From assembly GCA_030581615.1 (NCBI GenBank), contig JAKTTT010000007.1, positions 62,001-126,000 on the forward strand: a stretch of 64,000 bases of DNA, written 5' to 3'. Shown here piece by piece: positions 1 to 64,000 of this stretch. The notes under the pieces were generated by a model that had not been told where the DNA came from, made no database searches, and was given only the letters and a program-made list of their open reading frames with translations. The stretch comes from Alloascoidea africana. Taxonomy: Eukaryota; Ascomycota; Alloascoideomycetes; Alloascoideales; Alloascoideaceae. The position numbers and the translations under genes are program-made. Positions within the stretch are counted from its first letter, which is position 1. Every line of letters starts with the position of its first letter.

Positions 1-2543
<2,543 letters not shown>

Positions 2544-3289
2544 TTATAGCAGGAAAGTAAGAGCAGTTCCAAAGATTCCAGTAAGTCCCAAAACGAGGTA
2601 TCCGGTTCTATATACGCCCTTAAGAGTCAGCTCTTTGGCAAAATCCCATACCAAATGTCTCACACCGTTAAAAGAATGGAAGGCGAACGGGAAGGCAAGA
2701 GCACCTTTGGCACCGAGCTTGACCAGGAACGGCAGAGCGCCAAAGGCTCCAGCAATCGTAGCGACGTCGATATTATAACCCAGAATCGAGCCGGCAGCGT
2801 AGACACATGTAACGCCGTAAAAGACGCCGGCCAAAATGACACCAGTGACTCTGTGAAAACCAGACAGCACCCACGTCAGCTGGGGCTGGTAAATGTCCAG
2901 ATGTGGCGAAGTGGGTCTGTTTTTTCTCTGCTCGACGAGGATTTGCTGTTGCTCCGTCGCAGATGTTTTCACCGTCACGATTGGTCTACAAGAGCGTTAG
3001 CCAATAATAATTGAAACGATGGCACAAAAATGCCTCTTTCCATACCTATAGGCGGTCAAAATGGCCCGTCTGGCACAGACGTTTAGAGATGGTCTAGATA
3101 AGGCTGTTTGAGAAAGGTTATTTGGTTAGCTGGGATTCGCATTCTAGGATTTTCGCACGTTGGTCTTGTTTGGGGTATCACCATCCTTGAGAGCTCCGAA
3201 GTATCGGAGCCGAAGGGTGTGTGTGGGGTCAACGGCTGGTTGTGCTTACCTCTGAGACCGGTGGCAGCGTATGGGCGCAAGGACATCAT
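2544..3289 (-). CDS. SDH3: succinate dehydrogenase cytochrome b560 subunit (SdhC), 3 exons
   Basis: Membrane anchor subunit of mitochondrial complex II, carrying heme b and the ubiquinone site with Sdh4. Reconstructed exons (read leftward): 3289-3250, 3103-3046 and 2985-2544, giving 179 residues. Intron 1 (3249-3104, 146 nt) has donor GTAAGC, branch GCTAAC and acceptor CAG. Intron 2 (3045-2986, 60 nt) has donor GTATGG, branch GCTAAC and acceptor TAG. The two small exons supply a basic, hydroxylated presequence (MMSLRPYAATGLR followed by ALSRPS and CARRA), as expected for mitochondrial import. The third exon has the family signature RPTSPHLDIYQPQ, then SGFHRVTG, three hydrophobic helices and HSFNGVRHL with the presumed heme ligand His. 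Reading phase is kept exactly across both introns. The last exon alone has no in-frame ATG near its start, so splicing is required. Confidence 0.93.
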
Positions 3290-3662
3290 CTTTCTTGATA
3301 AGCTGGAGTGTGGTGAATATCGTCTGAGGGAGTATATACCGAATGGAGCGGGAGACTTGGAGAAGAAAGCTGGGGAGAAAGTGAAGCAGAAAAAGCTTTT
3401 TATTTTGGCCGCGAGCAGCAAAAGTTGGGGCAGCCCTTTCGGATTACACCAGCTAAACGATACTGGCCAATCACACTGGCGCAATCTCCAATTACCGCGA
3501 TCGGACTCCGCGCCAATTCTTTTTGACCACACAATTTTCAACTGGAGTTTTCATTAAAGGCATCATCATTAGTACTAGTTAGATATAGACAGATAGAGAC
3601 AAAAATATATAGAGCAAACTGCAAAAAAAAAAACATATAACGACACAGACCACGGGGGCAGG
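3290..3662. other. intergenic: SDH3 promoter
   Basis: Spacer between two minus-strand genes. The part nearest SDH3 is more GC-rich and presumably the promoter. A short A-run and AT-rich tract near 3600-3645 probably mark the 3' flank of the next gene. No gene seen. Confidence 0.5.
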
Positions 3663-6600
3663 CTATGAGGACCGAAGGCCCACCTTGGCCGTGGCATTTT
3701 TCACTCGAGTCGAGAAAGACGGCGATGCCTCCTGCTTCTGCTTTTCTTCCTCCGCAATATCCTTGAGTCCGTCTTCGGCCCTGAGAGAGGATCTTTCGCC
3801 GCTGGGCCCTGGCATGCGGGTATCTCGAGGAACTCGGCTGGAATCAGAGACTATACCACTACTGGTGCCGGCATAGTCATCATCGGTATGGGAGCCAGTT
3901 TGCATGGGAGACCCATACTTTTCACGGACTGCTCTGGTCGTAGTACCCAAGTCCGAGCCGCCATAGTCCTCGGAGTGCTTTTGTTTGTGAAACTGACCAA
4001 GAGGGGATTCGGGACCGCTGTTATAGTGATCGTCCTGAGTGCTGCGGACAGCTCCCTCTTGCTCGGTCTGATGGGAGCCTGCGATGGCAGCACCACCACC
4101 AGTGGAGGTGCGATCATGGCTGTGATCGCGATCACTTCCACTGGACATGGACTTGTTTCTCCTCTTTCTAAAGATGGACATCACCTTCTGCTTTGTGCTC
4201 ACATTTCCGGTACTTGTGTCCTCGACAGCGGCATCAGAAGGTGATTGTTTCCTCGCAATCTGGCCATGTTCATTGGGCTCTTCCATCTCGGAGACGCCCT
4301 TGGAACCACGGCGTTTGAAAAAAGACCCATAACTACTTCTTCGACGACGCTGACTACCAAGGGGTTCTCCTGTTTTCACATCAGACTCCGTGACTGGTTC
4401 CACAAGAACGTATTCCTTATTAGGAGACTCGCTGTTTCTACCGGCATCAGTTCCCTTTCTCGCTGCAGGAATTGTAGGAGACTCGTTGCTTGTATCGGCA
4501 TCAGGACCTTTTCTCGCTGTAGGTGTTGTAGGAGACTCTTCTTCCGCTTGATGAGCTATAGTGGAAGGTTCCTGTTCAACGGGCCGCTCGAACAAAGTTC
4601 CTCCAGAGGATACATTCTTGACCGGCTTGGCCTTTGATCCTAGCGCTTGTCGTATATTTCGAACAATAGGAATATCAAGACTACTTCGTCTTCGTCCTTT
4701 CGAGGCCTTGGCCCTCTCGTCACTTTCCTCATCAACAATGCCAGACTTGGGCTCTTGAGGCGAATGGCTCTGGCGCTTAGTATCAGATGCGCCCACTGGA
4801 GAATCAAGGTCAGCGTCTGTCTTAGTAAAAGGACGTCCAATCACTGTTGGTAATGGATCTTGGGCATCGGGGATCTGTTGGCTAGGCTTTGTTTTACTCT
4901 TTGGAGATTTCTTTCCTTTAACTTTAGAAGGCGAACTGTCCCCAGCTCCAGCAAGGTCTGGCTCAGAATAGTTAGAGGAACCACTTAGCGACTCAGATGG
5001 AGCACTATTATTAATCACAGGCTTCCTATGCTTGGACTTGGCTTGAGGTTGGAAAGGCTCATCCAAAGTCTTTTGTTGTTGCTTTCTGGGAACCTCATCT
5101 GTAGCTAAACCTTCAGAAGGATCAACATGTCTTGACATATCTTTTGGAGTTTCACCATACTCTCCAGCTCGGGTTTCAGGCTTTTGGTCTTCTCCAGATA
5201 CAGCACCATATCCCATTAAGGCAGCGGCTCCAGTGGCTCCAGTCCCCACAAGAGCCATTGCTTTATCTTTTAATCCCCAGCCGGCATTCTGATCTTGTTC
5301 AGGAATGTTCTGGCCTGAAACCTCCTGCCCAAGACCAGTCTTTCCGCCCATTTCAGGCTGTTCACCAGAGTTCGAACCCTTTGCCATGAACCCTGTTCTG
5401 GGAGCGCTGCTTTTCCAATCATCTGAGTTTGTATTCACTGTAGGCTGTCTTGAACTTTGCAACAAAGGCTCTCTCTCCTCCGGCAAAGCTTGAGCGGTTT
5501 GTGCGGGGACGCTGCTCGAATTGAATCCCGTTCTGGGAGCAGAGTCTTTCCAATTTGAATCCATTCGACTTGAATCTGGTAATGTAGAGCCCTTCGTCAT
5601 GTTGTCATCGCCAATTGCAGTACCTTCTGGTAGCTGTGGTTCACTTTGTTGCCATGTTTCGGTCTTGTTAGAGTGATCTCGATACTGCTGCTGCTTCTGT
5701 TGGCCCATTAGATCAGGTCTGTCAACATCACTGGGTTTCATGCTTGTTGGATCGTCAAGCGTTCTATGGTCCTGCCCGTAATCTCCAGCGCCAGTGCCAG
5801 AAGGTCTTTGCATTTGATCTGTCCTTCTAGCTTGAGCATCATACTCTGACAAATCTGAATCTTTTCCTTTCGCTTTCGAAGCAGCTCCAATTGCTGCAGC
5901 ACCACCGCCTAAGCCCAAGGCCGCAGTAGCCTTTTCCGTCCAGCTTGGCGAGTGTTTATCGACTCTGTTGGTGCTAGGCTCTTGACCCGAATCAGAAACG
6001 TCTTGAAAGCCACCCACAGAGTCTTCACCAGCAGCACCATATCTATCTTGTGCTTTGTTTCTGTTCGAATCGGCAATTTTAGTGGCAATAGGAGAGGAAT
6101 CTTGTCCCTGAGGAACAGAATCGTCAAAATTTCTATAATCCTGTCCGTAATCTCCAGTACCAGTACCAGAAGGTCTTTGCATTTGACTGGTCTCTCTAGG
6201 TTCACCATCATACTCTGAGAAACTACCAGAATCTTTTCCTTTCGCTTTCGAAGCGGCTCCAACGGCAGCACCACCACCGCCTAAGCCCAAGGCCGCAGTA
6301 GCCTTTTCCGTCCAACTTGGTGAGCGTTTATCGATTTTATTGGTGCCAGGTTCTTGCCCGGAATTAGAAACATCTTTGAGACCGCTCATAGAGTCTTCAC
6401 CAGAAACAGCTTTGTTTCTATCGGAATCAGCAAATTCAGAGGCCATAGGAGAGGATTCCTGTCCCTGAGGAATAGTTCTGCGATTCATAGAGGTGGTTGG
6501 CTCTCTCATCGCTTCTAGTTCTTCATTTTGAGCTCTCTTTTCTTCTCCTTTGGTCAAGACGTCAGTCAACGGACGATTAACTGTTTGCTTATTTGTAGTC

Positions 6601-8855
6601 GTTTTGATATCGTCGTAATCAGTCATAGGACCTTTAACATTTGGCGTTTGAGAAGAAGAAGTCATAATTCCTCCAGCTTTCTTCGACCCTGAAGGATTAG
6701 CTTCCCTTGCAAGACCTCTTTGCATCTTCATATCGCTTGGCTTGTCACTGATACCGGGCCCCGAAGGAGAAGGGTACTCAGGATTGGGGGCAAGCATTGA
6801 AGTTCCAGCAACTTGAGTGCTTTCAGAGACTGGCTGTGGAGCAACACCTCTGGATCTCAACTCTTCAGACTCCCGATCTGCTTGCACTTTTTCTTCCTTG
6901 GTCAAAACATCAGTCATCATCGATGGTTTGGACGCACCATGTCCACCATATGCCTGATCTGAAGGAGACTTTTGCTGGGAAGATGGACCCAGTCCAATGG
7001 CTGCAGCTGCTCTGGCAGCCCAACTGCTTTCACCATTGTCTTCTGCTTCTCCACTTCTTTCCTTGAGAGGATCTTTAGTGTATTCATCTGGAGACGCAGC
7101 ACTTGCAAAGTTGCGCTGCATCGGGTCAACGGTATCTGGATATTGATTGATTCCAGATGCAAACTCGTTCCCACCTCTTGAAGACCCCAAAGCAGGTTGT
7201 TCCTCTTGGGTCATACCGTAGTCTGCTCGGTCCAAAGCGGGATCCTGGCTGATTTTCGCGATTCCAACCTTAGTATCATTCTTTGAGGATGTTTGCTGAC
7301 GGCTGTCTTGTTCATCAACAAGTGCCTGCTTGGGACTTTCCACAGCGTCTGCTCTATCATCATGTCCATTTTTAAACAAAACATTAGGATCTTGATGATC
7401 GGTTTGAGCATTTGGGCGCATAATATCCGCACTTTCATCTTGGTGTCTCAAGGGCTGTTCTGGAGATGCCAAAACAGGAGCAGGGACAGGGGAGCCTTGA
7501 TCATCAAGTCGTTCATATCCTCGTTCTTCGGCTCCCGGTGTAAGACTTTCGTTTTCTTCAGATGATGTCTTACTAGCAGATCCAACCGATCTCCGTTTTT
7601 TCAAAAATTTTGAAGCTTTCTTTCTCCATCCTGGCTTTGACGCTTTGGGAGCAATAGCTGTTCTTTCTGAATCTGCAAAAGTGGCTGCTTGGACCGCCGA
7701 CTCTGGATGTGGAACTGGGATTTGCTCCTGGTCTTTCAATTTTGGATCTTTTCCAATATTACGTGTTCCAGAATGGAGGTGGGATCCTGGCTGCGAAGAT
7801 TCGACCCAAGATTTGTTTGAAGTTGGAGAGTGATGAGCACCACCATGCCCATGAGAATCAATGCTCTTCTCCACTGTTCTTGTCTTTCCTTCTGGACTTG
7901 AAGCTGGATCTGGATCTGTAACCTGAACCCTTTGCAATCCCTGCTTGGTAGGAACAAATTTGGAAGGGTTACTAACCGGGTGATCTCTCGAATGATGACC
8001 ATGGCCTTTACCCATAGCAGCACTCGCACCAGCAACAGCCGCTGGGCTAAAGTTCGAACCTTGGCCCGTGGAATCTCCAGGAAGAGGATGCGATTCTGCT
8101 CTTGGACGAGATTTTTTCCTATCTCGAGAAGAAGCAAGCGCAGGGTCATGTGGTTTTGGAGTTTCGTACTGGGACTCAGATTTGTTCTGGGGCATGCCTC
8201 CAACAATATTGGGCTTTTGATCAGTATTGAAACCTCCTGGGTGTTGGGCTAGTTTCGAATCCCATCTTGCAGGATCAACATTTGCGCCTCTTCCCGTTCC
8301 AATTTCTGTTTCGTCTTCCTCGGTTTTACCAGATCCATACCAAATACTTCCCAAAGTACCAAGAATTCCTTTCCCACCAGAAGAATTTTCTGATTTTTCC
8401 TTCTCTTCAATTGCAATAGGTTCTTCCTCATGAACAAGGCGAGAAGGTTGCATTTTTCTTTCAGCGCTTTGGCCTTCTAAACCAGTTGATTCATCTTCAT
8501 GAGCATGGTTGTACACGCTCCCAAAATATCCAACGGTGAACTTGGGGTCTGATCCTTTGCTCATACCTGCGCTTTCATGCCTAAAATATGCCAAGTTAGC
8601 AATTGAGTTTTACCATTCATGTCATAATGTGGATCTAACATACGATTCAGGCATTTCCTGTTTTTCTCTCATTTTCGAAACTCGGTCCTGTTGTATTTCC
8701 GAAGGTATAGTTCTCGGTACAGCTTCATCTTCACCTGTTTCTTGTTGTTGCTGCGCTGAAACAGGTATGGCCGAGTCTTGAACAATATGGGCATTTCTAT
8801 TTCTATCTTCGGTTTCGTTATCACCCAGAAAGCCCTGGAGACTTTTCACAACCAT
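3663..8855 (-). CDS. large disordered repeat-bearing protein of unknown function, 2 exons
   Basis: Not recognised. Exon 1 runs 8855-8644 (start MVVKSLQGFLGDNE) and exon 2 runs 8580-3663. The intron 8643-8581 (63 nt) has donor GTATGT, branch GCTAAC and acceptor TAG; phase is kept and the product is 1709 residues. Almost the whole chain is polar and predicted disordered by eye (Ser, Gly, Asp, Lys, Pro rich). Short hydrophobic islands recur: SIWYGSG near residue 165, SWAARAAAAIGLG, SPSWTEKATAALGLGGG (twice) and a longer Gly/Ala segment ending in ALMGYGAVSG. These look like amphipathic or glycine-zipper membrane-associating patches. TDVLTKEEK/TDVLTKGEEK is a second repeated motif. Two tandem DNA copies of about 372 bp (5755-6480) duplicate one hydrophobic module. 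Basic clusters (KKASKFLKKRRS, RRRRSSYGSFFKRRG) punctuate the chain. There are no enzymatic motifs. A cortex or membrane scaffold is one guess, without homology support. Confidence 0.85.
5755..6480 (-). repeat. two tandem coding repeats of about 372 bp
   Basis: The segments near 5755-6115 and 6125-6480 are closely similar at DNA level, with an offset of 372 nt (124 codons), so the frame is kept. Each encodes GTGxGDYGQD, an Asp/Ser/Gln linker, SGQEPxTN and the SPSWTEKATAALGLGGG module followed by GAASKAKGKD. The high nucleotide identity implies recent duplication or ongoing homogenisation. Confidence 0.85.
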
Positions 8856-9515
8856 GACGATTGAAATGTGATAATATTACCAATTAAAGAAAATTAGTGA
8901 TTCAGATTTGAACGGTTGGAGATATATTGACACAAAAACGATTAAAAGTGAAATGATATTGTGGAGAGAGAAAGAGAAGAAGGGAATAACTGTTTTTAGA
9001 AGGGCAGCAGTTGATCAATTTATTTGTCTTTTATGAACCGGGTAGGTATTCAAATGTACAGGAAGGCTGTCAGCCCATTGTCGCAACGCACTTTTGAGGA
9101 GTTTATCCTGCAAACTGACCGATTCCAGAATGGAACAAGTGACAGAATTCTTTTTTTGTTGTTGTTTGATTGATTGAGTCTCGGGAAAGAAGCATCTTGA
9201 CAAACAGCAAGCGACAGGAGAATACCTGCTTGGTCCAGGTAGACTCAGACTCAGAGAGTCACACATTTCATCCATGTCAAGCCAATTTTTTTACGAATAT
9301 CAAGATTCTAGTGGTGAAGCAATCAAAAGGAGGAAATGTGAGAGGTCCAATACCCTAATCTAAATTATATCCATCTCTAACATCCTCTCTGATTTGATTA
9401 TAAGCAGCCGTTAGAATACCGGACCGGGGAGAAGATGAGATGGGCCATAGAGATGATGGGGATAAAAAAAAAGTCTAATCATAATATTGCTGCCTGTGCA
9501 AGTACGATGATGACC
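8856..9515. other. intergenic: upstream of the disordered-protein gene
   Basis: AT-rich presumed promoter of the minus-strand gene starting at 8855. Only short frames with no coding character are present. Confidence 0.5.
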
Positions 9516-9882
9516 ATGGCAAACAAAAACGAAAAGAAAAGAACCAATGTAATTTCCATTGCTCTTTACCCACGCCCTATTAACCTTTTTCTTGTTTCCT
9601 TCATCATCATCATGGGTAAGTTAGCCTAAAGAATATCTGCAACTCTACATTTTCTTTTTTCTAGCTCTTGCCTGGTTTGACGATTGCTTGAAATGTCCGG
9701 TTTTGGCAGTTGCATCAAAGGAACGCGCGAATGAGTTGATAGATCGAGACAGACAGAAACAAGCTTTGCATTTTCTACAGTTCTCTATAGCTTGTATTAT
9801 CTTGCTCAGCTTGGCACGAGCGTTGTCAATGTGTGGTGAACATTACTCTGATATATTTACGAAATGTATATATCATTCGTGA
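9516..9882 (+). CDS. candidate small two-exon membrane protein (weak)
   Basis: Weak prediction. An ATG at 9516 opens a frame that meets a GTAAGT donor directly after the codon run ending FIIIM. A 49-nt intron (9616-9664) with a pyrimidine-rich TTTTTTCTAG end then joins, in phase, a second open frame ending at 9882. The product would be 105 residues with two hydrophobic stretches (INLFLVSFIIIMALAWF and FSIACIILLSLARA) separated by a charged loop. Against it: the intron is shorter than the others here and lacks a clear CTAAC branch site, the sequence was not recognised, and codon use is unremarkable. It sits in a 1.9-kb gap otherwise without genes. Confidence 0.25.
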
Positions 9883-10749
9883 GAGAGATCCACAAAAAAA
9901 AAAATAAAGAGGGTCGGGAAAGAATCTGGACGTGAAATGCGTGGGTACTTTTCTTCTTTTCTTTGTCATGTAAACCTGGAGCATCATTGATGTCCTGTGT
10001 TGATTGATGGAACAGGAGTTGCTTTTTCATTCCATCTCGCGTAGGTAACAATAACCAAGTTAAGGCATTCCAAGAATCTACTACAGCAGTAGTATGCAAT
10101 ATGCAATTTGTAGATTATTGTTTCCCGTTTTACCAGTTTCATGTTACGATGACAAGGGAAAGAGGTAATACGAGAAGCATTTAACCGATTTCTATACATT
10201 TAATCTCTTGGATATCTTTTCAAATAACTTGTATTATTATTAGTGAGGTTTTTCACTCTTGTATAATGGTTCAAAAACTGGGTAAGATATATATACACAG
10301 ATATATATGTCAAGTAAAGAAAAAAAAATAGGAAAAAAAAAAATAAAGTAGTTAGATTATTAAGTCAAGAGATTTGCAATTTCCACTTGACATTTCTCAT
10401 GCTTTTGCATTTCTGGATTAACATGTAATAAAAAAAATATTATGATTATGATCATGATCAGGATGATTATGAAAAATGACGATAATGGTAATTGTAATGA
10501 TGAGAGCAAGAAAAGCAAGTACCAAGAACTTGGAATTTGGAACTCGAACAAGATGAAATTGCATAGAGTCTTGGTTTTACATTTTTTTTTGACTTATTCC
10601 CTTGACTCCCAAAATTATAACAAAAGGTATCAAAACAAAACAAAAACCAACAAAATTCAATTAACATGAGTGAGAATTTTTTTTAAAAAAAACGCAGCGT
10701 TAGACTTTTTTTCTTTCTTCTAGGCTTTTCAACTTAGGTGATACTAGCA
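9883..10749. other. intergenic: 3' flank of LCB1
   Basis: Strongly AT-rich, with several poly-A/poly-T runs and an AT-alternating tract near 10285-10310. No gene or structured RNA recognised. Confidence 0.5.
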
Positions 10750-12384
10750 TCATAACAATGTCATCTCTTTTGCAACAAAGTCTGCAGTCTCGCCGAATTT
10801 TTCACCCGCGTATTTGATTTCATCATTGGTTAGTCCCGTATTAACAAACATTTTAAGCTGAGGAATAAATTCAATTTGTTCTTGATGAGGGATTCTTGCC
10901 GCTTGACAGATTAAAACGTTATATTTATCCAACAAATGATCAACGTATTGTTGTAACAGTTTGGATTCTGCATTGAAAATCGGAGAATACACAATCAATT
11001 CTTTTGTATTCGTGGTTGTGCGCTTTCGTTGTGTAACTCTTGGTGATTTTCCATAAACTTCGGGGAATCCAAGTTTTGTCCTTAGACTTTGTTTCATTGC
11101 AAGATGGATAACGGGACTCGAATCACTGGAAACAATATCAAAATAACGAAGAACGGATCCTTTTGAAAGCACAGTTCTTAAAAGTGTAGCTTTCCCATGC
11201 AAATCCGCCAAACTTTGAATCCCGCCTTGTTCTTGCAAAAACTTGATTGTGGCGGATCCCGTATGGGCAAGATATCCAGGTAAAGTTGCAGAAAAAGTGT
11301 AAGCGCTACCAGCGATTCTCTGATGATGGACCATGTTGGTGGAGCCTGCACAGAAACCTCCAGCTCCGGAAAACACATTTGTAAAAGTTCCGATTGTAAT
11401 TTCAACCTCGTCGCGAGAAATGTTGAGAGCTTCGGGTAATCCTCTACCTGTGGCGCCCAGCACACCTATACTCAAGCCCTCATCCAATAACAATCTATAC
11501 TTGAATTTTTTCTTCAACTGGATGATTCTGTGCAAATCGGGAGAATCACCTGTATTTTCAAAAAGCCCTTCCGTGACAATGAATCTGCTTGTAAGTGGGC
11601 CTCTTGCCAAGGGGACACTTAGTTCCTGCAATACACGTTCCAAATCCGCCATATCGTTATGTTTGTAAAAACGGAGTTTACATCTAGAGATTTGCAAACC
11701 TTTTTGAATTGCCACATTGACTTGATCATCAGCAACAACAAGATCACCTCTTTTCAAAAATGCAGGAATAACAGATGAAGGTGTACATAGATATTGGGAA
11801 TAAAGAATACAGGCCTTTGTGCCGAGGAAATTAGCCATGTCCTGTTCCAACTTTGTGTGCACGTCCTGATTACCGTAAAAACCGGCAGGACCACAGGATC
11901 CAACACCGTACTTTCGAATAGTCTCGATCGCTTCTTCCTTGAGTTGTTCACTCGAAATGTAATCAAGAAAATTCGGGGACGCAAAGTTGAGAGCCTCTTG
12001 GTCTCGGTCAACAAGCTTGACGTGGGCGCGAACTGGTCCGTCAACAACAGGGATCGCATCCAATTTCCACAGTTCCTCCTGTTTCAAAGGTTCAACCAGC
12101 GGTTCCGGATGCCAGTCCTCGACCAACTCATCGATTTCATCCTCGGTCAATCTCACGTAGTTCTGTTTTGAGTAGGAATACTTGGAGGCCAAAAAATACC
12201 GCGCTGCGAAAACGGCGAGACACAGCTCAAACACAGACCGGATCGGATCGTCCTGGTATGAAGACTTGATGTACCGCGCAACAATGTCCGCGCCTGGGAC
12301 TTTGAGTAAAAGACTCCCAAACTGCGAAAAAGTGTCACTTACGTGGCCGATCGCCTCGGATATTGCGCTGCTTGATTCATTCAT
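10750..12384 (-). CDS. LCB1: serine palmitoyltransferase subunit 1
   Basis: Non-catalytic partner of Lcb2 in the ER enzyme that condenses serine with palmitoyl-CoA, the first step of sphingolipid synthesis. It is 544 residues from the ATG at 12384, which matches the family. The N-terminus (MNESSSAISEAIG) leads into VARYIKSSYQDDP and one membrane segment (RSVFELCLAVFAARYFL, about residues 49-65). An alpha-oxoamine synthase fold follows: NFLDYISSEQL, KYGVGSCGPAGFYGNQDVH, LLLDEGLSIGVLGATGRG and GTFTNVFSGAGGFCAGS. In that last motif Asn stands where Lcb2 has the PLP-binding Lys, the known hallmark of Lcb1. An in-frame ATG 120 nt upstream (12504) would add 40 residues; I prefer 12384 because homologues begin about there. 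Confidence 0.94.
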   Translation of the reverse strand: MNESSSAISEAIGHVSDTFSQFGSLLLKVPGADIVARYIKSSYQDDPIRSVFELCLAVFAARYFLASKYSYSKQNYVRLTEDEIDELVEDWHPEPLVEPLKQEELWKLDAIPVVDGPVRAHVKLVDRDQEALNFASPNFLDYISSEQLKEEAIETIRKYGVGSCGPAGFYGNQDVHTKLEQDMANFLGTKACILYSQYLCTPSSVIPAFLKRGDLVVADDQVNVAIQKGLQISRCKLRFYKHNDMADLERVLQELSVPLARGPLTSRFIVTEGLFENTGDSPDLHRIIQLKKKFKYRLLLDEGLSIGVLGATGRGLPEALNISRDEVEITIGTFTNVFSGAGGFCAGSTNMVHHQRIAGSAYTFSATLPGYLAHTGSATIKFLQEQGGIQSLADLHGKATLLRTVLSKGSVLRYFDIVSSDSSPVIHLAMKQSLRTKLGFPEVYGKSPRVTQRKRTTTNTKELIVYSPIFNAESKLLQQYVDHLLDKYNVLICQAARIPHQEQIEFIPQLKMFVNTGLTNDEIKYAGEKFGETADFVAKEMTLL

Positions 12385-13734
12385 GTCGTGGATGGGATCT
12401 CTATGTTCTATCAATGTATCAAAGCTATCCTGTGTGTCAGCAAAACAATAAAATGCCCAAACAACTGGTTTTCTTCGGGAGTTTCGATTCTGTTTTGTTT
12501 CCACCTCTGTACTTTATTATAAGGACCAAGAAGGTTGGAACCGGATCGTTTTAAAACTGGGCTTGTAGTAGAAGTCTCAAAAAGGACCAAAATCTCCAGC
12601 GTTGAGGATTCAGGCGTGTGGTGTATGGGTGTATGGGTGTTTACCACAAATAGTGGGAGGAGTGTGCTGGAATGTACCGTATCGGTCCCAGATCTACACA
12701 TGATTTAACCACCAAAGCGAAACTTGAAAATGAGTTAGTTGATTTGATTTGATGCAAAACAGGGGTAAACGGGAATATATATATATAAATATATATACTA
12801 GTTGGAAAGTGTCCCCGTCGTGAAGTGCCGATGCAAAACAAGGTCTGCTTTGAAGTCCTTAACAATCTGCCAAGGTTTGTGGACGAGCTGTTGTTGCAAT
12901 TCAAGTCCTAATTATTTTTTGATATGGAGATTTTGAACCACCAGTGAGAAGTAGAGCAGTTGAAGTTGAAGTCACACATAATACAATTTCTCCCTGAGAC
13001 CTGCTGTAGTTTAGTTCACGCATAGAATTTTCCAGAGAAACTTGTTTCCAGCAAGTTTTTCATTCGAATCTGTTGAAGCCATGATGAATGTGTTTAATGT
13101 TGTACATCGAAGTCCAAAGAAAAACAAACACATTAAAGTGCAAAAACAAAAAAGAAAATCCGGACTTTTTTCTTATACAAATTGTAACATACAGACATGA
13201 TGATGACGACATCTAAAAAGAGGAAATTTGATAAAGAAATTTCTTTCCTGTTGCTACATAACGTTCTTTGCTTTTTTTTTTTTTGTATATACTTAAGGAG
13301 AATAGGATATGATGCGATGGGAAAGGATGAAGAGAGAAATGTATATAAGTGCTATAAGTTATGTTAAATATCAAATCACTTTTTAATCTTTTTCTGGGGG
13401 TTTTTTTGTGAATCAAGATAAAAGGTATTTTATTTTGTATCCCCACCAATTATATGAGCCAACAAAAAAAAAAAAAAGAAGACAGGAAACAGGAAAATGA
13501 AAATGAATATGAATATGAATATGGACTTGTCATGAATGAATCAATGTGAAAATCCCATGTGACCAAAAAAAAAATAAAAGATACTCAAATCGTAATAAAT
13601 CAAATGATGATGATGATGAATTGTAACAATGCAAAAACAGGACATCAAACGAAAAGAATAATAATAATAATAATAAGAAAAAGAAAAAAAAAATGATGTG
13701 AAAATGTGTGTGCGTGTTGTGTGGTATGGAAGGT
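12385..13734. other. intergenic: LCB1 promoter and 3' flank of the Myb-type gene
   Basis: About 1.3 kb, with a TATA-like alternating tract near 12775-12797, long A/T homopolymers at 13269-13284 and 13465-13477, and an ATA repeat near 13659-13675. No convincing gene seen. Confidence 0.5.
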
Positions 13735-16515
13735 TTAATCTCTTGCATAAAGATCCAAAACTGATTTGCTATATTCTTCAATTGACAAATCTGTAAGATC
13801 ATGTTTAACCTCGAGCTTTAATTTTTGTTTCTGTTTCTGTTTCTGTTTCTGTTTTAGCGTTTGCTTTTGCTTTTGACTTTTGGGTTTGTTTTCATAATGC
13901 TGTGAATCTTTCTCATTGTTGTTCCCATTCAAATCCAGATGATTCTCATCTACAGAATGATGATATCCATTACCAGTACTATTCACAAGGTTTTGATTGA
14001 TGTCATTTTCAACCTGATCTTCAAGATCAATGTCTCCATCGGTATCAAGACCATCGATTTGTTCCGGTTTTGGATCCATTTCAGATTCCAAATCGCTATT
14101 TACAGGATCCAGAAGCATATCGTTTTGTTGCTGTTTCTGTTTTTGCGATTTCCTCTTTAATTTTTGCATCCTTTGTCGTCGATTTTGACCTTGTAAATCA
14201 GATGGACTTTGACTTTGACTTTGACTTTGAGTCTGATTCTGATTCTGATTCTGATTCTGATTCTGATTCTGATTCTGACTTTGGCTCTGGGTTTGCAATT
14301 TTTGCCTACCATGAAGTTTACTCAATTCACCAACTTTTTGTACAACTCTTTCAGGATTAAACGAAGGACCCAATTCATTTGAAATCCGTTTCCATCGATT
14401 TGCCCAATCTTTTCCAATAATCTCATACAATTTTGTGATTTGGGAATCATGCCAAGGATCATTTCGACATTTGAGATTTCGTAAATATCGCATTTGAACA
14501 GCTTGCCATGTATGTCTACCCGTTAATAACGAACTTATTTCTTTCCATGTCTTGTCATGATTCTCTTTGTAATCTATAATCTGTTCATCTTCTTCTTTTG
14601 TCCAGCGGTTAAATATTTGATATGGACTGTTTTTACTACGTGGTTTTGTATTTTCACGTTTTGGAGTTCGAGTAATTTGTTGGGATTGAGTAGAGGGACT
14701 CACGAGTGAAATTGATTTTTTCTTGCGACCAGATACAGAGGAAGGAGTGGTTGAGGTTGAGTTTGAGGTTGAGGCTCTGCTTCGGTGTTTATGCGCGAGA
14801 CCATTTGTGGAACCATTTGATCCGTTTGAACCATTCCCAGGGGGGATTTGGGATTGAAGTTGGAGTTGGATTTCGAGCTGAGGCGGTGAAGTAAACGACT
14901 CGTTGGCAGTGGCAGTGGCAGTGGCAGTGGCAGCAGCACCAAAATGGGAGTTTTGTACAGGTCCTGGGGAAAAGATTGAAAGTCTACGCTTTTTCAGTGC
15001 CGGGGGTGGAGTGCTCGTGAGATTCCCTTGGGGCATTGTGGCATCCTGGGGCAAGTTCTGGGACAAGTTCTGGGACGCAAAGGGCGATTGCAACAGGCCG
15101 GAGCCCGATCTTGGGCGTATGCCAGCACCAGCACCAGCACCAGCACCAGCACCAGTGCCATTGCCAGCACTATTGCCAGGGGTATAGGACAGCGGCGTGG
15201 GCGTGTTGAAGTGCTGCACCTGCGATGGTGGAATCGCGGCTGGCGTCGTTGTGAAAAAAGACGTTGCAGAGTACCTGGCAGGTGCTAAACCAGGGACCAG
15301 GGCCATTCCAGGCACTGCTACTGCTGCTGTTGCTGCTGTCACAGCCATTGCCGAGGTGGAACCTGAAGCTGAAGCTGATCTGGTTGCTGAGTCCACGGTA
15401 TCTGGGTCTTCTTCGTCGTCATCGCTGATTCTTGTGAGCTGCTCGCGGGGGGTGTGAGTGCCCGAGCCCGGCACGGAATGGGACTGACGACGGCCCAGCG
15501 GCTGGGGCGAGAGCAGTTGGGCATGAGCTGGGTTATCTCGCAGGTTCAGGTTCAGGTTCAGGTTCAGGCCCAGGTTCGGGCTTTCTTTGGGCAGGTCGGG
15601 TGCGAGCTGGGGGAAATCGGACACGGACACGGACACGGTGCTGGGTTTGAGAGCGAGAACCTGGCGCGGCGGCAGGGAAAAGGACTGCGAGTGGGAATGG
15701 GAGTAGGGTGAGGGCTGGGGCTGGAAGGCCAGCTGGGTGTCCATGGAGCCCTGTCTTTGATGTTGATGTTGATGTTGATGTTGATGTTGATGTTGGAGCG
15801 ATATCGGCGCGGACAGGGGCTGCGGGAAGGGCAAGTTCGAGTTGGAGCTCGAGTTCGAGTTCCAGTTGGAGGTTGCGAGGGAGCTGGGGCTGGGGCTGGA
15901 GCGAGAGCTGGGAGATCCGCCCAGGACGGGCAGTGAGGGCTGTAATGGGGCCGGGGCCGCTGGTCTGGGCGGTCTGAAGGACGAGAAGCTGGGGATGGAG
16001 GGCAGCGAGTGCGAGTGGGCGTGGTGAGCGTGGTGGAAGCGACGAGACGGGCCCCACGAGCTGGATCCAGCTCCAGAGGAGCTCGTTCTGGAGCTGGCAC
16101 TGGCAGTTGCACTGGCAGTTGCGCTGGCAGACGAGGACGAGGACGAGGACGAGGACGAACTCGCTGCAGTCGCCAGGGCCATTCCGTGGTCGTCGTGGGC
16201 ATTGAGCACGCTGTGGATGGAGGCCTTGCCCGGCGGAATAGGGGCACGGCCAGCCGGCGAGCTGGGCCCGGGCAGCAGCGACGAGGACGAGGGCGACAGC
16301 AGCGGCAGGGGCAATTGCGGATGGGGCCACGGGGCCCACGGCAGAGGCAGCGGCAGGCCCGTGGCGAGTGCGGTGGATGGAGCTGCTGTTGTTGGTGGTG
16401 TTGTTGTTGATGTTGATGTTGGAGCTGGTACTGGTACTGGTACTGGAACTGGAACTGTTGGAAGTGCTGGAGGAGCTAGTGGAGGAGGGTGGGGCCGTGG
16501 AGCAGGCGTGGGCAT
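13735..16515 (-). CDS. Myb/SANT-domain protein with extensive low complexity
   Basis: 926 residues. Two Myb/SANT-like units lie at about residues 632-720 (roughly 14350-14620): RWTKEEDEQIIDYKENH, then TWKEISSLLTGRHTWQAVQ and a second unit with WHDSQITKLYEIIGKDW and NRWKRIS. The aromatic spacing fits a DNA-binding or chromatin SANT fold, so a nuclear regulatory role is likely; the target is unknown. The first 600 residues are simple sequence: Pro/Val repeats, poly-Ser, His-Gln repeats and Gly-Ala repeats. The C-terminal third carries long (Gln-Asn)n, (Gln-Ser)n and (Lys-Gln)n tracts. A TATA-like element at 16671-16678 lies about 155 nt upstream of the chosen ATG. GC content is visibly higher in the 5' half than in surrounding genes. 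A competing frame (15533-16672) exists only in the repetitive half and lacks the SANT domain. Confidence 0.82.
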   Translation of the reverse strand: MPTPAPRPHPPPLAPPALPTVPVPVPVPVPAPTSTSTTTPPTTAAPSTALATGLPLPLPWAPWPHPQLPLPLLSPSSSSLLPGPSSPAGRAPIPPGKASIHSVLNAHDDHGMALATAASSSSSSSSSSSASATASATASASSRTSSSGAGSSSWGPSRRFHHAHHAHSHSLPSIPSFSSFRPPRPAAPAPLQPSLPVLGGSPSSRSSPSPSSLATSNWNSNSSSNSNLPFPQPLSAPISLQHQHQHQHQHQHQRQGSMDTQLAFQPQPSPYSHSHSQSFSLPPRQVLALKPSTVSVSVSDFPQLAPDLPKESPNLGLNLNLNLNLRDNPAHAQLLSPQPLGRRQSHSVPGSGTHTPREQLTRISDDDEEDPDTVDSATRSASASGSTSAMAVTAATAAVAVPGMALVPGLAPARYSATSFFTTTPAAIPPSQVQHFNTPTPLSYTPGNSAGNGTGAGAGAGAGAGIRPRSGSGLLQSPFASQNLSQNLPQDATMPQGNLTSTPPPALKKRRLSIFSPGPVQNSHFGAAATATATATANESFTSPPQLEIQLQLQSQIPPGNGSNGSNGSTNGLAHKHRSRASTSNSTSTTPSSVSGRKKKSISLVSPSTQSQQITRTPKRENTKPRSKNSPYQIFNRWTKEEDEQIIDYKENHDKTWKEISSLLTGRHTWQAVQMRYLRNLKCRNDPWHDSQITKLYEIIGKDWANRWKRISNELGPSFNPERVVQKVGELSKLHGRQKLQTQSQSQNQNQNQNQNQNQNQTQSQSQSQSPSDLQGQNRRQRMQKLKRKSQKQKQQQNDMLLDPVNSDLESEMDPKPEQIDGLDTDGDIDLEDQVENDINQNLVNSTGNGYHHSVDENHLDLNGNNNEKDSQHYENKPKSQKQKQTLKQKQKQKQKQKLKLEVKHDLTDLSIEEYSKSVLDLYARD
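13825..13870. repeat. TTTCTG hexamer repeat in coding sequence
   Basis: Four to five TTTCTG units followed by related TTTTGC units. They encode the Lys-Gln repeat near the C-terminus of the Myb-type protein. Confidence 0.85.
14203..14285. repeat. TTTGAC / GATTCT hexamer repeats in coding sequence
   Basis: A run of TTTGAC units passes directly into seven or so GATTCT units. They encode (Gln-Ser)n and (Gln-Asn)n in the Myb-type protein. Copy number is likely to vary between strains. Confidence 0.9.
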
Positions 16516-16670
16516 CGCGAGGGCTGGGCAGCAGAGACACGGGCCGGGCAGGACGGCTCGGGCTGGGGACTGGGGACTGGGAGCTGTTGGAAGAGCTGTG
16601 CTGGAGGAGCTGTGCTGGTGAAGCTGGGGCTGGAGATGGAGATGGTGGTGGAGCTGGAGACGAGGCTGGC

Positions 16671-16678
16671 ATTATATA
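16671..16678 (-). promoter_or_regulatory. TATA-like element of the Myb-type gene
   Basis: TATATAAT on the minus strand, about 155 nt upstream of the ATG at 16515. It overlaps the ATG of the competing frame, which makes that frame an unlikely start. Confidence 0.4.
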
Positions 16679-16714
16679 GGACAGCCCTCTCCAGCCAGCA
16701 CGACTGGATTCACT

Positions 16715-16770
16715 ATGGAGCTATTCGGGAGCTATTCGGGAGCTATTCAGAAGAGCTATGGAGCTATGGT
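16715..16770. repeat. 11-bp tandem repeat upstream of the Myb-type gene
   Basis: About four imperfect units of GGGAGCTATTC in the 288-bp space between MSO1 and the Myb-type gene. It could be promoter DNA or simple repeat expansion; it is the only notable element in this gap. Confidence 0.75.
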
Positions 16771-16803
16771 CTGCCGTCTCGTCTCGTCTCTGCCGTCTCG
16801 AGC

Positions 16804-17451
16804 TCACGTCCGCCGGCCCCAGGTCGCCCTGGTCGAGCCTGCTCCAGCTCCCGGGGCTGCTCCAGAGCCGTTGCCTCGCCGTAGCCGCTCCTTCAGACTC
16901 ATCCCGGCCACCGCTCCTCCAGCTGCTCCAGCTGTTGCTCCAGCTGTTGCTCCAGATCCTGATCCCGGTGCTGCTGCTGCTGCTGCTGCCGGTCTGCGGT
17001 TGTAAATGTCCTGGAGGTTCGACGGCCGTCGCTCGATCCGCGGGTTCCCCTGGGAGTGGTAGGAGCTGCTGCTGTTGCTGTTGCTATTACTGTTGCTGGC
17101 GTTGAGGCGAGATTCGTACCTCGCCTGCTGGTACACGTTTCCTCGCGACTGGGACTGTCCCTGCCCCTGTTGTTGTTGCTGCTGTTGCTGCTGTTGTGGA
17201 ACAAGCCACTCGGGCACGTATCCCGAGCTGTTCTCGCCCTGTTTCTGGTAGAACTTGACGAGGGCGTTGTGCACGACCGTGTCGTCCGGTGTGTTGCCAT
17301 CAGAGTCCTTGCCGTGGAGGTTCAGCGACGACAGCTGCGAGTTGAGCGACTTGAGGTTGCGAAAGCGGTTCCAGACCCCGGATTGCGAGGACTGCGAGGA
17401 CTGCGAGGACTGCGATGTCTGTGATTGCAAAGGTGCTGTTCCGTAGGACAT
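16804..17451 (-). CDS. MSO1: Mso1-like Sec1-binding exocytosis protein
   Basis: Mso1 binds the SM protein Sec1 and helps SNARE assembly at sites of polarised secretion. The 215-residue frame starts at MSYGTAPLQ; the open frame extends further upstream but has no support there. After an SSQ repeat comes the conserved Mso1 N-terminal region, about residues 24-80: VWNRFRNLKSLNSQLSS, then DSDGNTPDDTVVHNALVKF and GYVPEWL. The pattern D-DG-T-DD with a C-terminal P-WL is the hallmark I know from fungal Mso1 proteins. A poly-Gln run, Ser-Asn repeats, RRPSNLQDIYNRR and a Gly-Ala tail with MSLKERLRRG follow, again like fungal homologues. The gene is GC-rich like its neighbour. Confidence 0.75.
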   Translation of the reverse strand: MSYGTAPLQSQTSQSSQSSQSSQSGVWNRFRNLKSLNSQLSSLNLHGKDSDGNTPDDTVVHNALVKFYQKQGENSSGYVPEWLVPQQQQQQQQQQGQGQSQSRGNVYQQARYESRLNASNSNSNSNSSSSYHSQGNPRIERRPSNLQDIYNRRPAAAAAAAPGSGSGATAGATAGAAGGAVAGMSLKERLRRGNGSGAAPGAGAGSTRATWGRRT

Positions 17452-17577
17452 GTCTGGTGAAGAAGAAAGAGTCCAGAGGCACGAGAACCAAGAAATGAGA
17501 AACGAGAAAGGGCGTTTGGAATGCGAATGGGCGTTTCTGACACCGCCCAGCACTGCAAACAAGAACAAGAATAAGAA

Positions 17578-17615
17578 TATTTGTATTTGTATTTGTATTT
17601 GTATTTGTATTTACT
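17578..17615. repeat. TTTGTA hexamer microsatellite
   Basis: About five to six TTTGTA units just downstream of the LYS9 stop codon, in the short gap before MSO1. It probably lies in the LYS9 3' UTR or its termination region. Confidence 0.9.
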
Positions 17616-17655
17616 ATTTATATTTGTCTACTCGAAATTGCAACCTGCAATTAGG

Positions 17656-19259
17656 CTACTCCACGGTCTTCTCGACCAGGAAAATGCCGTACTCGTCCTT
17701 CAGCGTCTTGATCAACGGATCGTTGATTCTCGGGCTCATGGGCGCCACGAGTCCCACGTCCGCAATCGTGCCGTCCAGCACTTGCAACGTGGCGACCGCA
17801 CAGGGCACGCCGACCAGCTTGGCCATCGACGAGTATCCGCCGGGCTCGCCGTAGTCCACGAGCGTGGCCGTTCTGGTCTCGCGGCGTCCGTCGGCCCATT
17901 CGATGCCAAACTTGTGCTGCAAACAAACGAGATCCCGCTCAGAGGGCCCAAACTGCATCAACTGCTCCAGAGTCGCACACAGTGTGTCCAGAGGATTGCC
18001 CCGGGGAGTGATGGGCGTGTCCGAGAACAGCCCCAGCCAGCGAAGCCCGCTCAGAATCCGTGCCTTGTCCTCCGTGGACTTGAACTGCGCCTTGGACAAA
18101 ATGGCCCACTCCAGATCCTTCTCGCTGCTGGATGAAGACCCCAACAACGTCGCAAGTGCCTGTTTCCAGGGAACGGGCTGCTTCCAGATCTCGGACTCGT
18201 CGTCTTTCAAAAGCCCAAGGTCCACAAGCACCTTGACAAACTCGGGGAACCCTTGGAATCGCAACGTGCCCCGAATAACTGTTTCGGCCTCAGGGATATG
18301 ATACAACTCCTTGTACAGAGTCGAATCTCTGTTGGGATACGCAACGAACGAAAACCCAGGGTAAATAAAGTAAGGCTGGGCACTTGCCATCAAATCCTCG
18401 CTCTCAATCTTCTCAACCTTGCCATCTTTCCAATATTGGGCACTGTTACGTAGCGCCAACAACACTCCACGAGAAGACCACGAAAACTTGTAACCCAAAG
18501 GATTGTCCGACGCCTCGGGTGCAGGCAATCCACCACAGTAAGACAAGAATGATTTGATCTTGCCACCTTCTCGATGAACCTCGTCAATCGTCTTGACCGC
18601 ATACAAATGGTCAATACCAGGATCCAACCCAATTTCGTTCATCACCGTGATTCCGGCTTTTTTAATCTCCGGTTCCAATGCCCTCAACGTTGGGTTGATA
18701 TACGACGTCGTGACAACATTTGTCTTGTTGCGAATCGCACTCTCAACAACAGTCGCATGGTAAATGTAAGGAATCAAACTGATCACAACATCACTCTTGC
18801 CAACCTGTTCATCAAGGGCTTGGGAATCCGTAACGTCCAATGAAATCGCCTTGGCCTTGTCTCCGGCCAAAGCCTGAGCCTTTTCCAAAGTACGACATGC
18901 TACCACCAATTTCCAAAGTTAGTAGTGATGTCACACATTTGCTTGTGCCAGTTGTTGCTATTACGTACCAACTGTAACCTCAACTCCAGGTGTCGCTGCC
19001 AAAATATCAACAGTGGGCTTGGCTACAAAGCCTGATCCAAGAAGCAAAACTGATCTATCAATTAAATTAAATTGTCAATTGTTAATAAAATCTTGTATGG
19101 CTTTATTCATTATTCAACAGAAACCAGAAACCAGGAACCAACAAACAAACAAACAAACAAACAGTCAATCAATCAATCAATCACAGATCAAAGACTCTCT
19201 TCCTGTGCAATTGGCCCATCCAGTCACTTTCACTATCACTGTTACACTTACTTGACCAT
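17656..19259 (-). CDS. LYS9: saccharopine dehydrogenase (NADP+, L-glutamate-forming), 3 exons
   Basis: Penultimate step of the fungal alpha-aminoadipate lysine pathway; cytosolic. Exons: 19259-19252 (only 8 coding bases, M-V-K split), 19054-18969 and 18899-17656, total 445 residues against 446 in S. cerevisiae. Intron 1 (19251-19055, 197 nt) has donor GTAAGT and acceptor TAG. Intron 2 (18968-18900, 69 nt) has donor GTACGT, branch TACTAAC and acceptor TAG. Exon 2 encodes the dinucleotide fold SVLLLGSGFVAKPTVDIL and joins VTVACRTLEKAQAL exactly in phase. Later landmarks are SLIPYIYHATV, NEIGLDPGIDH, SYCGGLPAPEASDNPLGYKFSWS and NPLDTLCATLEQL, in which CTG codons encode leucines of the family pattern. 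An internal ATG at 18909 is intronic and should not be taken as the start. Confidence 0.95.
19139..19184. repeat. CAAA and TCAA tetranucleotide repeats in LYS9 intron 1
   Basis: About five CAAA units followed by four TCAA units, both inside the first LYS9 intron. Confidence 0.85.
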
Positions 19260-19569
19260 TTCCAACTGATTTTCTCGTTACCGTGTTCTGTGGAAGGGAG
19301 TGGAAGAAACAAACCCTCTCCTCCACCCAATATTTATCCCCCACCCTTTGACTCATCGCACTCCTCCTCTAAATTACACCCATACGCCCGCTCCACTGGT
19401 GGCGGTTCCGGCCCGGCCGAGTTGAAACAAGCCACAAATCCAAAATCTCAAAAATCTCAAAAATCTCAAAAAATCTTCTGTACAAGTACATCAACGTTAG
19501 TGCTATGTATATAAAATCATGAAATAATGATGATGAAATTGGCCTATAAACAGATACAGATATACACAT
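19260..19569. other. intergenic: LYS9 promoter and NOT1 3' flank
   Basis: A 310-bp spacer between tandem minus-strand genes. It contains a short direct repeat of AAAATCTC (about four units, 19438-19475). No gene. Confidence 0.55.
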
Positions 19570-22500
19570 TCATTGCTCAAGTGTAACCAATAATGACCCA
19601 AACATGTTCTCAATCTCCGGTGACGTTTTCGTAAACTCCAATTGGAAAAAACTATACTCGGCATTTTGCAAAAGTTCTTTGAAAACTATTGTTATCCCCC
19701 ATGGATGAGGCTTGTTACAAATAACCCGCTCCAATAGAACCCTCGTCACAAGTTGTTGAATATCCACCCGGTGATTTGCCCACAAACTGGTGGACTTGAA
19801 AAATTCCAATATTGCCCGAATAAACCACAATGTATGCCTATTGGGATACCGAATCTGATCCGCCATAGCTTGTAAAATCATATACTTGCCCTCGACTGAA
19901 CACTCCTGTAACAATCCTGACAAAAGTTGTGCATGATTCGACCCAACAACACTTTTCTGAACTACCTCATCATTCTCACTCTTGGATTTGTTATTGTTTT
20001 TGCCCTCGGTCTCATCCTCGATTGTAACTGCGGATATCCCTGTATACAATACCAACGCCTCAATCGCTCGTACATTGTAAGACACTTGCGAAAATCCAAA
20101 CCCTGCTTCCTCTTTTTTACTTGAAAGCTTTAGCGCTTGTGCAATGCTCTTAACAATGCCATTAGAAGGCGACTTGAAATAATTATCAACAAGTTTCTTG
20201 ATTCCAAACTGTAATAAATCTTCCTTCGGTTGCGCTGCAATGACAGGACTCTCCTTGATTCCAGCAGTATCCGACAACTTGGCCACTGTTAACCCTCTTG
20301 TATAAGGATCAGGCATGGCAAAATTCGATGGGAATGCACTTAAAATCACATTTCGAAGTTGAATAAATGATGGTGGAATCACCGTACAAAGCGGATAATG
20401 GAACCGTACCAATAGCTCAGGATAATCATGGAAAAGTAACAAGAAAATTCGAATCGTACCTTTGTAAATCACACTCATAACCTCCGTATGATCTTTCCCC
20501 TTAATATGCGTTCTTTGGAATTTCAAAAGAGATGTAAGAAGATCGGTGAAAACTGGCCATCCTCGCTCTTTTGGTAAATCCAAAACCATTGGTAAAAACA
20601 TTCGGTGAGAAATCAACGTTATCCATGCAAAGATAAATCCGGGGAATGCCAATGGTTGTAAAACATTTAGATATTGGGCAAAAAATTTGTAAAACTCTTC
20701 ATCCAATTTCGAAAACTTGACTTCTTCTTCTTCTTCTTCATCATCATCATTATCCTTGTCTTCCGAATCATTACAAGAAAAGTTATTCCATTCACAAAGA
20801 ATGCTGGAAAACAGCCTAAAATAGGGCTTTTCATTAAACTCTCCACCAAGCTTTTCATACTCTGATGCCAAAACCAACGCCACAATAGAGAGTATTTGAC
20901 GCAGGTACGAAATCTTCTTCTTGACATCCGCCCCATCCTGTATACGCACAAGTAAAACTATAAGCTTTGCAAGAGCATCCACTGTAGCGTAAACATCAAT
21001 ATCATTCTTCTTCTGAACTTCCGGATTACCTGTATCGATATACGACTTGATAGCAACCTCCACCGATGTTCGGAAAAAGTCTCCAAAAATTCCAGAATCC
21101 GTCAAAATTCCTTGCTTGCTAAGCTGATAGATAAATGCCAACAACAACTTGTTCGACCGACCTGGGTGTTGCGTCAACTTGACCCATTCAACAAAAATCG
21201 CAAGCATTTGCGAATTAATATCCTTTGATAACTTGTCTCCAAATAATGGTCCACTCTGCTCAAATTCTTCAAGCAATTCTTTTACCAAAGGATAAACTTC
21301 TGCTCGAGACTCGTCAACTGACTTTAGTGCATCCAACCCAACCGCAAAATCTGCACGGAATGCACAAGGAGTCGATCCCAAAACACATTCTTTTATAAGG
21401 TTGATTGAAAATTTGGTTACAACGTCCGATCCTGTTCGAATATTTTTCTCAAGATTCAAATCAAGCTCAGGTGCGGATATTAGACCAACTCGGATCAAGG
21501 TTGCCATAACTGGTGCGTTAAACTTTCTCTCATCTTCAGAGTGAACCAACCACCAAATCACTTCCTTGTTCGTAGCAGGAGAAATGCTGCAAAGTTTTTC
21601 TAACAAATATGATAATGTTTCTTGTGTTAGTTGGGATTCGGAATTTGTGAAAAGAACATTCACAGTGGACTGTGCAGCTCTTAAAGCAACCTGATCTCGG
21701 AACTCGGATCGGCTGCAATAATTCACAATCTGAACCAATCCCACGTTAATCTGATGATCGCGCTCAATTTCCATCAAACTTCTCTCTGGGGAACTTAACG
21801 TCAATCTAACCAAGCTGTCAATCATTTTTTGAGTCACTGCAACATTTTGTTCAAACACTAGCGAGGCAGATGATCCCGGGAAAGCACTGTTTGGTTGTTG
21901 TTGTTGCGGCTGTTGTTGTTGTTGTTGTTGTTGCTGTTGCTGTTGTTGCGGCTGTTGTTGTTGTTGTTGTTGTTGTTGTTGCTGCTGCTGCTGTTGCTGT
22001 TGCTGTAAGTAATTGTTTGCAATGGCTATGGAATTTGAAGAGTTCAATTCGGACTGTTGTCCACCAGAATAACCATTGGCATTTACTCTGTCTCTGCCAA
22101 AGCTCTGGTACAACAATGACTGTCTTGGTGTTAAACCTCCAACTTTCAAGCCAAGAGGATCAAGAAGTTGTAATGGGTACTTGGAATTTAGTTGAGGGCT
22201 GTAGAATGGTTGCGTAGGTTGAGTCTCTTTATGGCGCCTGCGAATAGCAATTGCCGGTAGTAAACTCTCGTCTAGTTCTTGAATTGCCTTATCTGAAGCA
22301 GCTTTTTCAATCACAGACGATATAATGTCGATATTATCATTAATGGCCAATGAGATATCCTCTATAAGCACATTTTGCTCAGAAAATCCATGCGAAATCA
22401 TTGCCGATCTAAGATTGAGCATGATAGTTTCCTTTAGAGGATCCTTAGAAGTAGCCAAAGCCAAACTTTCTGATAAACCTTTGACAAAATGGGCAGCTGA

Positions 22501-25500
22501 TGACCTTAACTTCACATCATCTACTTCCAGGGCAAAATCTTTCAAAATAAGACTTTTCGCTGATATAACAGCAATGCTAACCGAACGCTCAACAGCCAAG
22601 GGAAGAATCTCTCTAACAGATTTGATAATAGACAGTTGGAAAATCCTTTTTAATGATGGATTGGTAACAAAAGGAGAAATCCCAACCAAGTTGGAAAAAG
22701 GAACTTCCTGCTCAGAGGCAATTGGCGCCTGCTTCTCCATGCTTTGGATCTGGGTTTGGGGTGGAAGAGGAACTGTTGCTTGCGAAACTTGCTGAGGAAC
22801 CTGTTGAGTAGTTGGCGCAACAACTATCTGCTGAGATCCAGAATGGGCTTGATGAACTTGTTGTTGTTGTTGTTGTCTCAACAGGTCTTCTTCTGGAGTG
22901 GCTCTAGCACCGACTACCGTAGTAGGCGGTACATTTTCATCAACAGTTAATCTGGCCAGATCGTCCACAATGCTCGAGTTGTTGAGAACTTCCGAAGCTT
23001 CGATGTCACTAAGTTCCACTTTCAATGCATTGCATAGGACTTCAATCTCAAACCTTAGGTTAAGTTTTAGGTCCGCATTATCATACAATTCTTTCAAAAC
23101 CTGGAGAATTCCTTGAAGCCATGGGTTAGGAGGTCGGAAAACTTTGGATTCTGCGCAATGATTGAGAATCTTGCAAACAAACGGGATTACAGTCACCAGC
23201 TTCGATGAGAGGTATGCTTCGACCAATAACTGCTTTATAGCAATGTTCCTATACTTGATCGGTTTGTCTCTGGCCAAAGTCAAGTTTCCTAACCAAGAGC
23301 CAAGGTTCTTCAAGTGGTTTCTTTCGATAGCTGAATCCGCCAAATCCTCTTTACTCAAGAGATGAATAATTTGACGATAAGTCACGTTCAAAATGTGCTG
23401 TTCCAGCAAATTGCTTTGAATCCCTTCAATTGTCTGTACATATAATTCGTGGAAATTTGGTTCTAGCTTTGCTCGTTGTCCAACAAGATACAGTGCAAAC
23501 CATCTAAAGAATTGTTTACTCAACAACTCTCTCATTTCTTGTGAACGTGAAATCACATTGTCTAATGACATGTTATTAACTAGAAACAGAACCCTATCAC
23601 TGATATCTTCTGGTGGGTCTTCCTGAGGAACGTTATTGTAAATGATATTGCTCACAAATAGAGATTTGAAAGGGTTGGTAAGAGGTGCCTCCCTATTTTG
23701 ATCAGAACTTGGCGCATTGTCGCCTGTCTTATTCAACTCGCCCGTAGCCTCTCCAGATATAACGTCTTTAACAACCTGATAGATATGGGGATGCGTAGGT
23801 AGTGAAGGGATGTCAAGAAGTATAGAGCAATACTTGGGGAATTCATAAAGACGCAATCTGAATGCATAAAGAGACTGTACAGCAAACTTGAACATATTAG
23901 AATCAGGGGGTTGCCGACAAGACTCAAGAATAAACTGTAATGCGAGTGAGAGCGCTGTTCCTTGGATTAATTTGTAAGAAATAAGAGATCCAAACAATAC
24001 AGAAGTAGTTGCAAGTGCGTCAATGGGGTACTCGGGGAAAAATTTGTACTCATCCAATAAAGAATGAATCATGCAAGCAAATAGATCTTGCTCGTTGGGG
24101 TTATCGGAATCCTTGAGTGTTTGGAGCATTGAAATAACCTCTCTTATATCAAGCTCTCGGTTATACATTTTCTGATAGTATAATTTCATTTGACGCTCGA
24201 CTTCTGGAGCAAATGTGCTAACATCACCATGTGCCAGAATCGCTTCATCATGGCCATAGCCAAAGTTGATTAATCTTGGATAAGCCTGAAGGCATTCATG
24301 TTGGACAACTTTAAATTTCTCGGTCTCTTCAACGGATAGTTGTTGCTCCGCTAATACTTTGATAATGGTGAAAACTGTTTGTAAATTGAGAGAAACGTTT
24401 GGTACTCCTCCGCCTTGGTTCTGGTTATAATCCATTGAAGCTTTGGTCTTTAAAAACAGGATAACAGAAGACGCAGCGGGTAGCCCGATCCTCTCAAAGG
24501 AACGTCTCAAATAATTCTCCAATCCTTCCCAACTAACCTTGTTTGACTTGCCTGACGGGTCTGAATAATTTTGCAAAACACCAATTTTAGATGCTTGCGT
24601 AGCAACGTCGATCGCAACCCCAAAATTGGTACAGTGTTCCAAAAAGCTGTCGACGACTTCACTTTCTACTAAAATTGAAGCAAGTTTGAAAACATTGTTA
24701 GGATCTCTGGAGTGAATTCGTGTAAAGTAAAAGGCTAAAATTGCAGGATCAATTTGAGAAATTCTGTAAAAAACCACTTGAAAATTTGCCTGACCAAAAG
24801 CAAAAATATCAAGCAAAGTGATCACAATTCGTTCGATTATTGGTTGCCAAGGCTTAGGCATTTGAATGGCACCTAAAAGCATCAATTCGGGATAAATCTT
24901 GAGTACATTCTCTAAAAGATCCTTCTGTTCTAAACTGTCTGCCCCATCCATCAAGGCAGTATCATAGACGTAGTTGTTGAAGGAGCGAATATTCAAAACA
25001 TTCTTCTCAATCTCAGTAATATAGGGTAAAAATCTAGGTACCTTCTGAAAATTTTCTCTTGAAACAATCTTCTCGATGTTGACAGAAGAGATGTCAAAAT
25101 GGTCGAGAGGAATTCGAAGGGACTCTCTAAATATGCGGAATCCAATTGGGGGAGGCCATCTCTTTGAAAATAGGGCATCTAATAATTTTCCAGAAGTATC
25201 AATAGTTGTGAGCACATTATAAAGGATTCCTAGTCCAACATTGTTGGGTGTGATCTGCACACCTCCTGTGTTATAGAACTGATCCGCAAAGAAATCTATG
25301 ACTGAATTCCAATCTGTTTTGGTGAAAACAGTGCCAAGGGCTTCGCCAATGACGGCACCATTTAGTGGCGGTGGTGCATTACTTTCTTTAGATTCTAGTG
25401 TGCAAATGTTGTTGAACAGTCGGACAAAGTCGCTCTCAGTAGTCTGGTTTTCTGTTTTAATAATGTCAACCAGCTGAGGGACACTAATATTGGCGTCTTT

Positions 25501-26602
25501 ATTGTGAGACAAGAGAATTAACGTGGAGATATCTGTTACAGTAGAGTTCATTTTTTTGAATGATTCGATAAATGTGTCCGTATCCTTAGAGGAGATTGAA
25601 ATTGAGTTGTGAATCGTCAAAATTTGCTGGTATGGAACTCCAGAAGACAATAATAGGCGAATTAAAGAGACTGCTTCTGAGGTATCAAAATTATGGGAGT
25701 TGAATTGTAAGAAATTTATAACCTCCAGAGTAGAAGACTGAACAATAGATGAAGCTAGATGAGATGTTAGCATTACAGAAACAGCCGCCCAGTAATGTCA
25801 AATTATTACTAACCTTGAGCTCTGTGAAGTGAATTTGGTTGGGTTAAAACACACAAAGAAGAAATGTAGCGCTGAAGGGGGTTTAACTCAAAGTGTCCAA
25901 AAAAGGCTTCCAAACTAAATCCTTTTCCTAGTTCGGATTCTGTCGTATTAATTGCCTCCGCAAACTTATAACAACTAGAAGGGCTGTTCGATACGGTGTG
26001 TATTTCTTCAGACAGAAGACGCTCGGAAGTCGAAAACTCTTGTTGGTGAGGAGGAACAGTAAATATGGAAGAATAGTTGGATAAAATTAGCCTCCTGAGA
26101 AATTTTATATATACTTCAGGTGGATTTTGGTCACAAAGCTAGGAATCGTGTTCTTGTTAGGGTAATTGCCCTGGTATGCAAAATCAAAAAATGACACACA
26201 TACCTGGTGGATCTGATCGACAGTAGCCTCCCACTTATCTGCTTTTATAGTAGTAGCCAGAACAAAGATTTGAGCTACAACGATCCTCGTTAATTCGGGT
26301 TTATTCACTGATATATTATTGCCTAGTCCGGGGCTGCTGCCGCCCGGAGGCGTTTGTGATTGAGATGAAGGCTGCAACTGGTAAGTAGAGAGTCTATTGG
26401 ACACGAATGAGTTTCCGTTTTGGAAAGAGCGCGAAGAGTTGTTAGAAGAAACAGATGAGGAATTGTAAGCGTTGGTTGAAATTTTTGAAAGCTTGCTTCT
26501 TGCGCTTGGTTTGGTATAGTCGGTCGGACGCGATTCTTTGTCCGATAAAGCGATTATTGATGCGTGAAAAGGTTCGTGACTATTGCAAGAACGCTCATAC
26601 AA
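19570..26602 (-). CDS. CDC39: CCR4-NOT scaffold subunit Not1, at least 3 exons, start unresolved
   Basis: Scaffold of the CCR4-NOT deadenylase complex; acts in mRNA decay and translational repression. Exons: open frame from 26602 down to 26204, then 26138-25814, then 25754-19570, about 2300 residues. Intron 1 (26203-26139) has GTATGT, CTAAC and TAG. Intron 2 (25813-25755) has GTTAGT, TGCTAAC and TAG. The ATG at 25773, which looks like the start of the long frame, lies inside intron 2 at its branch site. Exon 1 encodes a Ser-rich linker and RIVVAQIFVLATTIKADKW, like other fungal Not1 N-termini; exon 2 has SLEAFFGHFELNPLQRYI. Downstream: MIF4G domain (about 23000-23430), CAF40-binding region (about 22250-22600), poly-Gln, and the Not1 C-terminal domain with FHYPLCTVIPPSFIQLRN (about 20330-20400). 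Exon 1 has no in-frame ATG (the frame opens at TTG), so a further exon, a non-AUG start or a sequence error remains. Confidence 0.92.
21895..22005 (-). repeat. poly-glutamine tract in Not1
   Basis: Thirty-seven consecutive codons, all CAA/CAG except two prolines. It lies between the CAF40-binding region and the C-terminal half of Not1, where a flexible linker is expected. Mixed CAA/CAG codons suggest an established rather than brand-new expansion. Confidence 0.95.
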
Positions 26603-27315
26603 TGCTCAATGATCCCTGATAATGATTATTTTGTAAAAGCAACCAGAAGAATCAAGATATCACGTCGAAAATATGATATTTTTCTCTCTTAGTTCCTTGT
26701 TTTTTCGGAAGGTGATTTTCTGTAACTAAGTGAATAAAATAGGGGGGAAAAAGAGAGAGGATCCAAAGTGTTAGTCAATCTGGTCACCAGACACACTGAA
26801 CCCCTGTACCATAAAACAAACACCATTAAATGTTCAAAAGCCTCCGATGCGGATGCCCCAACACAGAGCTAGAGCATGCAATGGTGAACTACCAAATAGA
26901 GTCGTCATCGACAAGCAACTTACAACGGGCCAGACGAAATCGCCACGTAAACAGATATTGTCAAGTAAGGGGATACCCGGTAGGTAGATCTGATATAATT
27001 GGATGAGTAGACAATTGGGAAACAAGTCCACCTTCAAAATATTCTCAGGCGAGAAAGGTGAAAAGTTCGAGAGGTGGTGGCGGGTGAAAGGGCAAATTTG
27101 TGCTACTGAACGAGTGTGAGGAAATGGTCGAAGGAGGGTGGGTGTGCTGAAATTTACACACGGACCGAAAGTCACTCCCGTAGATTAATTAATGGTCTTC
27201 TAATTGATCAGACAGAGATTATCCGATGAGAGTTACAAAAAGCGTTAAACTACTACACTACTTGAGATGTACTAGAGAAACAAAAATGTTTCGTGTTTTA
27301 CAACTGTCGATTTTT
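26603..27315. other. NOT1 5' region, possibly with 5' UTR intron; TAF4 3' flank
   Basis: On the minus strand a GTAAGT (26924-26919) is followed by a TGACTAAC branch-like element (26777-26770), a long pyrimidine tract and TTCACTTAG (about 26726). This would make a plausible intron of about 200 nt in the NOT1 leader. The exon it would define still gives no ATG in the Not1 frame. No independent gene seen. Confidence 0.35.
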
Positions 27316-28389
27316 TCAGTCATGAAGTTTCGCGTATCCCTTGACAATCACTTCCTCCACACCCATTCTATGAGAGTCAAGGGCTGCAAGAATATCCCTA
27401 ACCGCTAGAGTAGTTTCTTCTCTTGCTTCCCTGTATCGTATTCCGCCATCGGCTCTAGAGCTGGAACTCAGGGGGCTAGGGATAGGTTTGTGTGTGGGCG
27501 GGCTACTAGATCCTGTCATCCAGCTGTACTTCTTCTTTCCAGATGTCATCATGGCAGCAGTCGCATTTGCAGCTCTATGTTGTTGATCTTCAGCTCCAGC
27601 TTTCTTCTCCTCTGCTTCAGCAGCTGTATCTAGCTTCAATTCGACACGTCTTGAAATACGTTCCTGCTCTCTTGCCCGATGGTTGAAAGCAAGCTCATGT
27701 AGGGCTTTTGCAATGTCGCTCCTCATGTAATTGCGTGCTCTTCTCCTATGCTTAGAATACAGAATAGCAGATGTTAATATGTTTGACATCCACTCTTCAC
27801 ATGCATGAGAGACAAGCGCCAATATGTCGGATTCTCGATCAAAACTCTGCCTTATTCCATACTCGCTAACAGTTTTCCTCAGAAACGCGTCCAGAGGTCG
27901 ACTATCCAAGAATGGGGTTGACGAAACAGTGTGTTGCGTGATAGAAGTGTTCGGATTGAGCTTAACGTCTTGGGCTGCGCCTGGAAATGTTTGCGAAAGC
28001 AAGCTTTCTTCCCGCTTTAAATCTACTCCTGCCGACAGAACTGCATCTGATAATGATTCTGGGTCAACCTGTTGCGTAGGGTTGGGAGCTGCAGTGCCTC
28101 CCACCGAAGCTATGGCTGGAGATGAAGTATTTGGCGCCGAGTAAGGCTGTATTACGTGATTGTTTGGAAGCGCAAAAGACACGCTGTTGCTTTTCTGTAG
28201 ATTGGTAGAAGAAGGAGTGGTCAGGGCCGGCCTGTTTGTTTGAAGGTTGTATTGTGTGGGAGGTATTTGTGAAAGGTTGGTAGCGGAAAAGCTTGGTCTG
28301 AGCCTTTTTGCCTGGTTGCCCGCATCCTCTGGAGGAGACGATTGGCGTTTTTGTGCCGGATTCCCTGAAGGTGATGATATATCTGACAT
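27316..28389 (-). CDS. TAF4: TFIID subunit TAF4
   Basis: Histone-fold subunit of TFIID that pairs with TAF12. 357 residues from the ATG at 28389 (MSDISSPSGNPAQKRQ); the open frame runs upstream, but that part has no family resemblance. The N-terminal half is a Ser/Pro/Gln/Asn-rich linker with a basic AKRLRPS motif. The conserved TAF4 domain spans about residues 150-357: DPESLSDAVLSAGVDLKREE, PLDAFLRKTVSEYGI, then DILALVSHACEEWMSNILT and SKHRRRARN, followed by a coiled stretch and the C-terminal TLAVRDILAALDSHRMGVE. It is divergently arranged with RCL1, sharing a promoter region of about 370 bp. Confidence 0.9.
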   Translation of the reverse strand: MSDISSPSGNPAQKRQSSPPEDAGNQAKRLRPSFSATNLSQIPPTQYNLQTNRPALTTPSSTNLQKSNSVSFALPNNHVIQPYSAPNTSSPAIASVGGTAAPNPTQQVDPESLSDAVLSAGVDLKREESLLSQTFPGAAQDVKLNPNTSITQHTVSSTPFLDSRPLDAFLRKTVSEYGIRQSFDRESDILALVSHACEEWMSNILTSAILYSKHRRRARNYMRSDIAKALHELAFNHRAREQERISRRVELKLDTAAEAEEKKAGAEDQQHRAANATAAMMTSGKKKYSWMTGSSSPPTHKPIPSPLSSSSRADGGIRYREAREETTLAVRDILAALDSHRMGVEEVIVKGYAKLHD

Positions 28390-28756
28390 CAAAGTTATTG
28401 GTACAATGAGGTGCTTTTGCTCTATCGAGAGATGCTGCTGAAGTGAAGAGAGATGAAGGTTGCCGCGAGCGTGCTGAAATGTACACACCGTGTAGAAGAC
28501 GGAAATTGGGAGCGTTTGAATGGCGATATTTCTATCCCCAGGTCCTATCACTTCAAATTATGTAGCTACTGTATAGCCCAAGAAAAGGCTTTTCTTTATA
28601 GAAAAAATATTTGTAGGGGGCATTCTATATGCTTTCTTCAACCGAAACCAAATATGTGATTGAGGTGTAAAGCCTATCTGGTAACTCCGGGTAACTCATA
28701 AGAATCAAATCTTGTCAAAGAATATTTTTCAACTATCGCAAGTTAGCCAGCTGAAA
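28390..28756. other. divergent promoter region TAF4 / RCL1
   Basis: 367 bp between the two divergent start codons. No ORF or RNA gene; both promoters must lie here. Confidence 0.6.
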
Positions 28757-29888
28757 ATGATAACTTTTCAAGGTCAGCGAAACTTTCGATTACGGCTTGC
28801 TCTTGCGACACTGTCCGGGAAGCCAGTCAAAATCTCTGGCATTCGATCTGACAATGCTGAACCTGGGTTAAGAGGTATGCACTCCTGTCCAAGGGTGATC
28901 GATGAGATGATGCTAACTTCACTTTCCAGACTATGAGATTTCATTTCTCCGATTATTGGAGTCCATTACAAATGGAAGCATAATAGAAATATCGTATACA
29001 GGAACCACGGTTACTTATCGCCCGGGAATTATTATTGGGGGAACATTCACACATCACTGTCCACTTACACGAGGAATAGGGTACTTTATCGAACCGCTCC
29101 TCTATCTAAGTCCCTTTGCGAAAAAGAAGCTTCTCATAACGTTTACCGGAATTACAACGAATGATGTGGACATAGGTGTAGAAGCGATTCGTACGTCGTT
29201 GTTCCCAATCTGCGAAAAGTTTGGAATCTACAACCAAGAAATCACAGTCGCTAAAAGAGGTTCAGCACCAAAAGGTGGAGGAGAAGTTCTCCTATCCCTA
29301 TCGCATTTAATCGCAACTCCTAAAACAATTCATGCACTTGAAACGCCCAAAGTGTTTAAGATCCTAGGTGTTGCCTATTCTACAAGAGTGAGTCCAGGCA
29401 GCGTGAACAGAATGATTGATTCGGCGAGAGATGTGCTGCGGTCAACAAATGTGGAAGTTCAGATACATAGCGATGTGGCAAGAGGTGAAGAGTCTGGACT
29501 GAGCCCAGGATTTGGTATTACTCTTGTTGGAGAAACGAAGGCAGGGTGGTGCTACTTTGCCGAAGGAGTTGGCGGCGCAGGAATAGTTCCAGACGACGTT
29601 GGAGCCACTGTTGCGAAAAAACTGTTGGACGAGATTGCAAAAGGAGGTGTTGTGGGCAGAAACCAGCTGGTTCCAGCCTTAATTTTCATGATCCTTGGCA
29701 GAGAAGATATAGGACGGCTAAGGATTGGGAAACAATGTATTGACGAAAGATTAATTTACATTCTCCGAGATATCAAGTCCGTCTTCGATACAGAGGTTAG
29801 GCTGAATCCAACAGATGACAACGAAGACGAATTTCTAATGATAGCCAGAGGTGTCGGGTTTGTTAGCGCCAGCAAGAAAATTGCCTAG
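28757..29888 (+). CDS. RCL1: RNA 3'-terminal phosphate cyclase-like protein Rcl1, 2 exons
   Basis: Nucleolar cyclase-fold protein that works with the GTPase Bms1 in early 18S pre-rRNA cleavage. Exon 1 is 28757-28874 (MITFQGQRNFRLRLALATLSG, SGIRSDNAEPGLR) and exon 2 is 28930-29888; 358 residues. The 55-nt intron (28875-28929) has donor GTATGC, branch TGCTAAC and acceptor CAG, and it splits a conserved Asp codon (GLRDYEISFLRLLESI). Exon 2 shows the cyclase fold: TYRPGIIIGG, CPLTRGIGYFIEPL, RGSAPKGGGEV and GPGFGI-like SGLSPGFGITLV. Catalytic histidine motifs of true cyclases are not evident, as known for Rcl1. It converges on NOG2. Confidence 0.94.
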
Positions 29889-30392
29889 TTTCCACAAGAA
29901 CATTAATGTATGGGGTTTTGTAGATGGTCTATAGAAAATAGCCTTTTATCTAAATAAATTTCATCTACTAAAAGATTTTAAAGGAAAGGATTCAAGGCGC
30001 CCAAAAGCTTCCTTGAAAGCTGAAAATACCAGAAGTCGCTGTAGGTTTGATTCAGTACATAAAAATAATGCGCCAATTGAGGGTCTTGATCGTGGAAGAC
30101 ATTCATTGGACAAAAAGCCCTTACCTTGATCAGCCGTTTTCAGGGGCCTTTTGGTCTCTGCGAGGTGCCCACCGTTCCTTTTCATGATAACAGTTTCTGA
30201 ACAGCCTCTGACGCACAAGCCGTTTACGCATTCTCCAAAAACAGTTGCGAATAGCATATGGAACCCCATAATTCTTCCGGTTATCATACCACATTTAGTC
30301 AAAAACGACATTTTTTCATTTGTTTTGTAAAAATCCCTAATTCCAAACTCTGAAAGCCCACTTATTAAAATGCTATAGTCTACAAAAATACA
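29889..30392. other. convergent intergenic region RCL1 / NOG2
   Basis: About 500 bp between two converging genes, longer than a simple shared terminator needs. It contains a minus-strand frame of 116 codons (30311-29961) listed separately as a doubtful candidate. Confidence 0.5.
29961..30311 (-). CDS. doubtful small hypothetical protein
   Basis: An ATG-started frame of 116 codons (MSFLTKCGMITGRIMG...) that is Cys-rich in its first third. In a second minus-strand frame the same DNA encodes a very basic peptide from an ATG at 30294 (MWYDNRKNYGVPYAIR, then FWRMRKRLVRQR), 54 codons long. A GTAAGG after position 30126 could be a splice donor. Neither frame was recognised. The basic one looks more protein-like, resembling small mitochondrial-ribosome or assembly factors only in composition. 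Either may be real or chance. Confidence 0.2.
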   Translation of the reverse strand: MSFLTKCGMITGRIMGFHMLFATVFGECVNGLCVRGCSETVIMKRNGGHLAETKRPLKTADQGKGFLSNECLPRSRPSIGALFLCTESNLQRLLVFSAFKEAFGRLESFPLKSFSR

Positions 30393-31974
30393 TCATTCTT
30401 CTTTTTCAGGTACATTGGTCTCTAGTTCTTCTCTTTTCCGTTTCTTCTTCTCACCTAGTCGTCCGGCTCCTTCCTCAGATTTAACCTCATCTTTGGCAAA
30501 TGGAGGAGGCACAAACCACGGGATTTTCCCTCGGTTGAAATCATTCAATACCTGTTTTGCGATCCCCGCCTCATCAGGCTCGCCTCCCTTCAGTAATCTT
30601 CCTTGCTTTCTTGCCAGTTTCTCTAAGAATTCAGCAGAGTCCGACCAACCACTAATCTCATACGTCCTCTCCAAATGCTGGGTTTTACACTTGGAAAGTA
30701 ATGCCGGGATAAACTGTTCTGGGTGCGAGACATGCTCAACTCTGACAACACCTCTGAACAGAATGTCCGTTTCTGAGTCACTTGCGCTAGGAGGAACAAT
30801 TCCAGGACAATCAATCAGGAATATTTTCTTCATTAAAGTGATGTATTGCCATACTTTTGTTTCTCCAGGTATAGGCGCAACATTGCATACCTTCTTCCTC
30901 TTTAAAGTGTTGATAATTGAGGATTTGCCAGTGTTTGGATATCCAATGAATCCAACAGATATTTGCTTTCGATCTTTATGAAGAATTTGAAACTGTCTCA
31001 GAAGCTCAATCAGGCTTCCCTTTCCGAAGGAGTTGGTTATCGAAGCGTGGAAAGCAATAGTTGGATAATCTTTGGACAAGTATTTTATCCAAGCAGCAGC
31101 AACCCAGGTAGGAACGAGATCGCATTTGTTTAAAACAAATATGAGATGCTTGTGTGGAGTTTCTTTCTTCATATACTGCTCAACAGATGCACATCGGGTG
31201 CCCATAGGATCTCTAGCATCTAAAACTTGAACAACAACGTCGGAAGAATCAATAACTTTGTACAATTCATTCCAAATACGTTTGGATTGTCCCTTTGAAA
31301 AAATGTATTCTTTTGCTTCGTTCTTTGTCCAGTCTTCCTCGAGATTAAGCATTTTCCGTCTGTCCTCTTTATCTTCATACTGTGACAGCGAGTCTTCTGA
31401 ACCTTTCATCAGCTCTTCAAAGCTAGACACAGCGAGTTTGGGCTTTTTCCTTTGGGCTGAAGGACCAAACGTATGAGAGTAGCTTTCTGTCTCGAGTATT
31501 TTCACAGTCGGAACTTTGGTATTCTCTTCCAACAATGACATTGGAAGTTTGTTACGTTTTAAGAGAACTTGATAAGAGTCTTTAGACTTGTCACCCAAAG
31601 CCTCTCGAAAATGTGTCAGGGCATCTTGAGCAATCACTCGTGTATTCCCGAACCACCGTCTATTGGGATCAATTCTAGCATTAGGGATATCTGTGGACTG
31701 GAAGCTTGCGGCTTTAATGATTTCACCCTTAGCATTCCGGACAGCCCTGCCCTCTTTATACATGCTCAACTTTTTCACCTTATTTGCATCTCTATGAAGG
31801 ATAGTTGCGTTGGTTAGACCCAAAATATGCATTGTATGGACGTGAAAGGTCATGCTCCGCACGATATACTACTATCACATACCTGTAAAAATTTTCACCT
31901 TTTAATCTGAGATTACCATCTCTGAGGTCTCCTTCTCTGGCCCTTCGGCCCTTTTCGGTTTTGCCTGTTCCCAT
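30393..31974 (-). CDS. NOG2: nucleolar GTPase Nog2, 2 exons
   Basis: Circularly permuted GTPase required for late nuclear maturation and export of the 60S subunit. Exon 1 is 31974-31883 ([28 protein letters not shown]) and exon 2 is 31791-30393; 496 residues. The intron 31882-31792 (91 nt) has donor GTATGT, a TCTAAC branch and acceptor [20 protein letters not shown] is joined exactly in phase. The permuted G-motif order is visible: NKCDLVP (G4), then [12 protein letters not shown] (G1), then PGETK (G2) and DCPGIVPP (G3). The Lys-rich C-terminal tail (EKKKRKREE) fits a nucleolar protein. The apparent ATG of the long frame (31862) lies in the intron. Confidence 0.96.
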
Positions 31975-32423
31975 TGCTAAAACAAAAGTTGATAATGTAT
32001 GAAGTAACAATCACTACCAGTAAAAAAAAAAATTCTGATGTGGGATGCTAACGTGCTGTGGTATACACATGTGCTCATATGTACCACAAAAATGCACCTT
32101 GACAGAATAGGCAACTCCACTGCTGTGCATAGCATTGTCTCACATTCTGTTTGGGATCACCGGCTTGTTCGCTTTTAAATCTTCTTCATGATCCTTAGAT
32201 TTCTGGCAGGCTGTGCCTCTTTAGATCTGTATGTTGTTTAATTATAATTCGTGGCACATTCCAGAATAGTTCATTCTTTATTCTATTCTGGTATGTGACC
32301 GAAACTGATTTTGTTTTCGAGAATTTTTACATTAAAAGGACAGAAGAAACCGTTTTTTTGCACTTTCAAAGGCATTAGAGAGGGAATCTTAATTCTGTGT
32401 TTGCCGCATCGGTCTAGAATACC
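31975..32423. other. divergent promoter NOG2 / methyltransferase-like gene
   Basis: About 450 bp between divergent starts, AT-rich with poly-A and poly-T runs near both genes. No gene seen. Confidence 0.55.
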
Positions 32424-34583
32424 ATGAGTTGGAACTCTCAAGGCGACGATAGGTTTTATCGAAGAAGGTCGAATGCCGATGATGACGCCCGTTCAACAAT
32501 ATCCTCTTTCTCCATGAAGTCCTCGGACTCTCGTTCTTCTCGAATCTTTGCTGGCGTTTACAACAGATTCAGAATAGTTCGAGCATCCGGTTCCTCAAAT
32601 CATGGCCTTTTGTCAGACAAGTCGAGTAACAGGTATTCGAGCGCCCTCCTGCCTACGTCGTCATCCTCATCAATGTCGTGTGAAGAGCTCCCCGAGCACT
32701 CCGCCGTGAATCATCAGGAACACTACACCAAGCACAGCACTGCATCATCGTCAAATCCCAATATCCAGCCCATACCCAGCGGCAGTAACCGGATCCGCAC
32801 TGGCAAAAATACCTTGCCTAATCAGCGGAACGGGGACGACAGTAGCTCGATGACGCCCGAAATTTCTGTCAGCAGCTCCAACTCTAAAGTTAAGTCTTCC
32901 AGACGGTATCGGTCATCTTCACCTTCCAACTCTAAAGCGACCCACATCCTTTCATCAGATCCTCCTAACACCAGCGTGAAATCCAATTCTGGGTCAGCTT
33001 CAACCTCTGATGCTCACTCAAGAGCCTCGCATAGAGATTCTTCGATATCGTCCGCAGTATCAGCAAGTGTCCAAGAACCGACATCTGTAGTTGCAGGTAA
33101 CACCACATCGAAATCCGCCTTAATCACAGGCGACCAAGATAGCAATTGCTCCTCTTCCTCTTCCTCCTCTCAACTTAAACCTGAAAACTCCCAATCCACT
33201 CCTCCAAATATTCCTCTTCCTGCTAACCCTTCCTCCACAGATTTCAGGAAGAAGCAAATGTCAAGACCGAGTAATACAGGCCCTAATCCTCACCCTTCTG
33301 CAACGATGAGCAATCGGTCAACAACAGGAAGTAATTCTGTCTTCTCTGGAACTGCCTATCGTGTTTCAGAAACAAGCAACACTCCTCAGTGGGGCGGCTC
33401 AACTTCATCTAATACCTCGTCGGCCCCCAGCGTTCGAAGTTATCAAACACAAGTGACCACCGATTCATCTCTAAAGTTCTCTTCTGCGCCAGATACCAAC
33501 ACTCAAAGAAAAGCTTATGAGTCTGCCTCAGAGAAAGGAAGAATGCCAGCTGCTTCTCTTGCAAACTCTGCTGCCTCCATAGCGTCGGGAACTGGTCAAA
33601 ATTCCTGGACCACATTCTACAACTTCACGTCTAATAGCAAACTGGCAGATGCTTTAATCTATGGAACAACGAGGCGAGAGGCTTGGACTCAGTATCTCAA
33701 GACCCATGAGCCGGGAAAAGAGGCAGACATTATTGAGCTTTGGGTAATAATGGCTCTTCGATTCATGTTGAAGGGTCAGCTACTTTTTTCGCCTGAGATG
33801 CGCAAGCTTGTGAAATCAGGGACCACCTCTCCAATTTTGGATTTCCAAGGAATTGTCAAGGACCAGTGGTCTTGGCAAATGGCAATGGACTACCCGAACG
33901 CTCTGATTTACGGGTACAAACCCATGCTGAACGGACTTCAGATTCATTATGACGGAAATTACGAGGGTCCTCCGAATTTCATACCTTTTGTTGGGAAAAC
34001 GGTAACTTCAATCCCATTTGAAGATTGCTTTTTCCAAGCGGTCTGCGCGAAATCTTTCTGGTATTTTTTGAAATCGCATGAATGGGAGACGACTTTGGCT
34101 CAGATACACAGAGTCTTGAAACCTGGTGGTTGGGTAGAGCTAATTTTCTCCGATTTTGAAACTTTAAATGTGTCGCCTGAGTTCCAAAAAATTTGGAGTA
34201 GGCTTCAAGACGGGGTTAGAAGAAGAGGGATGGACGTAAGGCCCAGCGATAAGATCGTTTCAAGGCTTCACGCCGCCGGGTTTGTTAATGTTCACACAAG
34301 CTACATCGTTTTGCCCAAGGCCTGGGGCGGGCCCATTGGACAAGTCACCGACCTGCTTGCCATGTACTACGTCCAAGCAGTGCTGCTTGCATATGGAGAC
34401 TTTACTGAAGCTGAGAAGGAGGAGATTCTGAAAGTCCACATGCCGGCGGCCTATCACAAGCGTTCCCTCAGCGCTAACTATTTGTTCTTTTGCTATGCTC
34501 AGAAACCCTCCGATGAGTCCTCCAGCGGGAGTAATAGTGAAGACTCTTCACCAGAAGACCATGACGACCATCCTAAACATTGA
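32424..34583 (+). CDS. methyltransferase-like protein (UMTA/TAM-type) with disordered N-terminus and degenerate SAM loop
   Basis: 719 residues. The first 400 or so are Ser/Thr/Asn-rich and disordered, with RRRSNADDDARSTISSFS and SRSSRIF near the start as likely phosphorylation sites. The C-terminal 320 resemble the fungal SAM-dependent methyltransferase family: an EAWTQYLKTHEPGKEADIIELWV segment, FIPFVGKTVTSIPFEDCFFQAV (acidic-loop region) and QIHRVLKPGGWVEL (post-motif), then RLHAAGFVNV. Motif I, normally an Asp-x-Gly-Cys-Gly-Thr-Gly loop, reads ILDFQGIVKDQWSWQMA, so most of the glycines that bind SAM are missing. It may be a pseudo-methyltransferase or bind SAM atypically. The substrate is unknown. 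Single exon; it converges on the Zn2Cys6 gene. Confidence 0.8.
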   Translation: MSWNSQGDDRFYRRRSNADDDARSTISSFSMKSSDSRSSRIFAGVYNRFRIVRASGSSNHGLLSDKSSNRYSSALLPTSSSSSMSCEELPEHSAVNHQEHYTKHSTASSSNPNIQPIPSGSNRIRTGKNTLPNQRNGDDSSSMTPEISVSSSNSKVKSSRRYRSSSPSNSKATHILSSDPPNTSVKSNSGSASTSDAHSRASHRDSSISSAVSASVQEPTSVVAGNTTSKSALITGDQDSNCSSSSSSSQLKPENSQSTPPNIPLPANPSSTDFRKKQMSRPSNTGPNPHPSATMSNRSTTGSNSVFSGTAYRVSETSNTPQWGGSTSSNTSSAPSVRSYQTQVTTDSSLKFSSAPDTNTQRKAYESASEKGRMPAASLANSAASIASGTGQNSWTTFYNFTSNSKLADALIYGTTRREAWTQYLKTHEPGKEADIIELWVIMALRFMLKGQLLFSPEMRKLVKSGTTSPILDFQGIVKDQWSWQMAMDYPNALIYGYKPMLNGLQIHYDGNYEGPPNFIPFVGKTVTSIPFEDCFFQAVCAKSFWYFLKSHEWETTLAQIHRVLKPGGWVELIFSDFETLNVSPEFQKIWSRLQDGVRRRGMDVRPSDKIVSRLHAAGFVNVHTSYIVLPKAWGGPIGQVTDLLAMYYVQAVLLAYGDFTEAEKEEILKVHMPAAYHKRSLSANYLFFCYAQKPSDESSSGSNSEDSSPEDHDDHPKH

Positions 34584-35791
34584 TTGCTCTTTTTGTCCTT
34601 TCGACTTATGAACGTTTGTGCATTGCCCTTTTCATCTTTATCCATTTTCTGCTGTTTTCATGCCACCTTCAATTTGAAAAATTTCAGCTGCTCTCTACCA
34701 TGCTGGACATTTCTCAAAAAGATTCTGTATGTCTCTGGACTGTTCTTATGAATTTATGTGTATCGCATTAAGAATGGGGTACGATATAACTAGTTAATTT
34801 GCTTTCTATGTAAAGCCTGAGAATCCTAAACCAAAAGTTATATTATTAATAGGAGGTGTATGGCAATCTTCAGGCTTTTTAGCTTCAAGTTTCGCGATGA
34901 CTAGCAATCGTTTGTCAGAAAAGGATTAGTCATCCGTTACGCAACCTCGCGTTTGCAACACAAAATGGCCCCTGGTCTCTCCACCATTGTCGCTGGCCCT
35001 GGGGTTTGTGCCCTTTACCTTCCCCAGCCTCAAAAGCCTAAACTGTCGCGATGGCTCTATTGTCTGAATAGGGAAATTCAATCTGCAATCTGTATTTTCA
35101 TTCAGAAACAAAACATGCTTTGGTGCAACGGATCAAAAAAATAATAACACCATATTTTCTTCTTATGATGCCATGGTAGGTCACCACGAAGTCCTGTTTC
35201 TGGCAGTTTGCACTAGAGCTGTTAAACAAGGAAACTACCAAGGTATTTGTCTGATTTTCTTTCGGAACGCTCGAGGCAACAAGTCTTGTTGGCCGGGTGC
35301 AAATTGTTCTCTGCAAGCGACATTGCTTTACAATCTGAGAGCTATACCGTAAACAGATAAACGTTCAATTAGATGGCAAATTTCAGTTTCAACACATGTG
35401 TCATTTTGCGTAGCTGAGTCTGCTCAATGACATTGAATGTTGACTAAAGATTAAAAATTGTCGTGGGTTAATCAAAAGGAATACGTGCAGTATCCTGGTA
35501 TCTCAACAGTAAAACTATCTCCAAGCCTCGGGAACCGCTTATAATCTGTCAAGATAGCATAATTATTTGCCATCACTGTTTATAAATAGAGATGTCTGCG
35601 AGAACGTTGACAATTAAAAGTTTTCTAGTTAGTATAGTTTTGACAGAATGTATGGTTTTACGAGATATTTCAGTCCAACCGAACCCTACGCATTTTCAAA
35701 TTAAAAACGCTACAAACGCTACAAACGCTCTCATCATAAACAAATGGAAAATATGCCAGCAACCTGGACTAAGCCTCGTGTGATCATGGGA
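34584..35791. other. convergent intergenic region, 1.2 kb
   Basis: Between the 3' ends of the methyltransferase-like and Zn2Cys6 genes. Only short frames on both strands, none with coding character. A triple CTACAAACG unit occurs near 35708-35730. No tRNA or other RNA recognised. Confidence 0.5.
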
Positions 35792-37873
35792 TTACCAACC
35801 CCAAAGATTATCTTCTGCTTGCATGGTATCGTTCCAACCAGGGACCAGCAATGAGATATCTGTCATTCCAAGGAAATCCATAGAGCATATCGAGTCATCC
35901 TCGGCGCTGTTCGTGAAAGTCGGTTCATAGATATTTAAACTGGGATCTTTCTTATCTTCGCCTAACAAAGGAGAAGCACTCGGCAAGGAATTTTCCTCTG
36001 TGATTGACGATATCTTCATGATCAATAGACTGGCCCGTCGATTAGAGTCTTTAGAGGGATCATCCTTACTGGTGCCTTGTTGATCCGCGTCGTGGATTTC
36101 ACCGTCTCCATAGTCCTGCATCGCATGTATAAGGACATCAGATCTGACAGAAAAGTCTTTCTCGAGCAGTTTTGGAAATATTTCTTTCATCTTATAAGAC
36201 AGTTCAAGCCAAGTATTGGCAATACACCATACTTCACTCCATGATTTCAAAAGCCGGATATTCTGTAGGGCTATTTCGTTATGCTCAGATTTCAGTTCCT
36301 GAATTGACTTGTATAGCTCTTCGCCGTGTTCCCTATTCATTGGAAAGTCATGGTAGTGCTTTGCGAGCACCAATGTTGGGAAAGCGCAAAAGTAAAGGTT
36401 TGCACCAGCCAGCGTAAACAATTGGAATCCAGTAAAAGGAGCTATCACCATCTTTTTAATAGAGGTCAGTATCGCGATCAATTCCGAGCACTTTTTGATG
36501 GTCTCAAGGAGTTGCTTTGTCGTTTTCGACCACCAACCTTTTGGAGACGACTCGGGACTTAGAAAAAAGTACTCGCGATTCAAGAATATCCTACATAATA
36601 GCAACAGACAGTGAAGATAGCCAAAACTGGCTGCAGTTCCTTGACCAATGTGGGAATCCAGATTCAACGGGTTGTAGATGAAATGAACAGGCAAAGAATT
36701 TTCAAAGCTGTCCAATTGTCGGGATAGTTTGTAATAGGTTGATGATGGATTCCAAGGTGCAAGAGGCTCCTTTCTTGCGCCAACCTCTCCAACCCATTTT
36801 GCAATCTTGGACCAGATTTCAAAGAGGATGATCTCAAAGCTGTAAATGCTGGTATTCGGTATAGGCTCGGACTTATCCATCAATTCCATTGCTTGGGTAT
36901 ATGAAGGGCAATTGACCTGATGTCCATAGGTAAAATTCACCTCTGGACATGGCATGGGAATCTTAATGTTTTCAATTTTCAATGCTGGGGATCGGTTACG
37001 ACCACTAGAATTGCACCGATCCATCATATAAACTGCCCACATAGTTCTGCGTTTGGCTTCATTGGCATTGAAGGCCTCGGTTGTTTTTTCGTCTTTTAAG
37101 TAGCAAGGACCAGCGTCTGATCCTAAACCAAGAATCATAGCCATCCTCGCTGCGATTCCAACATACATGTAGCTTCTGGCTGCGTTGGCTTCCCCCCATT
37201 CATGGCTGCTTAGAATCACAAGCGCTTGTATTCTTTGCAAGCTGGGACAGTCAAAATTATCCTTTAGCATGTTTCTCGCGTGCCATCCAAAGTATCTAGA
37301 TGCCTGCGATGGTGTTCGAATAGCACTACCTGTATCATTTGGGGATGGGACATAAAGCTCTGGGGAGGAATCTTCTGAGAAAGACCCATAATGGGAGACA
37401 ACAGTCGGGTGGAACCTCGCACAGAGGGCTAACACTGCCAAGAGCACCACCATGTCTAGACGTTCGTCAAATTTTCCAAGCCTGCGTTTTGTATCTACAT
37501 TTTTCAACCATACAATAAACGAAGGCTTGTGAACAAAGGGGAAAATTCCCTGGTACTGGATTTCAAAAAACGTTTCCACCACCTGAAGTAGAACATCCTT
37601 ATCTGGTAGAATGCACCCTACAGGCTCATTTTCCCTGTTTATGTTATCGGTTTCGCCAACGGCTTGAGTAGTAGCATTCTGGTCTCTGTTGACATTTGTT
37701 TTCAGTAATTTCTTTCTCGTTTTCAAGCTTCGTAATTGAGATTTGCGTGGAGTATAGACACAGCTGAACTCTAGTAGCGCACATCGTTCACACGGCTTGC
37801 TGATAGATCCGTCATTACGACACTTTATCTTCCCTCGGCGACAGATGTCACAAGCTAGAGCCGTTCTCATCAT
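35792..37873 (-). CDS. Zn2Cys6 fungal transcription factor
   Basis: 693 residues. The binuclear zinc cluster is at residues 9-39: ACDICRRGKIKCRNDG, then a short loop and CERCALLEFSCVY, six cysteines with typical spacing. It is followed by a basic, Lys/Arg-rich linker (RKSQLRSLKTRKKLL). The middle region has the fungal-specific transcription factor domain: PDKDVLLQVVETFFEIQYQGIFPFVHKPSF near residue 95, SHEWGEANAARSYMYVGIAARMA and KRRTMWAVYMMDRCNS. The acidic C-terminus, with EDDSICSMDFLGMTDIS, may be the activation region. The target is unknown; it is divergent from FTR1 with a 1.4-kb gap, so a link to iron regulation is conceivable but unsupported. The first of two adjacent ATGs is taken as start. 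Confidence 0.9.
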   Translation of the reverse strand: MMRTALACDICRRGKIKCRNDGSISKPCERCALLEFSCVYTPRKSQLRSLKTRKKLLKTNVNRDQNATTQAVGETDNINRENEPVGCILPDKDVLLQVVETFFEIQYQGIFPFVHKPSFIVWLKNVDTKRRLGKFDERLDMVVLLAVLALCARFHPTVVSHYGSFSEDSSPELYVPSPNDTGSAIRTPSQASRYFGWHARNMLKDNFDCPSLQRIQALVILSSHEWGEANAARSYMYVGIAARMAMILGLGSDAGPCYLKDEKTTEAFNANEAKRRTMWAVYMMDRCNSSGRNRSPALKIENIKIPMPCPEVNFTYGHQVNCPSYTQAMELMDKSEPIPNTSIYSFEIILFEIWSKIAKWVGEVGARKEPLAPWNPSSTYYKLSRQLDSFENSLPVHFIYNPLNLDSHIGQGTAASFGYLHCLLLLCRIFLNREYFFLSPESSPKGWWSKTTKQLLETIKKCSELIAILTSIKKMVIAPFTGFQLFTLAGANLYFCAFPTLVLAKHYHDFPMNREHGEELYKSIQELKSEHNEIALQNIRLLKSWSEVWCIANTWLELSYKMKEIFPKLLEKDFSVRSDVLIHAMQDYGDGEIHDADQQGTSKDDPSKDSNRRASLLIMKISSITEENSLPSASPLLGEDKKDPSLNIYEPTFTNSAEDDSICSMDFLGMTDISLLVPGWNDTMQAEDNLWGW

Positions 37874-39239
37874 AGCGGCATTGCGGGTGTTAGGCCAAGT
37901 TCAGAATTTTGAGTAGCAGCCAGAATTGCTAAGGAAGAGAGATCACCCAGAAATTTGGTCAGCCGTTGGAGGTTCAAGGCAGTACGCTATCGGTTTATCC
38001 GCGCGGTTTTGTCGTTGTTTGGTTATATTCGGGCCTGATGGCGTCATGAATCGTGAAAAATGTGTGTGTGGCTGGTGGTAGCGTGGAGAGGTGGAGCAGG
38101 TAGTTTAGACCCTGAATATCAGATCGATCGGATCGAGATAACAGGGAGCTTTTTCGTAGGTCCAGGACGTTTTTCTGCAATTTACTCCAGTAGATTCCGG
38201 AAACATTCGACAAGATTTTTTAGAATGGGACATCAGACCTTGCAAACGTAGTACTTGGTTGATACAAGCAAACGGAGTTATTCTCCGTAAACCACTTTGG
38301 GTATTAAGTAGCTTAGCGCAAAACGAGGGACAAATAACCGAATAGATCTCCTTTCATTCTGAGGCAGACGCATTTTAGAAACCATGGCATCCCTACGCAG
38401 AACGCAGCGACACCTTGCAAGAAGTGGATATCGGTCCGATCTTAGGAACCCATGTTTCTCCAATCCTTCATTTCATGAGGCCAGATCGTCGCCAGCCGGT
38501 CTATGCTTCTTCAATAAGCACCAGAGACAGAAGACGTTCAATCTGTTTCCCAAACTCATACTAGTCTATTCCCATAAATTTTCTCCCTCAACGAAGCTCT
38601 GTTGTGGTTGCATATAGCCATGGGTTAGCTTGAACAGGATCCTCCCAAGGTTAGGACATTGTAATAAAAGTATGGATGTCGTAGTCATGCGATAATTGAA
38701 CGGGTTAAAAGAATAACTTTGGATGTTAACCCATTAGTTAATCATTATTATCTACTGTTTCAACCAAATGTTGCAGATACGGCTATAAAAGACTGGTCAT
38801 AGTCTGTCGTACATAATGCCCTTGCTGATTTTTTCAGGTTTAGGAGTGACAAAAAAGGAAGGTTTCATGCCATTCTGCAGATCAAACATTGAAATAAGCC
38901 TTGTCCAAGCAGAAAAGCGTTAGTGTTTATATTATTTCCATTGTCTTCATTGGACAACTGGCCAAGTCATAAGCTTTTATCTGCACCCTTGCTCTGTTTT
39001 CCACCGGAACAACCTTGGAATTGATATCTTATCCCCAAACTTAATGTATTTATTCCCCAAACTAAAAGAAAAGGGAAAGACTTTGGATCTGTATACAGAA
39101 TCCATGTAAACAAAATTTTTCTCATACCTGCTTCCGCTGTAGGCTTTTCAGGCTGTCTTCATTCGTTTTAAAGGCCAACTGTGCCGTAGTTTTTTCCCAT
39201 ACCCATTGATTTCCATCCAAACAATCATTCAAGGGAAAA
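37874..39239. other. divergent promoter region Zn2Cys6 gene / FTR1, 1.4 kb
   Basis: Long for this genome. A TATAAAA lies at 38784-38790, but 450 nt before the FTR1 ATG. A GATA-type motif cluster on the minus strand (GGATAAGATATC, about 39020-39031) lies 210 nt upstream of FTR1; GATA factors of the Fep1/Sre1 kind repress iron uptake in non-Saccharomyces yeasts. Frames here (for example 38384-38617) lack coding character. Confidence 0.4.
39020..39031 (-). promoter_or_regulatory. GATA-type motif upstream of FTR1
   Basis: The minus strand reads GGATAAGATATC. GATA-core sites upstream of iron-uptake genes are bound by Fep1/SreA-type repressors in many fungi. The match to their longer consensus is imperfect, so this is suggestive only. 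Confidence 0.25.
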
Positions 39240-40394
39240 ATGGTCAACGTTTTTTCGCCTACCATCTTTTTTATTGTCTTCAGAGAGGCCCTGGAAGCAG
39301 GTGTCGTTATTTCCGTTCTCCTCGCATTTTTAAAGAAAGGAATTGGTAGTTCCACTGCCGAAGGAAACAAAAAGCTCTACAAAAAACTGATATGGCAAGT
39401 ATGGGTTGGTGCTATACTTGGTCTCGTCATCTGTTTTATCATCGGTGGCACGTTTATAGGAGTCTTTTATAGCTTGGGAAAAGACTTGTGGTCAAAATCA
39501 GAGGATCTCTGGGAGGGCATCTTTTGTCTCATTGCAACACTTTTGATCAGTGTGATGGGATTGGCAATGTTAAGAATCAACAAAATGAAAGAGAAATGGA
39601 GAGTCAAGCTAGCTCAGCAACTGCTGGACAATTCAGACAAAGATCGTAAGAAGAAGTTTAGCATGGGCGAGTTTACAACCAAGTACTCCATGTTCATTCT
39701 TCCTTTTATCACAACTCTGAGAGAGGGTCTTGAATGTGTTGTATTTGTAGGCGGTGTCGGTCTGCAAACTCCTGCTACTGCTTTTCCTGTTCCTGTTATT
39801 TGTGGTTTAATTGCTGGAATAGCTGTTGGTCTGCTTCTTTTCTACGGAGGTTCCAACTTTTCGATGCAAATCTTTTTGATCATATCCACGAGTATTCTAT
39901 ATCTGATTGCTGCAGGTCTATTTTCAAGAGGCATTTGGTTTTTTGAAAACTATGTTTTTAGTCAGAAAACCGGAGGAGACGCTGCGGAATCGGGATCTGG
40001 AAACGGTTCATATGATATCTCAAAAGCAGTCTGGCATGTTAACTGCTGCAACCCACTAATTGACAACGGTTGGGATGTCTTTAATGCTTTGCTTGGATGG
40101 CAGAATACTGCAACCTATGGCTCAGTTATCAGCTATAATCTATATTGGCTCGCCATGATTTCTGTGATTTCTCTGTTGCTCTTCCAAGAGAAAAAGGGTC
40201 ATCTACCCTTCATGAAGAGGAATTTGGATTCGATTCAGCTGAATCCACTGAAGAAAAAGAAGCAGATGACAGCTCTAGAACAAGACGATTTAATTAGAAG
40301 AGCAGAGCATGCAAACATTTTTGATGATATTACAAAAAGTCAACCCGCTGTTCAAGCCTCAGAAAGAACAAGCAGCTCCAGTGCCAGGAATTAG
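39240..40394 (+). CDS. FTR1: high-affinity iron permease Ftr1
   Basis: Plasma-membrane permease that takes Fe(III) produced by the Fet3 ferroxidase. 384 residues, starting MVNVFSPTIFFIVFREALEAG, which matches the position of family starts. The first iron-binding REXLE motif is REALE (residues 15-19) and the second is REGLE at about residue 161 (near 39720). About seven hydrophobic segments are visible, including IWQVWVGAILGLVICFIIGGTFIGVFY, GIFCLIATLLISVMGLAML, VICGLIAGIAVGLLLFY and IFLIISTSILYLIAAGLFSRGIW. The loop with WHVNCCNPLIDNGWDVFNALLGWQ before the last membrane segment is also typical. A Lys-rich cytosolic tail follows. The partner gene FET3 lies in the same window at 56.8-58.7 kb. 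Confidence 0.95.
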   Translation: MVNVFSPTIFFIVFREALEAGVVISVLLAFLKKGIGSSTAEGNKKLYKKLIWQVWVGAILGLVICFIIGGTFIGVFYSLGKDLWSKSEDLWEGIFCLIATLLISVMGLAMLRINKMKEKWRVKLAQQLLDNSDKDRKKKFSMGEFTTKYSMFILPFITTLREGLECVVFVGGVGLQTPATAFPVPVICGLIAGIAVGLLLFYGGSNFSMQIFLIISTSILYLIAAGLFSRGIWFFENYVFSQKTGGDAAESGSGNGSYDISKAVWHVNCCNPLIDNGWDVFNALLGWQNTATYGSVISYNLYWLAMISVISLLLFQEKKGHLPFMKRNLDSIQLNPLKKKKQMTALEQDDLIRRAEHANIFDDITKSQPAVQASERTSSSSARN

Positions 40395-40519
40395 TAGTTT
40401 TAACGCATTTAATAATTGATGATAATTACAAGGAAACAAACCAAACCCATAGTAATCTATATGGCCAAAAGGCTGTACATAAGTAACTCAATGATCTTTT
40501 TGATCGGTTGAACTTTTCG

Positions 40520-41798
40520 TTAGTCTTGCTGTTCTTTATCTTTCCCATTAGACTCAAGTTTTGGGGTATTCTTAGTTGCCTTCTGAGGCTTGCCTTTAGT
40601 TTGAGAATCGTAACCATATAGCTCACAATATTCTTTATAGGTTACAAGCTTGTAGGATTCTGGCATGAACGATTCCCCCCAGAAAGCACATAATCCTTTG
40701 AGACCGCCGTTTAAATACATATATGAGATACGGCATTTTTCTGTGGAGGCCGTTATGATTGCAATCTTTCGAATTCATGTTAGCCGATTTGAGAAAAGTA
40801 AGGCTACTCTCTTAGACATACCTGCTCTAAATTTGAATTTCTGGGAAGGAACATTACAACATTAGGTGATATGTGTTTGCAGAATTCCAAAAGCTCAGCA
40901 CTTGCATAACAATACTGTTAGTAAGAAAAGTAATGCTTTTGAAGATATAGCAAATTCATACATTGTATAAGGCATTCCTGAATTTAGATCAAAAGTGTTG
41001 TTCGAGTTGTAGTTAGGTCCTCCCCAAGGTGGACTTATAAACACTGCATCAGCCTTTACAAAACAAAAAGTCAGAAAGAATGATGGTTGATAGTAAGAAT
41101 CGGATTTTGTTTAGAACGTACTGTGAATTGTCCAGAGAGACTTTTGAAGTCACCTAGTTTCGTTTCTATGTTATCCACATTATAGACCTGTGCATTGTGC
41201 TTCACGCATGCAATTGCGGATTCTTCGATATCGATTCCAATCACTATAGAAATAAGCAAATGGTTGGTTTAGACTAAGACTTTTGTTAGAAAGTGGAGCT
41301 CACCTTTATCAAAGAATTGGGCAAACTGAATTGAGTTTCCTCCGGCCCCGCAAAACCCATCAACAATAGTTTTAGCATTTGGCAAGCAATCCTTCATAAA
41401 CGTGGCAATGGAGCTGTAGAGAATTACAAACATTTGTTAATCTTCTTTAACCATTTTTTAAAAAAAGTTCCTTAGAAGGGTCTTACTATGCAATATACTC
41501 TGGAGTTACACTATACCACAACTCTTCAGTCAAGTATATCCCTTCATCAAACCGCGAAAACAAATTATATCTCTTGAGCCAATATCTACAGAACCATACA
41601 GATTAATTAGGTTCAGAATGAGTACTAAATGCTCTTCCTGTTGGGCATACAAAAATGGCAGTTAGATACTCACTTTCGTAGCTTTGGAGGAAGGGCTTGA
41701 TAAGTTAACTGATATTTAGAATCAGGCAATTCTTCCTCTTGTGCAGTTTTCTTGTTGTCATTGGAAGTGAGCAAAGAGCCTTTCCGCTTTCTGCCCAT
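40520..41798 (-). CDS. TGS1: trimethylguanosine synthase Tgs1, 7 exons
   Basis: SAM-dependent enzyme that hypermethylates m7G caps of snRNAs and snoRNAs to m2,2,7G. Exons: 41798-41674, 41585-41487, 41413-41304, 41243-41122, 41053-40962, 40900-40822 and 40765-40520; 290 residues. All six introns are 56-88 nt, with donors GTGAGT, GTAAGA, GTGAGC, GTACGT, GTATGA and GTATGT, and phases all agree. Motifs: [29 protein letters not shown], then motif [40 protein letters not shown], the catalytic [21 protein letters not shown] and [11 protein letters not shown]...GLCAFWGE. In the last two introns an upstream or downstream AG must be skipped to keep the frame. It converges on FTR1. Confidence 0.94.
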
Positions 41799-44716
41799 AG
41801 CTATTGGCTCCAGGCTGACACTTGAAACTTTTGATGCCTCTAATAGTGTCTAGATCTCTCGTTTAAAAGAGGAGGCCTGTCAGTGCTCAAAACTACTCTG
41901 AAAATGATCATATTTACACGTGCTCATCAAATAATCTACCAGTTGTATCCATGAACTATACTCTAGAAAGCTATTTACAATTGGGAATAACCTATGACAT
42001 GTCCCATCTCAAAGCATTATCTATAAAACGTTATCAATTCTCCCTGAGCTTGGCAAGCCCGTTATAAGTAAGACCAAGATCCATACAATGAACAGGCAAG
42101 GAAAAAAGGAAGATGCATGAGTTTTTGTATGTCTATTACACATGAGACAATTCTCCGTTTTCCACAGTTGGTCATTTACCTATTTCTCGCCCTGTAGAAT
42201 TCATCCTGCAATCCTTTCTTCAGACTAGCCGAATTAGGAACCACTGATACATGTATTGCTTTCGCAGGTCTCTTTTTTCATTTTGGAAGAGAACTGACCA
42301 GCATGAAATAAAGTTGTTTCGCCTTTTCTATTTCTTATTGAAGAAGTAAGAATTTCAAAACATTCACCAATGCTTGCTAATAATGTGCTGCCTGTCATTT
42401 CCATCTCTACACTTTGAACCTTCCGTAGGACAATTCAAGCAAAAAAAAGACCCTCAATTGTCTTTCAGTAAGACCATATCTATTGGCGCCCGTTTTGTAA
42501 TCATTCCCTCGGAATACAAATAAGCGCTGAGTTTGAATCTCTAAGACGCAAATTGAGGAGATATGGATCATAGGGCAACGACGTTACTGGTTATAAACAA
42601 CGTTGCAAGCAGCTTGTAAAAGAGAAATCTGAAAAAATAATGAGGTTCAATCTAATAGAAATTGAGGACTCTGATTGCTCTGGTCACTAGCTGAGGGATA
42701 AGAACACTACTTAAGTAGTTCTAGGTATGTGAAAGATGAATTATTCAGGAAGATCTTTCAAGAAGCTGCTGTCTAAAGCTTTGAGAATAAAAAAGAACAA
42801 GGCATATAAGAGATGCGACTCGCCAGTCAGGTTGCATCCAGAATTTTTATTTCATCTTGAATGGTACTTGTCAGGGCGTGCCTACTTCTATTATTAAAGA
42901 AAAGATCACAAGCACTACCCATCTGAATTTTATTATGTTCTACATTGCGGATTCAAGTCAACTAAACTCTGTACCAGTTTCTTGTAAATAGATCTCTTAG
43001 CACAAAAGAAATGTAAATGCGCCCTTCAGCACTTATTGAACATGTTGAATTAACTTTATAAAAATAATTATCAGTAGTAGTATCATTTTGGTCATCTGAA
43101 TTGCGAAAGATATGGTCCTAATAATCATTCTGTCAAGTTGACTCAACGCGCTCTAGGTGTGCATGAGGATACATTCACTGCCTTTAACGACGCCAATGAT
43201 TCAAAAACGATGTCTCTTGAACTTAAAGATCTATTTGCCAGAAATATAGGCGTGGATCATGTTTCTAACTCATGGTTAATGGGAATTGAGAAGCTTTTAC
43301 TTTAACGGGATGTGATTTGGTACTTTCCTTAAGCTAATGGTTACCCCGCCATGGCCATTTTTAGAAGAGCTAAAATTGCAGGTACCTAGTCTGATGAGAG
43401 TACCAAGAAACTAATGCATTGTTTCAGTTTTAAACCAGAGATCTGAGCAGAGCTCAGAACTAATAAAAAATCTTTTCTGCCACGTGTTGTGTGCTTGACC
43501 CTGACGTAATGGCAACCCTGATTTTCTTTCCGCACTGTTTAGAGGAGCAAATACATCATTAAAGAAGGAAACACGAAAAGTCTTGGCAGATCAACTCTCC
43601 ACATCTCAACAAAGCGCTACCATTAGATGAGGATTTTGTTAAAAGGTGAAGCTAATTTAATGAATATGGGAAACATTCTTTGAGATTGGGTACTGCCGCT
43701 TGCCTTTTTCTGGATTAGAAGAAGTTTTGTAGGTTCCGTAAGGATTAATCATTTCCGAAGACTTTTTCTTGTCATTAATGAGTATCATGAAGGATTAGAA
43801 CATTTTAGTACTGTAGAAAAAGCCTAATAAGTTTGAGAGGTTTAATCGTCAAGATACTGCCCACAAGTCTCGAGGGATATGAATATAGCAGATAAAGTCG
43901 AATTGTTGGAATGCAATTACAGCTAAACAGGAACAAGAGCTGCCAAGGCGCTTCTTATTGTCCTTAGCATAATTGGAGAGCTGATTTACTGTGAGGTTGC
44001 GAGTTATCACACAGAAGCAAATTGGTGCTTTTCCGGTATACTGAAGACTTAACATCAAAGATAGCGAATAATATTAGCGGAGGAATTGCGAACGATTTTA
44101 GTAATTAAGCATTAGTTAATGTCCGTTTACAATGTATACAAGTTCGGTGAGAACGGAAAAGCTCCTGAATGCTAAGTAGTATGAAATAAACAGTTAATCC
44201 CTTCACAACCAGAATTCAATTAACTTGGGATATTGACACATGTGATCCAGAAAAAGAAGCATATTAAATCAAACAAATTCTAATCAATTGTTTGATAAAT
44301 AGAATGTCTAAACGTCAGTCTTGCAAGTTGCCTTTCAAAGTAATAGAAATGATTTTCAAAATTAGAACCTCTACACAACTTCAAGGAACAACAGCGTTTT
44401 CTTTTCTTTTTCTAAGGCGGTTTTATTTATATACTAGCTTTAACAAAATTAGATTGTAAACGATTTCAATCACATTTTTTAGAAATTCAGGTGTTTGGGA
44501 TGAAAAATGTTCTACACACAACTACAAGTATTGTCCAACAAGCATAGAATTAATAGAAATTCAAAACAATCTTTATTTCAAGTCAATAGTTGGTAAATAT
44601 TAAGCCTTCCCTTCATAGATGATTCAAGAACATTAAGATGAATGATTTAGTAGTACACTTGGCGAGCACACTTCAAACAAGAACCAAAGTGGTAATAACT
44701 GCTTCGGGTCTTTTAA
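41799..44716. other. gene-poor region, 2.9 kb
   Basis: No reading frame with convincing coding character on either strand. Short coding-like stretches occur, notably an open plus-strand frame at 43081-43305 (listed separately). TGS1 promoter sequence must lie at the left end. No tRNA, 5S rRNA, inverted-repeat element or satellite was recognised. Its length is out of line with the rest of the window. Confidence 0.5.
43081..43305 (+). pseudogene. possible gene relic
   Basis: 74 open codons between two stops with no early ATG, but with protein-like composition (GVHEDTFTAFNDANDSKTMS, then LKDLFARNIGVDHVSNSW). No family was recognised. Shorter protein-like fragments nearby (for example around 43341-43415 and 42855-42985) are interrupted. 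It may be a decayed gene or chance. Confidence 0.2.
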
Positions 44717-45181
44717 TTAAAGAAGGTAAGCAACAAGAGCAGCCATGCCAAAGACACCGGACAAGGCTGAATTGGAGTTGAAAGCAGCACCAACATTGCT
44801 GGAAGAGGCATTTCCAGATTCCTCGGCGCTTCCAGATTTCTCCGAACCACTAGAGCTAGCTGAACCACTCTCTTCAGAATCGCCGGATTTTGTCTCAGAA
44901 GCAGACTCAGAAGAGTCACCAGATTTAGAAGAATCGCCGGATTCAGTTGACTCAGAATCGGAAGCAGAATCTGTGGCAGAAGCAGACTCTTCAGAGGATT
45001 CAGTTGCGTCGGACTCAGATGCAGAATCTGTGGCAGAGGCAGATTCGCTACCGTCAGCAGTTTCGGATGCTGAAGCTTCGGATTCAGTGGCAGAAGCAAC
45101 TTCTTCTGATGAGGATTCGGTTTCGTCAGCAGCAATGGCGGCAGAAGCAGCAAACAGGAGGAGGACAGTTGACAATTTCAT
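44717..45181 (-). CDS. small Ser/Glu-rich GPI-type cell-surface protein
   Basis: 154 residues. N-terminal signal peptide MKLSTVLLLFAASAAIA; the body is almost entirely Ser, Glu, Asp, Ala, Thr and Gly in irregular repeats (SASATDSASESD, ESGDSSKSGDSSE). The C-terminus is GNASSSNVGAAF followed by the hydrophobic ALSGVFGMAALVAYLL ending at the stop, as expected for GPI-anchor addition with omega site near Asn/Ser. It is probably a heavily O-glycosylated wall or membrane protein of unknown specific role. The repetitive codons leave all other frames open, so four overlapping frames appear; only this one has the signal and anchor. A TATA element lies at 45298-45306. Confidence 0.82.
   Translation of the reverse strand: MKLSTVLLLFAASAAIAADETESSSEEVASATESEASASETADGSESASATDSASESDATESSEESASATDSASDSESTESGDSSKSGDSSESASETKSGDSEESGSASSSGSEKSGSAEESGNASSSNVGAAFNSNSALSGVFGMAALVAYLL
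44950..45060 (-). repeat. internal repeat in GPI-protein gene
   Basis: GCAGAATCTGTGGCAGA (plus strand) occurs twice about 60 bp apart, within a run of TCAGAxTC-type units. It encodes the Ser-Ala-Thr-Asp-Ser repeats. Confidence 0.7.
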
Positions 45182-47107
45182 TGCTAATTTAGGTGGATAA
45201 TATGTCGGTACTTAAACTGATTCTCGAGTCAAGGACTGTTTAATTCAAGCGAGGAAGCTGATGGGATCTATGTTCTGGAAAAGAGGATATTCTTCTACTT
45301 TATATAGAAAGAGAGATGCATAATCTAGACCCGTGAAACACATAATTTCGGAGGAACATATCCAGGAGAAGCAACCAATATCTCCTTTCTCACCCCACGA
45401 CATTCTGCCCCAACATAATCCAAGGTGGTGACAGAAGTATGTGTTTTAGATATAAAGAGTTTCCTGTACAGATGCTACGCAAAACGTGATTTTTCATGCC
45501 TTTTCCACAGGCCCACGTGTTTCATTTCAGCCTATCTATAGTTACCAGGCGAATGAGATATTGCAGTTAAATTAGGAAACAGGAATTGATACAGCAATCA
45601 ACGTCATTCTACTACCATCGAAAGCAAAAAGAAACAAAACTGGCGCGTAGTAAAATCAGGGCTTGGTTTGTTTGGGCGTTTGGAAGGCTTGGGGGACATC
45701 GGCACGCATCTCCAAGCCCATCTATCCTGTAATTTCAACCCAGAGTGCCATTGGCCAAGATTCTATTTTATTCTATAGTTCATTTACTCAACAAATTCTT
45801 TCATTATCATTTATTTTAGGTAGCTTTCATTTTTGGGTGGTGGGGCCTTCGAAACAAGGCATTGGTGACCGGAGAACCCTCAGAAAGTGGGAGTCAAAAG
45901 CTCAACCTATTGAACAGTTTCACTTTGGGCAAGTTAACTCTTGTACTGCCCATAACCTTAATTGCCGAATCTAGGAAAAGGGACGTTCGAGTTAAGTTTC
46001 TGATGAAAACGGTGTTCACTCAAATTATTAGGTCACTTGAATTCGTACCTTTCCACAGTCTGTCCCAAAAATAAATAAAGAAAAAAAGAAAAAAAAAATT
46101 AAGGAAACCATTTACATCTTCGGCCGTTTTACCATCTCGATCTTATCATTCCCTAAACCGCAAGTCAAAGACTGGAAACAATTCTGAAGCTTTGTTTCAA
46201 AAACTCCTCGACGTTGCTTCTTTACCTTTCCCCGCTTAAACTTGATCCACACGTGGAAATTAAATATTAGCCGGTGAGATTAGATGAGTGCACTATATTT
46301 TTCAGAAGTGAGATTCAGTAGAAAGCCCAACATTTCTACACGCGATCATGTATTTGAGTCTCATTAAGGGGTGCATACTTCAGGAGTTTAAAGAAAAAAG
46401 ACTATTGCTCAGGAGAGTCTGTAATATGCTTCGGAGCACAAGATAGAAACATTTACGATTAGCAATTGGAAGATAAAAAAGCTTCAATGATTAAACACAA
46501 CGCGTGCTCGTACTCGATCGTTACGTACGAGAGTGCTGCTTGCCTCCTTTTCTAGAAAATCGGGCATAAAGATTCTGCGTGTTTTCCACCATGTTGTCAA
46601 CCAGAACAACTCTCACATGAATGCTCCAAACATAACACACATTCCGGACTTTTCATCAAAACTGTAGTGATTCTTATTCCCGAGCCAATTAAGCTCGAGA
46701 GATCGGATTGGCCCGAGAACAAGAAAAGCTATCCAGCGTATTTTCCTCAATTGCTGTAAGGGCATATGCTTCTGTTAATCCAAGCACGCAACCTTCTTTT
46801 ATGATTTACTCAGTGCCCTAGTCCGAAAGCGCATTATCACCACCATCCTGAAAGCGATTTGGATGGCGCACACTGTGGAAACAAACCCGTTCTTTGGAAA
46901 GTTGGCAAACCCGTAAAGTTCAATCGCCCTGAAACTCTCACTCATACGGGAATAGACAAGCAACCATCTTTTCAGCAAGACCAAAATACGCAGACCGTAT
47001 TGGTGCACATACAGGGCTATGTGTAATTGTCAGAACAGAGCATCACCAGAAACCTTCAACATCCAAACGCACTGAAGAGAGATCTGGTACTTCAAATACA
47101 TAGCAGC
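45182..47107. other. divergent intergenic region, 1.9 kb
   Basis: Upstream of both the GPI-protein gene and CLF1. Frames such as 45663-45974 begin at TTG and lack coding character. A 7-bp stem (CTCGTAC / GTACGAG) with an 11-nt loop lies near 46508-46532. No tRNA or rRNA recognised. Confidence 0.5.
45298..45306 (-). promoter_or_regulatory. TATA box of the GPI-protein gene
   Basis: TATATAAAG on the minus strand, about 117 nt upstream of the ATG at 45181, a usual yeast spacing. Confidence 0.55.
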
Positions 47108-49162
47108 ATGACCGATAGAGGCCCCAAGATCAAGAATAAAGCCGCTGCTCAGCTTCAAATAACAGCCGAGCAGATTCTGCTTGAGGCTTATGAACGAAAG
47201 GAACAACCCTTGGAGATACCCCACCAGAATATTGCAGATTTAGAGGAACTACATGAATACCAAGGAAGAAAGAGAAAGGAATATGAAGATGCGCTCCGTA
47301 GGAATCGCTTGAATATAGGGCAATGGATGAGATATGCCAAATGGGAACTTGAACAGCAGGAGTATGAAAGAGCCAGATCTGTGTTTGAACGAGCATTACA
47401 AGTGGACCATGAGAACGTGCCACTATGGGTTCGATATATCCAGAGCGAGATGAAGTCCAGAAACATTAATCATGCCAGAAATTTACTTGACCGAGCAGTT
47501 GTATTACTTCCCCGTGTTGACAAGTTTTGGTACATGTATACCTCTATGGAGGAAACGCTTTCTAATGTTGAAGGAGCACGAACAATATTTGAACGATGGA
47601 TGTCGTTTGAGCCTGCCCCACCAGCTTGGTATGCATTCATTGCTATGGAAAAGCGATACGGCGAATATGGAAATGTCAGAGAGATATATAAACGCTTTGT
47701 TAAAATTCATGGGACGTCTGAAGTATGGATCGGATGGGCCAAGTTCGAAGGTGAATATGAGAGCATAGATGACGCCAGAGATGTTTTCACTCTAGCAGTA
47801 GACAATGCACTGTCATATGGTGATGACTACCTGGACGAAAAAATACTCGCTGCCTGGGCAAAGTTTGAAACGAGCGAAAAAGAATGGGAGAGAGCACGAG
47901 CTATTTACAAGTTTGGGTTGGAAAAGTTACCAAAGGACAAATCATTTCTCTTAAGGAAGAGCTACAGTGCATTGGAAAAGCAATATGGAACAAAGGAAGG
48001 CATAGAAGAGGTGATATTTGACAAAAGACGGGCAAAATATGAACAACTTGTAAAGGAAGAGCCATACAGTTACGACACGTGGTTTTCATATCTGGCATTG
48101 ATGGAAGAGTCGTCTTCAAGCAACGAGGATGTTCGATCAGTGTATGAGCGTGCACTCTCATTCTCCCCCCAAAATAAGGAAGAAAAAGCAGGATGGAGAC
48201 GATACATATTTTTATGGATCAGGTACGCGATATGGGAGGAGCTGACCGCGAAGAACACTGAAAATTCAAGAAGCATTTACAAAAGATGCATAGCACTTAT
48301 ACCGCATAAAAAATTTACGTTTTCGAAGATTTGGGTACTATACGCCAAGTTTGAGATCCGTCAAGGAAACTTGACCACTGCAAGAAAGACGCTAGGCCGA
48401 GCGCTCGGGATTGCTCCCAAGCCGAAGGTGTACAAGGAGTATATCGACCTGGAGATCAAGCTGAAGGAGTTTGATCGGGTAAGGAAGCTCTATGAAAAGT
48501 TTATCGAAAATTATTCATATCTTCCTCAAGTATGGATAGGGTTTGCCGAGCTTGAACATCAATTAGGAGACATTGAACGTGCAGTTGCAATATTCGAGCT
48601 GGCTATTGAGCAACCAGACATTGAGATGCCGGAGCTGATATGGAAAGCACACATTGAGCTCCAGGTGGATGAGCTGAATTACGATGCTGCACGGAAGTTA
48701 TATGAAGATCTGATCGAGAGATCCCATCATGTTAAGGTTTGGATATCCTATGCTCTCTTCGAGATATCGATTCTGAGTCCAGAGCAAGTGGAAAATTATG
48801 ATGAAAATGAAGAAGACGAGGTTGAAGTGGAAATTACAGAAGAGGCGAAGGAGAGATCCCGGAAAATTTTTAGACGTGCTCATGACTACTTCAGGGATAA
48901 TGATCAGAAAGAAGAAAGAGTGCTTGTATTGCAGGCCTGGAAGGAATTCGAAACAGTCCATGGCACGGAAGAACAGGTACAGAAGGTCAACGAGATTTTC
49001 CCGACTGTTGTCAAGAAGAAGAGGAAGTTGAGCGACGGGACTATGGAGGAATACTTTGACTATGTGTTTCCCAATGACCAATCAGACATTGGATTTGCAA
49101 AGTTCTTTGCGAACGCCAAAAAGTGGAAAGAAATGCAAGAAAAGGCCGCGTCGAGTTCGTAA
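47108..49162 (+). CDS. CLF1: pre-mRNA splicing factor Clf1 (crooked-neck, HAT repeats)
   Basis: Scaffold of the Prp19/NineTeen complex, needed for spliceosome activation. 684 residues from the ATG at 47108 (MTDRGPKIKNKAAAQLQITA, the conserved start); upstream codons in the frame have no ATG. It consists almost wholly of half-a-TPR (HAT) repeats with recurring W-x-x-Y/F...A-R motifs: QWMRYAKWELEQQEYERARS, LWVRYIQSEMK, KFWYMYTSMEE, WIGWAKFEGEYESIDDARD, WISYALFE. The QPLEIPHQNIADLEELHEYQ segment near residue 36 is a family signature. An acidic loop (ENEEDEVEVEITEEAKERS) precedes the last repeat, as in homologues. Length agrees with S. cerevisiae (687). No intron. Confidence 0.95.
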   Translation: MTDRGPKIKNKAAAQLQITAEQILLEAYERKEQPLEIPHQNIADLEELHEYQGRKRKEYEDALRRNRLNIGQWMRYAKWELEQQEYERARSVFERALQVDHENVPLWVRYIQSEMKSRNINHARNLLDRAVVLLPRVDKFWYMYTSMEETLSNVEGARTIFERWMSFEPAPPAWYAFIAMEKRYGEYGNVREIYKRFVKIHGTSEVWIGWAKFEGEYESIDDARDVFTLAVDNALSYGDDYLDEKILAAWAKFETSEKEWERARAIYKFGLEKLPKDKSFLLRKSYSALEKQYGTKEGIEEVIFDKRRAKYEQLVKEEPYSYDTWFSYLALMEESSSSNEDVRSVYERALSFSPQNKEEKAGWRRYIFLWIRYAIWEELTAKNTENSRSIYKRCIALIPHKKFTFSKIWVLYAKFEIRQGNLTTARKTLGRALGIAPKPKVYKEYIDLEIKLKEFDRVRKLYEKFIENYSYLPQVWIGFAELEHQLGDIERAVAIFELAIEQPDIEMPELIWKAHIELQVDELNYDAARKLYEDLIERSHHVKVWISYALFEISILSPEQVENYDENEEDEVEVEITEEAKERSRKIFRRAHDYFRDNDQKEERVLVLQAWKEFETVHGTEEQVQKVNEIFPTVVKKKRKLSDGTMEEYFDYVFPNDQSDIGFAKFFANAKKWKEMQEKAASSS

Positions 49163-49447
49163 TCTGTATATAACCAAATATATCTCTGTACTCTGTAATT
49201 TCTCCATTGATGGGAGTTTTCCCCGAATGCGTTTTTCGCGTGGTTTGCGGCGGTGGTGCGAAACAAGCGCTCAGAGGAAGGTTCGGTGGGATATGTCCAA
49301 TGGCTGGAAACCTGCCATTCCTCCTCCACTTCATTTATCCCACCCATCTAATCTTCATTTTGCCAAACACATTTCCTCACTCGCCTCTACCCCAGCCATC
49401 CAGAATCCTTTATATGACCAGATTCTCATTTGTCAATCTTGTCAATA

Positions 49448-52400
49448 ATGCCGCCTTCAAACTCGAGCTCGAGGCCACAAGCTCATTCTTTCTCAAATTC
49501 GCACCTCCCCCATCAAGCACATAGTATCTCACAAACACAAGCAAGCCCATCTGGCAGACGGACGTTATTAACTCCGTCCAATACAGGCCCCAATAGATCT
49601 TTAAAGACCCTGAATCCACGGGATGACTTGATGACTAGAAGATACCAGCTCACAGAGCCAACGAGCGTCTATCCTTTGGACGGTAGCAGCAAGAAAACCA
49701 CAAGCAAAAGTATGCCCGCTATCTACTATTTTTTTTTTGTTGACTAGCAACACTGCTTGTTGCAGCGATATATTCTAACAAAATGAGGACTAGAAACGTA
49801 TCCGGACTTTTTCCCATGGCAGCATACAAAGGAAGAGGATATTGTCGCCATCAAACACCTACAAAAGGGATATTCAGAACCATCCCGTGTATCTGTAAGT
49901 ACCTAACAATCTCACATCGCCCAGCGTCACTCTAGAGTCTATGGCAAGGACATGAATTAACAACATGAAACAAAATCGATCTTGAACAGAACGAACTGAT
50001 ATCTGCTAGGAATATTATGCACCAACTGCTTCGGCAAAAGAATAGCATGACTGACCTGTCCCGTCATATGCTAAACACCATCGCGTCTAGAGAAACAAGC
50101 AATCGGATCAAAACATCTTCAACCTATAAACCCCCTCCCAGAGTAACCTTGACAGACCAGAAAAAAGAGGCCTGGCTTCGAGATCTCGCTTCGTCTGATG
50201 TGCCTCTCCGGCGACTGTCGAGGACGATCCCACACGGTGTACGAAATAGAGTTTTGTTGGAACAGTGCTGCAACAAGTCTATACCTATACCGAGGGCTAT
50301 ATGGTTTGCCAGATGTGTCGGGACCAACGAATTACGAGGACTGAAAAGAAAGGGCAACCATAACGGCGGGTATATGACTGAAAAGATTTGGATCCAGGAG
50401 TGGACTGAACAGGTGACTGACTTTATGGAAAAGGTTGCTCATGAGTGGAAACAGCACAATAACGTCACCAAGAATCAAGCGACGACTAGCACGACGAAGA
50501 AAGCAAAGGGGAACGACAGGAAAACGGCCTCAAGTTCGTCGTCCGCAGCGCAGACGTGGAAACAGCGGATGGACTATGTCATACGACTGGCTACAAACCT
50601 GTTTATGGAGGACCTTGTTGATAGGGGTCAGTTTTTATCTTGGTGTACGCAATTCCTATACAACCGACCGGTACAGGAACTTCCAATTGCGCTGATGATA
50701 GTGAAATTGTTTTGGGGAGAAATATTAGCATCTGAGCATCTAGCCAAATGCCTGGCTGAGGGATTGCTTCACCAACTAACGATTCTCAAAAGCGAGACCT
50801 ATGCTAATAATCCATTGTACAGAGTTGTGACCGAAAAGCTAAAGACATTTATCGATTATCTGTTTCTGACAAACTCGGTGGCATTTGTTCTTCCCAGGAT
50901 ATGGAATGACATCTCAAGTACCCTTGAGGAGGCTCTACCAATGTCGAACCCCGGAGTTTCGGAAATGTTCCATTCGATAAAGTCCAGGAATCAATCACTT
51001 ATGATTCAACCAGTACAGAAACGATTCGAATCCTCGATATTAGCAATTCTGGATAAAGCAGGTTTAGCCACTGATATGGCAGACTTGTCCAAAAAGATTG
51101 TTTCAAGTTATGAAGACGCCTGCGATAACAAGTCAATGACCGACACGATAAAGGTTTTGTTAGAGTGGGCTACAACAATTTATAGAAATGACGTGCGAAG
51201 CTCTTTTCTGACGGTGAAACTCCTACAACATTGGTCTGAAGCCAATAACATTCGACAATGTGTTCTCGATTTTCTATTCAACCATATTACTCTATCGAAT
51301 TTTTCAACATTTGACGAAGACAGAATTATAAACCTCCTGGCAGAGCTAATGCGTGCCGGGTTATTTGAGATTTCGAGCTATATTAGACGTTATGTGGGAA
51401 CCGGCATATCATATGTGAGCCGATACCACCAGTTGGCCAAGTTTCATCTCCGAATCATGTCCCAGTTTCCTGATAACCTATCACAATGTAGAATGATAAT
51501 GAGAGATTTGGCAGAAAAGAAGGACATACTGCGATTACAAATGCAACCCAAGTTACTGAGCGATTTACAATCAGAGATACTATCCAAGCTCCAACAAACC
51601 TCTTGCATTGATGAAAGGGCCAAAACAATAGGCGAGATCAGCGATTACGAACAACTTCTTGCAGCATCTGAACGTGCGCAATTAGCCCAGATGTCAAAGG
51701 GATACCAGTTGACACTGACCTCATGGCTCGTCAAACAGATTACAGAAAATGATTCTGTTAAAGTCACCATACTTAATTTTTCCTATATCCATGAGCTATT
51801 ATCACTAGCGCAAGACTTTACAAGCCTATTTCAAATATGTCTGCATACGTTGAAAGGAATATCGATTGATGAATGTGTTGAGAACTATGACGAAAAAGAT
51901 GAAGCTCGGCTCTTGCTTATCTATACCATCTCAAGCACCGTTTGGCTCTATGCGGACATTTTCCGTCTTTATAACGACCTTTCTGAATTTGCTAGTATGG
52001 CTTGTAGCAAGTATCAACTGTTACAACAGAAGCAAAGCAAATCAAGGGCAAAAACCAAGCTTCATATACCCAAATCCTTTAAGTACTTTTTGGACTGTTT
52101 TGACAATGATGATGGACAACGTGCGGTAAAATTAGAAGCTGGAGATGATTATGATGGTTCTCAAAAGTTGAAAGATCGTGATACAAAGTTGCAATTTTTA
52201 AGGTCGGTACAAAGTCCTCAATTCCTTGAATTTTCCAGCCTTAGTCCTATATCAGATGGAGCTTCAGTTGATGGGCTTTTCGAAACTGGCAACAGTGATT
52301 TACTGGATTCAACAACAATACCCAAGCACTTTGAATCTGCTATATCAACAATAATGTGTAAAGCTAGGCTATCACAATCAGCAACAGGTTCACAAGCACA

Positions 52401-54489
52401 GGTGGAGTTTCGGCATGCTTTCAAATTTTTACAACTAATGAAAGAGACCGATCCTGAACAATTTCAAGCGCTTGTATCTAAATGGATTTTGGAAGAAGTG
52501 GAGCCTTCTTTAGGAATGGATTATGAACTTTATTTGACTGTGCTTTGTTTTGCAGTCGTGTTTGAGCTTGTTTCTTTGGATTCAATCGCAGAGGTTTTGC
52601 TCCATGGCAAAGAGATCAATCTGAAGATGCCTGGGTCTTCTTATAGAAGCAAAGTCATCATTGATCTTGTTGACACTTTAAAGAACAAGACTGGGCTAAA
52701 GGAGTCACCAAAAAGCTCCCCAGATTTGATTTCAATGACTACATTTGAAAAGCTTCAATTCAGATTTCACCAGCATCATTTCGAAACGAATTTTAAATCT
52801 CTTTTTTTGGAAAGTGTAGTGCAGCATATTTTGGACAGTTCTGGTATTTTGTCTGGTAGCATGAAGGTGGAGGGAGAAGAGGCAACAGCCATGTCCATTG
52901 ATACCATAACGCAAGATCCACAAGGGCAACTTGATGTAAGTTTTCAACACCATGTTTCCAACACGGAAAAGTCGATTGAGGAAATTGATTCCTTTTTGTT
53001 GCACATGATCATAACAGACGCTGAAGTGACAGTTACGGTTGTTGACAATATTCTCAGTACTGAAAACTATGGTGCTATTTCCAGTCTTTTAACAATTCTT
53101 AAAAGACTGTTGAAGTGTGATGGAAACACGGAGGAGGACGAAATGTCACAGATAATATCCAAGGTGAACGATTTCAACATGCCTTTGTGTCGGATATTGG
53201 TTCGTGTATTGCTCTCTACCGCTGGAAGAGGGACAGGAGCAGGCTCTGTTTCTAATGAAGCGTCCATGAGCATAAGTTCGGCTGGCGTGATAAACGAAGG
53301 CCAGTTCAATACAGAAGGTATAGAATGCAGTGAAACAAGTTTAACCAAATGGTTGATTTGTGGCCATGTTCACTCTGTGCCTGGAGTATTATTTGGAGAA
53401 TTATTAAGTGCTTTAAGCCCTGAACTAAAGACCAAATTACTTTGTCTATGTGAAGAGTTATTCATAAAGTCGCCACACTTGCCTAAAGTAATGCTCAAGG
53501 CTGGGGATAACAAGATATTTAATGCGACGAGTTATATTCTCCAGATTACACTGTCGGTGACTGATTCTGCAGACAAGGGGATCTCGGAACAGCTTGCCTA
53601 TCAATATTTGGCCCAGCTAGATACGCTTATAATGTGTTGTGAACGTCCATTACACCAACAACATGGTACCTTAACCAACGATGAGAACAGCAGTAACAAT
53701 GATTCTGACACTATAATGGTTGATAGTGGCGATAACGACTATGAAAATGTGCTTAGGAACGACATGCATGACGGGATAATGCTCTACATTCGAATCATCC
53801 TGATTCACAAGCACATATTTATCGAACTGAACGAGATGAACAGTTTTAGAGAACGTTTAATCGACGGATTAACCAGATTGTTGGAAACGAACTTTGTGAT
53901 CTCGTGCCCTGATATACAAGGGTTTCTATTCGATAGTCTCATGTCAATCCAACCCCAACTTTCTGGGCATGGTGGTGCTGATAGTAGTGGAAGCAGTGGC
54001 AACAACAACAGATCATGGGCCACGAATATGAAGGCAGCCATGATTGGGAGTAATTTGCCCTCATCAAGTGGCAGTTTTGCTTTTAAAGTGGGTCCCAATC
54101 GAGCATCTTCATCACTTTCATATTTTCAATTCCCAGGTGCATTTGGGAACAATGGCGGTGGTGGTGGTGGTGGTGTAACAAAACATGCCTCGTTGATATC
54201 GGGAGACCCCATTGGACCAATATCATGTCGTGGGTATTTTTCACTTGATGACGAGGCTATCATATGTTCTGGATTTGATACGTTTGTTGATCAAAGGCAT
54301 CAGGATAATTTGAGTGAAACTGTTCTTTCGGATCTTTCACTTTTCAACTTTGCAAATGATGAATATATGGAATTGCGAGCGAGACCCTTTGATTTTTTGG
54401 AAGATAGTAATCCAACCATGAGCATTAACGATGTTGCTTTAAATCTTCAATTGTTTGATACCAGCATCGAGAGAAAAAACCCTAGATAG
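49448..54489 (+). CDS. SRB8: Mediator kinase-module subunit Med12 (Srb8), 3 exons
   Basis: Part of the CDK8 kinase module of Mediator; Med12 activates the kinase through cyclin C. Exons: 49448-49709, 49788 (or 49794)-49894 and 49990-54489; about 1622 residues. Intron 1 has donor GTATGC and branch TTCTAAC; two acceptors 6 nt apart (ATGAG and CTAG) both keep the frame. Intron 2 (49895-49989) has GTAAGT and CAG. Exon 2 encodes the conserved ETYPDFFPWQHTKEEDIV and KHLQKGY. Exon 3 opens with NELISARNI and the Med12 domain YKPPPRVTLTDQKKEAWLRDLA, VPLRRLSRTIPHG and NKSIPIPRAIWFARCVGTNELR. The rest is long helical sequence; near the C-terminus are poly-Gly and Ser/Asn-rich runs (about 53960-54180). 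The first exon is disordered. Starts upstream of 49448 in this frame are TTG only. Confidence 0.93.
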
Positions 54490-54934
54490 TTTTTTCAATC
54501 AGTTTTTTTGTATCTCTCTTTTATTTTATCTAGTTATCTATCTATATTCATGTCATGTAGAAAAAAACAAAATTTGTACTTGTAATGTTTATATACTCAA
54601 ATGGCACGGTCTTGGAAATGACTGATTAGTGAAAACTTGTTCATCGTATTAGAAAGATGGTGAACCCCCTCCTTATATTTCTGCGTAACAGGGGCAGTTG
54701 TAGTAGTACATTATGCTATACGTAGAGTCGATAAAAAAAGGCTCTACATATGAAGGGTAACAAGATAAAGGAGATGGTTGCCAAAAAAAAAACTGAAATA
54801 AAATAAAATAAAACTAGAAAAAATGTAAAACAAAAGTACTCTTCATATCCAAATAATCACCTTAAATTTCCTCTTTTTTATTATTGTTTTTTTCTTTTTT
54901 CTTTTCTCTGTTCACCAACAACATTTTCTCTTGT
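54490..54934. other. convergent intergenic region MED12 / CDC50
   Basis: A/T-homopolymer-rich terminator region with AAATAAAATAAAATAAAA near 54796-54812. No gene. Confidence 0.6.
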
Positions 54935-56354
54935 CTATAAAATCTCTCGAGTACTATCATTTCCAAACGATAGATAAGCATGATCACCCAATTTTCTCGG
55001 ACTCACCAAATGCTTAATCAATAGAATAAGACCCAAAAGTGCACTGACAATGGCAACGATCAAGTAACAAATCCCCAGTGCCAAATTTCTACTTCCTATA
55101 AGAGTTTCCGTGGTTAATACAACGAATTTTTTACCCTTGTAAATAGAAACGGGATAATTAAGTTCAATATCCAATTCGTATTGACCACTGGCCATTGTTT
55201 CATTGTCATTTCTCAATGCAAGCTTTTCAAATGAGGGTAAACCCGAGGTTCTCATCCAATTTAAAAATGCCTCATCTTCGATAAGATCGGTCAAGTTTTG
55301 CTCTGAGTAACCATCGGGATATCGCTCAACCCAGTTTGGTGGAGGAACAATTTCATTGGCCTTGTAATTTGTCCTTTTCAACCTCGTTTTCCTATCAAAA
55401 GACCAAGCAATTCCTTTATTCGTCATGTAATACGTCACGTTGTTGGCAGAGTTTCCCGCTGGATTCAGCAATACCGGAGATGAAAAAGTATCGTTAAACA
55501 TTGAATTTGCAACTTTTCCACATGGGTAGTAAGGTTTACCCTCGGAATTGGTTCGTATCGGTTTACAATCCTCTGTCAATGAGGTACCTTTTATAGCATC
55601 TCCTCTAAGTTGTTTTCTATCGAAAGAAGTCACGTACTTGCGGTGATTCTGATAAAAATTTGTCATTCTGTAATATAGATATACGGGCGGGTTAATACTA
55701 TCAGGGAGGTCAAATTGAAGTTTACACGTTGAAACGTTTCTTCCCTTGGAATCCTCATCTGAGGAAAGCATCCAAACAGGAGAATTATCAACGCTGTTTT
55801 TGAAATGTGTCGAAACATATTTGGAAGGTATTTTTGTGAAATTCGAGGTTGCTTCTGATATACATTTTGAATAATTGATTGCAATTTCCTGAGGCTTCAT
55901 TCCAGCATATAGGAGTAGACCACCCAATGGGGCAAAAATGATTATCAAACAGAGAAATAGTGGTAATACTGATTTCGGAGTTAAAACGGGTCTAAAGAAT
56001 CAGTTAGTTTAAGCGGTTTTTCATATGGATGCGCATTTTTGATTTAAAACTCACTGCCATGATTTTAATCTCTGTTGTCTGAATGCGGTGTCTATGTGGC
56101 CAACGTTAGTGTATTGTTCTTTTTTTTTTTTGAAACGAACAAAACTAAAAGCTTTCAAAAGGTTTTCTCAGGATCACTTGTATTTATGATTATTCGTGTT
56201 CTTTTTCTTTGTGAACCATAAATCTAAATAGATCTCTTCATGGGCTTTGGGGCAATAAAGCCAATTGAATATGCTTACTTGGAGGTTTTCTCGACTTGTG
56301 TCCATTTGCATTTATCTTTTCCTCGCTGCCGCCTGAATGCCTACGTCGTAGCAT
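54935..56354 (-). CDS. CDC50: Cdc50/Lem3-family flippase subunit, 3 exons
   Basis: Non-catalytic partner of P4-ATPase lipid flippases, needed for their ER exit and activity. Exons: 56354-56279, 56091-56055 and 55991-54935; 389 residues. Intron 1 (56278-56092, 187 nt) has GTAAGC, CTAAC and TAG; intron 2 (56054-55992, 63 nt) has GTGAGT, CTAAC and TAG. Exon 2 is only 37 nt. The joined sequence KSRKPPNTAFRQQRLKSWQP then VLTPKSVLPLFLCLIIIFAP is the family N-terminus plus first membrane segment. The lumenal part has paired cysteines (STCKLQFDLP, EDCKPI, YPCGKVANSMFNDTF), several N-x-T/S sites and GIAWSFDRKTRLKRTNY. The second membrane segment is NLALGICYLIVAIVSALLGLIL. Whether it matches Cdc50, Lem3 or Crf1 specifically cannot be told. 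The in-frame ATG at 55948 alone would lose the first membrane segment. Confidence 0.94.
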
Positions 56355-56788
56355 TATTATTATTATTGTTGTTGTTCTTGTAGTTTACCGTATTGAACTG
56401 GATAACGGGCAGGACAATATGAGCCAGAAAGAGCCACTTTGTCTTTCTCACCAAATACTGGGAAAGACACAAGAGGGCTGTGGCGGATGGATTACGGGTG
56501 TACGGGTGTGATGTGATGTGATGAGGAAGGAGAAAGAGAAGGAGGAATAGATTTTCAAACTTTTAAATCGTAAACATGCAACAACATATACAAAATTAAA
56601 GAATACAGAGCAGACATTAGTAGCAATTGAGTCTTCGTTGGACTTTTTCTCAATCTTCTTTTGTTTTTCACCCATCGTTTCAAGCAAAATAAATAGAAAA
56701 AAACAAAAATCAGGAGGAGGTAAACGAATGAACAGGACAAGAAAAAAACAAATGAAAGAAAGAATTGCGTTTGATGGACTTTTCATCC
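56355..56788. other. intergenic: CDC50 promoter and FET3 3' flank
   Basis: 434 bp between tandem minus-strand genes. Short repeats only (GTGATGTGATGTGATG near 56507-56523). No gene. Confidence 0.55.
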
Positions 56789-58705
56789 TTACCGATTCAC
56801 TTCCTGTCGCTCCTCTTCATCTTCATCTTCATATTCCTCTCTATTTTCATCCATCAATGCGATTGCCTCTGGTTCAGGAATCTCCGAAAGCAAAAGCTCA
56901 TCGGGCTCAGCATCTGTCAAGCCGTACCAGCTGATTGCAGCAACGCCCAACAATCCAGCTATGGCCGAGAGTGCTATTGAAACATAACCTTTTAGAGTAA
57001 AGTGACCTGTAATAACGCCTGGTTGAACATTTTCTCCAGTCAAATCCAGAAAATCTTTGGAGTTCCCAGCCGCGTTACCAGCCAATGGGACGCCTGCTTC
57101 TTTACAAATCTTAAAGTAATCGTCGCTGAGATTCTGTTCTTCTTGGAGTTGTTCTGGAGCCTCAACCAAAGTCAGAACCAAGCCTTGTAGCACGTGCCAT
57201 TCAATATGACAATGGAAGAGCCAAACGCCCGGGTTATTTGCTCTAAAACGAAGCACAATGTGGCCCAAAGAGTTGACATAGACCGTGTCTCGGAGCACAG
57301 GGTACTGGGGGAAAGCTGTATGGTTATTGGGGTCAAACAGTATTGGGGGTTCACCGTCTTCTCTTCCCTCAGAACGGGCAATCATTTGGAAAATGTGGCC
57401 ATGCATGTGGAAAGGATGATTCCCGCCGTCCTTGTTATTCAAAACAAGGTCGATCACTTCGTTATGCTGGAGCACAAACGAGTTTGTGTTTGAGCCGTAG
57501 ATCAGAGCGTTGGAAGCAAGGTCGCCTGAGGTCATGACGGTGGTCAGAGTAGGGACTTTTGGTGGCATATAGGTGATGTTATTGAAAAAAGCATAGTTGA
57601 CACCATCGTCCAGATTGTCCATGGCCACCTCGACGGTGATTGTATAGTCAGGATCCGGAAGCAATTCCTCGCGGTTCAAAGGACGAAGGTAGAAATCATC
57701 CAGGAACTTGAAATTGGGCTCGTCCTCGTCATTGTCGATAGTGGGTGGATCTGGGAGGTCTGCAGCCTCGTCGTACACGACCCAGTTGGAGGAGGTGAAG
57801 ACCATGTCGTCGTAGATGATGTCCAACATGGTCGTGTCATAATGGGTCACCATGTTGAAATTCTTGGACGAGCTGGGCTTGGTTTTGAGAAGAAACGAGT
57901 AGCGCTGGCCCGTTGTGATATAGATCATGTTTGTTGTATTTTTTTCAACGGGCACGCCATCCACCTCGACAACGGTCAGCTCATGGTCGTCGATCCAAAA
58001 GTACTGGGAGACGAATCCTCCAACGTTGACGAGTCTGACGAGATAGGTTGTGTCGGGCTCGACTTTCCAGGAAACGTTTCTGGTCTCGTTAAACAGCAGA
58101 TTTTGCGGGATGGGTTCAGCGCCCGTTGGGTTGTAAATGCTGAGAAAACTTTTCTTCAATTCGGCCGACTCCTGGTGGTACCAGTCGGAGACGGTGAAGA
58201 CGACCTCTTGGTCGTAGTCGTCCTTGTAGGGCTCGTCCTCTTCGTCGTGGATGATGAAGACCCCTCTGAAGCCGTCGGGGTACTGGCCACCGGTGTGGGA
58301 ATGGTACCAGTAGGTGCCGGACTGCTGGACAACAAAGTCGTACGTGTAGGAGGATCCGGGCACGATGGGACACTGGCTGGCCCACTCGGGGCCGTCCATC
58401 TGCATCGATCCGTTCTGGAAGAGGCCGTGGAAATGGAGCGAGGTGTCCTGGTCGCCCAGGCCGTTGTGAAGATGGACGATGAGCCGGTCGCCCTTGTTGA
58501 CGGCGACCGTGGGCCACGGCCAAACTCCGTTGCATCCTACGACTCGCCGTTGCTTCACGCCGTCCGGGTTTGCCTGGACCCATGTCACGTTCCAGTCCAG
58601 TTCGTGGGTCTGGGGGGACGGGGATCGGGAGGAGAGAAGCGCAGATGCGACGCCAGGGTGCAACAGCACGGCCAGGACAAGAAACAAGAGACCCGTGTAT
58701 GCCAT
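56789..58705 (-). CDS. FET3: multicopper ferroxidase Fet3
   Basis: Plasma-membrane ferroxidase that oxidises Fe(II) and passes Fe(III) to Ftr1. 638 residues with N-terminal signal peptide (about 1-22), large extracellular part, one membrane segment (GYVSIALSAIAGLLGVAAIS, about 570-592) and an acidic cytosolic tail (EEYEDEDEEERQ). The four copper-ligand motifs are intact: SLHFHGLFQ, YWYHSHTGGQYPDG, GGNHPFHMHGH and LFHCHIEWHVLQGL; leucine occupies the axial type-1 position, as in Fet3. N-glycosylation sites are frequent (NVTW, NGSM, NETRNVS, NNTT-like). Single exon; GC-rich at its 5' half. TATA element at 58767-58774. It is divergent from UBC1 across about 960 bp. The long antisense frame (57842-58936) is a compositional shadow. 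Confidence 0.96.
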   Translation of the reverse strand: MAYTGLLFLVLAVLLHPGVASALLSSRSPSPQTHELDWNVTWVQANPDGVKQRRVVGCNGVWPWPTVAVNKGDRLIVHLHNGLGDQDTSLHFHGLFQNGSMQMDGPEWASQCPIVPGSSYTYDFVVQQSGTYWYHSHTGGQYPDGFRGVFIIHDEEDEPYKDDYDQEVVFTVSDWYHQESAELKKSFLSIYNPTGAEPIPQNLLFNETRNVSWKVEPDTTYLVRLVNVGGFVSQYFWIDDHELTVVEVDGVPVEKNTTNMIYITTGQRYSFLLKTKPSSSKNFNMVTHYDTTMLDIIYDDMVFTSSNWVVYDEAADLPDPPTIDNDEDEPNFKFLDDFYLRPLNREELLPDPDYTITVEVAMDNLDDGVNYAFFNNITYMPPKVPTLTTVMTSGDLASNALIYGSNTNSFVLQHNEVIDLVLNNKDGGNHPFHMHGHIFQMIARSEGREDGEPPILFDPNNHTAFPQYPVLRDTVYVNSLGHIVLRFRANNPGVWLFHCHIEWHVLQGLVLTLVEAPEQLQEEQNLSDDYFKICKEAGVPLAGNAAGNSKDFLDLTGENVQPGVITGHFTLKGYVSIALSAIAGLLGVAAISWYGLTDAEPDELLLSEIPEPEAIALMDENREEYEDEDEEERQEVNR

Positions 58706-58766
58706 GGAGGTGGTGGAGATGGAGATGGTGCTGGAGAGAAGCGGCTCGGAAAGGCGAACAGAGGTG

Positions 58767-58774
58767 TTTTATAT
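58767..58774 (-). promoter_or_regulatory. TATA box of FET3
   Basis: ATATAAAA on the minus strand, 62 nt before the FET3 start codon. A strong TATA element fits a highly inducible gene. Confidence 0.6.
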
Positions 58775-58799
58775 GATCGCAAGACCGGTCTTGGCAGAA

Positions 58800-58850
58800 A
58801 GCACGAGAAGAAGAGAAGAGAAGAGAAGAAGAGAAAGAGAGAGTTGGAGA
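58800..58850. repeat. GA-rich purine tract upstream of FET3
   Basis: About 50 nt of AGAAG/GAGAA units on the plus strand, 95-145 nt upstream of the FET3 ATG. Such homopurine tracts often exclude nucleosomes in yeast promoters. Confidence 0.7.
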
Positions 58851-58910
58851 GAAGAGCCTATCTTTTATATCGGAGCAGCCCCTTCTGGATCCAGCAGCCA
58901 CGAGCCAGAG

Positions 58911-58970
58911 TTCACGAACTAGAGCTCACGAGCTAGAGCTCACGAGTTAGAGTCCACTAGCCAGAGTCCA
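58911..58970. repeat. 14-bp tandem repeat upstream of FET3
   Basis: Three to four imperfect units of CTAGAGCTCACGAG, degenerating to CTAGCCAGAGTCCAC. Confidence 0.75.
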
Positions 58971-59083
58971 CCGCCAGGCTGCTCTTTCGTCTTTCGCTCG
59001 TCCAGAAGCGAAAACACGCCAGGTGCGCGATCTGTTTCGGTCAAGCACAGAGACTGATCCGAACGGGTCTGAGCTGGGCTGAA

Positions 59084-59115
59084 CAGAGCTGACGGAGCTG
59101 AGCTGAGCTGAGCTG
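59084..59115. repeat. GCTGA pentamer repeat
   Basis: About five GCTGA units (GAGCTGAGCTGAGCTGAGCT) in the FET3-UBC1 spacer. Confidence 0.8.
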
Positions 59116-59626
59116 GCAAGTGGAAAGCTCGCTCTCGATCGTCTTTCAATTCTCGTCTTTTGTCTCTCGTCTCTCGCCTGTTCGGCTTCCCGTGGAGGTC
59201 TTCGCAATGGTCAGCAGGGCCCGATTTTTCAAAACAGGGCCCAGCATCAGGGACATGCTCTCTCTTTTTATCTCTTAGTGCGACCGCCAGGGGCTTTTGA
59301 TCCGGGATCCTATCCCATTGCACAAGTGCTCGCTCCCTGCCAGTGTCTCCAGACTCCAGAATCCCAGTATCTCCCGGTGTCCTGGCCCTGGCGGCTTGAC
59401 GGTGCTCGGCTTTAGCGATGGGCGGGCGGGCGAGAGGTTATGAGCGCTGGCTGGTGCTCAGTCTCTCTTCTCTCTGTTTGGACTCGTTCAGCTCACTTCA
59501 GTCACAAACAGGCCTCCCTCCTGCCGATTAGCACACCACTGCCATCGCCCGCGAAGAACTCGCCCCTGAGACCAGACCAGTAATCTGAGCAGTTAAGCGT
59601 GTGATTGGCAAATTTCGACCTTCATC

Positions 59627-59640
59627 TATATATATTTATA
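59627..59640 (+). promoter_or_regulatory. TATA-like tract upstream of UBC1
   Basis: TATATATATTTATA ends about 28 nt before the UBC1 ATG. This is close for a TATA box, so it may instead be AT-rich leader. Confidence 0.3.
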
Positions 59641-59668
59641 CTCCCATAAACAATCGGAACGGACACAA

Positions 59669-60692
59669 ATGTCAAGAACAAAAAGAATTCTCAAAGAGCT
59701 GGAGGATGTCACCAATGATCCGGCCTCCGGTGTGACTCTTTCCACCCTGGATGGCTCCGGTGACATTTCCCATCTAAAGGGAACCTTCCTGGGTCCTCCC
59801 AGTACTCCTTATGAAGGTGGCAAGTTTATCGTGGACATTATCATCCCTGTATGTTAATACTCAATTAGAAAGGAGTCACAAGCTGCTCACAAGCTTACAG
59901 GCTTACAGGCCCACAAGCCCTAACCTGTCTTGACTCAGTTTTGATGGGAAATGAAATTACTAACCGTTTAACCAATTAATAGAAAGACTGTACGTTTGCT
60001 TACTCTGGTCTTGGCCTTTTTTCCCCTTTTTTGCCTACCTGATAGCAAAACACTAACATGTTATGATATCAGATCCGTTTAAACCTCCAATTATGAAATT
60101 CGATACAAAGATCTACCATCCAAATATCTCATCGCAAACAGGTGCTATTTGCCTCGACATGTAAGTTTTCGAATTCAACTCTTCTTCCCTTTTGATCAAT
60201 CTACTAACTTTTTGAAAAAATAAAAATAAAAACATTTTACAATAATTCCAGTCTAAAAGATGCTTGGACTCCTATCTTAACCCTTAAATCATCTTTGATT
60301 TCTTTACAATCGCTATTGCAAACCCCGGAACCAAATGATCCACAAGATGCTGAGGTGGCCAAACATTACCTGAGTGATAAAAAAGGTTTTGATAATACTG
60401 CCGCGTTTTGGACAAAGGCCTATGCTGGTGCGAAAGATGATGATGGTAAGTAAAATTTCTTCTCTATCTGATCTTTTTTTTAATTTTGTAACCAACACTA
60501 ACTATAACACTAACACTAACAATCACAGATGGAACGTATGGCGCTGATCCAAAACTGGTTCGGAGTTTTGTGACGATGGGCTTTTCAAAACAAAAAGTGG
60601 TCGATGTACTACGCCGTCTCGGAATTAAAACTGTTTCTGGTCCTCAAGCCAGTGATTTGGAAAACAAAATTCTAGAAGAATTGTTGAAATGA
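59669..60692 (+). CDS. UBC1: ubiquitin-conjugating enzyme Ubc1, 5 exons including a 7-nt microexon
   Basis: E2 enzyme with a C-terminal UBA domain (E2-25K type), used by the APC and ER-associated degradation. Exons: 59669-59848, 59983-59989, 60073-60160, 60252-60445 and 60529-60692; 210 residues (S. cerevisiae 215). Exon 2 is just AAAGACT. It completes the conserved stretch [20 protein letters not shown]; without it three residues including the invariant Tyr are missing and the frame is broken. Introns are 134, 83, 91 and 83 nt, donors GTATGT, GTACGT, GTAAGT and GTAAGT, with CTAAC branch sites. The catalytic cysteine is in the [15 protein letters not shown] motif, followed by [19 protein letters not shown]. 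The UBA domain ([25 protein letters not shown]) ends the protein. It converges on BRE5. Confidence 0.96.
59983..59989 (+). other. UBC1: 7-nt microexon of UBC1
   Basis: Flanked by an acceptor (CTAAC, then TTAATAG) and a donor GTACGT. The seven bases encode Lys-Asp and the first base of Tyr, joined to AT of the next exon. Confidence 0.85.
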
Positions 60693-60743
60693 ATTTCCCT
60701 CCCTTATCCATCATTCATGGTTTAAATATATAAAAAATATATA

Positions 60744-60777
60744 TTTACATTTACATTTACATTTACATTTACATTTT
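60744..60777. repeat. TTTACA hexamer microsatellite
   Basis: Five TTTACA units about 52 nt downstream of the UBC1 stop. It resembles the TTTGTA repeat placed just after the LYS9 stop. Confidence 0.9.
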
Positions 60778-60956
60778 TACAAAAGACCTGAAACTGAACA
60801 CACTCTCTTGCTAGTCTTGATGATTTAGAAACAAAAAACTATTCTCAGATTTGTGTTCAACAACAATTTGCGAAAAAAGTCTCAAGTGAGCAGTTCAGAA
60901 TATCATTATTTGTTTTGTTTTCTAACTAATGCACAATTTTTACAAAAAAATCTCAT

Positions 60957-61002
60957 ACTCTCTCTCTCTTTTTCTCTCTCTCCTTCTCCTTCTCCTTCTC
61001 CA
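60957..61002. repeat. pyrimidine-rich simple repeat
   Basis: CT dinucleotides followed by TTCTCC hexamers in the UBC1-BRE5 spacer. Confidence 0.85.
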
Positions 61003-61683
61003 TCTCTTCTTTCCTCAACTACAAATTGTCATCATCTAACCTCCAACAGGTGGTGGTGATTTGCCAAATATCCCACAAAAAGTAGTAGTCAAAAAAATAA
61101 TAAAAAAGATCAAACAAAAAACAAAAAACAAAAAAACAAAACAAAATAAAGCAAAACAAAAAAAAAAGTATCTATATATATAGTAAGCAATATGGAGAAA
61201 AGATAAAAGATAAAGTAAATTAAAAGAGCAATTTGCAATGATGTTTACTTTATTTCTCTTCCCAATTCTTGAAAGAAAAAAAAAAAAAGAAAGATGGGCT
61301 CAAGTTATACCCCTTTTCTAGGTATTGCTTTTTGCTTTTGCCTTCTTTTTCTTTTTCTTTTTCTTTTGTTCGGAAATAAAAAAAATGTGGTACTTTTAGC
61401 TGGAATTCAACTATTTGCTCTTTTTTTCATCTGATTTTGATTTTTCTTTTTTTTTTCTCCCGCTTTCACTTTTGCTGTAATTTTTTTTTGTTGTTGTTCA
61501 CTTTTGGTTGCGCTAAACATTCAATAACTCGTTTTTTTTTTTTTTTCTTTCTTTCTTTAAATTTCTTAAAAAAATCTTCTTTTTCTTCTTTTTGGCCTCG
61601 ATCAATATGCACACGTTCCCAAAAAAACGTACTCGCTTTCTTTTGCTTCTTCTTGTAATCTTCCTCTCACACTAGTTCTGCCC

Positions 61684-63336
61684 TTAGTTTCTTCTCCTTC
61701 CTCCTCTTCCTTCTTTCTCACCTCGGGTGCCTCGTGGACCTCCTTGTCCTCCACGATTGGAAAATTTCTTTCCCTTGAAAGCACCTCTTATTCTAGGTGT
61801 GATGGATACAACCTCATTACCCACAAGTATTGATCCCATCTTCAATGCTTTATGAACGCATGTCTCATCAACAAAATCAACATACACAGATTCGTTGGGC
61901 CCAAGTTGGAAATGTGTAACTTCCCCAATAACACTGTTCAATTGCTTGTAAAGCTGGTCCTGGTTGACTTTTTCTGTGACATCCTTGAGATAAACAGAGT
62001 GATACCTCACATTGGCCCCACCTGGTCCATCTGATCCATGACCATGTCCACCACGTCCATGGCCGTGGGCACCGCCACGATGTCCAGAAGCTCCATCAGC
62101 AGGCGTCGAAGGTTGCGCATTCTCTTGAGAAGACGATGATGAAGATACAACTGAGCCATTGTTAGAGGCGGCCTCGGAAGCAGGAGCAACCACAACGCTA
62201 GGAGCAGGACGAGTAGAAGGAGTGGCGGGAGCAACAGCAGTGGCAGTGGCAGTGGCAGCAGCAGCAGCAGTAGCAGTAGCAGTAGCAGTAGCCGTAGTCT
62301 TGGGTTCGGCTCCTATCGGGCTCTTTCTCTTTGCTGCTACAGCAGCCCACGAGGATGGTGGGGCAGGAACAGCAGGAACCAAGCCGCTGCTTGTCTTTGG
62401 CTTGCTTTCCTCAACAGCTACTTTTGCATTCCGGGCATCTACTTTTTCCTCCTTTGAGGCTGTTTTGGTGGTTGTGGGTGTGGATGCCGCTGGCTTGGAC
62501 TCGGTAACAGGGGCAGCGGGAGTCTCCAACTTGTCGTTTATGTCAGGGGTCAACTCGCTGGACGGGACAGTTGACTGTGAGAGGTCGGCACTGGCAACGC
62601 TTGGCTCTTCCAATTTGGAGCTGGTGGAATTGTCAGCCTCCTGTTCGGCCTGGCTCGCTTGAACAGGCTCCTGTGTTTCGCGGGCCGAGGTCTCAAGGCC
62701 CACTGCTTCGGATGGAGCAAATGTAGGAGCAGCGGTGGGGAGAGCTGGAGGAGCACTGACAGGGGCAGAAACAGCAACGGGGACAGTGGTCTCAACATCA
62801 ACACCGCCGGAAACGGATTCGGGTGCTTTGTCCTGGACAGCAGAATCCAACTCGGCTGCTGGTGTTGCTTCTTCAACACCGGTCTCGTCGTCATACTCAT
62901 CTCCAAAGCCCAAAGTTTCTTCTTTCAAAAAACGAAGAATATCATTCAAGATGAAATATTGACCAGGAGCAGAACTGACAAGAATAAAAGTTTGTACAAA
63001 CTTCCTGGCAGGCTTGTTATTGTTCGACATCTCACCAATGACTCCAACCACAATAGAATCATCCAAAGAGTACTGGAAATCTGCATTTATAATCATGACT
63101 TTGCAGTTCTTGAAGTCGTGCTTGGCAATACGCTCCTTAATTGCAGTTTGTCCATTAACCGAGCTCTCTTCAACATTCTCTTCTCCATGAAGCAAAAAAG
63201 ACTTGTTGTTGTAGAACAAGTGGAGCTTCTCCGGCTGCTCATTCAGGTGATTGTAGTAGGTCTCTATGAAAAACCAAACAATTTCATCAATAGATTTGGG
63301 CTTGTAGGTTTCTGGTTCAGGATTAGAGACAGACAT
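61684..63336 (-). CDS. BRE5: Bre5/G3BP-like protein (NTF2-like domain plus RRM)
   Basis: Cofactor of the deubiquitinase Ubp3 in yeast; related to the stress-granule protein G3BP. 550 residues. The NTF2-like domain lies at about residues 10-135: EIVWFFIETYYNHLNEQPEKLHLFYNN, FLLHGEE, IKERIAKHDFKNCKV, then VGVIGEMSNN and RKFVQTFILV with GQYFILNDILRFL. A long Ala/Pro/Ser/Thr/Glu-rich linker follows, with an (Ala-Thr)n run near 62230-62295. The C-terminal RRM spans about 435-515: VRYHSVYLKDVTEKVNQDQLY, VYVDFVDETCVHKAL. An RGG-like tail (NRGGQGGPRGTRGEKEGRGG) ends the chain. This domain order is diagnostic for the family. The start is the first ATG after an upstream stop. No intron. Confidence 0.92.
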   Translation of the reverse strand: MSVSNPEPETYKPKSIDEIVWFFIETYYNHLNEQPEKLHLFYNNKSFLLHGEENVEESSVNGQTAIKERIAKHDFKNCKVMIINADFQYSLDDSIVVGVIGEMSNNNKPARKFVQTFILVSSAPGQYFILNDILRFLKEETLGFGDEYDDETGVEEATPAAELDSAVQDKAPESVSGGVDVETTVPVAVSAPVSAPPALPTAAPTFAPSEAVGLETSARETQEPVQASQAEQEADNSTSSKLEEPSVASADLSQSTVPSSELTPDINDKLETPAAPVTESKPAASTPTTTKTASKEEKVDARNAKVAVEESKPKTSSGLVPAVPAPPSSWAAVAAKRKSPIGAEPKTTATATATATAAAAATATATAVAPATPSTRPAPSVVVAPASEAASNNGSVVSSSSSSQENAQPSTPADGASGHRGGAHGHGRGGHGHGSDGPGGANVRYHSVYLKDVTEKVNQDQLYKQLNSVIGEVTHFQLGPNESVYVDFVDETCVHKALKMGSILVGNEVVSITPRIRGAFKGKKFSNRGGQGGPRGTRGEKEGRGGRRRN

Positions 63337-64000
63337 ATCGGCAAAAGAAGAGTGGTGTGGGATTAAAAAATTAACAAAAAAATTGACCTTTCACTAAATA
63401 TTAAACAAGAAAGACAATGACAAAAGTAGTTAGTTGATTTTGTTCAGTGTGTCATGGAAAAGGAGACGTGGTGGCCTTCTTTTCCATCTCCCGCTTCGCA
63501 GTGGTTCTTGGCAGGGATTTCCCCCTAACTGGATTCCGAAAGGATGAAAGCAAAGACAAAATAAGACGCCGAATACATCAAGGTTGTCTTTTTGTAGATT
63601 GCATGAAAGACGCCCAAAACAAGATGAAATCATGTATTGGAAAAAGCGATCAGAAGAGGTGGTGGTTACGCCAGTGAAAACTGAGGGTGTGTGACAAACC
63701 CCATCCCGGCCAATACCCAACCACCGCTCTGAACCCAGCAAAACAACTTGAAATGGTAAACCGCAACTGAATACTCACAGATCGAAGCAAAAAAATATGC
63801 CAAACAAATACTTTACAGCGGTACGCGCGAGTAAACGAGACTTGGAGTTGAGTGCTGAGTGCTTTGAAAGGTCAAATTTTAGAAGTTCAGCGAAATGTTT
63901 CGAACCGGCCCCAGATTTACACATAGTTCTTAAGCAAGGGGCAAGAAAGTGCTTAGAGTCGAAAAAAAGAATTGGACCCTTAAGGCGGGAAAAGCATAGG
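63337..64000. other. BRE5 upstream region to window edge
   Basis: 664 bp with the BRE5 promoter at the left. A minus-strand frame of 103 codons (63741-63430) has no coding character and was not called. Nothing else recognised before the window ends. Confidence 0.5.

Follow-up and report, generated by a model that had tools for sequence, protein, structure and literature searches.

A seven-nucleotide coding exon, probably constitutive, in the UBC1 gene of Alloascoidea africana

Fungal microexons are described as little studied, with S. pombe named as the site of experimental tests (PMC11121469), and the smallest constitutive exon known before the single-nucleotide exon of Arabidopsis APC11 is given as 6 nt (PMC4674806). 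Microexons that behave as switches are, in the former source, usually a multiple of three in length, with both isoforms keeping the reading frame (PMC11121469). In S. cerevisiae DYN2, as PMC5793784 relates from Howe et al. 2003, a first intron with a suboptimal branch point leads to skipping of the second exon, and a review reads one study of Prp40 as indicating that Prp40 is required for exons too small for enhancers. The same account of DYN2 counts 10 two-intron genes in the whole S. cerevisiae genome (PMC5793784), and Saccharomycopsis fibuligera is put at 0.25 introns per gene (PMC5106798). A literature search over titles and the starts of abstracts, with subscription papers mostly outside its reach, returned no microexon report for a Saccharomycotina yeast or for an E2 gene. 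Here we describe a predicted seven-nucleotide exon, AAAGACT, in an E2 gene of A. africana and compare it with these systems.

The window, by which we mean the whole 64-kb stretch of DNA analysed, belongs to a genome of 23.2 Mb in 138 contigs and carries at 59669-60692 (+) a five-exon gene predicted to encode a protein of 210 residues. The gene is intact and single-copy, and orthologous to UBC1 of S. cerevisiae. The solved E2 enzyme closest to its protein was S. cerevisiae Ubc1 (1TTE), over residues 2-210 (1tte_A, E 2.4e-83), the next distinct protein in the ranking standing at E 4.6e-46, and 131 of the 207 residues aligned to yeast Ubc1 are identical. A genome search with the whole protein returned four pieces at 90-98% identity, all of them inside UBC1, and at most 51% identity elsewhere. 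The predicted product has a UBC fold (PF00179, UQ_con, 144.7 bits with the microexon included), an active-site cysteine, Cys89 in GAICLDI, by alignment to Ubc1, and a C-terminal fungal UBA domain (PF09288, 60.9 bits, residues 159-210); a UBC fold with its active-site cysteine, a UBA domain and Ubc1 as the closest relative place the deduced protein in the UBC1/UBE2K class. The features of the locus are as follows.

59669-59848 (+): UBC1 exon 1, 180 nt, Met1 to Pro60; aligns to yeast Ubc1
59849-59982 (+): intron 1, 134 nt, phase 0; GTATGT ... TACTAAC (59958-59964) ... TAG
59853-59858 (+): rival donor GTTAAT, 4 nt 3' of the GTATGT donor; splicing to 60073 gives IIIPVYPF
59936-59938 (+): possible alternative intron 1 acceptor CAG, score 9.1 versus 15.5; stop at codon 62
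59983-59989 (+): predicted microexon AAAGACT, 7 nt; Lys61, Asp62 and the first base of Tyr63
59990-60072 (+): intron 2, 83 nt, phase 1; GTACGT ... CACTAAC (60051-60057) ... CAG
60073-60160 (+): exon 3, 88 nt; completes Tyr63, then PFKPP; active-site Cys89 (TGC in ATTTGCCTCGACAT)
60161-60251 (+): intron 3, 91 nt, phase 2; from spliced alignment
60252-60445 (+): exon 4, 194 nt; remainder of the UBC fold
60446-60528 (+): intron 4, 83 nt, phase 1; from spliced alignment
60529-60692 (+): exon 5, 164 nt including the stop codon; fungal UBA domain PF09288

The neighbouring genes both lie on the opposite strand: at 56789-58768 (-) a multicopper oxidase in a single open frame with three Cu-oxidase domains, and at 61684-63390 (-) an NTF2-domain protein whose middle is a long low-complexity region and whose end is rich in Gly and Arg. 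A perfect tandem repeat, (ATTTAC)5.7, occupies 60743-60776, about 50 nt 3' of the UBC1 stop codon.

We aligned the region 59500-60800 to yeast Ubc1 (1TTE) with a custom spliced aligner carrying generic fungal splice preferences (GTA.GT donors favoured, a bonus for CTAAC). Given no prior hint of a small exon, the alignment recovered AAAGACT at 59983-59989, and the identical four introns were returned at intron penalties of 6, 10 and 14. Exon 1 ends in IIIP (CCT/GTATGT, 59848) and exon 3 opens with /AT CCG TTT after ATATCAG (60073). A preliminary description of this DNA had placed AAAGACT at 59983-59989 between TAG and GTACGT; these coordinates are right, the CTAAC that it noted upstream lies at 59960-59964 within a full TACTAAC motif, and the interval 59849-60072 that it singled out comprises the microexon and its two flanking introns. 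Its proposal that the seven bases restore phase and supply the residues before PFKPP is also well supported, by spliced alignment, splice signals and protein homology.

The microexon would contribute two residues and one base immediately before the conserved YPFKPP. The resulting K-D-Y corresponds to M-E-Y of yeast Ubc1 in the PDB alignment and to N-D-Y, P-D-Y and E-T-Y in three other distinct PDB proteins. Up to [YF]P none of the five PDB alignments, two of them to a single yeast protein, shows a gap, and the alignment is equally gapless at 16 of the 17 further E2-like loci taken from the genome; the seventeenth, L011, was excluded from the spacing count for a doubtful 39-nt intron at that place. 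Overall, the AAAGACT microexon is very likely to be real.

To score the splice signals we used as reference 32 introns found in 12 E2 loci of this genome and defined by homology with guide proteins, so that the matrices derive from one gene family; the UBC1 introns, the 39-nt L011 intron (judged an artefact) and the seven introns of L050-L052 were left out. Of 26 loci, 18 entered the alignment; the other eight (L015, L016, L018, L020, L022, L024, L025 and L026) were fragments of those genes or neighbours. An intron set based on patterns and open frames alone was dropped as noisy: across 200 kb it held 21 candidates on one strand and 22 on the other, widely varied in length and donor, its control being the 4 candidates on one strand of one shuffle, and the homology-guided introns were used instead. 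With the donor matrix the microexon donor scored 7.1 and that of intron 1 7.55, the leave-one-out scores of the 32 E2 introns running from 1.8 to 13.4; on this matrix the microexon donor is ordinary rather than outstanding, with about 1.5% of the GT dinucleotides in 200 kb scoring as well. Scored alongside branch-plus-acceptor, the microexon donor gave 6.7, inside the 2.8-10.1 range of the 32 introns. The branch-plus-acceptor signal before the microexon scored 15.5, which to one decimal matches the highest of the 32 introns (3.4-15.5, median 13.0); the corresponding signal of intron 2 scored 13.9. From the end of the CTAAC motif to the end of the intron there are 18 nt in intron 1 and 15 nt in intron 2, and 17 of the 32 E2 introns have an exact CTAAC no more than 60 nt from their end.

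Three AG...GT exons of 1 to 61 nt between exon 1 and exon 3 restore the frame without a stop: AAAGACT (splice score 22.2), ACTGTAC (17.1) and a 25-mer (11.4). AAAGACT has the best score, and it alone places an acidic residue directly before Tyr. When the interior was dinucleotide-shuffled 20,000 times, no 7-nt exon that restored the frame without a stop reached the score of AAAGACT. Genome-wide, on both strands, the pattern CTAACN{6,30}YAGN7GTACGT matched once, at UBC1, and its reversed-pattern control nine times; the same signature with a GTAAGT or GTATGT donor had six more matches (reversed control 25), making seven places for GTA[ACT]GT donors versus 34 in the control over both strands of the 23.2 Mb. 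With a slightly narrower gap, signatures for a 4-nt exon numbered 2 (control 21) and those for a 10-nt exon 9 (control 30), one genomic place being counted in both lists. The signatures at 4, 7 and 10 nt are thus scarcer than the reversed control and, because the counts show no excess, do not suggest a genome-wide class of microexons. One of the six other 7-nt matches was inspected and lies upstream of an ATG, with no coding exons seen around it.

The preliminary description had held that only AAAGACT could restore phase. This is too strong, because the GTTAAT donor at 59853, joined to 60073, and the two other internal exons also leave the gene in frame. If GTTAAT were used there would be no microexon: exon 1 would run to 59852, a single 220-nt intron would follow and the protein, reading IIIPVYPFKPP, would be one residue shorter. 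This arrangement keeps the frame and the Tyr, and the aligner fell back on it once the microexon donor was masked, at a cost of about 10 points (655.2 to 645.4). The presence of GTTAAT is unsurprising in itself, since every GTNNGT donor has a second GT four bases on. We nevertheless consider its use very unlikely. Its donor score of -1.58 falls under all 32 leave-one-out donors, the lowest of which is 1.8, and 47% of the GT dinucleotides across 200 kb equal or exceed it. The Pfam UQ_con score drops by 9.8 bits (134.9 versus 144.7 for KDY), the spacing kept in 16 other judgeable E2-like loci is violated, and GTATGT, TACTAAC-TAG and GTACGT are all left unexplained. ACTGTAC at 59987-59993, in which both borders move by four bases to give P-T-V-H-P, likewise restores the frame without a stop; its lower splice score (17.1 versus 22.2), a Pfam score 7.8 bits lower (136.9) and the loss of the Tyr make it scarcely credible as the exon used. 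A twin intron, in which one intron is nested in another, was rejected by reasoning, as it adds no coding bases and so leaves the frame unrestored.

The prediction that skipping the microexon would frameshift the E2 core was borne out by translation, which reaches a stop at codon 68, before Cys89. Retention of intron 1 gives a stop at codon 63, retention of intron 2 one at codon 80, and use of the acceptor at 59938 for intron 1 one at codon 62, so that all four computed mis-splicing stops precede Cys89. Correct inclusion is thus needed, but this does not argue for a switch, because any out-of-frame exon here would behave alike. The preliminary description had raised the possibility of an on/off switch. 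In a regulated form of this reading, inclusion would depend on conditions and skipping would silence UBC1 via the premature stop. The stop at codon 68, the further stop at codon 62 from the weaker acceptor at 59938, and the report of a condition-dependent microexon in Trichoderma virens Xlr2 (PMC11121469) all fit such a switch. However, every splice site and branch motif flanking the microexon is canonical, with a perfect TACTAAC in intron 1; each intron has its own signals and no weak site or other sign of regulation was seen in the surrounding sequence. The multiple-of-three length of switch-like microexons is also absent here, the exon being 7 nt and its skipping leading to the stop at codon 68, and plain skipping would yield a dead product only, with no second useful protein. 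The proposed switch finds no support here, and we regard it as highly improbable. Nor do we give more than slight weight to the idea that UBC1 output is set by splicing competition at the microexon, the speed of splicing tuning both the amount of the E2 and its choice of partner. Of the competing products, that of skipping would be a dead mRNA, that of the CAG at 59938 a stop-bearing mRNA and that of GTTAAT an in-frame enzyme with one residue fewer beside the E3-docking loop. We take the YPFKPP stretch to be part of that loop.

We infer instead, with a probability of roughly 0.88, that AAAGACT is a genuine internal coding exon, used in the RNA and included constitutively, whose flanking introns are recognised singly by intron definition. 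Each of these introns has a complete signal set and would be recognised separately. Seven bases separate the intron 1 acceptor from the intron 2 donor, and the two sites are unlikely to be occupied simultaneously; removal of the introns would be stepwise, because seven bases are unlikely to hold the acceptor and donor machinery together. Removal of intron 1 first would be favoured, as it is transcribed earlier and has the perfect TACTAAC. After the first splice the microexon would be joined to a normal exon, and the remaining intron would gain an ordinary flank. From the DYN2 precedent, the perfect TACTAAC in intron 1 (CACTAAC in intron 2) predicts inclusion.

The rarity that the preliminary description ascribed to such exons holds in the aligned part of this genome, where the UBC1 microexon is the sole one of 27 internal coding exons (counted in the aligned E2 genes and three Rab-like genes) shorter than 26 nt, the next smallest being 26 nt; exons of similar size are known, however, in other fungi and in plants. 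The genome is intron-rich for a yeast by comparison with the S. cerevisiae and S. fibuligera figures given above, 12 of the 17 other E2-like loci aligned carrying one to four introns. In a UBC8-like gene (L004) the first coding exon appears to be another very small one, of 5 nt (ATGAG), followed by an intron of 254 nt. A search for a shared ancestral intron found none at either microexon-flanking position in the aligned E2 paralogues; two UBC9-like genes have an intron exactly one codon upstream of the UBC1 intron 2 position, in phase 1. Similar copies that share their intron positions were seen in pairs for UBC4-like (L009/L010, on C12), UBC9-like (L006/L007, C10 and C58), CDC34-like (L005/L017, C4 and C11) and Rab-like genes (L050/L051, C25 and C11), the two UBC4 copies lying on the same contig about 44 kb apart. 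From such paired genes a past genome duplication or a hybrid origin is possible, UBC1 itself being single. A scan of viral contigs gave 22 pattern matches, none of them a relative.

As far as the genomic sequence allows a judgement, the UBC1 microexon appears to be a neat but ordinary case of an already known type of tiny exon. If confirmed in RNA, it would be a clean natural case of a constitutive yeast exon of 7 nt, and a test case for how a spliceosome presumed to rely on intron definition copes with two sites seven bases apart. Gene predictors that do not allow such exons would frameshift or truncate the UBC1 E2, and annotation of intron-rich yeasts should permit exons this small.

Four described systems offer the nearest comparisons. 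The P450 genes of Phanerochaete chrysosporium share very small fungal coding exons, the shortest 6 bp according to gene models, in a basidiomycete and in a large gene family, whereas here there is one exon in one conserved gene (PMC1184071). Xlr2 of T. virens resembles UBC1 as a fungal gene with a microexon whose inclusion determines the protein made, although inclusion was reported there from experiment to depend on glucose and the UBC1 microexon is predicted from sequence (PMC11121469). DYN2 exon 2 of S. cerevisiae is likewise an internal exon of a yeast gene with inclusion tied to the branch point of the first intron, a dependence described as shown by mutation in DYN2 and predicted for UBC1 (PMC5793784). 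Although Arabidopsis APC11 is a plant gene, with an exon of one base reported as confirmed by cDNA and reporter assays, it combines what we predict for UBC1: a tiny constitutive exon that a ubiquitin-system gene needs to keep its frame (PMC4674806).
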